Shown here: piece by piece, positions 1 to 64,000 of the stretch
Position numbering within the stretch: the first letter of the stretch is position 1
Layout: each line of letters opens with the position of its first letter
Assembly: GCA_029959285.1 (NCBI GenBank)
Contig: JASCOE010000001.1
Coordinates: 849,724-913,723, forward strand
Source of the DNA: Flavobacteriaceae bacterium PS02337
GTDB lineage: Bacteria; Bacteroidota; Bacteroidia; Flavobacteriales; Flavobacteriaceae
Direction of reading: 5' to 3'
Length of the DNA: 64,000 bases
Position numbers and translations under genes: made by a program
Notes under the pieces: generated by a model
The model's input: only the letters and a program-made list of their open reading frames with translations
The model's database searches: none
Told to the model about the DNA's origin: nothing

Positions 1-76
1 TCCAAGTTCCAATTACAGAAACAGATTGACCGTAGAAAAATAATTTGAAATTTTGTGATTTTAAGGCTTTGAACAT
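1..76 (-). CDS. MFS transporter, N-terminal fragment (cut by window edge)
   Basis: Only the first 25 codons are in the window. They begin at the ATG whose complement is at 74-76 and read MFKALKSQNFKLFFYGQSVS followed by VIGTW. This 'ALxxxNFxLFFxGQxxSxIGTW' pattern is the usual start of the first membrane helix of major facilitator efflux permeases. The gene is divergent from the LysR gene at 167, with a 90-bp gap, an arrangement in which the LysR protein often controls the neighbour. Substrate is unknown. Confidence 0.75.
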   Translation of the reverse strand, partial: MFKALKSQNFKLFFYGQSVSVIGTW

Positions 77-144
77 GACTCTAAATATTTAATACAAAGG
101 TCAGGATTATGATAGCATTAGAAAAATTAATAATTTTACTGATA

Positions 145-162
145 ATAAGTATTAAAACTTAT
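145..162. promoter_or_regulatory. Palindrome immediately upstream of the LysR gene
   Basis: ATAAGT-attaaa-ACTTAT is a perfect 6-bp inverted repeat ending 4 bp before the LysR start codon, in the gap between the divergent MFS and LysR genes. LysR-type regulators bind partly palindromic AT-rich sites in such gaps, so it is a candidate autoregulatory site. That role is inferred. Confidence 0.35.
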
Positions 163-166
163 CAAT

Positions 167-1036
167 ATGGAGATTTATCAACTGCAATATTTTATTAAAA
201 CTGCTGAGGTTTTGCACTTTACCAAAGCCGCTGAATTGTGTTTTGTAACGCAATCGGGACTTTCGCAACAAATTAAAAAACTCGAAGAAGAACTAGGTTT
301 GCCATTATTTAAGCGAATTGGAAAAAAAGTACAATTGACCGAAGCAGGTTCTGTATTTTTAGTTCATGCCAAAAAAGTAATTGAAAATATAGAAAACGGA
401 AAACAAGCAATTGAAGATTTGAACGAAATGATTGGTGGCGAACTACGAATTGGCGTTACCTATATTTTTGAGTTATTGATTTTGCCTGTTGTTAATGCAT
501 TTGCAAAACAATATCAGAAATTGAAAATTGTTGTAGAATATGGAACCACAGAAGGTTTGGAACATAAACTGCTCAATAACGAATTGGATGTAGTTTTAGT
601 AATTTCGTCGCATCCAATTGAACTTCCGATTCAGAAAGTGCCTTTGTTTACGTCGAATATGGTGATGGCGGTTTCCAAAACACATCCTTTGGCGCATTTA
701 GACAAAATTGCTTTTAAGAAAATGGATGAAATTGAGTTGGTATTACCCGGAAAAGGATCCAACTCGAGAGAGTTTGTTGAAGAGTTATTTCAGAAGTTTA
801 ATATGACGCCTAAAATCGCAATTGAACTGCATTCGATACACGCATTATTGCAAATGGTAGAAAATAGTGACTGGGCCACAATTGTTGCTGAAAAAGCTTT
901 AAAAGACTGGGATCAGCTCAAATCGATTCAAATTACCGGGGTTGTTACCAAAAGAGAATCGTTTATGTTGACAATTGGCGGTTACCAGAAAAAAGCAGTA
1001 AAATTGTTTATGGAAGAATTTAGAAAGAGTATCTAA
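167..1036 (+). CDS. LysR-family transcriptional regulator
   Basis: 289 residues, normal length for the family. Residues 1-60 form the winged helix-turn-helix (FIKTAEVLHFTKAAELCFVT, then QSGLSQQIKKLEEELGLPLF), followed by the linker helix. Residues about 90-289 form the periplasmic-binding-protein-like effector domain beginning GELRIGVTYIFELLILP, as in the CynR/OxyR-like subgroup. It should be a cytoplasmic DNA-binding tetramer responding to an unknown small molecule. It is divergent from an MFS permease (1-76), the most likely target, and a palindrome lies just before its start. The ATG at 167 fits the family N-terminus exactly (MEIYQLQYF). Confidence 0.9.
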   Translation: MEIYQLQYFIKTAEVLHFTKAAELCFVTQSGLSQQIKKLEEELGLPLFKRIGKKVQLTEAGSVFLVHAKKVIENIENGKQAIEDLNEMIGGELRIGVTYIFELLILPVVNAFAKQYQKLKIVVEYGTTEGLEHKLLNNELDVVLVISSHPIELPIQKVPLFTSNMVMAVSKTHPLAHLDKIAFKKMDEIELVLPGKGSNSREFVEELFQKFNMTPKIAIELHSIHALLQMVENSDWATIVAEKALKDWDQLKSIQITGVVTKRESFMLTIGGYQKKAVKLFMEEFRKSI

Positions 1037-1052
1037 AGTTGAGTTTTGACCT

Positions 1053-1081
1053 TTGTAAACTCAATTTTTTTTGTTTCTTTG
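1053..1081 (+). promoter_or_regulatory. Promoter of tRNA-Ser
   Basis: TTG at 1053-1055, an 18-bp spacer, then TTTCTTTG at 1074-1081, close to the Bacteroidota -33/-7 consensus TTG/TAnnTTTG. It ends 11 bp before the tRNA, which places the transcription start just ahead of the acceptor stem. Confidence 0.55.
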
Positions 1082-1092
1082 CAGACCAACAA

Positions 1093-1179
1093 AGAAAGGT
1101 GTCCGAGTGGTTTAAGGAGCTAGCCTGGAAAGCTAGTATATGGGTAACTGTATCGAGGGTTCGAATCCCTTCCTTTCTG
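1093..1179 (+). tRNA. tRNA-Ser (anticodon GGA)
   Basis: The acceptor AGAAAGG (1093-1099) pairs with CCTTTCT (1172-1178), with discriminator G at 1179. The anticodon arm is CTAGC-CTGGAAA-GCTAG with anticodon GGA, there is a long class II variable arm, and the T arm is GAGGGTTCGAATCCCTT. CCA is not encoded, so it must be added after transcription. The 87-nt length fits a class II tRNA. Confidence 0.97.
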
Positions 1180-1188
1180 CTAAAATTA

Positions 1189-1219
1189 AAAAATGCTCCC
1201 GTAAAATGGGAGCATTTTT
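1189..1219 (+). terminator. Intrinsic terminator after tRNA-Ser
   Basis: AAAATGCTCCC and GGGAGCATTTTT form an 11-bp stem with a short GTAAAAT loop and a T-run, directly downstream of the tRNA. Confidence 0.85.
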
Positions 1220-1306
1220 GTTTTGAGCCTATTTTACATAGATAGACTTTGATTAGAATATTCAATAATTAAAAAAGAAACCTTAAATTAGTTTTTAATC
1301 TATCTT

Positions 1307-1894
1307 ATGAAGAATATGAAATCAAGTGTATATGCATTTATTCTACTTTTGCTTTTGTCGTCATGTGCTGAATATTCAAACAGAATGATAACAAAAAACA
1401 AAACATATTTAACAGATAATGACTTTTTGAAATTAGAAGGAACTTATGATTTGTTTCCAGAATTTAAGTATGCTTACAGCGGAAAAAGAGAAGCAATAGA
1501 TACTCTAAGAATAGAAGCATATAATTTAAATTTTTTTATTTCATCAAACGAAATGAAATATAATATTTCTGAAAAATATAATGTTGATGTTAAGTTCATA
1601 AATAAAAATAGGATCCGATTTATAACGCAAAAAGACAACATTAAAATTGACACTATAGAGTTGGGTGGAAAATTAAGGAATGGACTTTTTTATTTAGACA
1701 ATAAGTATCTGAAGCGAAATGGAATTCCTTATATTTTTGGAGGATACACACATCATAAAACCAGAATTGGACTTTCAAAAAATAATGGACTTTTGCTTAA
1801 CTATGCTTATGATAATTCGGGTGCACTTCTGCTAATTATTGGTGCGGGAAGTTCATATAATGTAGGACTTCATTATAAACGTATCGAAAAATAA
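1307..1894 (+). CDS. Hypothetical lipoprotein
   Basis: 195 residues. The N-terminus carries a type II signal peptide with a hydrophobic stretch and the lipobox LLSSC, so residue 20 Cys would be lipidated and the protein anchored in an outer or inner membrane leaflet. The remainder is lysine/asparagine-rich and probably beta-rich, and I recognise no family. Its stop codon shares one base with the start of the next gene (TAATG), so the two are translationally coupled. A second ATG three codons in would leave the signal peptide intact, so the exact start is uncertain. Confidence 0.65.
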   Translation: MKNMKSSVYAFILLLLLSSCAEYSNRMITKNKTYLTDNDFLKLEGTYDLFPEFKYAYSGKREAIDTLRIEAYNLNFFISSNEMKYNISEKYNVDVKFINKNRIRFITQKDNIKIDTIELGGKLRNGLFYLDNKYLKRNGIPYIFGGYTHHKTRIGLSKNNGLLLNYAYDNSGALLLIIGAGSSYNVGLHYKRIEK

Positions 1895-2235
1895 TGAGTC
1901 AATATAAATACTATTTCCGTCCTGCATATAAGTCTGAAGAGCTTTTACTTGATTTTTTTGATGGCGCAGAAAACGAATCGTTTGTTTCGGATTTTCTAAA
2001 TGCAATTTCAGAATTGAATCCAAAAATGATTGATATTTTGGATTTGTGGATGAATGATGAAGTTGTGATGACTTATGATTCTGAAGTTGGAAAATTTACG
2101 CTTTCAAAAGATATTTGGGGTTTTGGTTTTATAATGGCAGAAAATAATCAAGATGGTTTAAAGCAAATTAATTCGATTTTAGAAAAGACAGAAATCTTTG
2201 AAAAAGTTGAGGTTGATTTTGAAAGGTATAAATGA
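1894..2235 (+). CDS. Hypothetical small acidic protein
   Basis: 113 residues, acidic, without signal peptide or membrane segment, so probably cytoplasmic. It starts on the last base of the preceding lipoprotein stop codon and is certainly in the same operon. The sequence (LLLDFFDGAENESFVSDFLN, later WGFGFIMAENNQDGLKQINS) resembles small Bacteroidota polymorphic-toxin immunity-type or orphan proteins. I cannot name a family and infer no function. Confidence 0.6.
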   Translation: MSQYKYYFRPAYKSEELLLDFFDGAENESFVSDFLNAISELNPKMIDILDLWMNDEVVMTYDSEVGKFTLSKDIWGFGFIMAENNQDGLKQINSILEKTEIFEKVEVDFERYK

Positions 2236-2253
2236 AAACAAAAATTTCTAATC

Positions 2254-2324
2254 TAGCCCCGATTGCAGCGATATCCTTTTGTGGCGGGGTTCGCCATAAA
2301 AGATATAGCGGAAAGCGGGACTAA
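2254..2324. repeat. Flavobacterium dispersed palindromic element (TAGCCCCGATTG type)
   Basis: Starts TAGCCCCGATTGCAGCG and ends AGCGGAAAGCGGGACTA, with an 11-bp inner stem CTTTTGTGGCG/CGCCATAAAAG (one G-T pair) around a GGGTT loop. It is much more GC-rich than its surroundings. From memory this is a common intergenic repeat family of Flavobacterium genomes and not a gene. It fills most of the gap 2236-2473. Confidence 0.7.
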
Positions 2325-2412
2325 AGGTGTTTTGAAAACAGAATTTCTGCTTCTAAAAATAAAAAAAAACTAAATATATAGTGCTTGAAAATGGTATTAA
2401 AAATGCTATTTT

Positions 2413-2448
2413 TTGAATTATTTTATAATAGAAAATATTATATATTTG
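2413..2448 (+). promoter_or_regulatory. Promoter of the AdoMetDC-like gene
   Basis: TATATTTG at 2441-2448 matches TAnnTTTG exactly. A TTG lies at 2413-2415, with a slightly long 25-bp spacer. The start codon is 25 bp downstream. Confidence 0.5.
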
Positions 2449-2473
2449 ACTCCTGTTTAATATAAATAATTCG

Positions 2474-2836
2474 ATGGATTTACCTCCTTATTCGCCAGGA
2501 TTGCATAAACTGGTTACGTTGCATGTCGACAAAATTTCGAAGCTTACCAATAGCCAAGGTTTTGTTGCAGTTACCAATTCTATTTTAGAAAAGTACGAAC
2601 TAGAGAAGACAGGTTTGGTTGGGCATCAATTTGATGACGAGAGTTTTACAGTTTTGGTTAGTCTGCAAAAATCGCATATTTGTATTCATACTTCAACAGC
2701 ATACAATCGGTTAACTTTAGATGTTTATTTGTCTAATTATTTTGAGGATAATTCAGAAAAAGTACTAAACATCACAGCAGATTATATTACTTATTTTGAT
2801 GCAGAAATTATCAAAGATTTTGAAATTAACCGATAA
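2474..2836 (+). CDS. S-adenosylmethionine decarboxylase-family protein, probably non-canonical
   Basis: 120 residues, the length of the class 1b (SpeH) proenzyme. The central block VSLQKSHICIHTSTAYNRLT followed by LDVYLSNYF aligns with the SpeH block LxESHxSIHTWPEYxxxxLDVFTCG. In the active enzyme the Ser of ESH becomes the pyruvoyl group and the Cys of TCG is a catalytic acid. Here the Ser67-His68 pair is kept, but the Glu is Lys66 and the TCG cysteine is absent. It may therefore be an inactive regulatory paralogue or an enzyme with another activity. It is monocistronic, with no other polyamine gene nearby. Confidence 0.7.
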   Translation: MDLPPYSPGLHKLVTLHVDKISKLTNSQGFVAVTNSILEKYELEKTGLVGHQFDDESFTVLVSLQKSHICIHTSTAYNRLTLDVYLSNYFEDNSEKVLNITADYITYFDAEIIKDFEINR

Positions 2837-2849
2837 ATACTTTTTGGGC

Positions 2850-3617
2850 TTAATTCTGCAACGCTATTTTTATTTTCGGCATCATTTTATCAACAAACAT
2901 TTTATAGGCTATTTCTGAAGGGTGTAAACCATCTGAAGCAACAAGATTTGGACTGTTAAGTCCTTCGCGAGTAATTTCTGTTATTGATACAAATTCAACT
3001 TGATTGTTTTTGCAATAGTTTTCTGCAAAAGAATTGTATTTATTTATTTCTGCCGAAATTTTGGCGCTTTGGTCGCCCGCAATATTTTTTCCATATGGTG
3101 TGTAAGCGTAATCGGGAATAGAAATAACCACAACATTTTTTCTGTCACCTTTTGCAAGCATTATGGCTTTGCTGACTAATTCTGGAAATTCTTTTTCGTA
3201 AACAGAAAAATCTCTGTGCTGATATTGATTGTTAACTCCAATTAAAAGTGTGACCAAATCGTAATTAGATTCTGGTTTTTGAGAATCGATAGCGGCAAGT
3301 AAATTGGAAGTTGTCCAGCCTGTTGTAGCAATTATTTTTAAAGAAATTGTGCTAGAATACATGGCGCTTAGACTACTCTTTAATTGTTCTGGAAATCGAC
3401 AAGTAGCACAAACGCTTTGACCAATTGTATAACTATCGCCCAAAGCTAAATAATTTACCATACTAGCAATTGGTATTTGTGTAGTTGGCGGAGTTACAAT
3501 TGGTGGAGTTACAATTGGTGGAGTAGTAGATGTAGGAGCAGAGTCTGTTTCTGAACTGCAGCTCAAGAGAAATACTGAAAGTATAATGGTAACTATTTGT
3601 TTAAAATGTGGTTTCAT
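2850..3617 (-). CDS. SGNH/GDSL hydrolase lipoprotein
   Basis: 255 residues. A signal peptide ends in the lipobox LLSC with Cys20. A Thr/Pro linker (TPPIVTPPIVTPP) spans about residues 32-47. The hydrolase domain has block I LALGDSYTIG (nucleophile Ser62), block III GVNNQ (about 127-131) and block V SDGLHPSE with Asp229 and His232, the expected catalytic set. It is probably a periplasmic or surface esterase acting on acyl or acetyl groups; the substrate cannot be told. Transcribed alone, convergent with the AdoMetDC-like gene 13 bp away. Confidence 0.88.
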   Translation of the reverse strand: MKPHFKQIVTIILSVFLLSCSSETDSAPTSTTPPIVTPPIVTPPTTQIPIASMVNYLALGDSYTIGQSVCATCRFPEQLKSSLSAMYSSTISLKIIATTGWTTSNLLAAIDSQKPESNYDLVTLLIGVNNQYQHRDFSVYEKEFPELVSKAIMLAKGDRKNVVVISIPDYAYTPYGKNIAGDQSAKISAEINKYNSFAENYCKNNQVEFVSITEITREGLNSPNLVASDGLHPSEIAYKMFVDKMMPKIKIALQN

Positions 3618-3682
3618 AATTTGTTTAAATTAGATTGATGGCTTTAAACAAATAGTTACGTTAAATATGTAGATTTGGATTT

Positions 3683-4465
3683 TTAAACCATTTCGGTTTT
3701 CATCACGATTTCTTCTTCAATGGCATTCCAAAGTCCGATACGTTTTTCTAAAGCAAGAATCGAAACTTCTTCTACTTCTTTCCATTTTTGAGCATCTTCT
3801 TCACATAATTCTGTAATCATTTGCATTGCCATTGGACCATGTTCGTCGGCATCAAGTTCGATATGTCTTTCGAAATAATAAAGCAATTTTGCCAAATCAG
3901 TTTCTGGTAGATTTTTTTGAAAGTTTTTCAAAATCTGCGTAAACATACTCGGAATCAAATCTTCTCTTCCAAAAGTAAATGCAGCGGCAATTTCGTGAGG
4001 TTTTCCTTCTTCGATTACTCTAAAAGTAAAATCAAGGAAAGATTTCACATTCGGATGCATTGAACTTTGTTTAATTGCAACAAATATATTGTGTAGCGAA
4101 TGTACTTCTGATAAAAAATTTGTAATTCCGGTTGTATCAGCTCCACAATCTTCCATTGCTTCTAGATACATTTCGTAATGACTTTGTCTTCTTCCGTCGA
4201 TTGTTAAATCGGTTTCTTCGGCAAGAACAATTTCATTAATTAAATATCGTGTTTCCGGATTTTTAGTAGCAAACCAAGGCGTTGTTGTGCAAGTAAGTTT
4301 GGCTTGTAAGGCTTTTAGTAACGACATAAAATCCCAAACTGCATAAACATGAGTTTCTAGAAAACTGTGTAAGTCATCTATATTTTGAATCTTGTTATAT
4401 AAAGAGTGGTTTAATAGTTGGTCTTTTTGTGGTTGGATGCTTTTATTAATCGCTTCAATATTCAT
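3683..4465 (-). CDS. DUF3050 family protein (haem-oxygenase-like fold)
   Basis: About 260 residues, starting MNIEAINKSIQPQKDQLLNH. The pattern 'HxxYxxIxxxxxLxxFLExHVYAVWDFMSLLKxLQ' is typical of DUF3050, an all-helical family related to the haem oxygenase/TenA fold. The conserved ERHIELDADEHG near the C-terminus is a likely metal-binding cluster. The function is not established. I prefer this start to an ATG seven codons upstream because the only -7 element (CAAAGATA, 4484-4491, read on the minus strand) overlaps that upstream ATG. Confidence 0.8.
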   Translation of the reverse strand: MNIEAINKSIQPQKDQLLNHSLYNKIQNIDDLHSFLETHVYAVWDFMSLLKALQAKLTCTTTPWFATKNPETRYLINEIVLAEETDLTIDGRRQSHYEMYLEAMEDCGADTTGITNFLSEVHSLHNIFVAIKQSSMHPNVKSFLDFTFRVIEEGKPHEIAAAFTFGREDLIPSMFTQILKNFQKNLPETDLAKLLYYFERHIELDADEHGPMAMQMITELCEEDAQKWKEVEEVSILALEKRIGLWNAIEEEIVMKTEMV

Positions 4466-4483
4466 TTTAAAAAAATTTTGATG

Positions 4484-4491
4484 CAAAGATA
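4484..4491 (-). promoter_or_regulatory. -7 element of the DUF3050 gene
   Basis: The minus strand reads TATCTTTG, matching TAnnTTTG. It fixes the transcription start near 4478 and therefore the start codon at 4465. Confidence 0.5.
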
Positions 4492-4520
4492 AAAAGCTTC
4501 TTTATTAGAAGAAGCTTTTT
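4491..4520 (-). terminator. Intrinsic terminator of the acyl-CoA dehydrogenase gene
   Basis: AAAAAGCTTCT and AGAAGCTTTTT form an 11-bp stem with flanking A/T runs, downstream of the dehydrogenase and just upstream of the DUF3050 promoter. Confidence 0.8.
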
Positions 4521-4554
4521 AGATTGATTTTGTATATATTTTAATAGATGTCTA

Positions 4555-5733
4555 TTATTTAAATGCTGGAATTCCAGTTACATCCATTCCAGTTATTAAT
4601 AAATGAATGTCGTGTGTTCCTTCATAAGTAATAACACTTTCTAGGTTCATCATGTGGCGCATAATAGAGTATTCGCCAGTAATTCCCATACCTCCGAGCA
4701 TTTGTCTAGCTTCGCGTGCGATGGTAATTGCCATGTTTACGTTATTGCGTTTTGCCATCGAAATCTGTGCTGTTGTTGCTTTTCCTTCGTTTCTTAAAAC
4801 ACCTAAACGCCATGTTAATAATTGTGCTTTTGTGATTTCGGTAATCATTTCTGCGAGTTTTTTCTGCTGCAATTGCGTTCCTCCAATTGGTTTTCCGAAT
4901 TGAATTCTTTCTTTAGAATATCTTAAAGCGGTATCATAACAATCCATTGCAGCGCCGATTGCTCCCCACGCAATTCCGTAACGAGCTGAATCTAAACATC
5001 CAAGTGGAGCGCCTAAACCAGATTTATTAGGAAGAAGGTTTTCTTTAGGAACTTTTACATTGTCAAAAATTAATTCTCCAGTTGCAGATGCACGAAGCGA
5101 CCATTTATTATGAGTTTCTGGAGTTGTAAAACCTTCCATACCGCGTTCTACAATTAAACCGTGAATTCTGCCTTCTTCATTTTTTGCCCAAACAATAGCA
5201 ATATCAGCAAACGGAGCATTAGAAATCCACATTTTAGCACCATTTAAAAGATAATGATCGCCCATATCTTTAAAATTCGTAATCATACTTCCAGGATCAG
5301 AACCGTGATCTGGCTCTGTTAAACCAAAACAGCCGATAAATTCTCCCGTTGCCAATTTTGGAAGATATTTCATTTTTTGTTCTTCGTTTCCATATTTCCA
5401 AATCGGATACATTACTAAAGAAGATTGAACAGACGAAGTTGATCTTACACCAGAATCGCCTCTTTCGATTTCTTGCATAATCAAGCCATAAGAAATTTGA
5501 TCTAAGCCAGCTCCTCCATATTCAACAGGAATATAAGGTCCGAAACCACCAATTTCGCCAAGACCTTTTATGATTTGTTTAGGAAATTCTGCTTTTTGAG
5601 CATATTCTTCTATAATAGGAGAAACTTCTCTTTTAACCCAAGCACGAGCTGATTCGCGAACTAATTTATGTTCGTCTGTTAGCAAATCGTCTAAGTTATA
5701 GTAATCTGGAGATTGAAATAGGTCTGGTTTCAT
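4555..5733 (-). CDS. gcdH: Acyl-CoA dehydrogenase, glutaryl-CoA dehydrogenase type
   Basis: 392 residues, normal for the family. Acyl-CoA dehydrogenase N, middle and C domains occur in order (GGFGPYIPVEYGGAGLDQIS; FGLTEPDHGSDPGSM; RIQFGKPIGGTQLQQKKLAE). Two features point to glutaryl-CoA dehydrogenase, the FAD enzyme that oxidises and decarboxylates glutaryl-CoA to crotonyl-CoA in lysine/tryptophan breakdown: Arg97 in RSTSSVQSSLVMYPI, which holds the glutaryl carboxylate, and catalytic Glu371 in YEGTHDIHLL. It is cytoplasmic and monocistronic. Substrate choice is from motif resemblance, not proven. Confidence 0.85.
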   Translation of the reverse strand: MKPDLFQSPDYYNLDDLLTDEHKLVRESARAWVKREVSPIIEEYAQKAEFPKQIIKGLGEIGGFGPYIPVEYGGAGLDQISYGLIMQEIERGDSGVRSTSSVQSSLVMYPIWKYGNEEQKMKYLPKLATGEFIGCFGLTEPDHGSDPGSMITNFKDMGDHYLLNGAKMWISNAPFADIAIVWAKNEEGRIHGLIVERGMEGFTTPETHNKWSLRASATGELIFDNVKVPKENLLPNKSGLGAPLGCLDSARYGIAWGAIGAAMDCYDTALRYSKERIQFGKPIGGTQLQQKKLAEMITEITKAQLLTWRLGVLRNEGKATTAQISMAKRNNVNMAITIAREARQMLGGMGITGEYSIMRHMMNLESVITYEGTHDIHLLITGMDVTGIPAFK

Positions 5734-5753
5734 GTTTTATAATTTTTAACAAA

Positions 5754-5761
5754 CAAATTTA
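5754..5761 (-). promoter_or_regulatory. -7 element of the acyl-CoA dehydrogenase gene
   Basis: The minus strand reads TAAATTTG, an exact TAnnTTTG match, 21 bp before the start codon. Confidence 0.5.
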
Positions 5762-5845
5762 AGCAATATAAATATAACAAATAAACGATAAATTGTTATA
5801 TTTTTTCACATCAAAAATAAAATTAATAGGAATTTGGCAAATTAA

Positions 5846-5879
5846 TTGTAGTTTATTGATAATTTATAGACTATTTTTG
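5846..5879 (+). promoter_or_regulatory. Promoter of the TPR/AraC regulator
   Basis: TTG at 5846-5848, a 23-bp spacer, then TATTTTTG at 5872-5879. Both elements match the Bacteroidota consensus, and the start codon is 20 bp downstream. Confidence 0.6.
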
Positions 5880-5898
5880 AATACCAAAAACAAATTAA

Positions 5899-7674
5899 AT
5901 GAGGCTGATCATCTCTTTTTTATTTTTATTGACACTTAATATCTCTGTGGCTCAAACAAAAAAGGAGTTTACCGAACAAGAGTATCTAGAACTGCAGGAT
6001 AAAATTCGTTTCAGCATGAATGGAAACTTTGATGAAGGTATTGCCTATGCGCTCGAGTTACAAAAATCTACAAATAACGAACATTTAGCTTTTGCTTACG
6101 GTTCGGGATCCTATTTATATCAATTAAAAAACAATAGAACTAAATCTGATGAATGGTATTCTAAGGCATTAGCATATTATAATAAACTTCCAGAATCGGT
6201 TCAAAAAATAAATCTTAGAGCTTACCTATATAATTATAGAGGTTTAATAGAATGGAAAAGACGAAATTTTAGTAATTCGTTGAGTAATTATCAAGAAGGA
6301 ATTAAACTTTCTACCAAAACTAATGATGTTATTCAAATTGTAAAATTTAAAAGTAATATCGCTTTAGTCAACGAGGAAGTTGGTAATTATGAACTAGCTA
6401 TTAGAAACCTCCGACAGAACAGCGAATTCTTAAGCAAGAATGAAAGTCTATACGATGCCGATCAATTTCAAAATAGTAAAAGTAACATTTATACAAATCT
6501 AGGAAATGTGTATGAAGGTTATTATATAAAAAATCGAAAGAAAACTATTTTACTAGATTCTGCAGAATACTTTTATAAAAGGGCAATTACATACTCTCAA
6601 AACTATATAGATAATAAAATGACGGCTACTCTTAGTCTAGGAAATATCTATTTGTTAAAAAAAGATTATAAAAACGCAGAGAAAACCTATTTTTATATTG
6701 CTTTGTATGCTAAACAAAACAATGATGAAGCTTATTACAGAATTGCAAATTATAATTTAGGAGATCTTTTTTATTCTCAAAAAAAATACGACAAAGCTTT
6801 AGTCTGCTTAAAAAAGGTAGATTCTTTATATACAAAGGGGAAAAAAGTAGATAATAGTTATTTCCAGTCCAATTATCTTCAGGCAAAAATTTACAACATA
6901 AAAAACGAGCCAGAACTAGCATTTAAACATTCTAAGATATATTTAGATTCTTATGAAAAATATGAAGGAGATCTTAGAGAAGAAGTTCTAGAAGTTAATT
7001 ACAAACTTGGTACAGCAAATCTCTCCGATGAGATGTTAAGTATTCAAGAGAAATATAAATATGAGGTTTTGTGGAATAAAGCCTTAAAAGTTTTCTATGT
7101 TATTTTGGTTGTCGGAATTGTGTTCTTCTTGATCAAAAATATTCGAGACAAAAATAAAGCACAGAAAAAAATGAATGCTTTAATTGAAGAATTTAAAGCT
7201 AATCTGGAGAAAAAAGAAATTGAAAAAGCCGAAATCGAAAAAACTATAGTAGAAGAACCAATATTTGTAGAAGTTCCAGAATTAGAAGATGTATTACTTA
7301 AAAAGGAAAATGCAAATCTTAGTATTGATGAAGCAAAAGAAAACAAGATTGTAGAAAAATTATTGGCATTAGAAGAGAAATTAGAATACTTAAATGCAGA
7401 TTTTACTTTGTCTTATGTCGCTAAGAAAATTAAAACCAATACAACTTATTTATCTTATGTTGTAAATAAAAGATTTGGTAAATCTTTTGGAGAATATTCG
7501 AATGAGTTGAAAATTAATTATGTAATTAATCAAATGATTACCAATCATTTGTATCGAAAATATTCTACTCAGGCAATTGCAGAAAGTGTTGGTTTTAAAA
7601 ATGCAGTTTCATTTGCAAAATCGTTTCGCAAAAGAACTGGAGTGTCTCCAGCTCAATTTGCGAACAATATTTAG
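5899..7674 (+). CDS. Membrane-anchored TPR protein with C-terminal AraC-type DNA-binding domain
   Basis: 591 residues. A signal peptide (LISFLFLLTLNISVAQ) is followed by a tetratricopeptide-type helical sensor (about 55-375), one membrane helix (VFYVILVVGIVFFLI, about 397-412), an acidic coiled-coil linker, and an AraC-type double helix-turn-helix (about 480-588, with IAESVGFKNAVSFAKSFRKR and TGVSPAQF). The TPR part would be periplasmic and the AraC part cytoplasmic, a one-component transmembrane regulator frequent in Flavobacteria. It ends 10 bp from the end of the six-peptide array, to which it is convergent. Control of the peptide locus is inferred from position and from the direct-repeat operator at 9283-9328. 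Confidence 0.85.
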   Translation: MRLIISFLFLLTLNISVAQTKKEFTEQEYLELQDKIRFSMNGNFDEGIAYALELQKSTNNEHLAFAYGSGSYLYQLKNNRTKSDEWYSKALAYYNKLPESVQKINLRAYLYNYRGLIEWKRRNFSNSLSNYQEGIKLSTKTNDVIQIVKFKSNIALVNEEVGNYELAIRNLRQNSEFLSKNESLYDADQFQNSKSNIYTNLGNVYEGYYIKNRKKTILLDSAEYFYKRAITYSQNYIDNKMTATLSLGNIYLLKKDYKNAEKTYFYIALYAKQNNDEAYYRIANYNLGDLFYSQKKYDKALVCLKKVDSLYTKGKKVDNSYFQSNYLQAKIYNIKNEPELAFKHSKIYLDSYEKYEGDLREEVLEVNYKLGTANLSDEMLSIQEKYKYEVLWNKALKVFYVILVVGIVFFLIKNIRDKNKAQKKMNALIEEFKANLEKKEIEKAEIEKTIVEEPIFVEVPELEDVLLKKENANLSIDEAKENKIVEKLLALEEKLEYLNADFTLSYVAKKIKTNTTYLSYVVNKRFGKSFGEYSNELKINYVINQMITNHLYRKYSTQAIAESVGFKNAVSFAKSFRKRTGVSPAQFANNI

Positions 7675-7684
7675 AGCTGAATTT

Positions 7685-7828
7685 TTAACCATTTCCACCA
7701 CCTCCATTTTTTATTGGGTTGTTTTGCTCAATAGGCGGATCTCCATCGCCTCCGCGAACAACTTTCTGAGCGTCTTTATTTAATTTTTCTACTTCGAAAT
7801 CTGTTATTTTCAGTGCTTTATTTTTCAT
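7685..7828 (-). CDS. Double-glycine leader peptide precursor, array copy 1
   Basis: 47 residues, the last of six tandem copies. The leader MKNKALKITDFEVEKLNKDA continues QKVVRGG, then comes the core DGDPPIEQNNPIKNGGGGNG. The GG at the leader end is the cleavage site expected for a C39 peptidase such as the one encoded at 11953. The core has no Ser, Thr or Cys, so lanthionine, disulfide and thiazole chemistry are excluded. It differs from copies 3-6 in having IEQ in place of VI. No modification enzyme lies beside the array. Function unknown; secreted peptide inferred. Confidence 0.75.
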   Translation of the reverse strand: MKNKALKITDFEVEKLNKDAQKVVRGGDGDPPIEQNNPIKNGGGGNG

Positions 7829-7882
7829 GACTTTATATTTTTTTGGATTGCTTTGAATTGATTTTTTGTATTGAGGATAAAA

Positions 7883-8026
7883 TTAACCGTTTCCTCCACC
7901 GCCATTTTTGATCGGATTGTTTTGTTCTTCTTCTCCCGTTTCTCCACCGCCTCCGCGAACTACTTTTTGCGCTTCTTTATTTAATTTTTCTATTTCGAAA
8001 TCTGTTATTTTCAATGAATTTTTCAT
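7883..8026 (-). CDS. Double-glycine leader peptide precursor, array copy 2
   Basis: 47 residues. The leader is nearly identical to copies 3-5 (KITDFEIEKLNKEAQKVVRG, then G). The core is the most divergent of the set: GGETGEEEQ replaces the DGDPP segment, followed by the invariant tail NNPIKNGGGGNG. The leader and the last 12 residues are thus conserved while the middle varies, as expected for related secreted peptides with different specificities. The contiguous GGGG makes the exact cleavage point ambiguous. The core is acidic and contains one Thr. Confidence 0.75.
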   Translation of the reverse strand: MKNSLKITDFEIEKLNKEAQKVVRGGGGETGEEEQNNPIKNGGGGNG

Positions 8027-8084
8027 GACTTTATATTTTTATGGATTGCTTTAAATTGAATTTTTTCTAGTTTTAGAATGAGAA

Positions 8085-8222
8085 TTAGCCATTTCCTCCG
8101 CCGCCATTTTTGATCGGATTGTTAATTACAGGCGGATCACCGTCACCACCGCGAACCGTTTTTTGCGCTTCTTTATTTAATTTTTCTATTTCGAAATCTG
8201 TTATTTTCAATGAATTTTTCAT
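8085..8222 (-). CDS. Double-glycine leader peptide precursor, array copy 3
   Basis: 45 residues: leader MKNSLKITDFEIEKLNKEAQ then KTVRGG, core DGDPPVINNPIKNGGGGNG (19 residues). The encoded peptide is identical to copy 5 and differs from copy 4 by one leader residue (Ile12/Leu12). The repeated unit includes about 57 bp of conserved spacer, so recent tandem duplication or gene conversion is likely. It is probably cotranscribed with the other copies from upstream of 8817. Confidence 0.78.
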   Translation of the reverse strand: MKNSLKITDFEIEKLNKEAQKTVRGGDGDPPVINNPIKNGGGGNG

Positions 8223-8283
8223 GGCTTTATATTTTTATGGATTGCTTTAAATTGAATTTTTTTTTTGAATTTTAGAATGAGAA

Positions 8284-8421
8284 TTAACCGTTTCCTCCGC
8301 CGCCATTTTTGATCGGATTGTTAATTACAGGCGGATCTCCGTCACCACCGCGAACAGTTTTTTGCGCTTCTTTATTTAATTTTTCTAATTCAAAATCTGT
8401 TATTTTCAATGAGTTTTTCAT
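8284..8421 (-). CDS. Double-glycine leader peptide precursor, array copy 4
   Basis: 45 residues. Same core as copies 3, 5 and 6 (DGDPPVINNPIKNGGGGNG). The leader has Leu at position 12 (FELEKLNKEAQKTVRGG). The nucleotide changes include the silent or near-silent TTCTAATTC/TTCTATTTC difference on the plus strand. Together with copies 3, 5 and 6 it shows that the core protein sequence is held constant. The function of the core is unknown. Confidence 0.78.
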   Translation of the reverse strand: MKNSLKITDFELEKLNKEAQKTVRGGDGDPPVINNPIKNGGGGNG

Positions 8422-8480
8422 GACTTTATATTTTTATGGATTGTTTTAAATTGAATTTTTTTTGAATTTTAGAATGAGAA

Positions 8481-8618
8481 TTAGCCGTTTCCTCCGCCGC
8501 CATTTTTAATCGGATTGTTAATTACTGGCGGATCTCCGTCACCACCGCGAACCGTTTTTTGCGCTTCTTTATTTAATTTTTCTATTTCGAAATCTGTTAT
8601 TTTCAATGAGTTTTTCAT
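8481..8618 (-). CDS. Double-glycine leader peptide precursor, array copy 5
   Basis: 45 residues, protein identical to copy 3. The leader motif EAQKTVRGG lines up with NEQKTMRGG and NEQKTINGG of the cysteine-containing precursors at 11443 and 10996, suggesting the same leader peptidase and exporter. The core is Gly/Asn/Pro-rich with a single Lys and is predicted to be flexible. Confidence 0.78.
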   Translation of the reverse strand: MKNSLKITDFEIEKLNKEAQKTVRGGDGDPPVINNPIKNGGGGNG

Positions 8619-8676
8619 GACTTTATATTTTTATGGATTGCTTTAAATTGAATTTTTTCTAGTTTTAGGATGTGAA

Positions 8677-8817
8677 TTAGCCGTTTCCACCGCCGCCATT
8701 TTTGATCGGATTGTTAATTACAGGCGGATCTCCGTCACCACCGCGAACTGCTTTTTGAGCTTCTTTATTTAATTTTTCTAGTTCGAAATCTCCTAATGTG
8801 AATGTTTTATTTTTCAT
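8677..8817 (-). CDS. Double-glycine leader peptide precursor, array copy 6 (promoter-proximal)
   Basis: 46 residues. It has a divergent leader start (MKNKTFTLGDFELEKLNKEA, then QKAVRGG) but the standard core DGDPPVINNPIKNGGGGNG. It is the first gene of the array as transcribed and the most diverged in the leader, so it may be the founding copy. The promoter for the whole array should lie upstream of 8817, but I find no convincing TAnnTTTG there. Confidence 0.77.
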   Translation of the reverse strand: MKNKTFTLGDFELEKLNKEAQKAVRGGDGDPPVINNPIKNGGGGNG

Positions 8818-9282
8818 TTTCTTTTCTTTTAAAATTATTTTTTAATACTATTAATCTTTCATAAATATTTTTGAGCAGTGTTAACAAATGCGACAAAATC
8901 GACGCTTTTAAACTTGGTTACACTAAAATTTTTTGGGTTTATTTGATTAAAAAAAGCAGTAAAATTGAACTTTCATTTATAAGTTAAATCTCACGATTAG
9001 ATGTTTGATTTTGCTTTTTTTGAGAGGTAATTTTGTTTCAAATTAAGGGCCTTTTTTTATTACTTTTCGAGTTTTTATGTACTCTTTTTGACCACTTTTT
9101 TTCTTTAAAATAATAGAGTTTTTATCCCTTGTTTTTCATGTTTTTTGATATTTGAATTATTACTTATCCAAAACTAGATAAAAACATAAACCGTTAATCG
9201 AAAATCGCCTTTCTGAGCTTTTTAAAGAAAAAAATAACACATAAGTTATTGTTTTTCAATTATTTGTAACATGTAGTATACT

Positions 9283-9328
9283 TGGTATAATTTATAAATT
9301 GTATGTGGTATAATTAATAAAATGTATG
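9283..9328 (+). promoter_or_regulatory. Tandem 23-bp direct repeat, candidate activator operator
   Basis: TGGTATAATTTATAAATTGTATG (9283-9305; 23 bp, first 20 TGGTATAATTTATAAATTGT) is followed head-to-tail by a copy at 9306-9328 with only two differences. The 23-bp period puts both copies on nearly the same helix face. They end about 10 bp upstream of where the -33 element should be, the usual position for an AraC- or LytTR-type activator. The binding protein is inferred. Confidence 0.6.
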
Positions 9329-9359
9329 CATGTATGCGATTTTTATCAATAAAAACTCC

Positions 9360-9367
9360 AATCTTTG
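9360..9367 (+). promoter_or_regulatory. -7 element of the VKOR cluster
   Basis: AATCTTTG differs from TAnnTTTG only at the first base, and there is no TTG at the expected -33 position. A weak promoter next to direct repeats is consistent with activator dependence. Confidence 0.45.
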
Positions 9368-9401
9368 CATTGTAATCATGAATTAAAAACGATTCAAAAC
9401 G

Positions 9402-10958
9402 ATGTTAAAACTGGTCCAAAAATTTCTACAAATTAACAAATACTCAGACATCAAAAATGAGTTCAAGGATCTGTTTTTGTCTCATCCAAATTATCCGAGT
9501 TTATTTGCGATTACAGATTCGTTCGATTTGCTTTCTGTAGAGAATGCGGCAGTGAGAGTTTCGAAAGAACAAATTGTAGATTTGCCATCAAATTTTTTGG
9601 CCTATTTTAAAGATGAATTAATATTAGTTGAAAAAATAAAAAATGGTGTTCGCATCACGACAACAAAAAAAGGAAGTCAAAAATTATCTTATGATAAATT
9701 TCTTTTAGACTGGAATGGAGTAATTGTTGCGATCGAACCAAATAATGTAGTTGCCAGAGAAAATTTAAAAGTAGAGTACAATTGGTTAAAATATTTTCTT
9801 CCTCTTGTTCTTTTAGTTGGATTATCTTTTTTCTATAACAGCTTCGATTTATTTAGTAGTGCATTTTTAGCTACTTCAATAATTGGTTTAGTGGTGAGCA
9901 TATTTATTGTTCAACAAAAATGGGGTGTTAAAAACACAGTAATTTCAAAATTTTGTAATTTAAGTTCTAACTCTTCTTGTCATTCAGTAATAAGTTTCAA
10001 CGACGATATTGCAAATAAGTGGTTAAGTTTTTCAGATTTGCCATTACTTTTCTTTAGTTCAAGCATTATTGCCATTTTAATACAGCCATTAAGTTCAGCA
10101 GTTTTTGTTGGTTTTTTAAGTCTGTTGGCAATTCCGATAGTAGTTTGTTCTATTTGGATTCAAAAATTTGAAATTCAAAAGTGGTGTGTAATGTGTTTAG
10201 CAGTTTCATTTATAATTCTAGCGCAAAGTATCGCTTGGTTTTCATCAGACCTTTTTACATTGAATTTTACAATAAATGCAATTTTTCCTTATGTATTTTC
10301 TTTATTGCTTTTAATTCCAATTTGGGCAGCAGTAAAAGTGATGATTAAGAATATGTTAGATAATGAAAATTCGCTTAAAGAGCTTAAGAAATTTAAAAGA
10401 AACTATTCTCTATTAAACTTCTTATCTAAAAAAGTAAAATATACAAAAGGATTTGAAGATTTAAGAGGTTTAAATTTTGGAAATAAAAACGCAGGAGTTA
10501 AACTTTCAATTATAATTAGTCCAAGTTGCGGACATTGTTATAAAACTTTTCAAGAAGCTTTTGATTTAGTATTGAAGTTTCCAGACAAAATATATTTAAA
10601 CGTTCTTTTTAATATTAATCCAGAAAACAACGACAATCCTTATAAAACAGTTGTAGAAAGATTGTTAACAATCAATAGAACAACTCCAGGGAAAACAGTT
10701 GAAGCGATTTCAGATTGGTACATTAAAAGAATGGTACATAAAAAATGGCTTAAAAAATGGCATGTTGATTCAGTAAGCATGATGATCAGCCAAGAAATTC
10801 AGAAACAATATGATTGGTGTTCGATGAACAATTTTAATTATACACCAGTTAAAATCGTAAACGAAAGATTGTTTCCAAACGAATATGAACTGAACGAATT
10901 GAAATATTTCTTAAATGATTTTGTAGAGGATGTTCAGGTTTTAGAGAGAATAGCATAA
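9402..10958 (+). CDS. C39-like domain / VKOR / thioredoxin fusion protein (disulfide formation)
   Basis: 518 residues. Residues 1-115 resemble a C39 peptidase domain (HPNYPSLFAITDSFDLLSVE) but carry no cysteine, so it cannot cleave and may dock leader peptides. Several membrane helices follow (about 127-310) with the VKOR signature: loop cysteines C185 and C193 and the quinone-site WCVMC (C262, C265). The C-terminal thioredoxin-fold domain has CGHC (C376-C379) and a cis-Pro region NYTPVKIV. Known VKOR-Trx fusions pass electrons from substrate thiols through Trx and VKOR to quinone, making disulfides in the periplasm. The cysteine-containing precursors directly downstream are the obvious substrates. 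It is first in the cluster. Confidence 0.85.
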   Translation: MLKLVQKFLQINKYSDIKNEFKDLFLSHPNYPSLFAITDSFDLLSVENAAVRVSKEQIVDLPSNFLAYFKDELILVEKIKNGVRITTTKKGSQKLSYDKFLLDWNGVIVAIEPNNVVARENLKVEYNWLKYFLPLVLLVGLSFFYNSFDLFSSAFLATSIIGLVVSIFIVQQKWGVKNTVISKFCNLSSNSSCHSVISFNDDIANKWLSFSDLPLLFFSSSIIAILIQPLSSAVFVGFLSLLAIPIVVCSIWIQKFEIQKWCVMCLAVSFIILAQSIAWFSSDLFTLNFTINAIFPYVFSLLLLIPIWAAVKVMIKNMLDNENSLKELKKFKRNYSLLNFLSKKVKYTKGFEDLRGLNFGNKNAGVKLSIIISPSCGHCYKTFQEAFDLVLKFPDKIYLNVLFNINPENNDNPYKTVVERLLTINRTTPGKTVEAISDWYIKRMVHKKWLKKWHVDSVSMMISQEIQKQYDWCSMNNFNYTPVKIVNERLFPNEYELNELKYFLNDFVEDVQVLERIA

Positions 10959-10995
10959 AAAGAATAAAAGATAATAACCCCAAAAACCTGCAGTT

Positions 10996-11175
10996 ATGTT
11001 AAAGAATATTTTGAAGTTGAAAGGTGCAGTAGAATTAACTGCTAACGAGCAAAAAACAATAAACGGAGGAAATGCTCCGATTTGTGATGACGGATTTAAA
11101 GCTAAAAGATGCACAGAATTTGGAACAGTGCCAGCATACTGGAGCTGTGTGCCAAATTATGTTGGAAGCTGTTAA
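10996..11175 (+). CDS. Double-glycine bacteriocin-like precursor with four core cysteines
   Basis: 59 residues. The leader MLKNILKLKGAVELTANEQK continues TINGG, then a 34-residue core starts NAPICDDGFKAKRC with Cys at 30, 39, 51 and 59, enough for two disulfides. There is a Tyr-Trp pair in the centre. It lies 37 bp after the VKOR-Trx gene and upstream of the C39 exporter, the classical layout of a class II bacteriocin-type secreted peptide. Killing activity, signalling or another role cannot be told from sequence. Confidence 0.8.
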   Translation: MLKNILKLKGAVELTANEQKTINGGNAPICDDGFKAKRCTEFGTVPAYWSCVPNYVGSC

Positions 11176-11245
11176 CAATAAGATTTTTTAAGCTCCAAGT
11201 TTTAAAATTTGAAGTTGAACCATGAAAAACGTAAAATAATCAATT

Positions 11246-11377
11246 ATGTTAGAAAAAATTTTAAAAAGCAAAGAGACTAAAAAACTGTCTAAAAAAGAGC
11301 AGAAAAACATTTTAGGAGACGAAGCATCAGAACCAAATTGTTACAATGCTACAGCAGATAAATATTATGCTTGCTAA
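11246..11377 (+). CDS. Short bacteriocin-like precursor with LGD in place of the double glycine
   Basis: 43 residues: MLEKILKSKETKKLSKKEQK, then NILGD, then an 18-residue core EASEPNCYNATADKYYAC with two cysteines. The leader clearly belongs to the same family (MLxKIL start, EQK motif), but the second Gly of the cleavage site is Asp. It may be processed poorly, at another site, or be decaying; the core could still form one disulfide. It lies 70 bp after the four-cysteine precursor. Confidence 0.65.
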   Translation: MLEKILKSKETKKLSKKEQKNILGDEASEPNCYNATADKYYAC

Positions 11378-11390
11378 TTTGAATATTTAA

Positions 11391-11421
11391 ATAGTAACAG
11401 AGCCAAAAACTCTGTTACTAT
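11391..11421 (+). terminator. Hairpin between precursor genes (attenuator-like)
   Basis: ATAGTAACAGAG and CTCTGTTACTAT form a perfect 12-bp stem with a 7-nt CCAAAAA loop. It is followed by ATTAAAAAAATGG and so lacks a T-run on the plus strand. It may be an mRNA-stabilising or partial-termination hairpin that sets the ratio of upstream to downstream peptide. Confidence 0.6.
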
Positions 11422-11442
11422 ATTAAAAAAATGGTATTAGTT

Positions 11443-11634
11443 ATGTTGAAGAAAATTTTAAATCTTAACGGAGCTCAAAGCATACATAAAAATGAGCAGA
11501 AAACTATGAGAGGAGGAATTCCCGAATGCTGGGTTTATGCATTGCAAGCGGGTTGCATTTTAATACCACCAGGCGAAACTTGTCCGATAAATACATCAGC
11601 GGGTATTTGTGATACAAGTCGTCTTTGTTGTTGA
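11443..11634 (+). CDS. Double-glycine bacteriocin-like precursor with six regularly spaced cysteines
   Basis: 63 residues from the ATG at 11443. This start matches the sister precursors (MLKKIL) better than an ATG four codons earlier. The leader ends NEQKTMRGG. The 38-residue core IPECWVYALQAGCILIPPGE continues to a terminal RLCC, with Cys at 29, 38, 47, 56, 62 and 63, the first four exactly nine residues apart. Three disulfides are possible, and the VKOR-Trx protein upstream would be the oxidase. It is followed by a non-coding, hairpin-rich stretch and then the exporter gene. Confidence 0.8.
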   Translation: MLKKILNLNGAQSIHKNEQKTMRGGIPECWVYALQAGCILIPPGETCPINTSAGICDTSRLCC

Positions 11635-11865
11635 TTTTTTAACTTTTTTAAGAGTAATACGATATAGCCTTATTTAGAATTTAGTCATGTTTTTTTTGAA
11701 TGTATAGGCGCTCGATCGTGGAACATTGAGCATTTTCTTAGTATTGATGATTGGTACTAAGATTCTTAGGAGTTGGTCGCTGGGTTTGATTTTATTTGGT
11801 TAGGGTAAAACCGCGACCATGTCCTAAAGAAATTGTGTTGCTGCTAATTTGTTTATAAATAGCCT
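11635..11865 (+). ncRNA. Hairpin-rich non-coding stretch between precursors and exporter
   Basis: No plausible gene is present. Two consecutive hairpins occur: CTTAGTA (11737-11743) with TACTAAG (11755-11761), and TAGGAGTTGGTCGC (11767-11780) with GCGACCATGTCCTA (11813-11826), where 7 bp plus 4 bp pair around an internal loop. A strong terminator follows at 11866. This could be a small RNA or a regulated leader that uncouples precursor from exporter expression. A named RNA family is not recognised. Confidence 0.45.
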
Positions 11866-11898
11866 AACAGAGAAGATTTATGTCTTCTCTGTTTTTTT
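11866..11898 (+). terminator. Intrinsic terminator upstream of the exporter gene
   Basis: AACAGAGAAGA and TCTTCTCTGTT form an 11-bp stem with a TTTATG loop, followed by seven T. It should stop most transcription from the precursor genes, so the exporter needs read-through or its own promoter in the 54 bp that follow. I see no clear -7 element in that gap. Confidence 0.88.
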
Positions 11899-11952
11899 AT
11901 GGATTAACAAGAATTTTTTTTCTTAAATTGCTCTTGAATAAATCAAAATAAA

Positions 11953-14145
11953 TTGAAAAAATTCGCGCATTACAGACAAGCCGATCATAAAGATTGTGGA
12001 CCTACATGTTTAAAAATTATTGCTAAATATTACGGTAAAACGATCAATATTCAGGAGTTGAGAGATTTTAGCGAAACAACTCGTGAAGGAAGCAATTTGC
12101 TTTTTCTGAGTGATGCCGCAGAAAAAATCGGTTTCAGAACTTTAGGAGTAAAACTATCAGTATCCAGAATTGAAGAAGCGCCTCTTCCGTGTATTCTTCA
12201 CTGGAATAAAGACCATTATGTGGTACTTTATAAAATAAAAAAAGGAAAATATTACATCTCCGATCCTGCTTTTGGACTTCTAGAATATAATAAACAAGAA
12301 TTTGTAAAATTTTGGATTGGCAATAATGCTGACGACGAAACAAAAGAAGGAATCGCTCTTTTGATTGAAGCAACGCCAAAATTCTTTCAATCAGATTTTG
12401 ATAAAGAAGAAAATTCAGGTTTAGGATTTAGATTTCTTTCGCAGTATTTATTTCAATATAAATCATTTCTGGTTCAGCTCGCAATTGGACTTTTTGCCAG
12501 CAGTTTGCTAAACTTGATTTTTCCGTTTTTAACCCAAAGTATTGTTGACGTCGGGATTCAGAGTCAGAATATACATTTTATCTATTTAATTCTTTTTGCA
12601 ATGCTTTTTATTTTTGCAGGAAGAACGGGTTTAGAATTAATTCGAAGCTGGATTTTACTTCATTTATCAACCAGAATTAATATTTCTCTAATTTCAGATT
12701 TCTTTATAAAATTAATGAATCTGCCCATTTCCTTTTTCGATGTTAGAATGACAGGAGATATTATGCAACGAATTAATGACCATCGGCGTATCGAAAAAAT
12801 CCTGACAACATCATCTCTAAATGTCCTTTTTTCTGTAATTAATATGTTTGTAATGGGCGCGGTTTTGGCTTATTTCAATCTGCAGATATTCTTCGTGTTT
12901 TTTGTTGGAAGTTTATTTTATTTTGGATGGATAACATTGTTTTTGAAAAGAAGGGAAGTTCTTGACTACAAGCGTTTTGCTGAGGTTTCTAACGAACAAA
13001 ACAAAGTTATGGAACTCATAAATGGAATGCAGGAAATAAAGCTTCACAACGCAGAAAAACAAAAACGCTGGGGCTGGGAATATGTTCAGGCAAGACTTTT
13101 TAGAGTTTCCATAAAAGGCTTGATTCTAGAGCAATCGCAAACAATTGGTTCTTCGGTTATTAATGAATTAAAAAACATTTTTATCATTTTGCTTTCGGCT
13201 AAATTGGTAATCGAAGGTTCAATAACGCTGGGAATGATGTTGGCGATAAGTGCCATTGTGGGAAGTTTAAACGGACCAATTACGCAGTTAATAGAATTTG
13301 TGAGAGAATTGCAAGATGCCAGAATTTCACTTGCCAGATTATCTGAAATTCATGAAAAAGAAGATGAATTGCAGCAAGAAAGTCATCAGACAAATGAGAT
13401 TCCGCATGATGTTGATATTGAAGTTAAAAATTTATCTTATCGTTATTTAGGATCAGATGTTCCAGTTTTAGACAATCTGAGTTTGGTAATTCCTGCTAAT
13501 AAAGTAACCGCAATTGTTGGCGTCAGCGGAAGCGGAAAAACAACTCTGATGAAACTGCTTTTAAAGTTTTATGAACCTGAAAAAGGAGAAGTTCTAATTG
13601 GTAATTCGCAACTCAAAAATATTTCGCAGAAAGCGTGGAGATCAAATATCGGAGCAGTAATGCAAGAAGGATTTATTTTTAGCGATACAATTGCAAATAA
13701 TATCGCTTTTGGAGCAGATAGAATTGACAAAGAAAGACTGGTTTATGCGGCAGATGTGGCGAATATAAAAGAATATATTGGCGGTTTGCCTCTAGGATAT
13801 AATACAAAAATCGGCGCAGAAGGTTTGGGAATGAGCACGGGACAAAAACAGCGTTTGCTTATTGCAAGAGCAGTTTATAAAAACCCAGAAATCTTGTTTT
13901 TTGATGAAGCAACTTCTGCTTTAGATGCCAATAACGAGAAAGAAATAATGAGAAAATTAGATATCTTTTTTAAAGACAAAACCGTCGTTGTCATCGCGCA
14001 TAGATTGAGTACAGTTATGAATGCCGATCAGATTGTAGTTTTAGATAAAGGAAAAATTATCGAAATTGGAAGCCATTCTGCATTAGTTGAACAAAAAGGA
14101 AATTATTTTGAATTGGTTAGAAATCAATTGCAATTAGGAAATTAA
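11953..14145 (+). CDS. Peptidase-containing ABC exporter (C39 peptidase, membrane and ATPase domains)
   Basis: 730 residues, the standard length for a bacteriocin-processing ABC transporter. The N-terminal C39 peptidase has Gln9, nucleophile Cys15 (DHKDCGPTCL), His88 (DHYVVLY) and Asp104 (SDPAFG), all present, so it should cut leaders after the double glycine. Membrane helices span about 165-440. The ATPase has Walker A GVSGSGKTT (523-531), signature MSTGQKQR (627-634, variant of LSGGQ), Walker B ILFFDEA and an H-loop His near 683. The start is TTG: in-frame TGA lies six codons upstream with no ATG between. The HlyD gene begins 2 bp after its stop. Confidence 0.92.
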   Translation: MKKFAHYRQADHKDCGPTCLKIIAKYYGKTINIQELRDFSETTREGSNLLFLSDAAEKIGFRTLGVKLSVSRIEEAPLPCILHWNKDHYVVLYKIKKGKYYISDPAFGLLEYNKQEFVKFWIGNNADDETKEGIALLIEATPKFFQSDFDKEENSGLGFRFLSQYLFQYKSFLVQLAIGLFASSLLNLIFPFLTQSIVDVGIQSQNIHFIYLILFAMLFIFAGRTGLELIRSWILLHLSTRINISLISDFFIKLMNLPISFFDVRMTGDIMQRINDHRRIEKILTTSSLNVLFSVINMFVMGAVLAYFNLQIFFVFFVGSLFYFGWITLFLKRREVLDYKRFAEVSNEQNKVMELINGMQEIKLHNAEKQKRWGWEYVQARLFRVSIKGLILEQSQTIGSSVINELKNIFIILLSAKLVIEGSITLGMMLAISAIVGSLNGPITQLIEFVRELQDARISLARLSEIHEKEDELQQESHQTNEIPHDVDIEVKNLSYRYLGSDVPVLDNLSLVIPANKVTAIVGVSGSGKTTLMKLLLKFYEPEKGEVLIGNSQLKNISQKAWRSNIGAVMQEGFIFSDTIANNIAFGADRIDKERLVYAADVANIKEYIGGLPLGYNTKIGAEGLGMSTGQKQRLLIARAVYKNPEILFFDEATSALDANNEKEIMRKLDIFFKDKTVVVIAHRLSTVMNADQIVVLDKGKIIEIGSHSALVEQKGNYFELVRNQLQLGN

Positions 14146-14147
14146 TC

Positions 14148-15437
14148 ATGAACGAAGATACATTTGAATTAAGAAGCGAAGAAGTTCAGGACATTCTGAC
14201 CAAAGTGCCTCATTGGATGATTCGATGGGGAACAGTCTTGATATTCGGCATTATTATTATGCTGTTTTTTGTTTCCTGGTTTGTAAAATACCCAGATGTT
14301 GTGAGAACAGAAATTGTAATTACGACAAATATTCCGCCAGAGAAAATCGTTTCAAAATCTTCTGGTAGAATTGAAGCTATTTTGGTAAAAGATAAAATGC
14401 CAGTAGCGAAAAACAGTACATTGGCAATTATCGAAAATACAGCCAATTATAAAGATGTTTTTCTATTGAAAAGTATTGTGGATAGTTACGATATCAATAA
14501 TTCGAAAAAGGCTTTTCCTTTTGCTTCGCTAAAAAATACGCAATTAGGAGAAATTGAAAGCGCTTATGCTGTTTTTCAAAAAGATTATCAAGCGCAGCAA
14601 TTGAATGAAAGTTTGCATCCTTTTGAAATTGAAAGCAGAGCACAAAGTTCTGAAAAAATTCAGCTTAAAGAACGATTAGACATTCTGCAGCAGCAAAAAG
14701 TGCTTAACGAAAGTGAATTGGAATTGCAGAAAAATGAAATTGCCCGTTTTGAAACGCTTTTTAATAAAGGAATCATTTCCGCGCAAGAAATGGAAGCGAA
14801 GAAGCTAGGCTATTTACAAGCTATGAAGAGTTATAAAGGGCTTTTAACTTCAATTTCGCAATTAAGGTCCTCTTTAATTGATAATACAAAATCAAGTCAA
14901 AGTTCGCAGATAAACAGCACAAAAGAAGAAGTCAATTTAGGTCGAAGCATGGCGCAGTCTTTTTATCAATTAAAAAAAGTGATAAAAGATTGGGAGCTGG
15001 CTTATACTTTAAAATCTTCTGTCAGCGGAGTTGTCACTTTTTTGCAAGTTTGGAATACAAATCAGACCATAAATGTTGGCGATAATGTTTTTTCAATCAT
15101 TCCAGACGCTAAAAACACTTTTATCGGAAAAGTAAAAGCTCCAGCGTTAAATTCAGGAAAAATAAAAGTTGGGCAACGAGTAAATATTCGTCTGGCGAAT
15201 TATCCTGATAGAGAATTTGGCGTGTTGAAAGGAGAAATTAAAAACATTTCTTTAGTTCCAGATAAAGACGGAAATCTACTGTTGGATGTTGCTCTCCCAA
15301 ACGGATTAAAAACTTCTTACGATAAACAAATTGTTTTTCAGCAAGAAATGAAGGGAAGCGCAGAAATTGTAACCGAAGATTTGCGTTTGATTGAACGAAT
15401 TTTATATCAGTTTAAGAATATTTTTGAGCAAGTTTAG
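14148..15437 (+). CDS. HlyD-family secretion adaptor
   Basis: 429 residues. It has a short cytoplasmic N-terminus, one membrane helix (about 27-46, LIFGIIIMLFFVSWF), a biotinyl-lipoyl half, a long coiled-coil hairpin (about 140-270) rich in Gln/Glu/Lys, the second lipoyl half (SSVSGVVTFLQVWN) and a beta-barrel domain. It is the membrane-fusion partner of the ABC exporter whose gene ends 2 bp upstream, and it links it to an outer-membrane channel not encoded here. Family and order are those of type I peptide secretion. Confidence 0.9.
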   Translation: MNEDTFELRSEEVQDILTKVPHWMIRWGTVLIFGIIIMLFFVSWFVKYPDVVRTEIVITTNIPPEKIVSKSSGRIEAILVKDKMPVAKNSTLAIIENTANYKDVFLLKSIVDSYDINNSKKAFPFASLKNTQLGEIESAYAVFQKDYQAQQLNESLHPFEIESRAQSSEKIQLKERLDILQQQKVLNESELELQKNEIARFETLFNKGIISAQEMEAKKLGYLQAMKSYKGLLTSISQLRSSLIDNTKSSQSSQINSTKEEVNLGRSMAQSFYQLKKVIKDWELAYTLKSSVSGVVTFLQVWNTNQTINVGDNVFSIIPDAKNTFIGKVKAPALNSGKIKVGQRVNIRLANYPDREFGVLKGEIKNISLVPDKDGNLLLDVALPNGLKTSYDKQIVFQQEMKGSAEIVTEDLRLIERILYQFKNIFEQV

Positions 15438-15471
15438 AATATTTAATCCCTAATCATAAACTATAATTTAA

Positions 15472-17124
15472 ATGAAAAAAACTTTACTACTAGTTCTCGT
15501 TTTATTATTTCAAATTACTTTTTCAAAACCAATTACCCAAACTCAAAAACTAGCAGCAACCTGCAAAGTTTGGGGTTTCTTAAAATATTATCATCCAAAT
15601 GTTACCGATGGAAGTAAAAATTGGGATGAACAATTATTTCAAATTTTGCCTAAAGTAGAAGAAGCTAAAACTTCTGAAGCATTTTCTTTAGTAATAGAAA
15701 ACTGGCTAGTTTCTTTAGGAGAAATTAAAAAACAGCAAACTCTTAAAGCAGCTTTAAAAAAGGAATATTTTGATAAAAATTTTGATTTGTCTTGGATCAA
15801 TAAAAATGAATTGTTTTCTAAATCACTTTCTAAAAAGTTAAAATTCATTGAAGAAAATCGAATTCAAGGAAAACAATATTTCGTTGATTTTGAATTAGGA
15901 AGTGACGGAGTGCCTTTAAAGTTTAAAAATGAGGTAAAATATTCAGATTTTAAATGGTCTGATAAAAACTTACGCCTTTTGGCAATGTTTAGATATTGGA
16001 ATTACATTGAATATTTTTTTCCGTATAAATATCAAATGGATGAAAATTGGGATAAAGTCTTAATTGAAATGCTTCCAAGATTTTATGCTCCAGAATCGGA
16101 TAAAGATTTTGGTTTAGCTATGCGTGAGATTTCTATTAAGCTAAATGACACGCACGCATCAACTCAAATGGGTCAATTATTTGATTATTTTGGTGATAAA
16201 TTTATTCCAGCAGATGTCAAAATTATAGATGAAAAAGCAATCATCACAGATTTAAAAAATGATTCGTTGGCAAAGATCAGTGATCTGAAAATTGGAGACG
16301 TAATTACTAAAGTAAATGGAAAAACTATTGGTGAACTTGTAAAGGAAAATAGAAAATATGTAGAAGGTTCTAATGAACCTTCAGTTTTAAAAAATGCATA
16401 TTGGACGATTTTTAATGGAGAATCCCCATCAGTAGAAATTGAATATGTACGAGAAGGAAAAATAGAAGTGAAATCTATAAAACGTTATAAATATCAAGAT
16501 TTAAAAATTCAATTTCCAAATAAAGAAAAATGGAAAATTTTAGAAGGTAATGTAGGTTATGTTGATTTTGATGAACTTGATAATGAGGATATTCCGGCGC
16601 TTATTTCTGCGTTAAATAATACAAATGCAATAATTTTTGATAATAGAACACGACCACATGAAGTTATGTATCCAATTTCAGACTGGCTTAATTCTGAGGA
16701 AAAAGAATTTGCCAGATTTCTTGATCCTGATGTAAATTATCCTGGACGTTATTATTGGAGAGATGGAATTCATAAATGTGGAAAAAGCAATCCAGATCAT
16801 TACAAAGGAAAAGTAATTGTTTTGGCTAATGAAAAAGCTATAAGTCATGGTGAATTTACCATAATGAGTTTGCAGGCAGTTCCTAATTGTGTTGTTATTG
16901 GAAGTCAGACTGGTGGAGCAGATGGAGCAAATTATGGATTTCCACTAATTAAAGGATTCTATACTTCGTTTACTTGTTATGGCGTTTTTTATCCTAATAA
17001 AAAGGAAACACAAAGAATAGGAATAGTTCCTGATATTGAAGTAAAACCTACAATTTTAGGAATTCAACAAGGAAAAGATGAAGTTTTAGAAAGAGCTATT
17101 CTTTTTGCTAAAAATGGAAAATAA
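15472..17124 (+). CDS. S41-family (tail-specific type) peptidase, exported
   Basis: 550 residues. A signal peptide (LLLVLVLLFQITFSKPI) is followed by an N-terminal helical domain (CKVWGFLKYYHPNVTDG, frequent in Flavobacterium S41 proteins), a PDZ-like domain around 255-320 (KISDLKIGDVITKVNGKTIG) and the S41 catalytic domain with the likely nucleophile Ser458 in KAISHGEF and a GGADG loop. It lies 34 bp after the HlyD gene on the same strand, so it is probably cotranscribed. Trimming of the exported peptides or cleavage of competitors are possible roles; both are inference. Confidence 0.82.
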   Translation: MKKTLLLVLVLLFQITFSKPITQTQKLAATCKVWGFLKYYHPNVTDGSKNWDEQLFQILPKVEEAKTSEAFSLVIENWLVSLGEIKKQQTLKAALKKEYFDKNFDLSWINKNELFSKSLSKKLKFIEENRIQGKQYFVDFELGSDGVPLKFKNEVKYSDFKWSDKNLRLLAMFRYWNYIEYFFPYKYQMDENWDKVLIEMLPRFYAPESDKDFGLAMREISIKLNDTHASTQMGQLFDYFGDKFIPADVKIIDEKAIITDLKNDSLAKISDLKIGDVITKVNGKTIGELVKENRKYVEGSNEPSVLKNAYWTIFNGESPSVEIEYVREGKIEVKSIKRYKYQDLKIQFPNKEKWKILEGNVGYVDFDELDNEDIPALISALNNTNAIIFDNRTRPHEVMYPISDWLNSEEKEFARFLDPDVNYPGRYYWRDGIHKCGKSNPDHYKGKVIVLANEKAISHGEFTIMSLQAVPNCVVIGSQTGGADGANYGFPLIKGFYTSFTCYGVFYPNKKETQRIGIVPDIEVKPTILGIQQGKDEVLERAILFAKNGK

Positions 17125-17134
17125 TGGATGCAAT

Positions 17135-17165
17135 TCTTTGTCAAAGTTTTAAACTTTGACAAAGA
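17135..17165. terminator. Bidirectional terminator between S41 peptidase and trmN6
   Basis: TCTTTGTCAAAGTTT and AAACTTTGACAAAGA are a perfect 15-bp inverted repeat around one T, between convergent genes, with a T-run just after on the plus strand. Confidence 0.8.
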
Positions 17166-17172
17166 TGTTTTT

Positions 17173-17880
17173 TTACATCTTTAAATAAAAATCCTTTGTA
17201 AGGTTAATGTATTCTGGAGTATAAACGTGTCTGTCAATTTCTATTGTTAGTTCATCGATTTCAATTTCAGAAACTTGATTTCGGCTGAAAGCTAATAAAC
17301 TACGTTTGATTTCAGTTTTTGGAGTTCCTTTAACGCGCGTGATTTTTATTGGATAAAGTTCAAAATCTTTTGCTAAAACAGTAAATTTTTCTTCTTCTTT
17401 AAAAGGAATAATAACAGCTAAAATTCCATTTTCTGAAAGCAGTAAATCGGCAGCTTCAACAATTTCTTCAAAAGGCATTGCGTCTTGAAAGCGTGCTAAA
17501 TCACGTTGTTCATTATCTGTTTTGTAATCTTCAGCATAAAAAGGAGGATTCGAAACAATCAAATCGTATTCGTCTTCAGGTTCTTCAATAAATTCATCTA
17601 AACCTGCGTGAAAACAAAACAAACGATCTCCCCAAGGAGAATTTTCAAAGTTTTCTACAGCTTGTTCGTAAGCGTCTTCATCAATTTCGAGAGCGTCAAT
17701 TTGTTCGGCATGAGTTCGCTGTGCCAACATTAAAGCAATAATTCCAGTTCCAGCACCAACATCTAAAACACTAAACGGATTATGATGAATTGGAGCCCAC
17801 GCACCAAGTAAAACACTATCAGTGCCAACTTTCATTGCAGTTTTATCTTGCTTTACAGAAAATTGCTTGAATTGAAACAC
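17173..17880 (-). CDS. trmN6: tRNA1(Val) (adenine(37)-N6)-methyltransferase-like enzyme
   Basis: 235 residues. Class I SAM methyltransferase with motif I VLDVGAGTGIIALMLAQR, the acidic end of beta 2 (ALEIDEDAYEQA) and motif IV SNPPFY, the signature of N6-adenine or N5-glutamine methylation. The start FKQFSVKQDKTAMKVGTDSV is characteristic of the YfiC/TrmN6 group, which methylates A37 of tRNA-Val. It is cytoplasmic and lies upstream of nothing obviously related; the rimM-rpsP operon ends before its promoter region. Confidence 0.88.
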   Translation of the reverse strand: MFQFKQFSVKQDKTAMKVGTDSVLLGAWAPIHHNPFSVLDVGAGTGIIALMLAQRTHAEQIDALEIDEDAYEQAVENFENSPWGDRLFCFHAGLDEFIEEPEDEYDLIVSNPPFYAEDYKTDNEQRDLARFQDAMPFEEIVEAADLLLSENGILAVIIPFKEEEKFTVLAKDFELYPIKITRVKGTPKTEIKRSLLAFSRNQVSEIEIDELTIEIDRHVYTPEYINLTKDFYLKM

Positions 17881-17989
17881 TTGATATAGGATTTAAGATT
17901 AACGAGTGGTGATTTTTGATTTTTTTGAAATATGATAAAAAAGTTCTTGATTTTCGATTAAACAAATAACCGATTAAACGAATCAACTT

Positions 17990-18514
17990 TTATAAATACA
18001 TTTCCACAAGACCCTCAGGAAGGTTCATGATTACTTTTTTGTTTTCACGATCGATTTTTACCAAGAAATGATCAATCATCGGAACTAAGATTTCTACTTC
18101 GCCATTTAAAACTTCAAAAAGCGGTTGAGCACTAGAATCATTAATAGAAGTTATTTTTCCGAAAACACCTAAACGCTGATCTTCGATTTCAAAACCAATA
18201 ACTTCGTGGAAATAAAATTTGTTACCAGAAAGTTTAGGTAACATAGTTAGAGGAAGATAAATGCCGTTTCCAACAATTGCATCTGCTTCTTCCTCATTAT
18301 TTACATCTTCAAAACGTACTCTAAGAAAGTCGTTTTTGTGTAAAGAACTTGTTTCAATAAAAAAAGGAACCAAGTGTTTGTTGTGCTCAACAAACACTGA
18401 TTCCAGATTTTCGTATAACTCAGGTTCGTCTGTGTCTAAATAGATCAGAACTTCACCCTTGAAACTAAATTTTTTAGCGATTTTACCTAAATAAAAACAT
18501 TCTTCTTTACGCAT
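17990..18514 (-). CDS. rimM: Ribosome maturation factor RimM
   Basis: 174 residues. An N-terminal beta-barrel (CFYLGKIAKKFSFKGEVLIY) is followed by a PRC-barrel C-domain (KFYFHEVIGFEIEDQRLGVF). RimM assists assembly of the 30S head and binds S19. It lies 15 bp after rpsP in the same direction, the usual rpsP-rimM pairing seen across bacteria. Confidence 0.95.
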   Translation of the reverse strand: MRKEECFYLGKIAKKFSFKGEVLIYLDTDEPELYENLESVFVEHNKHLVPFFIETSSLHKNDFLRVRFEDVNNEEEADAIVGNGIYLPLTMLPKLSGNKFYFHEVIGFEIEDQRLGVFGKITSINDSSAQPLFEVLNGEVEILVPMIDHFLVKIDRENKKVIMNLPEGLVEMYL

Positions 18515-18529
18515 TCTCGCTAAGTAAAA

Positions 18530-19102
18530 TTATGCTTCAGTTGTTTCGTTATTCTCTTCAGCAGCAGGAGCTTCTTCAGTTGCTTCAGCAACTTCTTCAG
18601 CAGCAACTTCTTCTTCAACTGCAGGAGTTGCAGCAGCGATAGCATCAGCTTCAGCCTGAGCTGCAGCAGCTAAACGTTTAGCGTTAACTTCTTTTTCAGC
18701 TTTTAAAGCTTTAGCTTTAACATCAGCTTGCGCTTTTGATAAACCATCTTTTTTAGCATCAACTTTTCCAGCTTTAGACTCTAACCAAGCTGCTAATTTA
18801 GCGTCTGCTTGCTCTTGAGTTAAAGCTCCTTTACGGATACCTCCATCAAGGTGGTGTTTCAATAAAGCACCTTTGTAAGAAAGGATAGCTCTTGCAGTAT
18901 CAGTTGGTTGTGCACCATTGTGTAACCATTTAACTGCGCTGTCAAGGTTTAACTCAACAGTTGCTGGGTTTGTGTTTGGATTGTAAGTACCGATTTTCTC
19001 TAAGTATTTACCATCTCTTTTTGAGCGTGCATCTGCAGCTACAACCCAGTAAAAAGGTTTTCCTTTTTTACCGTGTCTTTGTAATCTAATTTTTACTGAC
19101 AT
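18530..19102 (-). CDS. rpsP: 30S ribosomal protein S16 with long C-terminal extension
   Basis: 190 residues against about 80 in E. coli. The S16 core is residues 1-85 (VKIRLQRHGKKGKPFYWVVA). A Lys-rich helical segment follows, then a low-complexity Ala/Glu tail (EEVAAEEVAEATEEAPAAEE). Such tails are common in Bacteroidota S16. The gene is first in the operon with rimM and is preceded by a TATCTTTG element. Confidence 0.96.
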   Translation of the reverse strand: MSVKIRLQRHGKKGKPFYWVVAADARSKRDGKYLEKIGTYNPNTNPATVELNLDSAVKWLHNGAQPTDTARAILSYKGALLKHHLDGGIRKGALTQEQADAKLAAWLESKAGKVDAKKDGLSKAQADVKAKALKAEKEVNAKRLAAAAQAEADAIAAATPAVEEEVAAEEVAEATEEAPAAEENNETTEA

Positions 19103-19151
19103 AATCGTATGATTAAATTTTGAGGTACTCGACCTCTGTTAATTAAGGGCG

Positions 19152-19159
19152 CAAAGATA
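19152..19159 (-). promoter_or_regulatory. -7 element of the rpsP-rimM operon
   Basis: The minus strand reads TATCTTTG, an exact TAnnTTTG match, about 50 bp upstream of the rpsP start. Confidence 0.55.
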
Positions 19160-19264
19160 TAATTTTTTTGTGAATAATGCGTTTTTAAAAGTATTAAATA
19201 TAATAGAGTTGCTTTTTTAGCATTTTTTTGACTTTTTAATTTAAGTATTTAGTTGCTAATGCAA

Positions 19265-19272
19265 TACTTTTG
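19265..19272 (+). promoter_or_regulatory. -7 element of the DUF6252-like lipoprotein gene
   Basis: TACTTTTG matches TAnnTTTG, 20 bp before the start codon; no clear TTG lies at the right distance. Confidence 0.45.
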
Positions 19273-19292
19273 CATCAAAATTCATTTTAAAT

Positions 19293-19781
19293 ATGAAAAA
19301 ATACTTTTACGCTTTAACACTTTTACTTCTCATAACGTCTTGTACAGAAGATGTAAAATTTAATAATCCTGCTTTTCAAACTTTAAAAGATAATATTTTT
19401 TGGAGAGCCCGAAGTTACGCTGCCGAAACACAAACTAATGGCGTTTTTATTATTGAAGGTACTTTAGGTTACGAAAAAATAAGTTTTCAACTTCCTTCAA
19501 CAGAAGAAAAAACATATGTTTTAGGTGTAGATGATACTTCTAAAGCAACATACAAAAACACGCTTTCTGGACAAGAAACAGAATTTACAACAGGAAAAGA
19601 AAGAGGAAGCGGACAAATTACCATTACCGAATATAATACGGTTGATAAAACTATATCAGGAACATTTAAGTTTAAAGCTGTTAATGTTAAAACTGATGCT
19701 GAAAAGCAGGAAATCAATTTTACGGAAGGTGTTTTTTATAAAATTCCAGTTGGTCCGGTATCTAATCACCAAATTTACTAA
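19293..19781 (+). CDS. DUF6252-like lipoprotein
   Basis: 162 residues. Signal peptide with lipobox LLITSC. The mature part is a beta-rich single domain (FWRARSYAAETQTNGVFIIE, later GQITITEYNTVDKTISGTFK FKA motif) resembling the DUF6252 family of Bacteroidota lipoproteins. The function is unknown. It has its own promoter and is monocistronic. Confidence 0.7.
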   Translation: MKKYFYALTLLLLITSCTEDVKFNNPAFQTLKDNIFWRARSYAAETQTNGVFIIEGTLGYEKISFQLPSTEEKTYVLGVDDTSKATYKNTLSGQETEFTTGKERGSGQITITEYNTVDKTISGTFKFKAVNVKTDAEKQEINFTEGVFYKIPVGPVSNHQIY

Positions 19782-19864
19782 GTTCCTGATTAGCCTGTAT
19801 TTTATCAAATCAAAATAAAAACTTAAATAAATTAATAACATAGTAGATTACATAAAAATAAGAT

Positions 19865-19872
19865 TACATTTG
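19865..19872 (+). promoter_or_regulatory. -7 element of the RRM protein gene
   Basis: TACATTTG is an exact TAnnTTTG match, 23 bp upstream of the start codon. Confidence 0.5.
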
Positions 19873-19895
19873 CGTATTATTATAAATAAATATCT

Positions 19896-20243
19896 ATGAA
19901 TATTTTTGTTGGAAGCCTTCCATTCAGTATTGAGGAAGCAGATTTAAGAGAGTCTTTTGAGGCTTATGGAGCAGTTGACTCTGTTAAAATTATTACTGAT
20001 AAATTTACTGGAAGAAGTAAAGGATTTGGTTTTGTTGAAATGCCAAATGATAGCGAAGCACAGAAAGCTATCGACGAATTGAACGGAGCTGTTGTTGCAG
20101 GACGTACAATCGTTGTTAACAAATCTGAGCCAAAACCAGAAGGCGAAAGAAGAAGTTTTAATAACAACCGTGGAGGAGATTCTCGCGGAGGTTACGGAAA
20201 CAACCGTGGTGGAAATGACCGTGGAAACAGAGGAGGATATTAA
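19896..20243 (+). CDS. RRM-type RNA-binding protein with Gly/Arg-rich tail
   Basis: 115 residues. One RNA-recognition motif (2-78) with RNP2 IFVGSL and RNP1 KGFGFVEM is followed by an RGG-like tail (RGGDSRGGYGNNRGGNDRGN). Such proteins are small single-stranded RNA binders or chaperones, often cold-induced in Bacteroidota and cyanobacteria; here induction is not shown. It is monocistronic with a strong terminator. Confidence 0.93.
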   Translation: MNIFVGSLPFSIEEADLRESFEAYGAVDSVKIITDKFTGRSKGFGFVEMPNDSEAQKAIDELNGAVVAGRTIVVNKSEPKPEGERRSFNNNRGGDSRGGYGNNRGGNDRGNRGGY

Positions 20244-20262
20244 TATTTTTTTTCTACAATAT

Positions 20263-20295
20263 AAAAGGGATCAACGAAAGTTGATCCCTTTTTTT
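20263..20295 (+). terminator. Intrinsic terminator after the RRM gene
   Basis: AAAAGGGATCAAC-GAAA-GTTGATCCCTTTT: a 13-bp stem with a GAAA tetraloop, followed by T-run. Confidence 0.92.
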
Positions 20296-20297
20296 GT

Positions 20298-20379
20298 TTC
20301 AAGTTTTATTTGTTTCAAGTTTCAGGTTTCATGTTGCAATAATCTGAAACGTGAAACCTGAAACGTAAAACCTGAAACA
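20298..20379. repeat. GTTTCA-rich inverted repeat
   Basis: Repeated GTTTCAAG/GTTTCAGG words in the left half face GAAACCTGAAAC words in the right half, giving a loose hairpin between the RRM gene and leuB. No coding content. It looks like one of the dispersed palindromic spacers. Confidence 0.6.
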
Positions 20380-20389
20380 AAATAAACTA

Positions 20390-21445
20390 TTATATATTCG
20401 CAGCTAACCAATCACCAACTTCTTTAGTACCGTATGCTTTTCCTCCGTCTGCTAAATCTTCAGTAACTACTCCAGCTTCTAAAGCTTTATTTACAGCATC
20501 TCTCATTGCTTTTCCTTCTTCCATTAATCCGAAGTTTTCGAACATCATAGCCGCAGATAAAACAGTAGCCATTGGGTTAGCAATGTTTAATCCTGTAGCT
20601 TGTGGATATGAACCGTGAATAGGTTCAAATAAAGAAACTTCAGCTCCCATAGATGCAGAAGGCATTAATCCCATTGAGCCTGAAATCACAGAAGCTTCGT
20701 CCGTTAAGATGTCTCCAAATAAGTTTTCAGTAATTAATACGTCATAAGAATTTGGCCATTGAACCAAACGCATTGCTACAGCATCAACAAACTCATAAGA
20801 AACTGTAACTTCTGGATAATCTTTTTCCATTGCCTGAACTGTTTCTCTCCATAAACGTGAAGTTTCCAAAACGTTTGCTTTATCAACGCAACATAATTTT
20901 TTAGAACGCGTCATTGCTAATTCGAAACCTTTTTTAGCCAAACGCTGTACTTCTGCTCTTGTGTAAACACAGTTGTCAAAAGCAGTATCTCCGTTGTCTT
21001 TTCTTCCTTTTTCTCCAAAGTAGATTCCGCCAGTTAATTCTCTTAAGAAAACTAAATCAGTTCCTTCAATTCTTTCTCTTTTTAGCGGCGATTTATCTAA
21101 TAAAGATGGGAATGTAAAAGTTGGTCTAACGTTTGCAAACAAACCTAATGCTTTACGCATTTTTAATAAACCTTGCTCTGGTCTTACAGGTGCAGAAGGA
21201 TCGTTATCGTATTTAGGGTGTCCAATCGCTCCAAAAAGAACGGCATCAGCATTTTTGCAAACTTCATGTGTTGAATCTGGATAAGGCTCACCAACTGCAT
21301 CAATTGCGGTAGCACCGGTTAAAGCTGGTTTCCAAGTAATTTCATGTCCAAATTTTTGTGCAATAGCATCTGATACTTTTACGGCTTGATCAATTACTTC
21401 TGGTCCGATTCCGTCTCCGGCTAAAAGGGCTATGTTTAATTTCAT
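20390..21445 (-). CDS. leuB: 3-isopropylmalate dehydrogenase
   Basis: 351 residues. NAD-dependent beta-decarboxylating dehydrogenase with [13 protein letters not shown] at the N-terminus, the substrate loop [14 protein letters not shown] and the NAD site [10 protein letters not shown]-like segment ([20 protein letters not shown]). It oxidises and decarboxylates 3-isopropylmalate in leucine synthesis; LeuB can also act on methylmalate in the citramalate route. Last gene of the leuC-leuD-synthase-leuB group, all on the minus strand. Confidence 0.96.
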
Positions 21446-21535
21446 TCTATATTTTTTAAGGTTCTAAGATTCTGAGTTGCTAAGGTTCTAAGTTTTATTC
21501 TTAGTGGTCTTAGTTGTTTATTTTAAAGGTTTTGG

Positions 21536-21590
21536 AGTTGCTAAGATTCTAAGTCAAAAAAAATCTTAGTAGCTTAGAATCTTAGCAACT
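21536..21590. terminator. Long hairpin between the synthase gene and leuB
   Basis: AGTTGCTAAGATTCTAAG (21536-21553) and CTTAGAATCTTAGCAACT (21573-21590) are a perfect 18-bp inverted repeat. More copies of the word TTGCTAAGRTTCTAAG lie at about 21455-21495. It may act as a terminator or processing site reducing leuB expression. Confidence 0.65.
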
Positions 21591-21598
21591 TAGAACCT

Positions 21599-23119
21599 TT
21601 AAGTAATTATGTTAAGCATTTTTTGCGTTGCAATAATAGCTGCAACGGTTTGGTCTGAGTCTAATCCGCGGGTTTTGAATTCTTTTCCGTTGTTGGTCCA
21701 AGTAATAATGGTTTCACACAACGCATCAGAACTACTTCCGGGAGGGATTCTTACTGCGTAATCTATTAATTTTGGTAGTGTAAGTTTTTTGCTTTTGTAA
21801 ATCTTAGATAAAGCATTCATAAAAGCATCAAACTGACCGTCTCCTTGTGCGTTTTCTTCGATTATTTCTCCGTTAAGATTTAATGATAGAGTAGTAGATG
21901 GGCGCATTCCTTTAGAATGAACTAACATATACGACTGAATCGTAATTTTTTCTTCGTAAGTATGACTGTCCAAAACATCAGAAATAATGTATGGAAGATC
22001 TTCTTTTGTAACGGTTTCTTTTTTATCGCCAAGTTCAATAATTCTTTGAGTAACCAATTTCAAATCTTCCTGATTTAATTGTAAACCTAATTCTTGAAGA
22101 TTCTTTTCGATATTGGCTTTTCCGGAAGTTTTTCCTAAAGCGTATTTTCTTTTTCTTCCAAAACGTTCTGGAAGTAAATCATTAAAATAAAGATTGTTTT
22201 TATTGTCTCCGTCAGCGTGAATTCCAGCTGTTTGTGTAAAAACATTATCACCTACAATTGGTTTGTTGGCAGGAATTCTGTAACCTGTAAAAGTCTCAAC
22301 TAGTTTACTTACGGAATATAAAGAAGTTTCTTTTATGTTGATTTTTACTTCAGGCAAATAATCGTTAATTACTGCAACTGTACTTTCAAGAGGCGCATTT
22401 CCAGCGCGTTCTCCCATTCCGTTTACCGTTACGTGAAGTCCATTAATGCCAGCTTTTATAGCTTCCATAACGTTGGCAACGCTTAAATCGTAATCGTTGT
22501 GAGCATGGAAATCAAAATGAATCTGTGGATATTTTGTTTTTATTTTTGAAATAAATTCAAAAGTCAAAGACGGAATTAAAACGCCTAAAGTATCCGGAAG
22601 TAAAATTCTTTTAATTGACTGAGTTGCTAAGAAATCTAGAAATTGAAAAACATAATCTGGAGAATTTCGCATTCCGTTGCTCCAATCTTCCAGATAAACG
22701 TTTGTTTCGATGTCATTTTCTTTCGCTAAAGCAATAATTTGAGCAATTTCAGAAAAATGTTGTTCTGGAGTTTTTTTCAATTGATGCGTTAAGTGATTCA
22801 TTGAGCCTTTAGTCAATAAATTCTGCACTTTTGCGCCCGATCTTTTCATCCAGTCGATTGATACACCGCCATCAACGAAAGTTAAAACTTCGATTCTGTT
22901 TGTGTATCCTTTTAATTCAGCCCATGAAGTGATGCTTTTTACGGCATTAAATTCTCCTTCGCTTACACGCGCCGAAGCAATTTCAATTCTATCAATATTT
23001 AATTCCTCCAACAACAATTGCGCAATGGTCAGTTTTTCTGCAGCAGAAAATGAAACTCCTGAGGTTTGTTCACCATCACGAAGCGTCGTATCCATTATTT
23101 CAATTTTTCTTTTTTCCAT
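21599..23119 (-). CDS. cimA: 2-isopropylmalate synthase-family enzyme, probably (R)-citramalate synthase
   Basis: 506 residues. Catalytic TIM barrel with DTTLRDGEQTSG (Arg14, Asp15) and metal site HFDFHAHNDYD, and a C-terminal LeuA-type regulatory domain (about 390-506). It lacks the HxFxATS-type motif of LeuA. As I remember the Leptospira CimA, its pyruvate-pocket residues Leu81, Leu104, Tyr144 and base Glu146 correspond here to Leu79, Leu102, Tyr142 and Glu144 at a constant offset of two, and the stretch VYLEDWSNGMRNSPDYV is nearly the same. The reaction would be pyruvate + acetyl-CoA to citramalate, giving isoleucine through LeuCD and LeuB. An isopropylmalate synthase role is the alternative. 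Confidence 0.75.
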   Translation of the reverse strand: MEKRKIEIMDTTLRDGEQTSGVSFSAAEKLTIAQLLLEELNIDRIEIASARVSEGEFNAVKSITSWAELKGYTNRIEVLTFVDGGVSIDWMKRSGAKVQNLLTKGSMNHLTHQLKKTPEQHFSEIAQIIALAKENDIETNVYLEDWSNGMRNSPDYVFQFLDFLATQSIKRILLPDTLGVLIPSLTFEFISKIKTKYPQIHFDFHAHNDYDLSVANVMEAIKAGINGLHVTVNGMGERAGNAPLESTVAVINDYLPEVKINIKETSLYSVSKLVETFTGYRIPANKPIVGDNVFTQTAGIHADGDNKNNLYFNDLLPERFGRKRKYALGKTSGKANIEKNLQELGLQLNQEDLKLVTQRIIELGDKKETVTKEDLPYIISDVLDSHTYEEKITIQSYMLVHSKGMRPSTTLSLNLNGEIIEENAQGDGQFDAFMNALSKIYKSKKLTLPKLIDYAVRIPPGSSSDALCETIITWTNNGKEFKTRGLDSDQTVAAIIATQKMLNIIT

Positions 23120-23186
23120 ATTGATATTCTGAATTCCTTTTAAAAGGTAAATTTTTGTTGTGTTGTCTTGGTTGTTTAACTTATAA

Positions 23187-23219
23187 AGACCCGACAGGTT
23201 TCAAAAACCTGTCGGGTCT
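23187..23219 (-). terminator. Hairpin between leuD and the synthase gene
   Basis: AGACCCGACAGGTT and AACCTGTCGGGTCT form a perfect 14-bp stem around TCAAA. It is of the CCCGACAGGTTT palindrome type, probably a dispersed element also serving as terminator. Confidence 0.65.
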
Positions 23220-23241
23220 CAATGGACTGAACCTGATTTTT

Positions 23242-23838
23242 TTAGAAAGGGAGTTTATCAGCGAAAGCTTTAATATCCTCTTTCATATCTTGTAAATAAT
23301 CAATGTCGTCAAAACCATTAACCATGTTATTCTTTTTGTATCCGTTGATAGCAAAAGATTCTTGCTGACCAGTAGATAATAAAGTAATAGTTTGGTTTGG
23401 AAGATTGATTTCTAATTCTGTTTTAGGATCGGCTTCAATTGCTTTGAAAATAGTTTCAGCAAATTCAGGGCTGATTTGAACTGGTAAAACACCAATATTC
23501 AAACAGTTTCCTTTGAAGATATCAGCAAAGAAACTAGAAACTACAGCTCTAAAACCGTAATCGTAAACTGCCCAAGCAGCGTGCTCTCTTGAAGATCCAG
23601 AACCGAAGTTTTTTCCTCCAACAAGAATTTTTCCGCTATAAGTTGAATCGTTTAAAACGAAATCAGCTTTTGGAGTATCGTCTCCATTATATCTCCAGTC
23701 TCTAAAAAGGTTATCTCCAAAACCTTCACGTTTTGTAGCTTTTAAGAAACGAGCTGGGATGATTTGATCTGTATCGACGTTCTCAATTGGCAGTGGCACT
23801 GCACTGCTGGTAAGTATAGTAAATTTATCGTATGCCAT
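23242..23838 (-). CDS. leuD: 3-isopropylmalate dehydratase small subunit
   Basis: 198 residues. Aconitase swivel domain with PLPIENVDTDQIIPARFLK and the conserved NFGSGSSREHAAWAVYDYGF segment. It pairs with LeuC to isomerise 2- to 3-isopropylmalate (and citramalate to methylmalate). Same strand as leuC, 110 bp after it. Confidence 0.96.
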   Translation of the reverse strand: MAYDKFTILTSSAVPLPIENVDTDQIIPARFLKATKREGFGDNLFRDWRYNGDDTPKADFVLNDSTYSGKILVGGKNFGSGSSREHAAWAVYDYGFRAVVSSFFADIFKGNCLNIGVLPVQISPEFAETIFKAIEADPKTELEINLPNQTITLLSTGQQESFAINGYKKNNMVNGFDDIDYLQDMKEDIKAFADKLPF

Positions 23839-23853
23839 TTTTGTTTTTGCTTT

Positions 23854-23941
23854 AGGCTGTAGGCTATAAGCTTTAGGCTTTTTCTACAGCATTGTTTTTG
23901 TATTGAATTTTTAGCTTAAAGCCTATTGCTTAAAGCTTACA
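23854..23941. repeat. Inverted repeat between leuC and leuD
   Basis: GCTGTAGGCTATAAGCTTTAGGCTTT on the left faces AAAGCCTATTGCTTAAAGCTTACAGC on the right, an imperfect inverted repeat of about 25 bp. Non-coding spacer, apparently of the dispersed palindrome class. Confidence 0.6.
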
Positions 23942-23948
23942 GCGAGAA

Positions 23949-25343
23949 TTAAAAAAGCTCTCTCGGATCTGTTAGTTTTCCAGTAACAGCAGCAGCGGCA
24001 GCCATAATTGGACTTGCTAAAAGCGTTCTTGAACCAGGACCTTGACGACCTTCAAAGTTTCTGTTTGAAGTACTTACAGCATATTTTCCAGCAGGAACTT
24101 TATCATCATTCATTGCTAAACAAGCAGAACAACCCGGCTGACGTAATACGAAACCAGCTTCAGTTAAAATATCTAAAATTCCTTCTTCTTTAATCTGCGC
24201 TTCAACAACGTGAGAACCCGGAACTAACCAAGCCGTAACATTGTCTGCTTTTTTTCTTCCTTTTACAATTTCAGCGAAAGCTCTAAAATCTTCAATACGT
24301 CCGTTTGTACAACTTCCTAAGAAAACATAATCGATTTGTTTTCCGATCATTACATCGTCTTCATTGAAGCCCATGTAAGCCAAAGATTTTTTGTAAGTTT
24401 CCTCACCACCTTCAACTTGGTTAGCATTCGGAATATGTTTTGTGATACCAATTCCCATTCCAGGGTTTGTACCATAAGTAATCATTGGTTCGATGTCTTC
24501 AGCCTTGATGTTTAATTCAGCATCAAACACAGCGTCAGCATCCGTTTTTAAAGTTTTCCAGTATTCAACAGCTTTTGTCCAAGCTTCTCCTTTTGGAGCA
24601 TAAAGTCTTCCTTCAAGGAAATCAAAAGTAGTTTGGTCAGGAGCAATCATTCCTCCACGAGCACCCATTTCGATACTTAAGTTACAAACTGTCATACGAC
24701 CTTCCATAGTCATGTTTTCAAAAACATCACCAGCATATTCAACAAAATATCCTGTTCCTCCAGAAGTAGTTAACTGAGCAATAATATAAAGTGCAACGTC
24801 TTTTGGACCAACACCTTTGCTCAATTGACCGTTTACGTTGATACGCATTTTCTTTGGTTTAGGTTGCATAATACATTGCGTAGAAAGCACCATCTCAACC
24901 TCAGAAGTTCCGATACCAAAAGCGATAGCTCCAAAAGCACCGTGAGTAGACGTGTGAGAATCTCCACATACAATAGTAGCACCTGGCAAAGTAATTCCGT
25001 TTTCAGGACCAACTACGTGTACAATTCCATTTTTTTGGTGACCTAATCCCCAGTGCGAAATTCCGTATTCGTTAGCATTATCTTCAAGAGCTTGAAGCTG
25101 ATTTGCAGAAAGCGGATCTTGAACTGGTAAATGTTGGTTTATGGTTGGTGTATTGTGATCTGCGGTTGCAAAAGTACGTTGTGGGTATAAAACGTTAACG
25201 CCTCTTGATTTTAATCCTAAAAAAGCAACAGGACTCGTAACTTCATGAATGAAATGACGGTCAATAAAAAACACATCTGGTCCATCTTCAATTTTACGCA
25301 CAACATGTGAATCCCATACTTTGTCAAATAATGTCTTACTCAT
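23949..25343 (-). CDS. leuC: 3-isopropylmalate dehydratase large subunit
   Basis: 464 residues. Aconitase-type [4Fe-4S] hydro-lyase. The cluster cysteines are in [10 protein letters not shown] and in [14 protein letters not shown] (two Cys). [15 protein letters not shown] and [19 protein letters not shown] are diagnostic of LeuC. It forms the dehydratase with LeuD. First gene of the leuCD-cimA-leuB group, behind a good promoter and a short leader. Confidence 0.97.
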
Positions 25344-25407
25344 TTTTATTTTTTTTAATTGTAATTTCTATAACTACAGCAATTTCCTGTTCATTATAAT
25401 AGCAAAA

Positions 25408-25437
25408 CAAAAGTAAAAAAAGATGCAAAAGCGTCAA
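25408..25437 (-). promoter_or_regulatory. Promoter of the leuC operon
   Basis: On the minus strand TTG (25437-25435), a 19-bp spacer and TACTTTTG (25415-25408), both consensus. The transcript leader would be about 60 nt, which leaves little space for an attenuator. Confidence 0.6.
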
Positions 25438-25891
25438 TTTCGATATTTCATTATATACGATACCCAAACTAATTTACAAATTGCTAAACGGCTTTTGCGC
25501 ATTAAATTTTGAAAGAAAAATGATAAAGAAATTGATTTAATTTTTTCTTTTCGGCTTTAATTTTCCTTGTTTGTTTTTTGTTTTAATAGTTTGCAAATTT
25601 ATCTCATAATTACTATAAAATATAAGAATTTAATTGAAAAAATCTAACAAATTAAATAAAAATAGTAATAATTGTTAGTTTTGATTTATTTGCGGAAAGA
25701 ACACTTTTTAGGTTTTTTAAAGCTTTTAAAAGAGTTTTTTTGGCGTTATTTAGATTCAATAAATGATCAAAATACTACGACATCCAAGAAGTGTTTTTTT
25801 ATGAAATTTTATGATTTTTAAGAGAAAAACTGACGAATAAATAAGAATGTTATTTTAAGAAATTATCCATTTTCTTTCTCCAAAAAAAGCG

Positions 25892-25899
25892 TAAATTTG
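25892..25899 (+). promoter_or_regulatory. -7 element upstream of dnaE
   Basis: TAAATTTG, an exact TAnnTTTG match, about 108 bp before the dnaE start. Confidence 0.4.
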
Positions 25900-26007
25900 A
25901 ATTCCTCCGATTTTTCATTTCGCATTTTGTTATGTTTCATGTTGTCAATGTTTTGCAATGTGTAAGATTTGGAATTTTGGATTTTAAAATTTGACTTTTA
26001 CAACTCT

Positions 26008-29000
26008 ATGTATTTAATATTCGATACCGAAACCACAGGATTACCAAAACGCTGGGATGCCCCGATTACCGATTCTGATAACTGGCCTCGCTGTATACAG
26101 ATTGCGTGGCAGCTTCATGACGAAATGGGACAGCTTATCGAGCATCAGGATTATTTGGTAAAACCAGAAGGATTTAATATTCCGTATGATGCCGAGCGTA
26201 TTCACGGAATTTCTACTGAATTGGCTGAAGCCGATGGAATCACTTTGGCCGAAGTTTTAGAGAAATTCAATATTGCTTTAAGCAAAACTAAATTCATCGT
26301 TGGGCAGAATTTAGGTTTCGACGTTAATATTATGGGAGCCGAATTCCATAGAATGGGAGTGGAGTCTCAAATGAGTTCAATGCCCGTTTTGGATACGTGT
26401 ACCGAAGTTACAGCATCGTTGTTACAACTTCCTGGAGGTCGTGGAGGAAAATTCAAATTGCCAACTTTGACCGAATTACACAGCTATCTTTTCGATCAGC
26501 CTTTCGCGGAAGCGCACAACGCAACTGCCGACGTTGAAGCAACTACGCGTTGTTTCTTGGAATTGGTTAGAAGAGAAGTTTTTACTAAAGAAGAACTAGA
26601 CGTTCCGAAAGAATATTTCAAAGAATTTCAAGAAAGAAATCCACAGGAATTTCCTTTAATCGGTTTAAAACACATCAACTTAAAAGCGGCTTCTGACAAA
26701 ATCAGAGAGCAGCTTAAAGCTTTAGCTGGAGAAGGGCAACAAAATGTTGTTTCAGAAGAAGATAAAGCCGATTTCAAAGCGGCAAAATTTGCACATTTAC
26801 ACAATCACACACAGTTTTCGGTACTTCAATCGACTATCGGAATTGGAAATATTGTTGCAGCCGCAGCCAAAAACGGAATGCCAGCTGTTGCAATGACGGA
26901 TACTGGAAACATGATGGGGGCTTTTCACTTCGTGAGCGCCGTTATGAACCACAATAAAGCGGCTTCTGGAAAAAATAAAGCTTTGGTTGAAGCTGGAGAA
27001 GAACCAACAGAAACCGAAGTAAAACCAATTGTTGGTTGTGAATTTAATATCTGCGAAAATCATTTAGACAAAAGCAAAAAGGACAACGGTTATCAAGTTG
27101 TTTTGATGGCTAAAAATAAAGCAGGTTATCACAACTTGGCTAAAATGGCTTCGATTGCTTATACTGACGGATTTTATTATGTTCCGAGGATTGATCGCAA
27201 GATTGTAGAGCAATACAAAGGTGATATTATGGTTTTGTCTGGGAATTTATATGGAGAAATTCCAAGTAAAATCCTGAACATCGGTGAAAATCAAGCCGAA
27301 GAAGCACTGATTTGGTGGAAGGAGCAATTTGGTGAAGATTTCTATCTAGAAGTAATGCGTCATAATCAGGAAGATGAAAATCGTGTAAACAAAACCCTGA
27401 TTGAATTTTCGCAAAAGCATAATGTCAAATTAATTGCGACTAATAATACTTATTATTTAAATAAAGAAGATGCTAATGCGCACGATATTTTACTTTGTGT
27501 AAAAGATGGTGAAAAGCAGGCAACACCTATCGGACGTGGTCGCGGTTATCGCTACGGACTTCCGAATCAGGAATATTATTTCAAGTCGGAAGCAGAGATG
27601 AAAAAGCTCTTCGCCGATTTGCCTGAAGCGATTATCAACATTCAGGAAGTTATTGATAAAGTTGAAGGGTATTCGCTTTACCGTGATGTATTGCTTCCAA
27701 AATTTGATATTCCAGAGGAATTTGTTGATCCAGAAGATGAAAAAGATAATGGTGTTCGCGGTGAAAATGCTTATTTGCGAGACCTTACAATGCGAGGAGC
27801 AGAAAGAAGATACGGCGAAATTACAGCATCTATCCAGGAACGTTTGGATTTTGAATTATTGACCATTTCGAATTCTGGATATCCAGGTTACTTTTTGATT
27901 GTACAGGATTTCATCGCCGAAGCAAGAAAAATGGATGTGTCTGTTGGTCCCGGTCGTGGATCTGCAGCTGGTTCAGCCGTTGCGTATTGCCTCGGAATTA
28001 CCAATATTGACCCAATTAAATATGACTTACTTTTTGAGCGTTTCCTAAATCCTGACCGTGTATCGATGCCCGATATTGATATCGACTTTGATGATGAGGG
28101 TCGTGGTCGCGTTATGGAATACGTAATCAACAAATACGGTCAAAAACAAGTAGCACAGATTATCACTTATGGTAAAATGGCAACTAAATCGGCGATTCGT
28201 GATACGGCTCGTGTATTGGATTTGCCATTATTTGAGGCTGATAGAATTGCAAAACTGATTCCGGGAATGATGCCGTCAAAATGGAATTTGGCGCGTTTCA
28301 TTTCAGAAAGTGAAGATGAGGTTAAAAAAGCCCTTCGTTCAGACGAATTTGATAATGTAAAAGAGTTAATCGCCATTGCCAATGAAGATGATTTGGCAGG
28401 AGAAACCATTCAGCAGGCAAAAATTCTGGAAGGATCGATGCGTAATACGGGAATTCACGCCTGTGGAGTAATCATTACACCATCGGATATTACGAATTAT
28501 GTTCCCGTGACAACGGCAAAAGATTCAGATTTATATGTAACTCAGTTCGATAACTCGGTTGCTGAAAGTGCCGGATTGCTGAAAATGGACTTCTTGGGTC
28601 TGAAGACTCTAACGCTGATAAAAGATACCGTAAAACTGGTAAAATATAGAACTGGAAAAGAATTAGATCCAGACACATTCCCAATTGATGATGAAGAAAC
28701 GTATGCGCTTTTCCAAAGAGGTGAAACCGTTGGAATCTTCCAATACGAGTCGCCTGGAATGCAGAAATACATGAAAGACCTGAAGCCAACGGTTTTTGGA
28801 GATTTAATTGCCATGAATGCACTTTATCGTCCGGGACCTTTGGAGTATATTCCGTCTTTCGTTCGAAGAAAAAATGGAGACGAAGAGATCAAATACGATT
28901 TAGATGCCTGCGCCGAATATTTATCAGAGACGTACGGAATTACAGTTTACCAAGAGCAGGTAATGCTTTTGTCTCAATCTTTGGCAGGATTTACAAAGGG

Positions 29001-30543
29001 TGAGGCCGACGTTTTACGTAAAGCGATGGGTAAAAAACAAAAAGACGTACTGGACAAAATGAAGCCAAAGTTCGTAGAACAAGCGGCACAAAAAGGTCAC
29101 GATGCAAAAGTTCTGGAGAAAATCTGGAAGGACTGGGAAGCTTTTGCGAGTTATGCCTTCAACAAATCGCACTCGACTTGTTATGCATGGATTGCGTACC
29201 AAACTGCTTATTTGAAAGCGCATTATCCTGCCGAATATATGGCAGCGGTACTTTCGAATAACATGAATGATATCAAACAAGTTTCGTTCTTTATGGAAGA
29301 ATGTAAACGTATGGGATTACAAGTTCTTGGACCAGACGTAAACGAATCCTATTATAAATTTACGGTAAACGACGATTACGCAGTTCGCTTTGGAATGGGA
29401 GCGATTAAAGGAGTAGGTTCTGGAGCCGTTGAAACGATCGTAGCAAATAGAAAAGACGGAAGATATAAATCCATTTTTGATTTGGCGCAACGAATTGATT
29501 TGCGTGCAGCCAATAAAAAAGCGATTGAAAACTTAGTACTTGCTGGTGGCTTCGACTCTTTTGAAGGAACAACCAGAGCACAATATTTTCATGATGATGG
29601 CGACGGAATTACATTTTATGAAAAAGCAATTCGGTATGGATCAAAGTTTCAGGAAAATGAAAATTCATCACAAGTAAGTTTGTTTGGAGAAGCAAGCGAA
29701 GTGCAGATTGCAGAGCCAATTATTCCTGCATGTGAAGATTGGAGTACGATGGAGAAACTGGCGAAAGAAAAAGAAGTTGTCGGAATCTACATTTCAGGAC
29801 ATCCGCTTGATGATTTTAGATTTGAGATGAAATACTTCTGCAACGCACGTTTAGAAGCGTTGAAAAGTATGAATGAATATGTTGGTAAAAATCTAAATTT
29901 TGCCGGAATCATCAATAACGTGCAGCATCGTGTCGCCAAAAACGGGAAAGGCTGGGCAGTATTCAATCTAGAAGGATATGACGAAAGTTATGAGTTTAAG
30001 ATTTTTGGAGAAGAATATTTAAAATTCCGTCATTTCCTGATTCAGAATAATTTTGCCTACTTAAAAATAGTGATCAAAGATGGTTGGGTAAATCATGATA
30101 CAGGTAAAAAATCAGATCCAAGAATGCAGTTTGTTGAGATCCGACAATTGCAGGATATTTTGGAAGCTTTCGCTAAAAAGCTAATTGTTTTGTTGAATAT
30201 TAAAGATCTTCAAGCTGAATTTATTCATAGATTAAGTCATTTATTTAATGAAAATAAAGGTGATAATTCTGTGACTTTTGAAATTATGGAATTAGAAAAA
30301 ATCAAGCGACTCGTTGAGGTAGAAACACCAACCGATTTTGAAGCCGAAGATGCTGTTTTTGAATCTGAAAATGAAAATGAGGATAGTGCAATGGAAGACG
30401 CTAAAATTCAAGAAGTAAATGAAGTGGAAGAAATAAAAGTAGTAACCAAATTAACCATGCCTAGCCGTCGATTAAAAGTGAGAATTTCTACTGAGTTATT
30501 GCAGGAATTAGAGAAAATGCAGATTAATTTTAAACTGAACTAA
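26008..30543 (+). CDS. dnaE: DNA polymerase III alpha subunit with fused DEDDh exonuclease
   Basis: 1511 residues from the ATG at 26008 (MYLIFDTETTGLPKRWDAPI); a TTG further upstream would add a meaningless 13-residue tail. Residues 1-190 form a DEDDh 3'-5' exonuclease: FDTETTG, GQNLGFDVN, and HNATADVEAT supply the acidic and His residues. Then come the PHP domain (HLHNHTQFSVLQS), the C-family polymerase core with the catalytic PDIDIDFDDEGRGRV, the (HhH)2 region (GMGAIKGVGSGAVETI) and an OB fold near 1300-1400. It is the replicative polymerase with proofreading on the same chain, as in other Bacteroidota. It ends with an acidic linker and a short C-terminal piece. Confidence 0.95.
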   Translation: MYLIFDTETTGLPKRWDAPITDSDNWPRCIQIAWQLHDEMGQLIEHQDYLVKPEGFNIPYDAERIHGISTELAEADGITLAEVLEKFNIALSKTKFIVGQNLGFDVNIMGAEFHRMGVESQMSSMPVLDTCTEVTASLLQLPGGRGGKFKLPTLTELHSYLFDQPFAEAHNATADVEATTRCFLELVRREVFTKEELDVPKEYFKEFQERNPQEFPLIGLKHINLKAASDKIREQLKALAGEGQQNVVSEEDKADFKAAKFAHLHNHTQFSVLQSTIGIGNIVAAAAKNGMPAVAMTDTGNMMGAFHFVSAVMNHNKAASGKNKALVEAGEEPTETEVKPIVGCEFNICENHLDKSKKDNGYQVVLMAKNKAGYHNLAKMASIAYTDGFYYVPRIDRKIVEQYKGDIMVLSGNLYGEIPSKILNIGENQAEEALIWWKEQFGEDFYLEVMRHNQEDENRVNKTLIEFSQKHNVKLIATNNTYYLNKEDANAHDILLCVKDGEKQATPIGRGRGYRYGLPNQEYYFKSEAEMKKLFADLPEAIINIQEVIDKVEGYSLYRDVLLPKFDIPEEFVDPEDEKDNGVRGENAYLRDLTMRGAERRYGEITASIQERLDFELLTISNSGYPGYFLIVQDFIAEARKMDVSVGPGRGSAAGSAVAYCLGITNIDPIKYDLLFERFLNPDRVSMPDIDIDFDDEGRGRVMEYVINKYGQKQVAQIITYGKMATKSAIRDTARVLDLPLFEADRIAKLIPGMMPSKWNLARFISESEDEVKKALRSDEFDNVKELIAIANEDDLAGETIQQAKILEGSMRNTGIHACGVIITPSDITNYVPVTTAKDSDLYVTQFDNSVAESAGLLKMDFLGLKTLTLIKDTVKLVKYRTGKELDPDTFPIDDEETYALFQRGETVGIFQYESPGMQKYMKDLKPTVFGDLIAMNALYRPGPLEYIPSFVRRKNGDEEIKYDLDACAEYLSETYGITVYQEQVMLLSQSLAGFTKGEADVLRKAMGKKQKDVLDKMKPKFVEQAAQKGHDAKVLEKIWKDWEAFASYAFNKSHSTCYAWIAYQTAYLKAHYPAEYMAAVLSNNMNDIKQVSFFMEECKRMGLQVLGPDVNESYYKFTVNDDYAVRFGMGAIKGVGSGAVETIVANRKDGRYKSIFDLAQRIDLRAANKKAIENLVLAGGFDSFEGTTRAQYFHDDGDGITFYEKAIRYGSKFQENENSSQVSLFGEASEVQIAEPIIPACEDWSTMEKLAKEKEVVGIYISGHPLDDFRFEMKYFCNARLEALKSMNEYVGKNLNFAGIINNVQHRVAKNGKGWAVFNLEGYDESYEFKIFGEEYLKFRHFLIQNNFAYLKIVIKDGWVNHDTGKKSDPRMQFVEIRQLQDILEAFAKKLIVLLNIKDLQAEFIHRLSHLFNENKGDNSVTFEIMELEKIKRLVEVETPTDFEAEDAVFESENENEDSAMEDAKIQEVNEVEEIKVVTKLTMPSRRLKVRISTELLQELEKMQINFKLN

Positions 30544-30660
30544 AAATTTAACAGTTAAATTTTAAACAGATGTTAATTTTTTGTGTTAAAAATATGCACG
30601 CATAATAGTTTTTTAGTAATATTGCCCAAAATTACAACGATTTCGTTCCAAGTCTAACTT

Positions 30661-30700
30661 TACAAACTTAAGAATATGTTAAAAATGCTCTAAGTTTGTA
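30661..30700 (+). promoter_or_regulatory. Promoter of the outer-membrane protein gene overlapped by a palindrome
   Basis: TACAAACTTA (30661-30670) and TAAGTTTGTA (30691-30700) are a perfect 10-bp inverted repeat 20 bp apart. The right arm contains the -7 element TAAGTTTG (30691-30698). A dimeric repressor bound here would cover the promoter; alternatively it is chance in AT-rich DNA. Confidence 0.5.
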
Positions 30701-30721
30701 TAAATCAATTAAATCAAAATT

Positions 30722-31687
30722 ATGAAAAAGAACCTATTTTTATTAGGAATGCTAGTGTGCTCTATGGCAACAATGGCGCAAACAGAAAAAGCAGACAAAC
30801 CAGAAAGCTGGTATTTTAAATTAGGTGCATCTTATTTTAACCAAACAGCTTCAACAGAATTTCCGGTTGTTGGAGGACAATTGCCAAATAGAGATGTTTA
30901 TGCTGGTACTTTAACAAATAATAAATTGGTTTCAAGAGAAAGTGTTACAGGTTCTTTTGGACAAGGTTTTAGAAGTGGAATTACTGCTGGATACCGCTTT
31001 TCTACTCGTTTAGGAGTTGAGATGTCTGCAAATTACTATGTAAGTAATGAAAAAACAATGGCTCAAACAACAAACAGATTAGCTTCTTATAACCCAACTA
31101 CAACTGTTGCTACTTATGTAAACTTTACAGCTGAAGGAGAAATCAAAGCTTTTGATTTAGCGCCAGCAATTGTAATGTTCTTAGGTGAAGCACATGGTTT
31201 TGAACCTTATACTAAAGTGGGAGTTATTGTTCCTGTGCATGGTACATTAGATATAAAGACAAATAGAGAATATATTAGTTTCGTAGGAGCAAATCAAGTT
31301 GCTAAAACTGATGCATACTCGAAAGATGTTGTAAAACCAAATCCAACTTTAGGTTTTATGGCAACTTTAGGAACTTCATATAAATTAGGAAAACATATTT
31401 CCGCTTTCGCTGAATTAGAGTATCGTAACTTTACAGTTCACGGAAAAACTAAAGAAACTACAGCATATACTGAAAACGGTGTAGATAAGTTAAATGAAAC
31501 AACTACATTTAGAGCGGCGTCATATTCTGCAATTCATACAAATTATGTAGATAAATTAGATACAAATTCTAATAATGCTCTAACTAATCCAAACGGTGTT
31601 GATACAACAAAACCAATGGATGAATTAAGTTCTTATGTTGGAATTTCTGGATTAGGATTAACTTTAGGTTTAAAATACAGTCTATAA
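30722..31687 (+). CDS. Outer-membrane beta-barrel protein
   Basis: 321 residues. Cleavable signal peptide ending MATMAQ; the mature part is an OmpA-N/porin-like barrel with alternating strands (GITAGYRFSTRLGVEMSANY) and a final strand LGLTLGLKYSL with terminal hydrophobic residues as expected for BAM recognition. Long Thr/Asn-rich loops. The ligand is unknown. Monocistronic, with its own palindrome-overlapped promoter and terminator. Confidence 0.82.
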   Translation: MKKNLFLLGMLVCSMATMAQTEKADKPESWYFKLGASYFNQTASTEFPVVGGQLPNRDVYAGTLTNNKLVSRESVTGSFGQGFRSGITAGYRFSTRLGVEMSANYYVSNEKTMAQTTNRLASYNPTTTVATYVNFTAEGEIKAFDLAPAIVMFLGEAHGFEPYTKVGVIVPVHGTLDIKTNREYISFVGANQVAKTDAYSKDVVKPNPTLGFMATLGTSYKLGKHISAFAELEYRNFTVHGKTKETTAYTENGVDKLNETTTFRAASYSAIHTNYVDKLDTNSNNALTNPNGVDTTKPMDELSSYVGISGLGLTLGLKYSL

Positions 31688-31713
31688 TTTTTTATAGCGT
31701 TTATAGTTTTTTG

Positions 31714-31745
31714 AAAAAAGGATATTCGATAGAATATCCTTTTTT
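31714..31745 (+). terminator. Intrinsic terminator after the outer-membrane protein gene
   Basis: AAAAAAGGATATTC-GATA-GAATATCCTTTTTT, a 14-bp stem with T-run. Confidence 0.9.
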
Positions 31746-31756
31746 TTTGAACTTTA

Positions 31757-31860
31757 TTTGTCATCCTGACGAAGGAAGGATCACACTAGAAGATCGACAA
31801 AGATTTACAATTTTGATTGCGGAGTTTTATGTGTGATCCTTCCTTCGTCAGGATGACAAA
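31757..31860. repeat. Dispersed long palindrome, GTCATCCTGA type, copy 1
   Basis: The 30-bp arms (31757-31786 and 31831-31860) are perfectly complementary; the left arm begins TTTGTCATCCTGACGAAGGA. A second copy with the same layout lies at 62184-62283. No coding content. The sequence family is common between Bacteroidota genes. Confidence 0.85.
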
Positions 31861-31912
31861 ATTATGTAAATAGCACTCGCTCTTCGACTTTGCTCAGAGT
31901 GAGAATGCTATG

Positions 31913-32908
31913 CTAAGATTTAGATTCTCTAAACTCTTTCAAAACTTCATCAATAACCCAAGTCGTTCTTGCGCCAGAAATTCCTTTTGATGGAGAAGCA
32001 TTTTCTTCACCTAAAAGTTCCGCCATTACGGTTTCTATAAAAGGCTGCTGAATATGAAGTGGATTTTCTATTGTAATGCTTTCTTTTTCTCCATTCGCAT
32101 ATTGAATATGAATGGGATCATTTCCAAAAGTGGAGAACGAAATTTTACCTTTATCTCCCACAATTTCGGTATTATCATAACGCTCAAAACTAGCAAAATT
32201 CCATAAACCAGAACCATGAATTCCATTTTCAAATAAGAATGACATTGAGACAGCATCTTCAGCTGGATATGCTTGTAATTGAGAAGTAGCATGTCCGCGA
32301 ACAGATTTTATCGGACCTAATACAAAATCTAGAAAATCTAAAGTGTGACAAGCCAAATCAACAAAAATTCCGCCTCCTGAAATATGTGGTAAAACTGTCC
32401 ACGGAAGATTAATTTCGTCGTCGTAACGTGCTTCAAATGGATGATATAAAACAGAATTTACGTGTCGTATAGTTCCTAGTTTTCCTTCATTAATAATTTC
32501 TTTAATTTTTAGAAAACGAGGTAAACCTCTTCTGTAATAAGCAACAAATAATGGAACATTGTGTTCTTTACAGGCAGAAATCATTTCGTTGCATTCTTCA
32601 AAAGTCAGTGCCATTGGTTTTTCAACATAAACTGGTTTTCCAGCTTTAGCGCATAAAATAGTATATTCTTTATGAGAAGATGGAGGAGTAGCAATATAAA
32701 CAGCATCAACTTCTGGATCATTGATTAAATCTTCAGCATTTGAATACCATTTCGGAACGTTATGGCGTTTGGCGTAATCTTCAGCAAGAGCTGCATCTCT
32801 TCGCATAACAGCAACTAAAGCAGAATTCGGAGCTTTCTGAAAAGCTGGTCCGCTTTTTACTTCGGTTACGTTTCCACAGCCGATAATTCCCCATTTTATA
32901 ATTTTCAT
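31913..32908 (-). CDS. Gfo/Idh/MocA-family oxidoreductase
   Basis: 331 residues. N-terminal Rossmann fold with GIIGCGNVTEVKSGPAF, the family motif EKPMA (about residue 96), and the C-terminal alpha/beta domain with HTLDFLDFVLGP. It is an NAD(P)-dependent dehydrogenase on a sugar, inositol or related compound; the substrate is not deducible. No signal peptide, so cytoplasmic. Monocistronic. Confidence 0.9.
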   Translation of the reverse strand: MKIIKWGIIGCGNVTEVKSGPAFQKAPNSALVAVMRRDAALAEDYAKRHNVPKWYSNAEDLINDPEVDAVYIATPPSSHKEYTILCAKAGKPVYVEKPMALTFEECNEMISACKEHNVPLFVAYYRRGLPRFLKIKEIINEGKLGTIRHVNSVLYHPFEARYDDEINLPWTVLPHISGGGIFVDLACHTLDFLDFVLGPIKSVRGHATSQLQAYPAEDAVSMSFLFENGIHGSGLWNFASFERYDNTEIVGDKGKISFSTFGNDPIHIQYANGEKESITIENPLHIQQPFIETVMAELLGEENASPSKGISGARTTWVIDEVLKEFRESKS

Positions 32909-32928
32909 GGTTTAAGTTTTAAGTTTCT

Positions 32929-32936
32929 CAAATTTA
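32929..32936 (-). promoter_or_regulatory. -7 element of the oxidoreductase gene
   Basis: The minus strand reads TAAATTTG, an exact match, 21 bp before the start codon. Confidence 0.45.
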
Positions 32937-32945
32937 AAAAGGTTT

Positions 32946-33100
32946 GCCACGAATTACACTAATTTCCATGAATTATTTTTTGAAGTTTAGCCACAGATTA
33001 AAATGATTTTCACAGATTAATAAAAATCATTTTAATCCTTTTAATCTGTGGCAAAAAAATAAAGCCACAAATTCACAAAATAAATTCGTGAATTCGTGGC
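32946..33100. repeat. Nested palindromic spacer (GCCACGAATT / GCCACAGATTAAAA)
   Basis: The outer arms GCCACGAATT (32946-32955) and AATTCGTGGC (33091-33100) enclose the inner arms GCCACAGATTAAAA (32990-33003) and TTTTAATCTGTGGC (33039-33052). Related arms occur at 39685-39819, 58390-58412 and 59856-59935. Confidence 0.85.
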
Positions 33101-33123
33101 TAAAAAAAACTTAGATTAAAGTC

Positions 33124-35226
33124 TTACTTCTTAGGTAAAGCTTTAAAACCCATATTGTAAAGCGTAAAAGCTTGAAGATCTACATTTTCTTGAATCGTAG
33201 CCGCAACAGATTTTCCTGCTCCGTGTCCTGCTTTAACATCAATTCGAATTAGAACCGGATTATCTCCTGTTTGTTTTTCCTGTAATTCAGATGCAAATTT
33301 AAAACTATGAGCTGGAACTACACGATCGTCATGATCTCCCGTAGTTACCATTGTTGCAGGATAATGTGTTCCTTTTTTAACGTTGTGAACTGGAGAATAT
33401 CCTTTTAAATATTCAAACATTTCTTTACTATCTTGAGCAGTTCCGTAATCAAAAGCCCATCCAGCTCCCGCTGTAAATGCATTATAACGAAGCATATCCA
33501 TAACTCCAACTGCTGGTAAAGCTACTTTCATCAAATCTGGACGTTGCGTCATAGTTGCACCAACTAATAATCCTCCGTTAGATCCTCCGCGAATAGCTAA
33601 ATAATCTGATGAAGTATATTTTTGTGCAATTAAATATTCCGCAGCAGCGATAAAATCGTCAAATACATTTTGTTTTTGCAATTTCGTTCCTGCATCATGC
33701 CATTTTTTTCCGTATTCGCCACCGCCTCTTAAATTGGCAACTGCGTAAACTCCTCCATTTTCCATCCAAACGGCGTTTGAGATACTGAAACTCGGTGTCA
33801 AACTCACATTAAATCCGCCGTAAGCGTAAAGAATAGTTGGGTTTTTACCGTCTAATTTTGTTCCTTTTTTATAAGTAATAATCATCGGAACTTTTGTGCC
33901 ATCTTTTGAAGTATAAAATACTTGTTTCGATTCGTAATCGTCACTTTTAAAATCAACTTTTGGTTTTTGATATACTTCAGATTTACCAGATTTTGGCTCA
34001 AATGAATAAATACTTCCTGGAGTTGTGTAATTTGTAAAGCTGTAGTACAAGATTTTTTCGTCTTTTTTTCCGCCAAATCCTCCTGCAGATCCAACAGCTG
34101 GAAGTTTAATTTCACGAACTAATTTTCCGTTATAATCATATTGTTGTACAAACGAAACAGCATCTTTTGTATAATTAGCAAAGAAATATCCAGCACCAGT
34201 TGATGGAGCTAAAACATTTTGAGTTTCTTTAATGAAATCTTTCCAATTTTCTACTTTTGGATTTGCTGCATCTACAGTAACAACGCGTCCGTTTGGCGCA
34301 TTATAATCTGTATGAATGAATAATTTTGTTCCTTCATTTTCGATAATTGAATTATCAGAATTAAAATTATCTACAATTGTCACGATTGGACTATTTGGTT
34401 TAGTTAAATCCTTAATGTACAATTCGTTTCCGTAAGTAGAATTAGCAGCAGAAATAATTAAATAACGATCATCTTCTGTAACATAACCACCAACATATCT
34501 TCTTTTTTGATCTCCACCAAAAATTACTTTATCTTCTTTTTGAGAAGTTCCTAACTTATGAAAATACAATTTGTGTTGATCTGTTTTTGCAGACAATTCA
34601 CTTCCTTTAGGTTTTTCATAACTAGAATAGTAGAAACCTTCATTTCCATGCCAAGAAATCCCGCTGAATTTTACATCAACCAAAGTATCTTCTAAAACTT
34701 TTTTAGAAACGGCATCAATAATAATCACTTTTCTCCAGTCGCTACCGCCTTCAGAAATCGAGTAAGCAGCTTTGTTTCCATCTTTAGAAAAATCAAGTCC
34801 ACCAAGAGAAGTTGTTCCATCTTTAGAAAATGTATTTGGATCTAAGAAAATTTCTTCTTTGCCATTTTGATCTTTTCTGTACACAACAGATTGATTTTGA
34901 AGTCCGTTATTTTTAGAATAATAAGTAAATTTTCCTTCTTTATATGGAGCGCCGATTTTTTCGTAATTCCAAAGTTTTTCCATTCGTTTTTTTAGTTCTT
35001 CACGAAACGGAATTTTATCCAAATAACTATAAGTTACTTCATTTTCAGCTTTAACCCAAGCTCCGGTTTCAGCAGATTTGTCATCTTCAAGCCAACGGTA
35101 CGGGTCGCTTACTTTGGTATCAAAATATACATCAACAGTTTCTCCTTTTTTGGTTTCAGGATATTTTATTTGTCCGAACGAAACTCCTGCGGTTGTAAGT
35201 GCCATTAATAAAAATGTTTTTTTCAT
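33124..35226 (-). CDS. Prolyl oligopeptidase (S9A), exported
   Basis: 700 residues. Signal peptide ([16 protein letters not shown]) and the prolyl endopeptidase start [27 protein letters not shown]. Residues about 75-420 form the seven-bladed propeller. The alpha/beta hydrolase domain has Ser in RGGSNGGLL, Asp in DHDDRVVP and His in GHGAGK. It cleaves after proline in peptides up to about 30 residues, probably in the periplasm, as in the well known flavobacterial enzyme. Monocistronic. Confidence 0.93.
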
Positions 35227-35248
35227 AATTAGTTTTTGTCTGTTGTAA

Positions 35249-35256
35249 CAAAAATA
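35249..35256 (-). promoter_or_regulatory. -7 element of the prolyl oligopeptidase gene
   Basis: The minus strand reads TATTTTTG, an exact match, 23 bp before the start codon. Confidence 0.45.
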
Positions 35257-35282
35257 GTACTTTCTGTGAGATTGTTATGCTA

Positions 35283-35380
35283 TTAACCGCAAAGAACGCA
35301 AAGAGTTTTTCGCAAAGTTCGCAAAGTTTAAAAGATGCTTTGCGAACCTTGCGTTTTTCCTTGCGCTCTTTGCGGTTAAA
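35283..35380. repeat. Palindromic spacer (TTAACCGCAAAGA type)
   Basis: TTAACCGCAAAGA (35283-35295) and TCTTTGCGGTTAA (35368-35380) flank repeated CGCAAAG/CTTTGCG words. A non-coding dispersed palindrome between the TonB receptor and the peptidase genes. Confidence 0.8.
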
Positions 35381-35387
35381 TAAAAAA

Positions 35388-37595
35388 TTATAAATTAAAA
35401 TTAACTCCCAAAACGATATTTCTTCCAATATTCGGAATACCGTCTGTTTTCAATCTCGAAAGGTGTGCAATATATTTTTTGTCGAATAAATTGTTTCCGT
35501 TTAAGTTAATATCGAAAGCAGTTTTACCCAATTTTACTGTTCCTCCAAAACCTAAATTTACCAAAGTATATCCTTTAGAAGCGGTTTCAAAACCACTTAC
35601 ATTATCTTGGCTGAAAGTAGAAGAAACATTCAAAGAAGCAAAACCTTCGCTTAAGAAGTTTTTGATATTAAATTCTGTTCTAAGCGTATTATTCCAGTTG
35701 TTTGCAGGAATTAAAGGCAGATAATCGTTGTTGTCTTTTTTACCTGTAACGGTTTCAAAACTTGTTTCAAAATGCAACCAATCTAAAGGATGCGGGTGAA
35801 AATGCAGACCAACTTCTCCACCATACAATTTTGCATTATCTTGAATATAAGCAAAAACATCATTATCCTCGCGAACTTCTCCAGTTGGTGAAGTATAGAT
35901 ATAATTGTTTACATGATTGTAAAATCCGTTTACGAAGAATTCAAAATGCGTGTTTTTGTATTCTAAGTTTAAATCTGTCTGAACGTTTTGTTCTGTTTTC
36001 AAGTTAGCATTTCCAATTTCATAACGATTTGTTCCTTCGTGAACACCGTTTGAAGTCAATTCTGCCAAGTTCGGCGCTCTAAATCCTGTAGCGACATTCA
36101 ATCGAAGCGTTAACGGTTCAGCCAATTTTGTTTTATAACCTAAAGAAGCATTAAAACTGTCAAAAGATTTATCGAGAGGTAAGAAATAACCTTCTTCTCC
36201 TTCAGTTCCGTGCGCGATTGAAGTAACATTTCTATTGTCAAAACGTAAACCGGCTTGCAAAACATTGCTGTTCCATTCGTAATTTGCAGTTCCAAAAACT
36301 CCAAAATCATTTGTTGTTGCATCTGGAATCAAATATTCTTCACCAGAATTTTTGTTCGTTTGATGCATTCCTTGAACGCCTACAATAGTTTCAATTTTCC
36401 CGAATTTAGGAAAATGATACTTTGCATTATAATTGAAAGTATTCAATTTCATGTGCAAAGAAGCTTCATTGCTGTCTTCAAATTCGCTTCTGTCGTTTGA
36501 GATATAACCCAAATCAACGTCTAATTTTGAGTTTTCAAAAAAGATAACATTATTCAAACTCAATAAATGATTGAAAATTCCTTGTCTCGGAAATTGTGTG
36601 TCTTTGCTAGAAGATTGTTCTGCAATTCCGTCTTCTGGAATTCCAATATCTAATTTGTTGTAATTGTATCTTAAAACACTAGAAAAAGTGGAGTTGCTGT
36701 ATCCAATTCCGGTTTTAAAATCAGTTTCGTTGTAACGTGAATTCGTTACGCGATCGCCATCGGCAATTCTATAATCAGAATGTGTGTTGTAACCTCCTCG
36801 AACTAAGAATTTCCAATTTTCTGTTGACGTTTTTAATCCGATTGAAGAATTACTTCCTTGTGTATTCGTAAAATATTTTTGACTGAAATTTGCTTTAAAA
36901 TCGCCAGCGTCAGCAAATTTTTCAGGATTAAAATATAAAACTCCTCCCAAAGCATCAGAACCGTATAATAAAGATGCTGGACCTTTTATGACTTCGACGC
37001 TTTCTATTCCGCTATCATTTAAACCTAAACCATGTTCGTCTCCAAACTGCTGATTTTCTATACGAACGCCTTGAGAATAAACCAAAACACGATTTCCGCT
37101 AAGTCCGCGAATTACTGGTTTTCCGATTGAAGTTCCTGTTGAAATCTGAGAAACTCCAGGAATTGTTGCCAAACCTTCAATTAATGTTGAAGTTCCTTTT
37201 TGCTGTAAAGTTTTAATGCTTTCATGCTCGATTTTCATTACGTTTTGCGATTGCAATTTGTTGAAAGGTGTCGAAACTACGACTTCATCCATTTCTAAAA
37301 TCGATTCTTCAAGAGTAACGTCTAAAGTGTTTTGTTTTAATAATTTAGCAATTGTTTTATTTTGATTGGCATATCCGACATAAGTAAAAGCAAGACGTAA
37401 AGTTCCGTTTGGAAGATTGTTGAATTCGTATTTTCCATTTGCGTCTGTTGTCGTTCCTTTGTGTAATTCTGGTGCGTAAACAGAAACTCCTGGCAAAGGC
37501 TGATTTTGATTATCGGTTACCGTTCCTGAAACCGAATTTTGAGCAGAAAGCATGCCCGAAAACCCTAAAATAAGGGCAATTATAAATTTTTTCAT
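35388..37595 (-). CDS. TonB-dependent receptor, probably for a metal complex
   Basis: 735 residues. Signal peptide (IALILGFSGMLSAQ), carboxypeptidase-D regulatory-like domain (SVSGTVTDNQNQPLPGVSVY, about 20-100), plug domain (about 110-215) and a 22-strand barrel ending NIVLGVNFNL. It imports a ligand across the outer membrane using TonB energy. The next gene upstream encodes a small His/Cys-rich exported protein, a pairing that suggests copper, zinc or another metal. Substrate is inference. Confidence 0.88.
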   Translation of the reverse strand: MKKFIIALILGFSGMLSAQNSVSGTVTDNQNQPLPGVSVYAPELHKGTTTDANGKYEFNNLPNGTLRLAFTYVGYANQNKTIAKLLKQNTLDVTLEESILEMDEVVVSTPFNKLQSQNVMKIEHESIKTLQQKGTSTLIEGLATIPGVSQISTGTSIGKPVIRGLSGNRVLVYSQGVRIENQQFGDEHGLGLNDSGIESVEVIKGPASLLYGSDALGGVLYFNPEKFADAGDFKANFSQKYFTNTQGSNSSIGLKTSTENWKFLVRGGYNTHSDYRIADGDRVTNSRYNETDFKTGIGYSNSTFSSVLRYNYNKLDIGIPEDGIAEQSSSKDTQFPRQGIFNHLLSLNNVIFFENSKLDVDLGYISNDRSEFEDSNEASLHMKLNTFNYNAKYHFPKFGKIETIVGVQGMHQTNKNSGEEYLIPDATTNDFGVFGTANYEWNSNVLQAGLRFDNRNVTSIAHGTEGEEGYFLPLDKSFDSFNASLGYKTKLAEPLTLRLNVATGFRAPNLAELTSNGVHEGTNRYEIGNANLKTEQNVQTDLNLEYKNTHFEFFVNGFYNHVNNYIYTSPTGEVREDNDVFAYIQDNAKLYGGEVGLHFHPHPLDWLHFETSFETVTGKKDNNDYLPLIPANNWNNTLRTEFNIKNFLSEGFASLNVSSTFSQDNVSGFETASKGYTLVNLGFGGTVKLGKTAFDINLNGNNLFDKKYIAHLSRLKTDGIPNIGRNIVLGVNFNL

Positions 37596-37753
37596 TTGAA
37601 AATGATGCTATAGTTAATTTGATTTTTTTCTTAGAATGAAAACCAAAAACCAACAATAAAGCATTCTAATTCTTTTTAGAAAGAGAATTAGGAAACTCAA
37701 TGTTTATTTGAATTTAAATAAAAAGAAATGTGATTTTTTCGAATAATCGAAAC

Positions 37754-38107
37754 TTAAGAAACTATAACAGAAGGCGGACCTCGTAAGAAATACGAAGTGG
37801 CTGAAATAGAGAAAATCTTCTCTGAAACAGGAAAGAAATATGGAATTTCTTTTTCAAAAGAATGAAATTGAAATTGAAAAGTTTCTGGAACAATATAACT
37901 TCCAAAAGCAAAATTACAAACAAAACAAACCTCAAAATCATGATGCTGGTGCGTTATTTCGCCACTTGGATCATTGTAATTATGATGACATTGTTTTTCT
38001 GTAAGCTGTTTTACAATATGCTCATAACTGTGTATAGACTGAAACAATATCGAAAACAATATTGTGACAGCAAAAGAGAAACTTAATATGAGCTGTTTTC
38101 TTTTCAT
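37754..38107 (-). CDS. Small His/Cys-rich exported protein (putative metal-binding)
   Basis: 117 residues from the start at 38107 (MKRKQLILSFSFAVTILFSI). An upstream extension is rejected because the -7 element lies at 38114-38121. After one hydrophobic signal or anchor segment come clustered ligands QCHHNYNDPSGEITHQHHDF and CFVC, and the C-terminal RGPPS motif seen in Bacteroidota homologues that precede TonB receptors. The likely role is metal sensing or delivery linked to the receptor gene 158 bp downstream. Confidence 0.7.
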   Translation of the reverse strand: MKRKQLILSFSFAVTILFSILFQSIHSYEHIVKQLTEKQCHHNYNDPSGEITHQHHDFEVCFVCNFAFGSYIVPETFQFQFHSFEKEIPYFFPVSEKIFSISATSYFLRGPPSVIVS

Positions 38108-38113
38108 ACTTCG

Positions 38114-38121
38114 CAAAGGTA
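38114..38121 (-). promoter_or_regulatory. -7 element of the His/Cys-rich protein and TonB receptor genes
   Basis: The minus strand reads TACCTTTG, an exact match ending 7 bp before the start codon, so the mRNA would be leaderless or nearly so. Confidence 0.5.
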
Positions 38122-38256
38122 TAAAGATTAAATAGAAAATTGATTTTTTTTTACTTTCGCCCACTTGTTTATTGAAAAAAATGCAGCAATTAATTTTATT
38201 CTGCACCAAAAACAGAATATTTTTATTTCTTGCCACAACTACAGAAACCATTATAT

Positions 38257-38264
38257 TATATTTG
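38257..38264 (+). promoter_or_regulatory. -7 element of the beta-barrel protein gene at 38331
   Basis: TATATTTG, an exact match; TTG at 38230-38232 is 24 bp upstream. Confidence 0.45.
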
Positions 38265-38330
38265 TATATGAAATAAATACACTTTTAAAAACGTTTATTT
38301 CTAAAACCTTTCTAAAACCAAACTCACGAT

Positions 38331-39035
38331 ATGCGAATTATTTTCAGCTGTTTATTTTTACTCACTTTTTTTAACTCTTTTGCACAAGAAGCGGTTAAAC
38401 CCGAAGTAAAACCAATAGTAAAAATAGATTCTTTGTATCGCGAAGACCAGTTTTATTTTTCGGTAACGTATAATATGTTTACCGATATTCCAATTAACTT
38501 TAAACAAAATAAATTCTCTCTCGGACTTTCGACAGGTTTCTTGCGCGATATGCCAATTAATAAATCAAGAACAGTTGCGATTGCTGCAGGTTTAGGATTG
38601 AGTTATCAGAACTATAATCAAAACCTAAACATTTCTAAAGATGGAGCGGGAACTATTATTTATGGTGTAAATAATTCTAGCGAATTTGTTTCTAACCGAT
38701 ACAGACAATATTCTGTAGATCTTCCGATAGAATTTAGATGGCGAAATTCAACTTACGAAAGCACTAAATTTTGGCGTATTTATGGCGGAGTAAAATTGAG
38801 TTATGTTTTCTCGAGTACTTCACTTTTAGATGACGGAGAGAATAAATATAATATTAATAACAACAAGGATATCAATAAGTTTCAATACGGACCATATATT
38901 GCCGCGGGATATAATACTTGGAATCTTTATATCTATTACGGTTTAAATCCGTTGTTTAATTCGGCAACCACTTTGTCGGGCGAAAAGATCAATATGAAAA
39001 CCTTAAATGCGGGATTAATGTTTTACATTTTATAG
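38331..39035 (+). CDS. Outer-membrane beta-barrel family protein
   Basis: 234 residues. Signal peptide (IIFSCLFLLTFFNSFAQ) then an eight-strand-like barrel pattern (LGLSTGFLRDMPINKSRTVA, later YGPYIAAGYNTWNLYIYYGL) ending LNAGLMFYIL. It resembles the PorT-like/OMP_b-brl families of Bacteroidota. Function unknown. Its stop codon overlaps by 6 bp the end of the convergent membrane protein gene. Confidence 0.78.
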   Translation: MRIIFSCLFLLTFFNSFAQEAVKPEVKPIVKIDSLYREDQFYFSVTYNMFTDIPINFKQNKFSLGLSTGFLRDMPINKSRTVAIAAGLGLSYQNYNQNLNISKDGAGTIIYGVNNSSEFVSNRYRQYSVDLPIEFRWRNSTYESTKFWRIYGGVKLSYVFSSTSLLDDGENKYNINNNKDINKFQYGPYIAAGYNTWNLYIYYGLNPLFNSATTLSGEKINMKTLNAGLMFYIL

Positions 39036-39644
39036 CCACAAGTATAAAAACAAAAGCTGTGGCATAATTCCAACAAACAATCCAATCAATATTTCTCTTG
39101 ACGTATGCGCATTCATTTCTAAGCGTGATGAAGCCACTATTCCAGACAATAAAATTACCAACGCAGGCCAATACGGATTATGCATTTGAAAATGAATGTT
39201 TAGTCCAATAATAAAAATGGCAACACCAGAAATCGCAACCATATGCAAACTTGCTTTCGTTTTAAAAAGTACACAAACCAAAGCCAAAATGGTACTAAAT
39301 AAAGCGCCTAGAAAAAAGAAATGAAGTTCAGGATAACGGGTAATTACAATACTTCTTTTTACCAATAAAATATATAAAAAACATTGTAAAATTAGCGGAA
39401 TTGTTCGTTCTGAAGTCTGACTCAGCATTATCGATTTTACATGTCCAGTAGATTTTAAAAGCAAATAAAACAAAACCGGAACAACAACATTAATCACCAA
39501 AATCTGTATGATTACAAAATACTTTTCTTGTGTACTAAAAATGTCTCCAGTAGCATATAAATAAAATAAAGTGGCGTACACCGATAAAAAAATGGGGTGT
39601 AATATATAAGAGAAAATGGGAAGTAACTTTTTCAAAATGCTCAA
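39030..39644 (-). CDS. Polytopic membrane protein, degenerate PAP2-like
   Basis: About 204 residues with six or so membrane helices. The segment SRLEMNAHTSREILIGLFVG resembles the SRxxxxxHxxxDxxxG motif of PAP2 phosphatases, and KTKASLHM stands where PSGH is expected, so the catalytic set is altered. The start is taken as TTG at 39644 because the -7 element TATATTTG (39668-39661) lies inside the longer frame that begins at 39701. Function unknown; lipid or lipid-linked phosphate binding is possible. Confidence 0.6.
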   Translation of the reverse strand: MSILKKLLPIFSYILHPIFLSVYATLFYLYATGDIFSTQEKYFVIIQILVINVVVPVLFYLLLKSTGHVKSIMLSQTSERTIPLILQCFLYILLVKRSIVITRYPELHFFFLGALFSTILALVCVLFKTKASLHMVAISGVAIFIIGLNIHFQMHNPYWPALVILLSGIVASSRLEMNAHTSREILIGLFVGIMPQLLFLYLWL

Positions 39645-39660
39645 ATTTGTGGTATAAAAA

Positions 39661-39668
39661 CAAATATA
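39661..39668 (-). promoter_or_regulatory. -7 element of the PAP2-like gene
   Basis: The minus strand reads TATATTTG, an exact match; used to reject the upstream start at 39701. Confidence 0.45.
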
Positions 39669-39684
39669 CTCAATTAATGTTTTC

Positions 39685-39819
39685 TGCCACGAATTGCACA
39701 AATTTTCACAAATTAGTTTTTTGCCACAGATTAAAAGGATTTTAAATCTTCAACAGGATATTGTAATTTGATTATTAGATTTATAAATAAATTCGTGAAA
39801 ATTAGTGTAATTCGTGGCA
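39685..39819. repeat. Palindromic spacer (TGCCACGAATT type)
   Basis: TGCCACGAATT (39685-39695) and AATTCGTGGCA (39809-39819) flank a partly degenerate inner GCCACAGATTAAAAGGATTT word. Same family as 32946-33100. Confidence 0.8.
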
Positions 39820-39911
39820 ACTTTATTAATTACTAAAACACGTTTTTTTTAAGAAAATGACAACTCTTTTCTATCTTTAATGTTTTAATTTTGAAAAAAA
39901 GAAATTTCTAA

Positions 39912-42380
39912 ATGAGCCTAAATTCAAAAGACCTAATCTCAGTTATAAATGCCAAATTTGTTGGCTCAAAAGAAGCTGTTTTAATTGATCATATTTCAAT
40001 TGATAGCCGTTCGCTGCAAAACGGATCACAAACTTTATTTTTTGCTCTGTCAGGCGTAAACAATAATGCTCATTTATTTATTCCCGATTTAATTGAAAAA
40101 GGAGTTCAGAACTTTGTGGTGCAATACATTCCAGAAAATTGTGCTGAAAAAGCTAATTTTTTGGTTGTCGAAAATACCTTAAATGCACTTCAGGAATTTG
40201 CGGGATATTATAGAAATCTTTTTCATTTTCCAATTATTGGATTAACAGGAAGTAACGGAAAAACTATTGTAAAAGAATGGCTTAACTTTTTGCTGAGCCC
40301 AGATTATAACATTGTAAGAAGCCCAAAAAGCTATAATTCGCAAGTTGGAGTTCCGCTTTCGATTATTTCAATTAATGAAAATCACAATTTAGGGATTTTT
40401 GAAGCCGGAATTTCAACGGTAAACGAAATGGCTAAATTGGAGAAAATCATCAAACCCAATATCGGAATTTTAACCAGCATTGGTTCGGCGCACGATGAAG
40501 GTTTTCTAAATTTAGTTCAAAAGATTGATGAAAAACTGCTTTTGTTTAAAGACTGTCCCATTATTATTTATCAAAAAAATGAAGTTGTAGATTCTTGTTT
40601 GACGCAATTTGTTGCAGAATATATGACGCATCCGCGAAAACTTTTTTCATGGAGTTTTAAAGATAAAAACGCTGATGTTTTTGTTCAGAAAAAAGAAATC
40701 AAAAACGATCACACACAAATTGAATACCGATACAAAAATGAAAATTTCAATTTAGAAATTCCATTTAGCGATTCTGCTTCGGTAGAAAATGCGATTTCTT
40801 GTTTGTTGGTTTTATTGCATTTTAATTACGATCAAACTACGATTCAGAATAGAATTCAGATGCTTTATCCCGTACAAATGCGTCTGGAAGTAAAAAACGG
40901 AATTAACAATTGCAGTATTATTGATGATAGTTATAGCTCTGATTTTCAATCTTTAAAAATTGCTTTGGACTTTTTAGAAAGCCAGAAAAAGAACGCGTCT
41001 AAAACCGTCATTTTATCGGATATTTTTCAAAGCGGATTTTCAAACGAAGAATTGTACTCAAAAGTAGCCGATTTAATTGCTTCAAATAAAATAAATTGCG
41101 TTATCGGAATTGGAGAAACGATTAGCGCTTTCGCGGATAAATTTTCAAACATTATCATTTTTCAAACTAAAAATGAATTTATTGATGCCATTGAAAGTTT
41201 GAATTTTCACAATGAAACTATTTTAGTAAAAGGAGCAAGATCTTTTCATTTTGAAGAAATTGTCTCGCTTCTAGAAGAGAAAACGCACGAAACAGTTCTC
41301 GAAATTAATTTGGATGCCATTAGTCATAACTTCAATTATTTCAAATCAAAACTGGCTGCTAACGTCAAAATGATGGTTATGGTGAAAGCTTTTGGTTATG
41401 GAAATGGAGGTTTAGAAATCGCCAAATTATTAGAACACCATAAAGTAGATTATTTAGGTGTCGCTTTCGCGGATGAAGGAATTACATTGAAAAACGGCGG
41501 AATAAAATTGCCAATTATGGTTTTAAATCCCGAATCGACTAGTTTTCCTTCTATAATTCAATACCAATTAGAACCTGAAATTTATAGTATAAAAGGATTA
41601 AATGCCTTTTTGAAAATTGCCCGCGAAAAGAATCTTAAAGATTTTCCAATTCATATTAAGATTGATACGGGAATGCATCGTTTAGGTTTTGAAGAAAATA
41701 CGCTTCAAGAATTAATTGATACATTAAAAGGAAATTCGACCGTTCGAGTTCAAAGTGTTCTTTCACATTTGGCAACCAGCGATGATCCAAAACATTATGA
41801 TTTTGTAAATCAACAAATTGCTTTGTTTGAGAAATTATCTTCAAGATTGATTTCAGAATTGCATATCAATCCGATTCGTCATATTTTAAACACATCTGGA
41901 ATCAGCAATTTTCCGAATGCACAATATAATATGGTACGTTTAGGAATTGGTTTGTACGGAGTTTCCAACGATTCATCAGAACAGAAATATCTCGAAAATG
42001 TTGGAACTTTAAAATCGATTATTTCGCAAGTTAGAACCATTCCGGCTGGTGACAGCGTGGGTTACGGAAGACGTTTTATGGCAGAAAAAGAAACTAAAAT
42101 TGCCACAATTCCAATTGGTTATGCAGACGGAATTGCAAGATTATGGGGAAATGAAGTTGGTTTTGTAGTCATAAAAAATCAAAAAGCAAAAATTGTCGGA
42201 AGCGTTTGTATGGATATGCTGATGGTAAACGTGACAGAAATAGATTGCAAAGAAGGCGATTCTGTAATTATTTTCGGCGAAAGCCCAACCGTTATTGAGA
42301 TGGCTGAGGCATTAAAAACGATTCCGTACGAGATAATGACCAGTATTTCGCAACGTGTAAAACGTGTATTTTTTAGATAA
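39912..42380 (+). CDS. murF-alr: Bifunctional UDP-MurNAc-tripeptide D-Ala-D-Ala ligase / alanine racemase
   Basis: 822 residues, two enzymes on one chain. Residues 1-455 are MurF: ATP loop GLTGSNGKTIVKEW, central domain and Mur ligase C-domain (DDSYSSDFQSLKIALDFLES). Residues about 460-822 are a PLP alanine racemase: LEINLDAISHNFNYFKSKL, PLP lysine in VKAFGYGNG, SVGYGRRFMA and MDMLMVNV. The racemase makes the D-Ala used, after Ddl, by the ligase. The fusion is typical of Bacteroidota. Cytoplasmic, cell-wall synthesis. Confidence 0.95.
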   Translation: MSLNSKDLISVINAKFVGSKEAVLIDHISIDSRSLQNGSQTLFFALSGVNNNAHLFIPDLIEKGVQNFVVQYIPENCAEKANFLVVENTLNALQEFAGYYRNLFHFPIIGLTGSNGKTIVKEWLNFLLSPDYNIVRSPKSYNSQVGVPLSIISINENHNLGIFEAGISTVNEMAKLEKIIKPNIGILTSIGSAHDEGFLNLVQKIDEKLLLFKDCPIIIYQKNEVVDSCLTQFVAEYMTHPRKLFSWSFKDKNADVFVQKKEIKNDHTQIEYRYKNENFNLEIPFSDSASVENAISCLLVLLHFNYDQTTIQNRIQMLYPVQMRLEVKNGINNCSIIDDSYSSDFQSLKIALDFLESQKKNASKTVILSDIFQSGFSNEELYSKVADLIASNKINCVIGIGETISAFADKFSNIIIFQTKNEFIDAIESLNFHNETILVKGARSFHFEEIVSLLEEKTHETVLEINLDAISHNFNYFKSKLAANVKMMVMVKAFGYGNGGLEIAKLLEHHKVDYLGVAFADEGITLKNGGIKLPIMVLNPESTSFPSIIQYQLEPEIYSIKGLNAFLKIAREKNLKDFPIHIKIDTGMHRLGFEENTLQELIDTLKGNSTVRVQSVLSHLATSDDPKHYDFVNQQIALFEKLSSRLISELHINPIRHILNTSGISNFPNAQYNMVRLGIGLYGVSNDSSEQKYLENVGTLKSIISQVRTIPAGDSVGYGRRFMAEKETKIATIPIGYADGIARLWGNEVGFVVIKNQKAKIVGSVCMDMLMVNVTEIDCKEGDSVIIFGESPTVIEMAEALKTIPYEIMTSISQRVKRVFFR

Positions 42381-42448
42381 TTTTAAGAATTTTAAATAAA
42401 ATTACGTATTTTCGAGATTCATTTAATATTCAACTAAACAGATCAAAT

Positions 42449-42832
42449 ATGGGATTTTTTTCAGAATTTAAGGCATTTGCAATGAAAGGCAACGTGGTTG
42501 ACCTTGCTGTTGCAGTAATTATTGGAGCTGCTTTTGGTAAAATTGTAAGTTCATTTATTGAAGACGTAATCACACCATTAGTGTTAAAACCAGCTCTAGA
42601 TGCGGCTCACTTATCTAAAATAGAAGATTTAACAGCTTTTGGCGGCGTAAAATACGGATTGTTTCTATCTGCCGTTATAAATTTTTTAATTGTTGCTTTT
42701 GTTTTGTTTTTGATTATCAAAGGAATAAATAGTCTTAAAAAGAAAGAAGAACCAGCTCCAAATCAACCTGCTGCACCAACTCAGGAAGAATTGCTTACTC
42801 AAATTAGAGATTTGTTGAAAAACAAACAATAA
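42449..42832 (+). CDS. mscL: Large-conductance mechanosensitive channel MscL
   Basis: 127 residues. The N-terminus FFSEFKAFAMKGNVVDLAVA continues VIIGAAFGKIVSS, the conserved amphipathic helix and first pore helix. The second helix is FLSAVINFLIVAFVLFLIIK and a cytoplasmic helix ends the chain. Pentameric inner-membrane osmotic release valve. It lies 68 bp after murF-alr in the same direction. Confidence 0.95.
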   Translation: MGFFSEFKAFAMKGNVVDLAVAVIIGAAFGKIVSSFIEDVITPLVLKPALDAAHLSKIEDLTAFGGVKYGLFLSAVINFLIVAFVLFLIIKGINSLKKKEEPAPNQPAAPTQEELLTQIRDLLKNKQ

Positions 42833-42936
42833 AATATAATACCGCTACACTAAGTCTAACTTAACCGTCTTCTAAAGAGGCGGTTTTTTTACAAAATGTT
42901 TATTTTGTAACATTTTGTTATTTTTTGTGAATCACC

Positions 42937-42966
42937 TTGCCAAGACTTTTATTATACTTATTTTTG
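42937..42966 (+). promoter_or_regulatory. Promoter of asd
   Basis: TTG (42937-42939), 19-bp spacer, TATTTTTG (42959-42966): both consensus; 40 bp upstream of the start codon. Confidence 0.65.
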
Positions 42967-43006
42967 CCTTACAAATTAGATTAATTGATTATTTAAACAT
43001 ATAAAA

Positions 43007-43996
43007 ATGAGAATTGCAGTTGTAGGAGCTACCGGAATGGTTGGCGAAGTAATGCTTAAAGTTTTAGCGGAAAGAAATTTTCCTGTTACAGAATTAATTC
43101 CTGTTGCGTCTGAAAGATCAGTAGGAAAAGAAATTGAATATAAAGGAACAAAATATAAAGTAGTTGGTTTACAAACAGCAGTTGATATGAAAGCTGATAT
43201 TGCAGTTTTCTCGGCTGGTGGAGATACGTCTTTAGAGTGGGCACCAAAATTTGCTGCTGCCGGAACAACTGTAATCGACAACTCTTCTGCATGGAGAATG
43301 GATCCGACTAAGAAATTAGTAGTTCCAGAAATCAATGCTTCTGTTTTAACCAAAGAAGACAAAATTATTGCAAATCCAAACTGTTCTACAATTCAGATGG
43401 TTTTGGCTTTGGCTCCTTTGCATAAAAAATACAACATCAAAAGAGTTATCGTTTCTACGTACCAATCTATCACAGGAACTGGTGTAAAAGCGGTAAAACA
43501 ATTAGAAAACGAATACGCTGGAATTCAAGGTGAAATGGCATATAAATACCCAATTCACAGAAATGCAATTCCACATTGCGACAGTTTTGAAGAAAACGGA
43601 TACACTAAAGAAGAAATGAAATTAGTTCGCGAAACTCAAAAAATTCTTGGTGACAACACGATTAGAGTTACAGCTACTGCAGTTCGTGTGCCAGTTGTTG
43701 GTGGACACAGTGAAGCTGTAAACGTTGAGTTTACAAATGATTTTGAAGTAAACGAAGTTCGTGAAATCCTTCATAATACAGACGGAGTAACGGTACAAGA
43801 TAATTTAGATACGTTTACTTACCCTATGCCATTATATGCAGAAGGTAAAAATGATGTTTTTGTTGGAAGAATTCGTCGCGACGAAAGCCAGCCAAATACA
43901 TTAAACCTTTGGATTGTTGCTGATAACTTAAGAAAAGGTGCTGCAACAAACACAATCCAAATCGCTGAATATTTAATTCAAGCTGGTTTGGTATAA
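43007..43996 (+). CDS. asd: Aspartate-semialdehyde dehydrogenase
   Basis: 329 residues. NADP fold GATGMVGEVMLKVL, catalytic Cys in NPNCSTIQM, and PIHRNAIPHCD and VRVPVVGGHSEAVNVEF characteristic of the family. It reduces aspartyl phosphate to the semialdehyde, the branch point to lysine/diaminopimelate, threonine and methionine. Monocistronic with its own promoter and terminator. Confidence 0.96.
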   Translation: MRIAVVGATGMVGEVMLKVLAERNFPVTELIPVASERSVGKEIEYKGTKYKVVGLQTAVDMKADIAVFSAGGDTSLEWAPKFAAAGTTVIDNSSAWRMDPTKKLVVPEINASVLTKEDKIIANPNCSTIQMVLALAPLHKKYNIKRVIVSTYQSITGTGVKAVKQLENEYAGIQGEMAYKYPIHRNAIPHCDSFEENGYTKEEMKLVRETQKILGDNTIRVTATAVRVPVVGGHSEAVNVEFTNDFEVNEVREILHNTDGVTVQDNLDTFTYPMPLYAEGKNDVFVGRIRRDESQPNTLNLWIVADNLRKGAATNTIQIAEYLIQAGLV

Positions 43997-44028
43997 GCTC
44001 AGAGATTAAAGAAAATTGTTATAAAGAG

Positions 44029-44066
44029 AAAACCGTAATTGCAGTGATGTAATTACGGTTTTTTTG
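44029..44066 (+). terminator. Intrinsic terminator after asd
   Basis: AAAACCGTAATT (44029-44040) and AATTACGGTTTT (44051-44062) pair, then T-run. Confidence 0.9.
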
Positions 44067-44080
44067 ATTTTAGAGAAAAT

Positions 44081-44614
44081 TTATTTTTTTTTTACTAATT
44101 CTTCTCCGCAAGATTTTCCAATTTTTTTAATTATAGCTGTATTTTTAGGGTTTTGTAAATTTGCAGGCCCAATGTTTTGTTCTTTTAATTTTGCAATAAA
44201 GCAATCTGTCACAAATGAAATGTCTTCACTCTTAGCACCGGAACTAAGAAGTGTCTTTTTCATACTGTTTTTAAAAGTTTGTTCAGTTTTAGAATTCCAA
44301 GTATTCTGTTCCAAATTAAATTTAGATAGGGCTTCCTGTGCACATTGAGTTCCCATTTGTCTTACAGAGATTACAACTCTAGGTTTTTTAATATCATCTG
44401 GTTTTAAATCATTGCCTTTAATTTTATCAAAAACACAATCTGCAATATAAATGGCTTGTTCATCTGAGAACATTCCTTTTCCTTTAGTTTTTGCAGTTTC
44501 TGTAAACTGTTTTTTAAAATCGGCTTCTTTTTCAGGCGTCCATTCGTTTTTGTTGCATGAAAATAACATGAAAGCTACCAACGTAATGCTAATGTAATTT
44601 TGAATTTTTTTCAT
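44081..44614 (-). CDS. Hypothetical lipoprotein with an internal duplication
   Basis: 177 residues from MKKIQNYISITLVAFMLFSC (lipobox LFSC). The mature part is two related repeats of about 70 residues: the first has DEQAIYIADCVFDKIKGNDL and ends MGTQCAQEAL, the second has DISFVTDCFIAKLKEQNIGP and ends IGKSCGEELV. Each repeat carries a Cys pair that could form a disulfide. Family not recognised. A longer reading starting at 44659 would put 15 residues before the signal peptide and is unlikely. Confidence 0.7.
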   Translation of the reverse strand: MKKIQNYISITLVAFMLFSCNKNEWTPEKEADFKKQFTETAKTKGKGMFSDEQAIYIADCVFDKIKGNDLKPDDIKKPRVVISVRQMGTQCAQEALSKFNLEQNTWNSKTEQTFKNSMKKTLLSSGAKSEDISFVTDCFIAKLKEQNIGPANLQNPKNTAIIKKIGKSCGEELVKKK

Positions 44615-44773
44615 TTTTAAATATTTTTGATTATAAAATGAGTTGTTTAAAACGCTCAAATTTTTTGCAAAAATATTTCGAATAGATGTTTTGAATAACC
44701 GCTAAAAGATTTTTGAATAATAGAATAGGGTATTTAAAATGACTTAATATGATAGTTTTAAGACTTGTAAAGG

Positions 44774-44804
44774 TTGTTTGAGTTTTAGTATCAAAGTAGT
44801 TTTG
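44774..44804 (+). promoter_or_regulatory. Promoter of the YcxB-like gene
   Basis: TTG (44774-44776), 20-bp spacer, TAGTTTTG (44797-44804): full consensus, 22 bp before the start codon. Confidence 0.65.
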
Positions 44805-44826
44805 CATTTCAGAAATATTATTTTTT

Positions 44827-45375
44827 ATGGAACTAAATTACAGCCTAACAGAAAACGATTATTTGCAACAGCAATTATATATTGTTTCAAACAATGAATT
44901 TTTCAAAAAAGAAAGAAGAAATAACAATATTGCTATTATAGTATTATTAATTATACTGGCACTATTTTCATTTTTAATAACTAAGGATCAATTCTTTATT
45001 TATGCATTTCTAATAGCAATAATTGCTTATTGTTTTGTTTCCACTCGTTATTTAAAATGGTTTTCAAGAATTCGTTTAAAAAAATATGTAGATTCTGTTT
45101 ATTTAAAGAAATGCGGCATTATAACAAATATTAAATTTGAAGAAGATCATATTTTGACTTCAACCTCAATAGCCGATGTAAAACTTAAGTTTTTAGGATT
45201 TCAAAATATTAGCGAGATTGAAGATTATTTTTTCATCACATTTATAACAGATGAAAATTTTATAATTCCTAAAAAGCATGTTGAAGATATTTCAGCATTG
45301 AGAAATCTTTTAAAAGAAATTGCCGAAAAAAGAAGAATCGATTTTATTTCAGAGCTAGATTGGAAATGGAAATAA
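44827..45375 (+). CDS. YcxB-like membrane protein
   Basis: 182 residues. Two adjacent membrane helices (about 34-50 and 53-72) followed by a cytoplasmic beta-rich domain (KFLGFQNISEIEDYFFITFI, FIIPKKHVED) resembling the YcxB-type C-terminal domain, a PH-like fold. Function unknown. It is 33 bp upstream of the DUF6058-like gene and may form an operon with it. Confidence 0.6.
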   Translation: MELNYSLTENDYLQQQLYIVSNNEFFKKERRNNNIAIIVLLIILALFSFLITKDQFFIYAFLIAIIAYCFVSTRYLKWFSRIRLKKYVDSVYLKKCGIITNIKFEEDHILTSTSIADVKLKFLGFQNISEIEDYFFITFITDENFIIPKKHVEDISALRNLLKEIAEKRRIDFISELDWKWK

Positions 45376-45408
45376 AACCTTAATTTCATTCAAATAAAAA
45401 AGTGGAAA

Positions 45409-45753
45409 ATGGATCAAAACCTAAAATACATCGTAGAAAATTATATAGTGTTTGAAGAAGTAACTAAAATGGCAAATATCTCTTCAGACAAGCTGAATGA
45501 ATTAATTAAAAATAAACTTGTCCCAGAGCCTTCTTATGTTATAAATTCAGATATTACAATCAGCTCTTCTTTAAATGATACTCATAAAGTTAGTATTGAA
45601 AGAAGGTATTTTCACCCAAGTGTTTTACAGCTTATTAAAGATAATGTTGAGAATCTGAATCCTGAAAAATTCAAAATAAATTTTAAAGAAAACTTGTTGT
45701 CAAATCTTAAAAGCCACGCTCACAAAACCTTTGCATACGGAAATGTTTTTTGA
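45409..45753 (+). CDS. DUF6058-like protein, N-terminal part (reading frame broken at 45751)
   Basis: 114 residues. The opening KYIVENYIVFEEVTKMANIS continues with a HTH-like segment and LVPEPSYVIN, resembling DUF6058 proteins of natural product loci, which are about 220 residues. Here a TGA at 45751-45753 stops translation immediately after a run of six T. The second half continues in the +1 frame (45731-46090). The two parts read as one protein if the run had one more T. It could be a sequencing or real frameshift mutation, or a +1 programmed shift. Confidence 0.55.
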   Translation: MDQNLKYIVENYIVFEEVTKMANISSDKLNELIKNKLVPEPSYVINSDITISSSLNDTHKVSIERRYFHPSVLQLIKDNVENLNPEKFKINFKENLLSNLKSHAHKTFAYGNVF

Positions 45754-46090
45754 TGAAAATGGAAATATAGACAATGAAAAAATAGAAAATGCATTAGAAG
45801 AAGAGTGGAATTATTTCTTGAAAGGTGTGTACGGAATTTGCACTTTAAATAATAATGAAAACGCCATTATCGATAAAGAAATCGCAATAAAAAGAATTCT
45901 AAATTTCATTGAAAAGAAATCAAATTCTTTGACAAAAGATGAAAAAATAGAACTACAAGAACTTAATGAAGAATTCAACAAATCAACAAGTCTATTTGCG
46001 CCATATCAAAGAGAATCGAGCAGTAGAGGTAAATATTTGGATAAATTATTAAAAGAGTTCTCTTTGGATAATTTGATTGAAGAATATTGA
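45731..46090 (+). CDS. DUF6058-like protein, C-terminal part (shifted frame)
   Basis: The continuous +1 frame reads MFFDENGNIDNEKIENALEE, then EWNYFLKGVYGICTLNNNEN, and has no credible start or promoter of its own (only a TTG at 45731 inside the first part). The sense continuity of the acidic helical sequence with the upstream frame is the reason for treating both as one gene of about 226 residues. The function of the family is not established. Confidence 0.5.
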   Translation: MHTEMFFDENGNIDNEKIENALEEEWNYFLKGVYGICTLNNNENAIIDKEIAIKRILNFIEKKSNSLTKDEKIELQELNEEFNKSTSLFAPYQRESSSRGKYLDKLLKEFSLDNLIEEY

Positions 46091-46099
46091 TAAACAAAA

Positions 46100-46129
46100 A
46101 AAAGCGAGAATCAATAAATTCTCGCTTTT
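46100..46129. terminator. Bidirectional terminator before the ferredoxin gene
   Basis: AAAAGCGAGAAT and ATTCTCGCTTTT form a 12-bp stem with a CAATAA loop between convergent genes. Confidence 0.88.
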
Positions 46130-46136
46130 CTATATT

Positions 46137-46454
46137 TTAGTATTCTGGAGCCAATTCTAATTCCAAACCTTCTAAGTCTTCAGTAATTGGAATCTGGCAG
46201 CCTAAACGACTATTAGATTTTACATAAAATGCTTCCGAAAGCATTGCTTCTTCATCGTCTCCCATTTCTGGTAATGCAACGTCATTTAGAACATAACATT
46301 GGCAAGAAGCGCACATGGCCATTCCGCCGCAAGTTCCTTCAACAGGAAGTTCGTATGCTTTGCATAACTCCATTATATTCATTGCCATATCAGTAGGAGC
46401 TTGTAGTTCGTGTATAACTCCTTCTCGATCTTTAATTTTTATTAATACATCCAT
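46137..46454 (-). CDS. [2Fe-2S] ferredoxin, ISC/adrenodoxin type
   Basis: 105 residues. The cluster motif CGGMAMCASCQC supplies three ligands (C-x5-C-x2-C) and LGCQIPI the fourth. MGDDEEAMLSEAFYVKSNSR is characteristic of the vertebrate-type/Isc ferredoxins. It acts as an electron carrier, probably in Fe-S assembly. It is on the same strand as NifU-like and Mrp genes downstream of them, forming a functional but loosely spaced Fe-S group. Confidence 0.9.
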   Translation of the reverse strand: MDVLIKIKDREGVIHELQAPTDMAMNIMELCKAYELPVEGTCGGMAMCASCQCYVLNDVALPEMGDDEEAMLSEAFYVKSNSRLGCQIPITEDLEGLELELAPEY

Positions 46455-46651
46455 TTTTAATTCTTGGAATTTTATTTTAGAATTTGAAAACGTGTTCAGA
46501 TTCTGTAATTAATTTTAAATTTTTCGATTACTGTTTGGGCTTTTTATAATGCGATAATAATGAAAAAGAGATTTTAGCGTTTATTGTAAACGTTAAAAAT
46601 TCTTTTCGATTCGCTGTAAAAACATTAAGTCGAAAAAAACAATCTGGTTTA

Positions 46652-46891
46652 TTACATAATATTTACCACAGTTTCGATTTGCGGCGCATATTTTTTTATT
46701 GTTGTTTCAACTCCTGCTTTCAGTGTCATTTGATTAACGCTGCAGCTAATACAAGCTCCTTCCAAACGAACTTTTACATGTTTATCCTCTTCGATAGAAA
46801 TTAATGAAATATCTCCGCCATCAGATTTTAAAAATGGTCTTATCTCATCTAAGGCCAATAAAACATTATTTGTTAATTCTTCTGTTGTCAT
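46652..46891 (-). CDS. NifU C-terminal domain protein (Nfu-type scaffold/carrier)
   Basis: 79 residues, only the Nfu domain: IRPFLKSDGGDISLISIEED and CISCSV, where the CxxC holds a bridging [4Fe-4S] cluster between two subunits. It delivers clusters to target enzymes such as LeuC. It follows mrp by 77 bp on the same strand. Confidence 0.9.
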   Translation of the reverse strand: MTTEELTNNVLLALDEIRPFLKSDGGDISLISIEEDKHVKVRLEGACISCSVNQMTLKAGVETTIKKYAPQIETVVNIM

Positions 46892-46919
46892 AATATAAAT
46901 GTGTCAATTATGAAAATGT

Positions 46920-46953
46920 GTCAATTAGAAAATTTTATCCTTATCTAATTGAC
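46920..46953 (-). terminator. Hairpin between mrp and the NifU-like gene
   Basis: GTCAATTAGA (46920-46929) and TCTAATTGAC (46944-46953) pair. AT-rich, so possibly a weak terminator or a processing site. Confidence 0.4.
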
Positions 46954-46968
46954 AAATTATCTCATTAT

Positions 46969-48099
46969 CTAATTTTTCTTAACTGCCGAACAACCTGCCA
47001 TAGTTGTAATTTTAATGGCTTCTGTTGCTGGTAAACTATCGTTTCTGTTTACAGTTTCTTGCACCACATTTCTTGTGATTTCTTCGAAAACTTTTTCTAT
47101 TGGAGAAGCCGTCTGCAATGCTGCTGGACGTCCGTAATCTCCTGCTTCACGAATAGATTGTACAATTGGAACTTCTCCTAAAAACGGAACGTCTAAATCT
47201 GCTGCCAGATTTTTAGCGCCTTCTTGTCCAAAAATATAATATTTGTTTTCAGGCAATTCTTCTGGTGTAAAGTACGCCATATTTTCGATAATTCCCAAAA
47301 CAGGAACATTGATATTATCCTGCATAAACATTACAACTCCTTTTTTAGCGTCTGCAAGTGCAACAGCTTGCGGAGTACTTACTACAACAGCTCCAGTAAT
47401 TGGAAGTGACTGCATAATAGATAAGTGAATATCTCCAGTTCCAGGAGGTAAATCCAATAACATAAAATCTAATTCTCCCCAATCTGCATCAAAAATCATT
47501 TGGTTTAAAGCTTTTGCAGCCATTGGACCTCTCCAGATTACGGCTTGACTTGGAGCAGTAAAGAATCCGATAGAAAGCATTTTAATTTCATAACTTTCAA
47601 TAGGTTTCATTTTAGATTTTCCGTCAACCATTGTAGAAACTGGTTTTTCGTTTTCAACGTCAAACATAATTGGCATCGAAGGACCGTAAATATCAGCATC
47701 TAAAACACCAACTTTAAAACCCATTTTTGCAAGTGTAACAGCTAAATTTGCTGTAACAGTAGATTTTCCTACTCCTCCTTTTCCAGAAGCAACTGCAATA
47801 ATATTTTTGATTCCAGGAATTGCACGACCTTTAATTTCAGGCTTTTCTGGAGATTCTACTTTAATATTTACTTTTACTTTTGCGTCTGGAGATACTAATT
47901 CGTGAATCGTTTTTTTAATATCATCTTCCGCTCTTTTCTTGATGTGCATTGCCGGTGTGTGCAATAAAAGGTCTACAACAGCTTCGTCTCCAAATGTAAT
48001 AACGTTGGTTACAGCACCGCTTTCAACCATATTTTTTCCTTCTCCAGCAATAGTAATTGATTCTAAAGCTTTAAGAATTTCTTTTCTATCTAATTTCAT
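46969..48099 (-). CDS. mrp: Mrp/NBP35-type Fe-S carrier ATPase
   Basis: 376 residues. N-terminal MIP18/DUF59 domain (KEILKALESITIAGEGKNMV region, about 1-85), then a deviant P-loop ASGKGGVGKSTVTANLAVTL, LLDLPPGTGDIHLSIMQS and a late CxxC-lacking tail ending TTMAGCSAVKK. The family binds and transfers Fe-S clusters using ATP. It is upstream of the Nfu-type and ferredoxin genes on the same strand. Confidence 0.93.
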   Translation of the reverse strand: MKLDRKEILKALESITIAGEGKNMVESGAVTNVITFGDEAVVDLLLHTPAMHIKKRAEDDIKKTIHELVSPDAKVKVNIKVESPEKPEIKGRAIPGIKNIIAVASGKGGVGKSTVTANLAVTLAKMGFKVGVLDADIYGPSMPIMFDVENEKPVSTMVDGKSKMKPIESYEIKMLSIGFFTAPSQAVIWRGPMAAKALNQMIFDADWGELDFMLLDLPPGTGDIHLSIMQSLPITGAVVVSTPQAVALADAKKGVVMFMQDNINVPVLGIIENMAYFTPEELPENKYYIFGQEGAKNLAADLDVPFLGEVPIVQSIREAGDYGRPAALQTASPIEKVFEEITRNVVQETVNRNDSLPATEAIKITTMAGCSAVKKN

Positions 48100-48170
48100 T
48101 GTAATGGGCTATTTTTCTATTCTGAACAATCAATTTTAGAATTATGTTTATTTAAACTGATTTCAGGGTG

Positions 48171-48178
48171 CAAAGATA
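48171..48178 (-). promoter_or_regulatory. -7 element of mrp
   Basis: The minus strand reads TATCTTTG, an exact match, giving a leader of about 65 nt. Confidence 0.5.
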
Positions 48179-48395
48179 ACAGATTAAGTTCGTAATTAAA
48201 CGTTTTTAAATTGTAATTATTGATGGAGAGATTATTCAAAATTATGTTAGCTCTTTTTTTAGGTTCATTTTGATGTTCAGTTGATTATCATATAAAATTG
48301 GTTTTTAGAAAATGAATTGAATTTCATACAAAATAGAACTTTCATTTTTGTCAAATTTTTCTGTTTTTTAGCATTAAAATCTCACAAATCTTCGC

Positions 48396-48403
48396 TATAT
48401 TTG
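48396..48403 (+). promoter_or_regulatory. -7 element of the L,D-transpeptidase gene
   Basis: TATATTTG, an exact match, about 120 bp upstream of the start codon at 48526. Confidence 0.45.
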
Positions 48404-48525
48404 ATTGCCCAAATCGATGATTTTCAGATATAAAAAGTATACGAAAACTTGTTTTTCTCGGAATGTTTATTGGGTTTTCGATATTTTTTAAAAAGTTATT
48501 TTTCTACAACTTAAACTTTAAAAAT

Positions 48526-50115
48526 ATGCGAAATTTTACTTTTTCAACCATCATTATTGCGTTTAGTTTTTTTGCATTTTCATTTAAGTCATTTCCCGAC
48601 AAAATTAAAAGTAAAGAAACTTCTGGGTATGTTAAGGTTATAACAATCGATGCGACATCTATTAATGCTTTTTTTAAAAAATATCCCAAACTAAAAAAGT
48701 ATCAGAAAGATGTAGAAGAAATTTATAAAGCCAAACAAAATAAATCTATTTGGTATGATGATAAAAATATCACCGAATTTGGCGCATTATTATACCAAAA
48801 AGTAAATCTTTTAAAAGAACAGGGAATCGAAAGTACGATGCCTTATAAAGAAATAATTGATCAAGCTTTTAATGAAAGCGATAATGTTGAGCCTCCGCAA
48901 ATAGACACAGAATTACTTCTCACGAATATGTATATTTTTTATGCAAGCAATGTTTATTCTGGAGTAGATCCGGCAACATTGAAAAAAATAGGATGGTATC
49001 TTCCTGCAAAATCTATTTCGTATTCTAAAATTTTAGATTCTTTGATTGTCGATAAAAATCGTTTAAACGAAGACGATAATTTGTTATTCAGCCAATATTA
49101 TAAACTGCAAGACGCATTAAAAAAATACCGTAAAATTGAAACCGATAATCTTTGGCAAAAAATTACAATTGACAGCGCCACTTATAAAGATTTAAGACCT
49201 GACGACACTGCTATTGCTATAAAACAAATTAGAAATCGTTTGTTTGTTGTTGGTGATTTAAAACAAGATTCTAAAAGTAATGTTTACGATGAAGAGTTGA
49301 TGGCTGGGATTTTAAATTATAAAAAAAGATACAATCTTAAATTAAATTACGCCATAACTAGAGATCATATTAATCAAATGAACGAGCCAATTAGCAAAAG
49401 AATCAGAACGATTATGCTGAATATGGAGAGATGCCGTTGGATTCCGACCAAATTATCTAAGGCCAATGAATATGTAATGGTAAATATTCCGTCGTTTAGA
49501 ATGTTTTACGTGAAAGACGGAAAATATGCACTCGTTTCTGATATTTTTGTTGGAAACCGACTCAGCGAAACTGTAATTTTTAGCGGCACAATGGATCGAA
49601 TCGTTTTTAGTCCGTATTGGTATGTGCCGAACAGCATTATTCAAAACGAATTAAAACTGCAAATGGCAAATGACAAAAACTATTTGGCAGATCATAATAT
49701 GGAATGGAATGGAGGTAAAGTGAGACAAAAACCAGGACCAAAAAACTCTTTAGGATTAGTGAAATTTATGTTTCCGAATCCGAATGATATTTACATGCAC
49801 GACACGCCTGCGAAGAGTTTGTTTGAATTTGAAAAACGTACTTTCAGCCATGGTTGTATTAATGTAAAAGAAGCGAAAGGATTGGCTTTGGCAATTTTAA
49901 AAGATGATCCAGATTGGCCTGTAGATAAAATTGATAAAGCAATGAGCGGTGAAAAAGAAACAACGTGCATGCTTAAAAATAAAATTCCGGTTTACATTGG
50001 CTATTTTACAGCTTGGGTTCAAGATAATGGCGAAATTAATTTCTTTCCAGACGTATACGACCGAGATAAAAGCTTAGACAAACTTCTTTATTCTGATTCG
50101 GTTACAATGAATTAA
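48526..50115 (+). CDS. L,D-transpeptidase, YcbB (LdtD)-like
   Basis: 529 residues from MRNFTFSTIIIAFSFFAFSF, a signal sequence; an ATG 63 bp upstream would hide it. The order is an N-terminal scaffold domain, a peptidoglycan-binding-like segment (TAIAIKQIRNRLFVVGDL) and the YkuD catalytic domain (YVMVNIPSFRMFYVKDGKYA) with HDTPAKSLFEFEKRTFSHGC, where the last Cys is the nucleophile and the following INV replaces the usual VRV. It makes 3-3 cross-links or attaches proteins to peptidoglycan in the periplasm. Confidence 0.9.
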   Translation: MRNFTFSTIIIAFSFFAFSFKSFPDKIKSKETSGYVKVITIDATSINAFFKKYPKLKKYQKDVEEIYKAKQNKSIWYDDKNITEFGALLYQKVNLLKEQGIESTMPYKEIIDQAFNESDNVEPPQIDTELLLTNMYIFYASNVYSGVDPATLKKIGWYLPAKSISYSKILDSLIVDKNRLNEDDNLLFSQYYKLQDALKKYRKIETDNLWQKITIDSATYKDLRPDDTAIAIKQIRNRLFVVGDLKQDSKSNVYDEELMAGILNYKKRYNLKLNYAITRDHINQMNEPISKRIRTIMLNMERCRWIPTKLSKANEYVMVNIPSFRMFYVKDGKYALVSDIFVGNRLSETVIFSGTMDRIVFSPYWYVPNSIIQNELKLQMANDKNYLADHNMEWNGGKVRQKPGPKNSLGLVKFMFPNPNDIYMHDTPAKSLFEFEKRTFSHGCINVKEAKGLALAILKDDPDWPVDKIDKAMSGEKETTCMLKNKIPVYIGYFTAWVQDNGEINFFPDVYDRDKSLDKLLYSDSVTMN

Positions 50116-50120
50116 AAATA

Positions 50121-50163
50121 AAAGCCCGACGGATTTAACTGAAATCTGTCGGGCTTCTTTAAA
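50121..50163. terminator. Terminator between the transpeptidase and ABC permease genes
   Basis: AAGCCCGACGGATTT and AAATCTGTCGGGCTT pair with one G-T, then TCTTTAAAA; lies between convergent genes. Confidence 0.85.
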
Positions 50164-50180
50164 AAAAATGGTCTACAAGC

Positions 50181-52610
50181 TTATTCGTATTTTAAATATT
50201 TTAAAACGTCTATTTTAGTTACTTGATATGCCTTTGTTAGTACAATTATTAGCGTAAGAATTACCAAAGAAATAAGCGCTACCGTAAAAGGATAAACAGA
50301 AATATTAATTCTGAAAGCAAAATCCTCAAGCCATTTTTGCAATAAAATATAAGCTGGTACAATTCCGATTGCGAATCCCATAAAACAGAAAATGATATAT
50401 TGTTTTGATAATTCTTTCAGCAAAATATCTGTTTCTGCACCCAGCGTTTTTCTAATTGCAATTTCTTTCAGTCTTCTTTCCATCGAAAATGATGCCAAAG
50501 CAAACAATCCAAACACAGCAATTATAATTACAACTAGATTTAAGATGAAAAATAGGTTTTTTTGTTTGATTTGTTCTTGATAAGTTCTTGCAAATCCTTT
50601 GTCAACAAATTCATAATCAAAAGGATAATCTGCGTTTACGTTTTTCTCCCAAAAAGATTTCAATTTTTCTATCGTTTCTGTTAAATTATTTGGAGAAACC
50701 TTTACAAGTACATTATTAAAGTTATTCCATTTTAAAGTTTTTAGATTGATAAAAACCATCGGAGGAATTTTACTTTGTAATCCTGTAACGTTAAAATCTT
50801 TTACAACTCCCACAATTTTAAATTTCAAATTGCCTTCTCCGTTAGACCATCCAGACTCAATAATGGTATTAATAGGGTTTTTAAGATTCAAAGCTTTAAC
50901 CAAAGTTTCATTCATCAGCATACTGTTTATAGTGTCTGATGCGAATTGAGGAGACAAATCACGTCCTTTTACTATTTTAATTTTCATCATTTCAAGGAAA
51001 CCAAAATCCATTTCGACATTTCTTGGCTGTACAAAAATATTATTATGCTTAAATCCAGAACTTGAGTTGGTGCTTCCTCCAAATGTACCAGCAAATGTAG
51101 AAACGTCTAAAACACCTGGAATTTTTTTAATTTCTTCTTTCGCAACCAAATAATAATCGGTTCTTTTAGCACGATCTGGTTTGTTGAACGGAATTGAAAG
51201 CACCTGATTGCCGCTAAAACCAAGATCTTTATTCATCATAAAATCAACTTGCGAATTTACAATCAGCGCGCCAATAATAAAGAAAGCCGCGATTCCGAAT
51301 TGAAAAATAAGCATCGAATTACGAACCCAAATTCCGCTTTTGCTTCTTGAAAAATTACCTTTTAGAACTTTTAAAGTTTCAAAATTTGAGATATAAATAG
51401 CAGGGAAAATACCCGCAAGAATGATTACTAATCCAAATATTAAAATGAGTTGCAGGTAAAATTCACCGCCATTCATCGTCAAATTTTTATTCAAAAATGT
51501 ATTATAATAAGGTAAAGAAAGTTCTACAATGGCAAGTGCAAACAAAATGGCAAGCGTAACAATTATGGCAGTTTCGAATATAAATTGCCAAATAATCTGG
51601 TTTTTTGAAGCGCCTACAATTTTACGAACACCAACTTCTTTTGCACGTTTAATTGCAGATGCAGTTGCTAAATTGATGTAGTTTACCAACGATAAAACCA
51701 ATATCAAAACAGACAAACCGCCCATAATGTATAATAGTTTCAAATTACCGACTCCTTCAGGAAAATTGGAACCTCCAGAACTTTTGGTACCATGTAAACG
51801 AGAAGTTTTCAATTGATCTAAAATAACGGTGATTTCGCCATTTTCTTTCACATATTGTTCAACAGTCTGACCGCTTTCTTTGGCATCTTTTACCGTTCTG
51901 TTTACAAAGTTTACGTTTTGCATTTTCTTTAAAACCGAAGCAGGATCTGCACCTTTTTTAATTTTTACCATTAATCCGTAATTGAAATTTCCCCAGCTGT
52001 TTACATCGCTTTCTCTTTTTACGCCACTAAAAACATAATTAGGTTCTATTGAAGAAGGTTTATTCAGACGATAAACTGCCTTAACAGTATAATTGATACT
52101 ACTATAAGTAATAGATTTTCCAATCGGATCTTCGTCTTTAAAAAGCAATTTGGCTTGTTCTTCTGAAACTGCAACGGTATTTTTTTCTTTTAAAACTGCT
52201 GTTTTAGCACCTTTTAAAATTTCAAAAGGAAAAAAGTCAAAGAAATTTTCATCAGAAGCCATTATTTTTTTTACAAACAATTTCTGATCTTTATATTTTA
52301 CAACTTCATCGTCGTACCAATTATTTAGAAAACAAACTTTGTCTATTTCTGGAATACTCGCTTTACAAGTTTCTCCAAACGGAATCGAACTTGAAGCCCA
52401 AGTGTCGCCCGTTGCGCCAATTTTATTTAGAACCACATATACATTTTCTTTTTCCGGATTCCATTGATCGTAAGAGTTTTCATTGTTCCAATATAAAATG
52501 GCAAAAATCACGCTGGCAATCCCGATGCTTAATCCTAAAACATTCAAAAACGAAAACAATTTGCTTTGTCTTAAATGATAAATAAATATTTTAAACCAGT
52601 TAAAAATCAT
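50181..52610 (-). CDS. ABC transporter permease, MacB/FtsX type
   Basis: 809 residues. N-terminal membrane helix (LFSFLNVLGLSIGIASVIFA), large periplasmic MacB-type domain, three helices (about 285-420) with the conserved AIKRAKEVGVRKIVGASKNQ coupling segment, a second periplasmic domain and a last three-helix block with MERRLKEIAIRKTLGAE. The double repeat with eight helices is typical of Bacteroidota MacB-like permeases, which use periplasmic force rather than transport through the membrane. Works with the ATPase at 52740 and adaptor at 53573. Confidence 0.9.
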   Translation of the reverse strand: MIFNWFKIFIYHLRQSKLFSFLNVLGLSIGIASVIFAILYWNNENSYDQWNPEKENVYVVLNKIGATGDTWASSSIPFGETCKASIPEIDKVCFLNNWYDDEVVKYKDQKLFVKKIMASDENFFDFFPFEILKGAKTAVLKEKNTVAVSEEQAKLLFKDEDPIGKSITYSSINYTVKAVYRLNKPSSIEPNYVFSGVKRESDVNSWGNFNYGLMVKIKKGADPASVLKKMQNVNFVNRTVKDAKESGQTVEQYVKENGEITVILDQLKTSRLHGTKSSGGSNFPEGVGNLKLLYIMGGLSVLILVLSLVNYINLATASAIKRAKEVGVRKIVGASKNQIIWQFIFETAIIVTLAILFALAIVELSLPYYNTFLNKNLTMNGGEFYLQLILIFGLVIILAGIFPAIYISNFETLKVLKGNFSRSKSGIWVRNSMLIFQFGIAAFFIIGALIVNSQVDFMMNKDLGFSGNQVLSIPFNKPDRAKRTDYYLVAKEEIKKIPGVLDVSTFAGTFGGSTNSSSGFKHNNIFVQPRNVEMDFGFLEMMKIKIVKGRDLSPQFASDTINSMLMNETLVKALNLKNPINTIIESGWSNGEGNLKFKIVGVVKDFNVTGLQSKIPPMVFINLKTLKWNNFNNVLVKVSPNNLTETIEKLKSFWEKNVNADYPFDYEFVDKGFARTYQEQIKQKNLFFILNLVVIIIAVFGLFALASFSMERRLKEIAIRKTLGAETDILLKELSKQYIIFCFMGFAIGIVPAYILLQKWLEDFAFRINISVYPFTVALISLVILTLIIVLTKAYQVTKIDVLKYLKYE

Positions 52611-52739
52611 GGTAATAGTTTTTTAGTTAAATGAGTTTTTAATCGTAAAGACTTTTGTCTTTAAAGCATTGTAAAAATTTTGCAGACTAATTCTACCAGA
52701 ACTACGAGTGCAGTAACAATAATTTTAATCATCGTTTTG

Positions 52740-53447
52740 TTATTTAGCGTCCATAAAAACATCCACATTTCTCTGATTTAACTTCTCAGAAAATATAACT
52801 CCGTCTTTCATATGAATCGTTCTTTGAGAAAAAGAAGCATCATAATCAGAGTGGGTAACCATCAAAATTGTCGCGCCTTTAGCATGTAAATCAGTTAAAA
52901 GTTCCATTACTTCATTACCATTTTTACTATCTAAATTTCCTGTTGGCTCATCTGCTAAAATAATTTTCGGATCATTTACCAAAGCTCTTGCAACGGCAAC
53001 TCTTTGTTGTTGTCCTCCAGAAAGCTGTTGCGGAAAATGTTTCAAACGATGCGAAATATTCAACTTTTCTGCAATCGCTTCAATTTTTTGTTTTCTATCA
53101 GAAGCTTTTACATTGTTGTAAAGCAGTGGCAATTCGATATTATCGTAAACAGAAAGCTCGTCGATTAAGTTGAAGTTTTGAAAAATAAAACCAATATTTT
53201 CTTTTCTTACTTGCGCTCTTCCTTTTTCTTTTAGACCAATCATTTCTTGATCTAATAATTTATAACTTCCGTCGCTTGCGCTGTCTAAAAGTCCGATGAT
53301 ATTTAATAAAGTCGATTTTCCACAACCAGATGGTCCCATGATAGTTAAAAAATCTCCTTTTTTTATTTCTAAATTGATTCCGCTCAAAGCAGCAGTTTCT
53401 ATTTCTTCTGTTCTAAAAACTTTGGTTAAATTCTGAATTGTGATCAT
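52740..53447 (-). CDS. ABC transporter ATPase, MacB/LolD type
   Basis: 235 residues. Walker A MGPSGCGKSTLLNI, Q-loop FIFQNFNLIDELSV, signature LSGGQQQRVAVARALV, Walker B ILADEPTGNLDSKNG and H-loop MVTHSD. The insertion and signature are those of the MacB/LolD/FtsE group. It sits between the adaptor and permease genes with spacers of about 125 bp each, one transcription unit in all likelihood. Confidence 0.94.
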   Translation of the reverse strand: MITIQNLTKVFRTEEIETAALSGINLEIKKGDFLTIMGPSGCGKSTLLNIIGLLDSASDGSYKLLDQEMIGLKEKGRAQVRKENIGFIFQNFNLIDELSVYDNIELPLLYNNVKASDRKQKIEAIAEKLNISHRLKHFPQQLSGGQQQRVAVARALVNDPKIILADEPTGNLDSKNGNEVMELLTDLHAKGATILMVTHSDYDASFSQRTIHMKDGVIFSEKLNQRNVDVFMDAK

Positions 53448-53572
53448 AATTTTTAAGGTTTTGAAATGTTATTAAATACGTTTTTTGATTGATGATTGAA
53501 ACGATGATTTTATAATTGTGAATTGTAAATTGTAAATTGTAACTGAAAACTGTGACTGCGACTGAAAACTAA

Positions 53573-54811
53573 TTATTCAAGCGAAAGCTCCTCGACATCT
53601 TTATAGTCAGTGTAAGAAGAAGTTATAACCGATTCGCCTTCTTTTAAACCTTCTAAAACTTCATAATAAGAAGGATTTTCGCGTCCTAATTTGATGTTTC
53701 TTCTTTCAGCTTTATTTCCTTTTACGACAAAAATCCATTTTCCTGCCGCTTCTTGGTTAAAGCTTCCTTTAGGAATTACTAATGTTTTGTTTTTCTCCGA
53801 TAAAATCAGTTTCACACCAAAACTAAGTCCGTCTTGTAAAACGATATTTTCTTTAGAAACGAAGGCTAATTCTACTGTAAAACGACCGCCTTTTACTTCT
53901 GGAATTACTTTAGTAACAACTACTTCAAGATTTTTTCCTTTAAATTCTACCTGACCTTTTAAACCTTCTCTAATTTTTTCTAAGTAAAATTCGTCAACTT
54001 CTGCGGTAAGTTTATATCCTTTATTAGAATCAATTTTTCCGATACTTGCTCCAGCTTGAAAAGACTTTCCTAAAACAGGTTCAAAAGAAGTTAATCGTCC
54101 CGTTTCTGGCGCTGTTATTAAGAAGTTCTTTTTGTTGTTTCTCAAAATATCCAAACTTTTCTCCATGGTTTGAATCGAGCGATTGATTTGACCAATTTGA
54201 ACCTGATTGCTTTGTTTTTCTTTTTGAACACTTTGCTGAATCGTTCTTTTTCGTTCTTCCTGAAAACGTAGACTTTCTTTAAAAGTATTCCAGTCATTTT
54301 TAGAAATTACATCTTTCTCATAAAGTTTCGCGTTCATGTCATATAATCGTTTGGCGTCGTTATAATCGTGTTCAATTAAAACCAAATCTTTAGTCAAGTT
54401 TAATTCTTGATTTCTAATGTTCAATTTTCCCGTATTCAAATTGTTGATTTGCTCGATAATAGCCGTTTCCTGAGTCAAATAATTCAATTCTGTATTCGGA
54501 TTGTATAAACGAGCCAACGATTGCCCTTTGGTTACCATCGCACCGTTTTCTACAAAAATTTCTTTTACAGAACCGCCTTCCGTTACGTTTACCAACATCA
54601 CATTTAAAGGCTCAACTTTTGCTTGAAAAACAACAAAATCTTCAAAAAAGGCTTTTTCTGCTTTTTGAATTACCAATTCGTCAGCTTTTACATTTAGTGT
54701 TCTTTTCGAATTAAAAGAGAAAGCAACGATAACAAGCAAAACTAAAAAAACAGCAATTGCTATTGTGAGATATCTAAATTTTTTATTTTTACGAGGAATT
54801 ATCTTGTCCAT
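53573..54811 (-). CDS. Periplasmic adaptor of the MacAB-like efflux system (HlyD/RND-MFP family)
   Basis: 412 residues from MDKIIPRKNKKFRYLTIAIA. A start nine codons earlier is less likely as it adds nothing conserved. There is one N-terminal helix, the lipoyl half-motif, a coiled-coil hairpin (about 100-215), the second lipoyl half, a beta-barrel and a membrane-proximal domain with EGLKEGESVITS. First gene of the efflux operon, read from the sigma-54-type promoter at 54841-54856. Confidence 0.9.
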   Translation of the reverse strand: MDKIIPRKNKKFRYLTIAIAVFLVLLVIVAFSFNSKRTLNVKADELVIQKAEKAFFEDFVVFQAKVEPLNVMLVNVTEGGSVKEIFVENGAMVTKGQSLARLYNPNTELNYLTQETAIIEQINNLNTGKLNIRNQELNLTKDLVLIEHDYNDAKRLYDMNAKLYEKDVISKNDWNTFKESLRFQEERKRTIQQSVQKEKQSNQVQIGQINRSIQTMEKSLDILRNNKKNFLITAPETGRLTSFEPVLGKSFQAGASIGKIDSNKGYKLTAEVDEFYLEKIREGLKGQVEFKGKNLEVVVTKVIPEVKGGRFTVELAFVSKENIVLQDGLSFGVKLILSEKNKTLVIPKGSFNQEAAGKWIFVVKGNKAERRNIKLGRENPSYYEVLEGLKEGESVITSSYTDYKDVEELSLE

Positions 54812-54840
54812 TTTTTTTAATATTTTACTGATAATCAATA

Positions 54841-54856
54841 GGTAAATACTGTGCCA
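54841..54856 (-). promoter_or_regulatory. Sigma-54 (-24/-12) promoter of the efflux operon
   Basis: The minus strand reads TGGCACAGTATTTACC, compared with the consensus TGGCAC-N5-TTGC. The GG and the spacing are right, and only the -13 G is an A. It lies 30-45 bp upstream of the adaptor start. The divergent gene encodes a sigma-54 activator, which supports the call. Confidence 0.75.
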
Positions 54857-54920
54857 TTAAATTTATTATTTGTAAAGTGTTGATTTTAAAGAAGCTTTCA
54901 AAACCACTATAAAAAAGTAG

Positions 54921-54958
54921 TGTTCGATAATGAACAGTTGACCGTTCGAAACCGAACA
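54921..54958. promoter_or_regulatory. Two inverted-repeat upstream activator sites
   Basis: TGTTCGATAATGAACA (54921-54936) and CGTTCGAAACCGAACA (54943-54958) share 12 of 16 positions, each with GTTCG/GAAC arms, and are spaced 22 bp apart. They lie 65-115 bp upstream of the -24/-12 promoter, the normal place for binding an NtrC-type activator, and directly ahead of that activator's own gene. Confidence 0.7.
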
Positions 54959-54970
54959 AAAAAATACCAC

Positions 54971-56320
54971 ATGAGAAAAAAACAAGCCCAGATATTAGTT
55001 GTTGACGATCAGGAAGAAATTCTTTTTTCGGCAAAAATGATTCTCAAAAAACATTTTGAAACCATTTTTACAACCAACAGTCCGAAAAAAATCATTTCTA
55101 TTTTGAGTGAAAATGAAATAAATGTGGTGCTTTTAGACATGAATTATCGAATTGGTTTTGAAGATGGACGAGAAGGAATACATTGGCTAAAAGAAATTAA
55201 AATGCTTTCTCCCAACACAATTGTAATCTTAATGACGGCTTTTGGTAAAATTGAAACCGCTGTCGAAGGCATAAAAATTGGCGCTTTTGATTATGTTTTG
55301 AAACCTTGGCACAACGAAAAACTGCTTGAAATTATCGACAAAGCAGTTACTGAAAGCCGAAAAAACACAAAACAAACTACCGTTAAAGAAGATAAAAACG
55401 AAAAGAGATACTTCGTCGGTACTTCAGCCAAAATAAAACAAGCTTATGCAATAGCTGAAAAAGTTGCACGAACCGATGCCAACGTTCTGATTTTGGGTGA
55501 AAATGGAACTGGAAAATATGTTTTTGCCGAACACATTCATCAGCATTCAGAAAGAAAAAATCAGCCTTTTGTACATGTCGATTTAGGTTCGTTGAGCGAT
55601 AATTTGTTCGAAAGTGAACTTTTTGGTTACGCTAAAGGCGCTTTTACAGATGCTAAAGTCGATACTGCTGGACGTTTTGAAAATGCCTCAAACGGAACTA
55701 TTTTTTTAGATGAAATCGGAAATATTCCACTGCATCTTCAAGCTAAATTATTGCACGTTTTGCAAACCAAAACCGTAACGCGTTTGGGCGAAAGTAAACC
55801 TCGTCCGCTAAATGTTCGTGTGATTGCCGCAACAAATAGCGACATTAAAACTGAAGTAAAAAATAAAACTTTCCGCGAAGATTTGTTGTATAGAATTAAT
55901 ACAATGGAAATTAATCTTCCCGCTTTACGCGAAAGAAAAGATGATATCGTTCCGATGGCAAATTTTATTCTCGAACAAATCGCAGAAAAATACCAGCAAG
56001 AAAATTGGCGTTTTGACGAAAATGTGAATTCGTATTTGGAAAAATATCCGTGGAAGGGGAATGTTCGAGAAATGGAAAACAAAATAGAACGCGCTTTAAT
56101 TTTAGCCGAAAATAACACCATTTCGGTTCTTGATTTGGATATTTTGGATTTCGAAGAAATTCAGGAAAATGATGAAAATCCGTTGTCTGAAATGGAAAAA
56201 GGCGCAATCGAAAAAGCATTGTTCAAACACAACGGAAATATCAGTAAAACTGCCGAAGAATTGGGTTTATCACGTGCCGCTTTGTACAGAAGAATAGAAA
56301 AATACGATTTAAAGAATTAA
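54971..56320 (+). CDS. NtrC-type sigma-54-dependent response regulator
   Basis: 449 residues from MRKKQAQILVVDDQEEILFS. Receiver domain with acidic pair and phospho-acceptor Asp56 (VVLLDMNYR). AAA+ domain with Walker A GENGTGKY (176-183; usual last residue Glu/Thr) and the sigma-54 contact loop GAFTDA (223-228) in place of GAFTGA, as often seen in Bacteroidota. C-terminal Fis-type HTH (ISKTAEELGLSRAALYRRIE). Divergent from the efflux operon; the histidine kinase at 56474 is its likely partner. It probably controls the operon, and perhaps itself. Confidence 0.93.
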   Translation: MRKKQAQILVVDDQEEILFSAKMILKKHFETIFTTNSPKKIISILSENEINVVLLDMNYRIGFEDGREGIHWLKEIKMLSPNTIVILMTAFGKIETAVEGIKIGAFDYVLKPWHNEKLLEIIDKAVTESRKNTKQTTVKEDKNEKRYFVGTSAKIKQAYAIAEKVARTDANVLILGENGTGKYVFAEHIHQHSERKNQPFVHVDLGSLSDNLFESELFGYAKGAFTDAKVDTAGRFENASNGTIFLDEIGNIPLHLQAKLLHVLQTKTVTRLGESKPRPLNVRVIAATNSDIKTEVKNKTFREDLLYRINTMEINLPALRERKDDIVPMANFILEQIAEKYQQENWRFDENVNSYLEKYPWKGNVREMENKIERALILAENNTISVLDLDILDFEEIQENDENPLSEMEKGAIEKALFKHNGNISKTAEELGLSRAALYRRIEKYDLKN

Positions 56321-56336
56321 AATCTGATGAATAGCG

Positions 56337-56456
56337 TCCAGCTTTAGCTGGATGTAAATTGTAAAAAGCAATATTCGAGGCTTTAGCCAAAATCGTTTAG
56401 GTTTGGCTAAAGCCCTATATTTATAAATAATTTTATCTCTCCAGCTAAAGCTGGAG
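56337..56456. repeat. Palindromic repeats between regulator and kinase genes
   Basis: TCCAGCTTTAGCTGGA (56337-56352), GGCTTTAGCCAAA/TTTGGCTAAAGCC (56379-56391 / 56402-56414) and CTCCAGCTAAAGCTGGAG (56439-56456). Three palindromes in 120 bp and no coding content. They may reduce read-through from regulator to kinase. Confidence 0.8.
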
Positions 56457-56473
56457 GCAATTCAAATAAAATA

Positions 56474-57799
56474 ATGAAGAATTGGAAGTTTTATAATGCT
56501 TTGTTTGTAAGGGTTGTGTTCATCATGGCGCTTTTTCTTTGCAGTGCTTTATTGTTTTATAAAGGATTTAAATACAACGCTATTTTGGTAAGCGTTTTTG
56601 TGCTGATTTTCCTTTTTGAAATGTATTTTTTTGTCAAAAATCAGCTTTTGTTTTATGACAAAACCATAAATTCCATTTTGCATAACGACTTTTCTGCACA
56701 TTTTCCAGAAGAAAATAAAAAGGATAATTTCAACAGTTTGTATCTTTTATATGAAACTTTAAAAGATCAGAAACAAGAACAGACTTCTAAAGAATTAATT
56801 TACCGTTCGATATTGAACAGTATTGATACGGCAGCTTTAATTTTAGAAAAAGAAAATGAAACTTGGTCTATTTTTATAATGAATGACTGTTTCTCAAAAC
56901 TCTTCAAAGTGCCAAAAGTCAGTCATTGGAAATACCTGAAGAATTATATTCCCGGACTTTGTGAAGAAATTGAAAATGTTGGTTTTGCTGAGGTTAAAAC
57001 CGCTATTTCTATAAAAATTGAAGATCAGGATTTGCAGACTTTTATGCTTCAAACTTCGCATACGCAAACCTACAATAAAGAATATTTTATTATTTTATTG
57101 GATAGTATTCAGCGTGTGATTGAGAAAAAAGAGAAAGAAGCGTGGATCAATTTGATGAAAATTATTTCGCATGAATTAATGAATTCTTTGACGCCAATTC
57201 GCGCGCTTTCGCAGAATTTACTTCATATTGTAGATCAAGAAGAATTGGAAGAAGATGATTTTGAAGACATTAAAAGTAGTATTTCGACCATTATAAATCG
57301 AAGCGATCATTTGCAGTTTTTTGTTGAAAATTATCGAAAACTGGCAATGCTTCCGACTCCGAACAAACAAATGACACCTATTAATGCTTTGTTTGAAGAT
57401 TGTTTGCGAATTATGAGTCCGATTTTGAAAGATGAAGGAATCGAATTGATTAATGAAATTCATAGTTCGCGTTCTATTTTAATTGATAAAAATCAGATGG
57501 AACAAGTGATTATCAATTTGATAACCAATAGTATTCATGCTTTAAAAGAAAAAGAAGAAAAGAAATTAATTGTCTCAAGTTATACCGAAAACAATCGCTT
57601 TTTTATTGTGATTTCAGATAATGGAAAAGGAGTAGATGCCGAAATTAGAGATAAAGTTTTCTTGCCGTTTTTTACAACCAGAAAAGACGGCGCCGGAATC
57701 GGATTGACGCTTTCTAAAAATATCATAGAAGCCCACGGAGGATATTTAAGTTACCAAACCGATGAAGATCAAACGAGTTTTGTGATTTGTTTGATTTGA
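56474..57799 (+). CDS. Membrane-bound sensor histidine kinase
   Basis: 441 residues. Two N-terminal membrane helices with hardly any periplasmic loop (about 10-48), a PAS-like domain (SILNSIDTAALILEKENETW), HisKA with phospho-acceptor His233 (IISHELMNSLTPI) and HATPase with N box NLITNSIHAL, G1 ISDNGKGV and G2 GAGIGLTLSKNI. The motif HELMNSLTPI is characteristic of the NtrB/NtrY-like kinases that partner NtrC-type regulators. Follows the regulator gene by 153 bp. Confidence 0.92.
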   Translation: MKNWKFYNALFVRVVFIMALFLCSALLFYKGFKYNAILVSVFVLIFLFEMYFFVKNQLLFYDKTINSILHNDFSAHFPEENKKDNFNSLYLLYETLKDQKQEQTSKELIYRSILNSIDTAALILEKENETWSIFIMNDCFSKLFKVPKVSHWKYLKNYIPGLCEEIENVGFAEVKTAISIKIEDQDLQTFMLQTSHTQTYNKEYFIILLDSIQRVIEKKEKEAWINLMKIISHELMNSLTPIRALSQNLLHIVDQEELEEDDFEDIKSSISTIINRSDHLQFFVENYRKLAMLPTPNKQMTPINALFEDCLRIMSPILKDEGIELINEIHSSRSILIDKNQMEQVIINLITNSIHALKEKEEKKLIVSSYTENNRFFIVISDNGKGVDAEIRDKVFLPFFTTRKDGAGIGLTLSKNIIEAHGGYLSYQTDEDQTSFVICLI

Positions 57800-57810
57800 T
57801 TTAACGCTTT

Positions 57811-57899
57811 CCTGCAAGGTTTTCAAAACCTTGTAGGTTTGATTTTTTATAAGATTTTAAAGACAGAATATACCTGCAAGGTTTTGAAAACCTTGCAGG
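57811..57899. repeat. Two CCTGCAAGGTTTT palindromes
   Basis: CCTGCAAGGTTTTCAAAACC continuing TTGTAGG (57811-57837) and a perfect 27-bp copy at 57873-57899. Located between convergent genes; the first is followed by a T-run and may terminate the kinase transcript. Confidence 0.8.
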
Positions 57900-57918
57900 A
57901 AGAAGTTCTGTTGAATAT

Positions 57919-58245
57919 CTAGAATTGAACCTCAGGTTTCCAAAAGTGTTTTTCTAAATCTACAATCTGATTATTGACAACTTTAATGCCTTCATTTTCT
58001 AAAAGTTGTTGCATTAAATTCGTTCCGTCAAAATGATGCTTTCCCGTCAAAAGTCCTTTTTGGTTAACGACTCTGTGCGCCGGAACATCGTCGATATTAT
58101 GACAAGCATTCATTGCCCAGCCCACCATTCTAGCAGAACGAGCAGTTCCTAAAGCTTTTGCAATTGCACCATAAGAAGTGACTTTTCCGTACGGAATTTG
58201 TCTTGCAACGGCATAAACTCTTTCGAAAAAATTTTCCTCAGCCAT
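57919..58245 (-). CDS. Alkyltransferase-like protein (MGMT homologue lacking the acceptor Cys)
   Basis: 108 residues. DNA-binding domain of O6-methylguanine methyltransferase: RQIPYGKVTSYGAIAKALGT, SARMVGWAMNACHN. The active-site PCHR is PAHRVVNQKG here, so no alkyl transfer is possible. This defines the ATL group, which binds O6-alkylguanine and recruits nucleotide excision repair. Cytoplasmic, monocistronic. Confidence 0.9.
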   Translation of the reverse strand: MAEENFFERVYAVARQIPYGKVTSYGAIAKALGTARSARMVGWAMNACHNIDDVPAHRVVNQKGLLTGKHHFDGTNLMQQLLENEGIKVVNNQIVDLEKHFWKPEVQF

Positions 58246-58286
58246 AATAGATAAAAAAAGATTAAAGCAATTTTACTAATGAAACT

Positions 58287-58372
58287 TTCACGCAGATTTG
58301 GCAGATTTAAGCAGATCTAAAAAAGATTTTTAAATTAATTTTATCTGCTTAAATCTGCCAAATCTGCGTGAA
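58287..58372. repeat. Long perfect palindrome (TTCACGCAGATTTGGCAGAT type)
   Basis: 30-bp arms at 58287-58316 and 58343-58372 are perfectly complementary. A GCCACA...TGTGGC palindrome fragment follows at 58381-58412. Non-coding. Confidence 0.85.
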
Positions 58373-58421
58373 AAATATTTGCCACAAAGAAAAAAATCCT
58401 TTTTAATCTGTGGCTATAAAA

Positions 58422-59060
58422 TTATCCGAAATAATAATTCAAGATATTAAAAAGCGTTACAATAGCAACTAAACCAGTTATGCTTCCGATTATTGTATTC
58501 ATGTTTCGCATGATATAATCGGTTTTCTTTTCGATTCTTCCGAAGAAACCTATATAACTATATAAAACAGCAAATGAACCCAATACAGATCCTAAAACGA
58601 AAGTGAAAATAACTGTATTTTCAAATACAAAAAGATTGTACGAAGCCAAAGTTACACTCACCACAACATAATACGGAATCGGAAAAAAGTTTAATCCAGA
58701 AAGTAGCATTCCGAGAAAGAAACGGCTTTTTTTACTGCTCTTTTTAATTTTTGATTTCTTTTTAGTTTTTGGATCTTTAGCGATAAACAAAAAGTAAATC
58801 GTTAAAATCGAGAAAATTACGAAACCAATTTCACGCATTAACGTCACAACATCTGGACGATTGTCTATTACTCGCGCAAATAAAACCGCAAGATAAACTT
58901 GAAGAAAAATTACAAAAACGGCACCAATTACAAACCACATGGCGTTCTTTTTTCCTTCTTTCAGATTTATTTTGGCTGCCGTCATGTTGATTAATCCTGG
59001 CGGAATAATCCCAATAATAGCGGCAATAAAACCTGAAAGAAATGGAGCAAGATATACCAT
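58422..59060 (-). CDS. LysE-family transporter
   Basis: 212 residues, six predicted membrane helices. The opening FLSGFIAAIIGIIPPGLINM contains the family's GxxPGP-like GIIPPG turn. The loop after helix three is very basic (KDPKTKKKSKIKKSSKKSRF). The family exports amino acids or related metabolites; the substrate is unknown. It overlaps no neighbour and is 42 bp downstream of trmB. Confidence 0.83.
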   Translation of the reverse strand: MVYLAPFLSGFIAAIIGIIPPGLINMTAAKINLKEGKKNAMWFVIGAVFVIFLQVYLAVLFARVIDNRPDVVTLMREIGFVIFSILTIYFLFIAKDPKTKKKSKIKKSSKKSRFFLGMLLSGLNFFPIPYYVVVSVTLASYNLFVFENTVIFTFVLGSVLGSFAVLYSYIGFFGRIEKKTDYIMRNMNTIIGSITGLVAIVTLFNILNYYFG

Positions 59061-59102
59061 TCAGCAGTTTGTGTGGTTAAAAGATTGTTTTCAAAACTAA
59101 AA

Positions 59103-59780
59103 TTAGTCCTTAATTTTGAAACGAATATACGTAATTGCCTTGTTAATTTCTAAATATTGTTTCTCATAAAATGTCTGAATTGAAGTCACAACTTCTGGAC
59201 TTCCTTCGTTTTTGTACACATTATGATTGGCATATAAAACCTCGTGACCTTCTCCATGAAGTAAACCAAGAGTATAACCGTGCATGAATTCGCTGTCGGT
59301 TTTAAGATTTACGACACCGTCTTTTTTTAGGATTTTTTTGTATAATTTCAAGAACTCAGAATTGGTCATTCTGTGTTTTGTTCTTTTGTATTTGATCTGC
59401 GGATCTGGAAAAGTAATCCAGATTTCGTCAACTTCATTTTCAGCAAAAATATGATCGATCAATTCGATTTGAGTTCGAACAAAAGCTACATTATGAAGAC
59501 CGTCTTCAACAGCAGTTTTAGCACCACGCCAGAAACGCGCGCCTTTAATATCTATTCCGATAAAATTTTTGTCTGGGTATTTCTCTGCTAATCCAACAGA
59601 ATATTCTCCCTTTCCACATCCTAATTCTAAAACTAAAGGATTATCATTTTTAAAGAAATCAGAATTCCATTTTCCTCTTAAAGGCATTAAATTGCCAACA
59701 ACTTCTTCACGAGTTGGTTGAAAAACGTTTTGAAATGTTTCGTTTTCTCTGAATCTTTTTAGTTTATTTTTACTTCCCAC
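59103..59780 (-). CDS. trmB: tRNA (guanine46-N7)-methyltransferase
   Basis: 225 residues from the GTG at 59780 (reading MGSKNKLKRFRENETFQNVF), which matches the family. A start at 59801 is excluded because the -7 element is at 59799-59806. SAM-binding motif LELGCGKGEYSVGLA, FIGIDIKGARFWRG, and WITFPDPQIKYKRTKHR with the RNA-binding basic run. It forms m7G46 in the tRNA variable loop. Confidence 0.95.
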   Translation of the reverse strand: MGSKNKLKRFRENETFQNVFQPTREEVVGNLMPLRGKWNSDFFKNDNPLVLELGCGKGEYSVGLAEKYPDKNFIGIDIKGARFWRGAKTAVEDGLHNVAFVRTQIELIDHIFAENEVDEIWITFPDPQIKYKRTKHRMTNSEFLKLYKKILKKDGVVNLKTDSEFMHGYTLGLLHGEGHEVLYANHNVYKNEGSPEVVTSIQTFYEKQYLEINKAITYIRFKIKD

Positions 59781-59798
59781 TTTTACAAAAATTTTCCG

Positions 59799-59806
59799 CA
59801 AAATTA
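59799..59806 (-). promoter_or_regulatory. -7 element of trmB
   Basis: The minus strand reads TAATTTTG, an exact match, 19 bp before the GTG start. Confidence 0.5.
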
Positions 59807-59855
59807 AGGAATATAAACGAATGGATAAGGCGTAAGTGAAGTTTAAATTTTTTTA

Positions 59856-59935
59856 GCCACAAATTACACGAATTTACACGAATTAATTTAAATGCATTGC
59901 TGAAAAAATTAGTGAAAATTCGTGTAATTTGTGGC
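59856..59935. repeat. Palindromic spacer (GCCACAAATTACACGAAT type)
   Basis: 18-bp perfect arms at 59856-59873 and 59918-59935. Same class as 32946-33100 and 39685-39819. Located between amt and trmB. Confidence 0.85.
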
Positions 59936-59946
59936 AAATATTTTTT

Positions 59947-61329
59947 TTAACCGTAATGAGGTTCAGTAATGGGTTGTGATTTCGGATCAAGAGATTCATC
60001 GTGTTGCGATAAATCCAATCCGATGTGTTCTGATTCTTCAGAAACTCTCAAAGGAATGATGAAGTTGGTTACTTTGAATAGGAAATAAGCTCCGAAGAAA
60101 GTGAAAACAGAAACTAAAACCAAAGCCATCATGTGGTGTCCGAAAACGCTCCATCCGCCGTGAAGTAAACTTGCTTTTTCGCCATGAGCAAAAATAGCAG
60201 TCAGAATCATTCCCATAATTCCTCCAACTCCGTGGCAAGCAAAAACGTCAAGCGTATCATCAAATCTTTTTGAAAAACGACAGTTTACAGCAGAATTAGA
60301 AACTAAAGCTGTAATAAATCCGAAGAACATACTTTCTGGAACTGATATATATCCCGCAGCAGGCGTAATGGCAACTAAACCAACGACAGCGCCAATACAA
60401 GCTCCTAAAGCAGAAACTTTTCTTCCGTTCATTCTATCGAAGAAAATCCAAGTTAACATGGCTGCTGCAGATGAAGTTGTCGTTGTGGCAAAAGCCATAG
60501 CCGCTGTTCCGTTTGCAGCAAGTGCAGATCCAGCGTTGAATCCGAACCAGCCGAACCAAAGCATTCCAGTTCCTAATAAAACAAAAGGAATATTGGTCGG
60601 AATATGCTGGCTGTTTTTTCTTTTTCCTAAAACAATAACTCCGGCCAAAGCGGCGAAACCTGAACTCATGTGTACAACAGTTCCTCCAGCAAAATCTTTT
60701 ACTCCAAAATAACTTCCTAAAACACCAGTTGGATACCAAACGGCGTGACATAAAGGAGCATATATAAAAATGGTAAATAAACTAATGAAGATTAAATAAG
60801 AGATAAAACGAACACGTTCTGCAAATGAACCCGTGATAATTGCTGGACAAATAATGGCAAATTTCATTTGAAACAAAGCAAAAAGCATAAACGGAATCGT
60901 ACTTGCTAGTTTTTTATGAGGCAAAACGCCCACATAATCCATAAAAGCAAAAGTGGTCGGATTTCCGAAAAAGCTGTAAAAATGATCTCCAGAACCAAAT
61001 CCAACAGGATCTCCAAAAGCCAAACTAAATGCGACAGTAACCCATAAAAGTGTTACGACACCCAAACAAATAAAACTTTGAAGCATGGTCGAAATCACGT
61101 TCTTTTTGCCCACCATTCCGCCATAGAAGAAAGATAATCCAGGAGTCATGATTAAAACCAAACAGCTTGAAGTAAGCATCCAAGCAACATCGGCAGGAAC
61201 AATATGTTCTGTAGTTCCAAATTCTGATAAAACATAACTATTTTCTGTTACTGTTGGCCAAAATGCACCGATTGTGCAAACGACACTGATCATAATAAAG
61301 GAAATAATCCAGCGTTTTTCTATTTTCAT
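59947..61329 (-). CDS. amt: Ammonium transporter
   Basis: 460 residues, eleven to twelve membrane helices. Amt hallmarks are DVAWMLTSSCLVLIMTPGLS, FFYGGMVGKKNV, FAGGTVVHMSSGFAAL (conserved pore His) and FACHGVGGIMGMI (second pore His). Trimeric inner-membrane channel for ammonium. No glnK/glnB gene is adjacent. The C-terminal tail is short and acidic. Its -7 element is at 61367-61374. Confidence 0.95.
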   Translation of the reverse strand: MKIEKRWIISFIMISVVCTIGAFWPTVTENSYVLSEFGTTEHIVPADVAWMLTSSCLVLIMTPGLSFFYGGMVGKKNVISTMLQSFICLGVVTLLWVTVAFSLAFGDPVGFGSGDHFYSFFGNPTTFAFMDYVGVLPHKKLASTIPFMLFALFQMKFAIICPAIITGSFAERVRFISYLIFISLFTIFIYAPLCHAVWYPTGVLGSYFGVKDFAGGTVVHMSSGFAALAGVIVLGKRKNSQHIPTNIPFVLLGTGMLWFGWFGFNAGSALAANGTAAMAFATTTTSSAAAMLTWIFFDRMNGRKVSALGACIGAVVGLVAITPAAGYISVPESMFFGFITALVSNSAVNCRFSKRFDDTLDVFACHGVGGIMGMILTAIFAHGEKASLLHGGWSVFGHHMMALVLVSVFTFFGAYFLFKVTNFIIPLRVSEESEHIGLDLSQHDESLDPKSQPITEPHYG

Positions 61330-61366
61330 TTTAAAATACTTTGTTTAACCCTATTTTTTTTGGGGT

Positions 61367-61374
61367 CAAAGTTA
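61367..61374 (-). promoter_or_regulatory. -7 element of amt
   Basis: The minus strand reads TAACTTTG, an exact match, 38 bp before the start codon. Confidence 0.5.
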
Positions 61375-61590
61375 AAAAAAAATAAAGATTCCTGTTTTGA
61401 AGGCTGTTAAATTAGAGGCTGTGCTTTTATTTTGGTTGATTTTTTAAAATTAACTCTGTTTTTTTGAGAGTACTTTATTTTTGACTTTCTAAAAGAAGCC
61501 GTTTTTGCTAAATATGTTATAATTATTTTGATAACGCAGTTTGTAAACGGCTCTAAAAGTTAGGATTATAAGAATATAATTGAAAAATGT

Positions 61591-62079
61591 TTATTTTTTC
61601 TGAAGCTTCGCAATCAAAGCGTCTTCGATTGGCGCTTTTATTTTGGTTACGGCATCAACTTCATCATTCGGAACCGTCATTGATAAAACATAATGTTGAA
61701 TTTTCCATTCGTTACCAACTTTTACTAAAACGCCAGAACCACGACAGATTTTCATTTGAGTATCAAGCAATTCATCAAACCAAGCAATTTTTCCGCTTTT
61801 ATCAAAAAAGATATGACGTTCTAAAGCTTTAAAATTCCATGTTGTTTTTTTGTCGAAATAAGGTTTTGCCCAAACTTGAAATTCTTTTTTCGTCCAGTTT
61901 TCGGTTGCATCTGTTCCGATATAAATTGCGTCTGTATTTAATGCACTAAAATAAGCGTCAAATTTTACTTCAGCCGCCGCTTTATGCCAAGCATCTAAAG
62001 TTTGATTGATTTTGATTTTATCTGTTTGCGCATTCGCAAAAGAAACGACGAATAAAAGAAGTAAGATTGTTTTTTTCAT
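61591..62079 (-). CDS. Exported SnoaL/NTF2-like protein
   Basis: 162 residues. Signal peptide (ILLLLFVVSFANAQ) followed by a single NTF2-like cone fold (NQTLDAWHKAAAEVKFDAYF, ALNTDAIYIGTDATENWTKK EFQVW). Resembles the SnoaL_3/DUF4440 group. Periplasmic; function unknown. Monocistronic. Confidence 0.8.
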   Translation of the reverse strand: MKKTILLLLFVVSFANAQTDKIKINQTLDAWHKAAAEVKFDAYFSALNTDAIYIGTDATENWTKKEFQVWAKPYFDKKTTWNFKALERHIFFDKSGKIAWFDELLDTQMKICRGSGVLVKVGNEWKIQHYVLSMTVPNDEVDAVTKIKAPIEDALIAKLQKK

Positions 62080-62183
62080 GAGATATAGTATTTGAGTTTA
62101 AAGGTATAAATTTTTTTAAACCATATAAGCGATTTAAGGGAATTGAAGTTATTGAGATTTTACATGAGTTTGAACGTAATGTT

Positions 62184-62283
62184 TGTCATCCTGAGGAACG
62201 AAGGATCACACTAGAAGCTCCGGAAAGAAATTCGCCAAACTTTATAGAGCTCCGTATGTGATCCTTCGTTCCTCAGGATGACA
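62184..62283. repeat. Dispersed long palindrome, GTCATCCTGA type, copy 2
   Basis: 27-bp perfect arms at 62184-62210 and 62257-62283; the left arm begins TGTCATCCTGAGGAACGAAG. Shares GTCATCCTGA, GAAGGATCACACTAGAAG and overall size with copy 1 at 31757-31860. Confidence 0.85.
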
Positions 62284-62387
62284 TAAAATAACTATAATCT
62301 ATCTGGATTTCGAAATCAAAACAATTTAAAAATCTGTCTTTAATTATCATTAACATTCCTCATGTTATTTAATCCCTAAAAAACATT

Positions 62388-62395
62388 TATATTTG
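62388..62395 (+). promoter_or_regulatory. -7 element of the repeat lipoprotein gene
   Basis: TATATTTG, an exact match, 23 bp before the start codon. Confidence 0.5.
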
Positions 62396-62418
62396 AGAGA
62401 TTTTAAAATACCGCCCCA

Positions 62419-63072
62419 ATGAACTCAAAAATACTTATTTCACTAGCTATAACCTCCTTATTATTTGTTTCCTGCAAAAAGGAATTAGAACCGCAAGAAA
62501 GTACTGCAACCTCAGAATTAGTGCGATTGGGGCTTGCAAAAGACTCTACAAAAGCGGCTGCGCCAGTAGTTCAAAATCCTGCTGCAAATCCAAATACGGT
62601 TTTAAGTGATACCAAAGGAATAAATCCTGCACATGGACAGCCAGGACATCGTTGTGATATTGCAGTTGGAGCGCCGTTAAATTCGGCTCCTGCACCACAA
62701 GGCCAAACTCAAATGGTGCAAGTAAATCCAAATCAGCAACAACAAGTGGTGACTACAACAACTGCGACACCAGTTAAAACTGCAAAAGGAATGAATCCAC
62801 CACACGGGCAACCGGGTCATAGATGCGATATAGCGGTTGGAGCGCCATTAAATTCTCCTGCTGCAAAAACGCCAGCTGCAACAACAGGACAAAACGGATC
62901 GGTTTCTCAGAGTTTTACTGTAACGCCACCACAATCAAATTCAGTTCCTGCTTTATTAAGTACAGAAAGTGCTGGACAAGACACAGGAATTGTAGACGGA
63001 TTAAATCCAGCGCACGGAAAACCAGGACATCGTTGTGATGTGGCTGTTGGTGCTCCGTTGCCAAAATCATAA
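62419..63072 (+). CDS. Lipoprotein with three HG-PGHRCD repeats
   Basis: 217 residues. Signal peptide with lipobox LLFVSC. The mature protein is a disordered Pro/Ala/Gln/Thr-rich chain carrying three copies of a block of about 21 residues: INPAHGQPGHRCDIAVGAPL (about 75-94), MNPPHGQPGHRCDIAVGAPL (about 129-148) and LNPAHGKPGHRCDVAVGAPL (about 195-214). Each has His-x5-His-x-Cys-Asp, a plausible metal or haem ligand set. The architecture suggests a surface or periplasmic tether with three binding modules. Function unknown. Confidence 0.8.
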   Translation: MNSKILISLAITSLLFVSCKKELEPQESTATSELVRLGLAKDSTKAAAPVVQNPAANPNTVLSDTKGINPAHGQPGHRCDIAVGAPLNSAPAPQGQTQMVQVNPNQQQQVVTTTTATPVKTAKGMNPPHGQPGHRCDIAVGAPLNSPAAKTPAATTGQNGSVSQSFTVTPPQSNSVPALLSTESAGQDTGIVDGLNPAHGKPGHRCDVAVGAPLPKS

Positions 63073-63166
63073 GTTAAAGTAACAAAGTGCTAAAGCAAAA
63101 AAGTGACAAAGGTTCCAAGAAAACTTAGAATCTTTGTCACTTTTTTACTTTGCAACTTATATTATA

Positions 63167-63481
63167 TTAATGTTCTTTTATTTTTTCGAAAGTGGTTGTC
63201 AACGATTTTTTGACTTTAGCCAATGCGCCGCTGAAAGCTTTTTCAAGAGTTTCGGCGTGTTCTATAACAGTTACAGGTTGTAATTTTACAGGACGGACTT
63301 CAATCACACATTTTTTGTCGTGCAAGCTGAATTTTTCCCCATTTTCATCTCCAAAGTGAACTTCTACACGGGTAATTTTATCTTCAAAACGATCTAAGCT
63401 TTTTTCTATTTCTCCAGAAAAATAACTTTCTAATCTTGCGCTTCCTTCAATGTTTTTGTCGGTGTTGATTTGTACTTTCAT
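63167..63481 (-). CDS. hpf: Ribosome hibernation promoting factor / RaiA family
   Basis: 104 residues, the short HPF form. KVQINTDKNIEGSARLESYF, DKITRVEVHFGDENGEKFSL and the conserved KKCVIEVRP line up with HPF/YfiA, which binds the 30S decoding channel and helps dimerise or silence ribosomes in stationary phase. Its promoter at 63509-63539 has both elements. Confidence 0.93.
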   Translation of the reverse strand: MKVQINTDKNIEGSARLESYFSGEIEKSLDRFEDKITRVEVHFGDENGEKFSLHDKKCVIEVRPVKLQPVTVIEHAETLEKAFSGALAKVKKSLTTTFEKIKEH

Positions 63482-63508
63482 AACGGATAATATTTAATGA
63501 TTCATTCT

Positions 63509-63539
63509 CAAACTTATCCATTTTAAAAGGAAAAGACAA
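63509..63539 (-). promoter_or_regulatory. Promoter of hpf
   Basis: On the minus strand TTG (63539-63537), 20-bp spacer, TAAGTTTG (63516-63509): full consensus, 28 bp before the start codon. Confidence 0.65.
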
Positions 63540-63661
63540 GTGAGTTAAGGAAATATTATGAAATTTTAAACGATTTATTTTTCAATTTTGTAATTTAGAT
63601 TATATCTCAGAATCTTCAAATTAAAATAAAGAAAAAACTTACAATTTATTTTTTGTTTTCG

Positions 63662-63669
63662 TATGTTTG
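63662..63669 (+). promoter_or_regulatory. -7 element of the small transcription unit
   Basis: TATGTTTG, an exact match. The transcription start would be near 63676. Confidence 0.5.
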
Positions 63670-63688
63670 CAATCCTAAACTTCGAATT

Positions 63689-63802
63689 ATGAACACAAAA
63701 AATCTTCTTGCCCGTGCGGCATGCTGGCGGTATTGGAAACAACTGCAACGCGTATTTGAAGGCGTAGGACAGCTAACCCGTTCGGGTTTTTTAATTCCCT
63801 AA
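63689..63802 (+). CDS. Possible 37-residue cationic peptide or small RNA
   Basis: An ATG at 63689 opens a frame of 37 codons to TAA: MNTKNLLARAACWRYWKQLQ then RVFEGVGQLTRSGFLIP. It is directly behind a consensus -7 element and its 3' part overlaps the terminator at 63775-63792. GC content is clearly higher than in surrounding spacers, which also fits a structured RNA of about 115 nt. The CCTAAACTTCRAATTATGA word before the ATG recurs at 63798-63816 before another tiny frame (MRTNWKKRSN). Coding status is uncertain. Confidence 0.35.
   Translation: MNTKNLLARAACWRYWKQLQRVFEGVGQLTRSGFLIP
63775..63792 (+). terminator. Terminator of the small transcription unit
   Basis: AACCC-GTTC-GGGTT (also reads AACCCG TT CGGGTT) followed by T-run. 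Confidence 0.7.
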
Positions 63803-63826
63803 ACTTCAAATTATGAGAACAAACTG

Positions 63827-63857
63827 GAAAAAGCGGTCAAATTGACCACGCTTTTTC
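63827..63857. terminator. Hairpin before the insertion element
   Basis: GAAAAAGCG pairs with CGCTTTTTC and inside it GGTCA with TGACC around AAT, with one bulged A. A strong 13-14 bp stem with T-rich arm. Confidence 0.75.
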
Positions 63858-63873
63858 AGCATAAAGTGACCAC

Positions 63874-64000
63874 TGGACTTGCAACAAAAAGTCGGACAAT
63901 TTTTTTAAGACCTATGCTACACTTTTAATTTTATAAAATTCTAGTTCCATTTCTTTAGGTGTTTTATATCCCAAAGAAGAATGCAGACGTTTTCTATTAT
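63874..64000 (-). mobile_element. IS3-family insertion sequence, partial (right side cut by window edge)
   Basis: Begins near TGGACTTGCAACAAAAAGTC, which looks like a terminal repeat of IS3/IS150-group elements and precedes the transposase stop codon by about 40 bp. The transposase end is at 63913-64000. The other end and target duplication are outside the window. Confidence 0.7.
63913..64000 (-). CDS. IS3-family transposase, C-terminal fragment
   Basis: 29 codons up to the stop at 63913-63915. They read NRKRLHSSLGYKTPKEMELE then FYKIKSVA. The RxHSSLGYxTPxE block is the conserved end of the DDE integrase domain (OrfB) of IS150/IS3-group transposases. The rest of the gene is beyond the window. 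Confidence 0.85.

Follow-up and report, generated by a model that had tools for sequence, protein, structure and literature searches.

Why would a bacterium carry six tandem genes for short peptides with double-glycine (GG) leaders, the cores of which are not known from any described peptide class? The question is raised by a 64,000-nucleotide stretch of Flavobacteriaceae DNA (hereafter, the window). The present study reveals that this array is one half of a unit, together with a convergent TPR-AraC regulator and a shared control site. That linkage and the shared site probably move the likely role of the peptides from that of an odd bacteriocin to that of an inducer.

Six tandem precursor genes outside the named families

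A sequence-only reading of the window, which left the strand unstated, had proposed an array of six copies. It consists of six ORFs of 45 to 47 aa on the minus strand (7685 to 8817). The copies are spaced 196 to 202 bp apart, and TRF reports 5.4 copies of a 196-bp unit with a score of 1567. As also claimed, all six leaders end in VRGG and are followed by cores of 19 to 21 residues. Numbered from the low coordinate, copies 3 to 6 share the core DGDPPVINNPIKNGGGGNG, and copies 1 and 2 are altered in the middle while retaining NNPIKNGGGGNG. The array features, all from ORFs and sequence, are as follows.

7685..7828, minus strand: array copy 1, GG precursor, core DGDPPIEQNNPIKNGGGGNG
7883..8026, minus strand: array copy 2, core GGETGEEEQNNPIKNGGGGNG
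8085..8222, minus strand: array copy 3, core DGDPPVINNPIKNGGGGNG
8284..8421, minus strand: array copy 4, core DGDPPVINNPIKNGGGGNG
8481..8618, minus strand: array copy 5, core DGDPPVINNPIKNGGGGNG
8677..8817, minus strand: array copy 6, core DGDPPVINNPIKNGGGGNG, the copy closest to the presumed promoter

The window cores contain no Cys, no Ser, and a single Thr, in copy 2; their computed masses are 1792, 1950, and 2015 Da, about 1.8 to 2.0 kDa (19 to 21 residues), and the main core DGDPPVINNPIKNGGGGNG is very hydrophilic (GRAVY -0.99). A search of the own genome at E<=10 gave no array-peptide match beyond the six copies. The view that the peptides lie outside the described classes held against NCBIfam and Pfam, which gave no family match above cut-off for the four of six copies scanned (the two others are identical to a scanned copy or one residue off). 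The best scores of these four were 16.2 bits for the J25 lasso family (cut-off 23), 13.3 for darobactin (cut-off 45), and 12.7 for lanthipeptide (cut-off 22); lanthipeptide, lasso, and darobactin precursors were therefore rejected, as were the other named RiPP families, all matches being below cut-off. The last residues of the array leader are weakly similar to two Bacteroidota leader families of NCBIfam, leader_Chryseo (NF047798) and lant_leader_L1a (NF038153), scoring under the curated cut-offs of both. Furthermore, no modifying enzyme was found in the scanned ORFs of the window cluster.

Array cores are conserved within loci and diverge between them

One window peptide matched 48 of 300 genomes of the same genus at E<=0.01, the own genome included, and the three named relatives carrying it are Flavobacterium. 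Stretches of up to 20 kb were taken from the other 47 array genomes. An iterated leader profile recovered 152 array peptides in the 48 loci, one to eight per locus, counting a short fragment in locus L056 and a peptide with unread bases in L074; in 12 of the 48 loci the array is a single copy. Leader and tail are conserved among these relatives. The leader ends in VRGG, IRGG, or IKGG in 123 of 152 peptides, those of the window included, and most of the 152 end in a Gly-rich tail resembling DP-K-G-GNG. The sequence-only reading had stressed a core free of Cys, Ser, and, one Thr in copy 2 aside, Thr. This stood for the window but not for the family, in which all three residues are missing from just 24 of 152 cores. 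Cys occurs in three of the 152 cores (from reading the seven Cys-bearing peptides); the general trait of array cores is to be Cys-free, not Ser/Thr-free.

The proposed comparison of copies revealed purifying selection on the cores. In the window, core dS is 0.68 and dN 0.10 (15 non-independent pairs), and the 242 pairs compared within arrays across the 48 loci give a dN/dS of 0.23 (core) and 0.33 (leader), with one peptide left out of the dN/dS and identity computations. These values, the kept frames, and the relatives rule out the array as a chance or low-complexity product. Mean core distance is 0.34 within arrays (32 arrays) versus 0.67 between loci, and mean core identity between loci is 38% (41 loci).

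A cluster with cysteine-bearing peptides and a C39 exporter

Acyl-CoA dehydrogenase, regulator, convergent array, and divergent VKOR fusion follow in this order in 47 of 47 loci where the contig reaches. The divergent operon of the window comprises the following genes.

9402..10958, plus strand: C39-like, VKOR, and thioredoxin-like fusion, first gene of the operon (Pfam)
10996..11175, plus strand: Cys-containing GG peptide (ORF, profile)
11246..11377, plus strand: Cys-containing peptide with a GG-like leader, GD (ORF, profile)
11431..11634, plus strand: Cys-rich GG peptide, core GIPECW...RLCC (ORF, profile)
11953..14145, plus strand: C39 peptidase-ABC exporter (NCBIfam; Pfam Peptidase_C39, E 4.6e-34)
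14148..15437, plus strand: HlyD-type adaptor of the exporter (NCBIfam, Pfam)

In the fusion, VKOR scores above the Pfam cut-off, and the C39-like and thioredoxin-like parts score slightly below theirs (Peptidase_C39 21.2 bits against a 22-bit cut-off). The fusion perhaps holds GG leaders during disulfide formation in the Cys-bearing peptides. At least one Cys-bearing leader-type peptide lies opposite the array in every locus (101 in 48 loci), and these peptides may have an antibacterial role. Those of the GIP...CC type, present in 43 of 48 loci, have 77% mean pairwise identity; the array cores diverge instead. Among the scanned large ORFs of 4555-15437, there was no histidine kinase or response regulator.

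The earlier assignment of the array to double-glycine precursors beside a C39 exporter was borne out, with GG in all six copies and a C39-ABC gene scored in 45 of the 48 array stretches. The suggested check of homologues for such an exporter left three stretches unscored: the gene is partial in L063, and none was visible in L068 and L075, whose contigs start within 3.5 kb of the VKOR gene. Relative to VKOR, C39-ABC is downstream in all but L050, which has it on the opposite side.

Related leaders and a common exporter raise the idea that the array peptides, like the Cys-bearing ones, are weapons: microcin-like, Cys-free, and made in bulk, under a regulator that senses envelope stress, competitor products, or similar. 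As many as eight copies per locus would suit it, and core diversity between species also suits arms races. Nevertheless, the cores are short and very hydrophilic, one copy stands alone in 12 of 48 loci, the peptide stays by the regulator where the remaining cluster changes (see below), and general annotation of the window cluster brought no immunity gene to notice. Hence, we consider a weapon unlikely.

A TPR-AraC regulator accompanies the peptide

The gene that converges on the array 3′ end is the following.

5899..7674, plus strand: putative receptor-regulator, TPR-membrane-AraC (Pfam, AlphaFold model, adjacency)

Pfam and the AlphaFold model (mean pLDDT 82.9) indicate a signal-like N-terminus and a TPR superhelix (about residues 26-395), then a membrane helix and, beyond a disordered linker, an HTH_18 domain at the C-terminus; the TPR part would face the periplasm. 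For orientation, DNA-binding RRNPP members carry an N-terminal XRE-type HTH, and the receptor of the pneumococcal rtg locus is cytoplasmic. A profile search with the TPR part ranked engineered TPR proteins and animal LGN/Pins best, with NprR and Rap proteins lower. The fold search placed LGN/Pins first, followed by Rap proteins, several of them solved with their pheromones. This likeness is generic and is no proof that the regulator binds a peptide. Across loci, mean identity is 0.87-0.99 in HTH windows and 0.50-0.71 in TPR windows.

The regulator converges on the array at a gap computed as 14 bp in the window, and at gaps of 12-201 bp in 47 of 47 readable array loci. In L072, outside these 47, the contig ends by the array and the regulator is on another contig; in L051, counted among them, the neighbouring match is short (437 aa) and absent from the regulator alignment. 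Two or three regulator matches accompany one array in 7 of the 47.

Starting from the regulator gave the same association. A search at E<=1e-60 found it in 69 of 300 genomes, comprising all 48 array genomes and 21 more, and 24 stretches covered all 26 regulators of these 21. A convergent leader-type peptide lies at the 3′ end of 23 of the 26, with GG in 17 and a degenerate end (GK, AG, CG, etc.) in six, nearly always within about 60 bp (418 bp in L128). All but one of these 23 cores, that of L124, are Cys-free (22 of 23), and Gly, Pro, Asp, Asn, and Thr are often abundant in them. The same threshold applied family-wide found one of 299 genomes, the own genome; the close regulator clade is therefore nearly genus-restricted. 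An order-wide profile search at E<=1e-50 found 20 of 296 genomes, in 4 of 90 genera. Ten later regulators, from the order profile search and an HTH search, each had a convergent peptide (nine GG, one degenerate). Taken together, 33 of 36 regulators have a convergent leader-type peptide, 26 with GG and seven degenerate, with a Cys-free core in 32 of the 33. A fixed mechanical pattern recovers the peptide at 29 of the 36; the peptides of L127, L132, and L211 and one of L212 were found by reading and missed by the profile. Four loci stand outside the 36: L204, where both regulators fall outside the clade; L213, where the contig end truncates the regulator and the peptide is there; L202, with a broken regulator frame and an array; and L201, with another sensor and no peptide.

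Three loci depart from the pattern. In L121 the regulator has no peptide, other ORFs lying where it would be expected; between regulator and VKOR operon (L121:9243-13193) are an ORF that we take, by its likeness, to be ATP-grasp-like and its companions. L129 has an orphan regulator with no peptide. In L122 the peptide lies next to what remains of a regulator, 2.4 kb from the intact one.

Other regulators served as controls. At 30 other HTH_18 places in the own genome (of 66), no leader match was found at E<=0.05, the best E being 0.085. Three further HTH_18 regulators of 516-563 aa, of unscored TPR content, had no leader peptide by reading, and the fixed pattern gave one spurious match there, 423 bp away and within another frame. 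None of six weaker regulator relatives had a convergent peptide; two of them (L197, L199) have a GG-like ORF about 250 bp downstream on the same strand. In other genera, the closest regulators (L192-L194, E<=1e-80) each have a convergent small leader-like ORF, but each of these contains Cys, and GG occurs in L192 alone.

The peptide is kept at the regulator 3′ end in L118, L135, and L203, where the stretch shows no VKOR match. At L201:1562-2623 (minus strand) an HTH of the same clade is fused to an N-terminal part with several apparent membrane spans. This locus retains Cys peptides and a weak repeat and has neither TPR regulator nor Cys-free peptide. The related clusters L135 and L212 carry both. 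L201 is apparently a sensor exchange, a single case of co-absence in the expected direction. Overall, the linkage of regulator and peptide is well supported.

Three observations concern neighbouring arrangements. L115, L134, and L212 each contain two adjacent regulator-plus-peptide pairs with differing peptides, possibly insulated signal pairs. At L192:9249-10363, in another family, a related regulator precedes several copies of short peptides, whose leader is MKK-NQLLENFQVEELEKRYEM, as well as two larger ORFs; this may be a further modified-peptide cluster. At L204:3348-8551, more distant HTH regulators lie by many GG peptides with another leader (MKKQN-NKLAF...ELN...GG).

Covariation of the array with the regulator

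Given the distances of four flanking proteins, the array core covaries with the TPR part of the regulator (partial r 0.31, p 0.0005, n=41, the array loci of 48 with all needed proteins). The core does not covary with VKOR, on the other side (-0.05), or with C39-ABC (-0.002), and covaries weakly with HlyD (0.16, p 0.006); between the GIP peptide and the TPR part there is no covariation (-0.09, n=36, the loci in which that peptide was also needed). Array and regulator thus share a history partly separate from that of the other cluster genes.

With the leader in place of the core, covariation with the TPR part is just as strong (0.37), and after synonymous-site control the values are 0.32 for leader and 0.27 for core. 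A core-specific coevolution signal was not obtained, the leader covarying with the TPR part to the same extent when four-fold-site controls were applied and along 40-residue windows as well. Since a secreted signal loses its leader, shared descent of neighbouring genes is still a viable explanation. Receptor-ligand selection and neighbour linkage would fit the covariation data alike.

The leader also covaries with the C39-ABC protein (0.25). Together with its covariation with the TPR part and the weak covariation of core and HlyD, this would suit a peptide that helps the export machine, as primer or chaperone for C39 or the C39-like domain, and that lies near the regulator by inheritance from one old cluster. 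Such a helper is very improbable in our view, considering that core and C39-ABC show practically zero covariation, that the peptide persists in the three loci lacking a VKOR match in the stretch, and that the core is under purifying selection within arrays.

A candidate operator between the divergent genes

Footprint blocks between array and VKOR are conserved in 48 of 48 array loci and yielded two features.

9286..9328, plus strand: putative operator, direct repeat, TATAATTTATAAATTGT-like, two copies at a 23 bp period (footprint, half-site scan)
9169..9176, minus strand: conserved CAAAACTA, reverse complement TAGTTTTG (footprint)

We take TAGTTTTG to fit the Bacteroidota -7 box (TAnnTTTG) for the array transcript. 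Direct-repeat half-sites are an arrangement familiar from AraC-type regulators. The repeat lies between the divergent array and VKOR genes and is the sole site with up to three mismatches in the own genome (5.7 Mb). A strict position matrix missed most distant loci and was replaced by a half-site scan.

The 24 regulator-found loci, which played no part in defining the motif, were scanned over their whole 4-19 kb stretches. In all 24, against an expected 1.4 or so, the best repeat falls 3′ of the regulator at a distance of at most about 0.8 kb (the limit was 800 bp for regulators on the plus strand and 840 bp for those on the minus strand). Where the score is 27 or more, this holds in 18 of 18; the other six reach 24-26 of 34, level with or slightly above the 22-25 of random sequence. 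L120 has a tie for the best place, and in L122 the repeat is near the distance limit and away from its peptide. These data are strong sequence evidence for a conserved operator, and the regulator is expected to bind the repeat at 9286-9328.

In the window and in close relatives, the array starts more than 300 bp from the presumed promoter (window 8818-9168), possibly giving a long 5′ leader RNA; in many loci, unlike the window, the whole intergenic stretch is about 260 bp.

The sign of control is not given by sequence alone. The same adjacency, repeat, and covariation would suit a peptide that inhibits the regulator or senses jointly with it, for instance by keeping the TPR sensor inactive until the peptide is displaced or by acting as a feedback brake. 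Export beside a bacteriocin-like operon suits induction better. Moreover, the repeat is upstream of the presumed VKOR promoter, and activators usually sit upstream of the promoter. A negative sign accordingly seems rather improbable to us.

A proposed secreted inducer

The association of peptide, regulator, and site suggests that the peptide is a signal for its own production and for that of the neighbouring antibiotic-like peptides. On balance, we judge it somewhat probable that the array peptides are secreted without modification and act as an inducer, sensed by the TPR domain of the regulator and switching on their own cluster, in a Gram-negative counterpart of bacteriocin pheromone circuits. 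Six tandem genes would supply the inducer dose. The adjoining C39 ABC exporter and HlyD would then perform the predicted cleavage after GG and export, releasing a soluble core of 19-21 residues. Entering the periplasm of the own or a sister cell, the core would bind the TPR superhelix of the regulator (5899-7674), as its predicted ligand. The cytoplasmic AraC-type domain would next act at the repeat (9286-9328), probably in a positive sense, and both divergent transcripts would be switched on, giving more inducer along with the operon of VKOR, Cys-bearing peptides, and exporter.

The inducer is supported by the linkage, the direct repeat, the variable TPR and near-invariant HTH halves of the regulator, and the purifying selection on the core. 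The covariation of the core with the TPR part beyond the flanking proteins, cores that differ between species while the GIP peptide is kept, the co-absence in L201, and the resemblance of the TPR part to TPR proteins that bind peptides, including NprR in the profile search and Rap-pheromone complexes in both profile and fold searches, also speak for it. Against it stand the covariation of the leader and, weakly, of HlyD; the loci L121, L129, and L122; the degenerate GG in 7 of 33 peptides; the weak repeats in six loci; the multiple regulators per array; the Cys in L192-L194; and the generic nature of the TPR similarity.

On this reading the system resembles the BlpC circuit and the RRNPP pairs and belongs to neither, since no kinase/regulator pair was found among the scanned large ORFs and the putative receptor is not a plain intracellular protein. 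BlpC of blp is a GG peptide whose gene lies next to those of bacteriocin-like peptides; an ABC transporter/protease exports it, and the regulator acts at direct-repeat boxes (PMC5295010). Blp-type class II bacteriocin regulons of Gram-positive bacteria and this cluster are alike in GG peptide, bacteriocin-like neighbours, shared exporter, and direct repeats (PMC5295010), a likeness of gene content and sequence. In contrast, blp is described there with a histidine kinase and response regulator (PMC5295010), and here a single TPR and AraC-type protein has a membrane helix, the genus is Gram-negative, and the core is multi-copy, Gly-rich, and Cys-free.

RRNPP systems (Rap, NprR, PlcR, Rgg) likewise have adjacent propeptide and TPR receptor genes (PMC10075063), and the TPR part of our regulator is similar to the members NprR and Rap. 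Their receptors are intracellular and from Firmicutes (PMC10075063), whereas the present regulator combines a signal-like N-terminus and a membrane helix with an AraC-type HTH at the C-terminus, and the propeptide here has a GG leader. The pneumococcal rtg locus brings together a regulator of the Rgg type, a C39 exporter, and GG peptides under common control (PMC7018657). It is like our cluster in having C39 exporter and GG peptides in one locus, but this Gram-positive system is controlled by the SHP-like pheromone pair RtgR/RtgS, not by GG peptides (PMC7018657). Among Bacteroidales RiPP clusters, two have TPR-like genes and one a kinase/regulator pair, and the available part of that report proposes no peptide receptor (PMC10352776). 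A literature search that took in no bioRxiv preprints and few subscription journals, and is weak evidence for that reason, returned no account of this system or receptor architecture.

Meaning for Flavobacterium and the Bacteroidota

We put at even chances that the unit represents a Bacteroidota class of peptide pheromones with a receptor of a new kind. This one-component membrane protein would use a periplasmic TPR superhelix to sense an unmodified, Gly-rich peptide that the cell itself makes and exports through C39, and an AraC-type tail to govern a bacteriocin-like operon, with species-specific peptide/TPR pairs (pherotypes) and near-identical tandem inducer genes. If true, this would be a dedicated peptide quorum-sensing circuit in a Gram-negative phylum and would account for the induction of these peptide clusters in Flavobacterium. 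Silent clusters would then be inducible by a synthetic peptide of about 19 residues, and the dozens of natural receptor-ligand pairs would offer a system for the study of coevolution.
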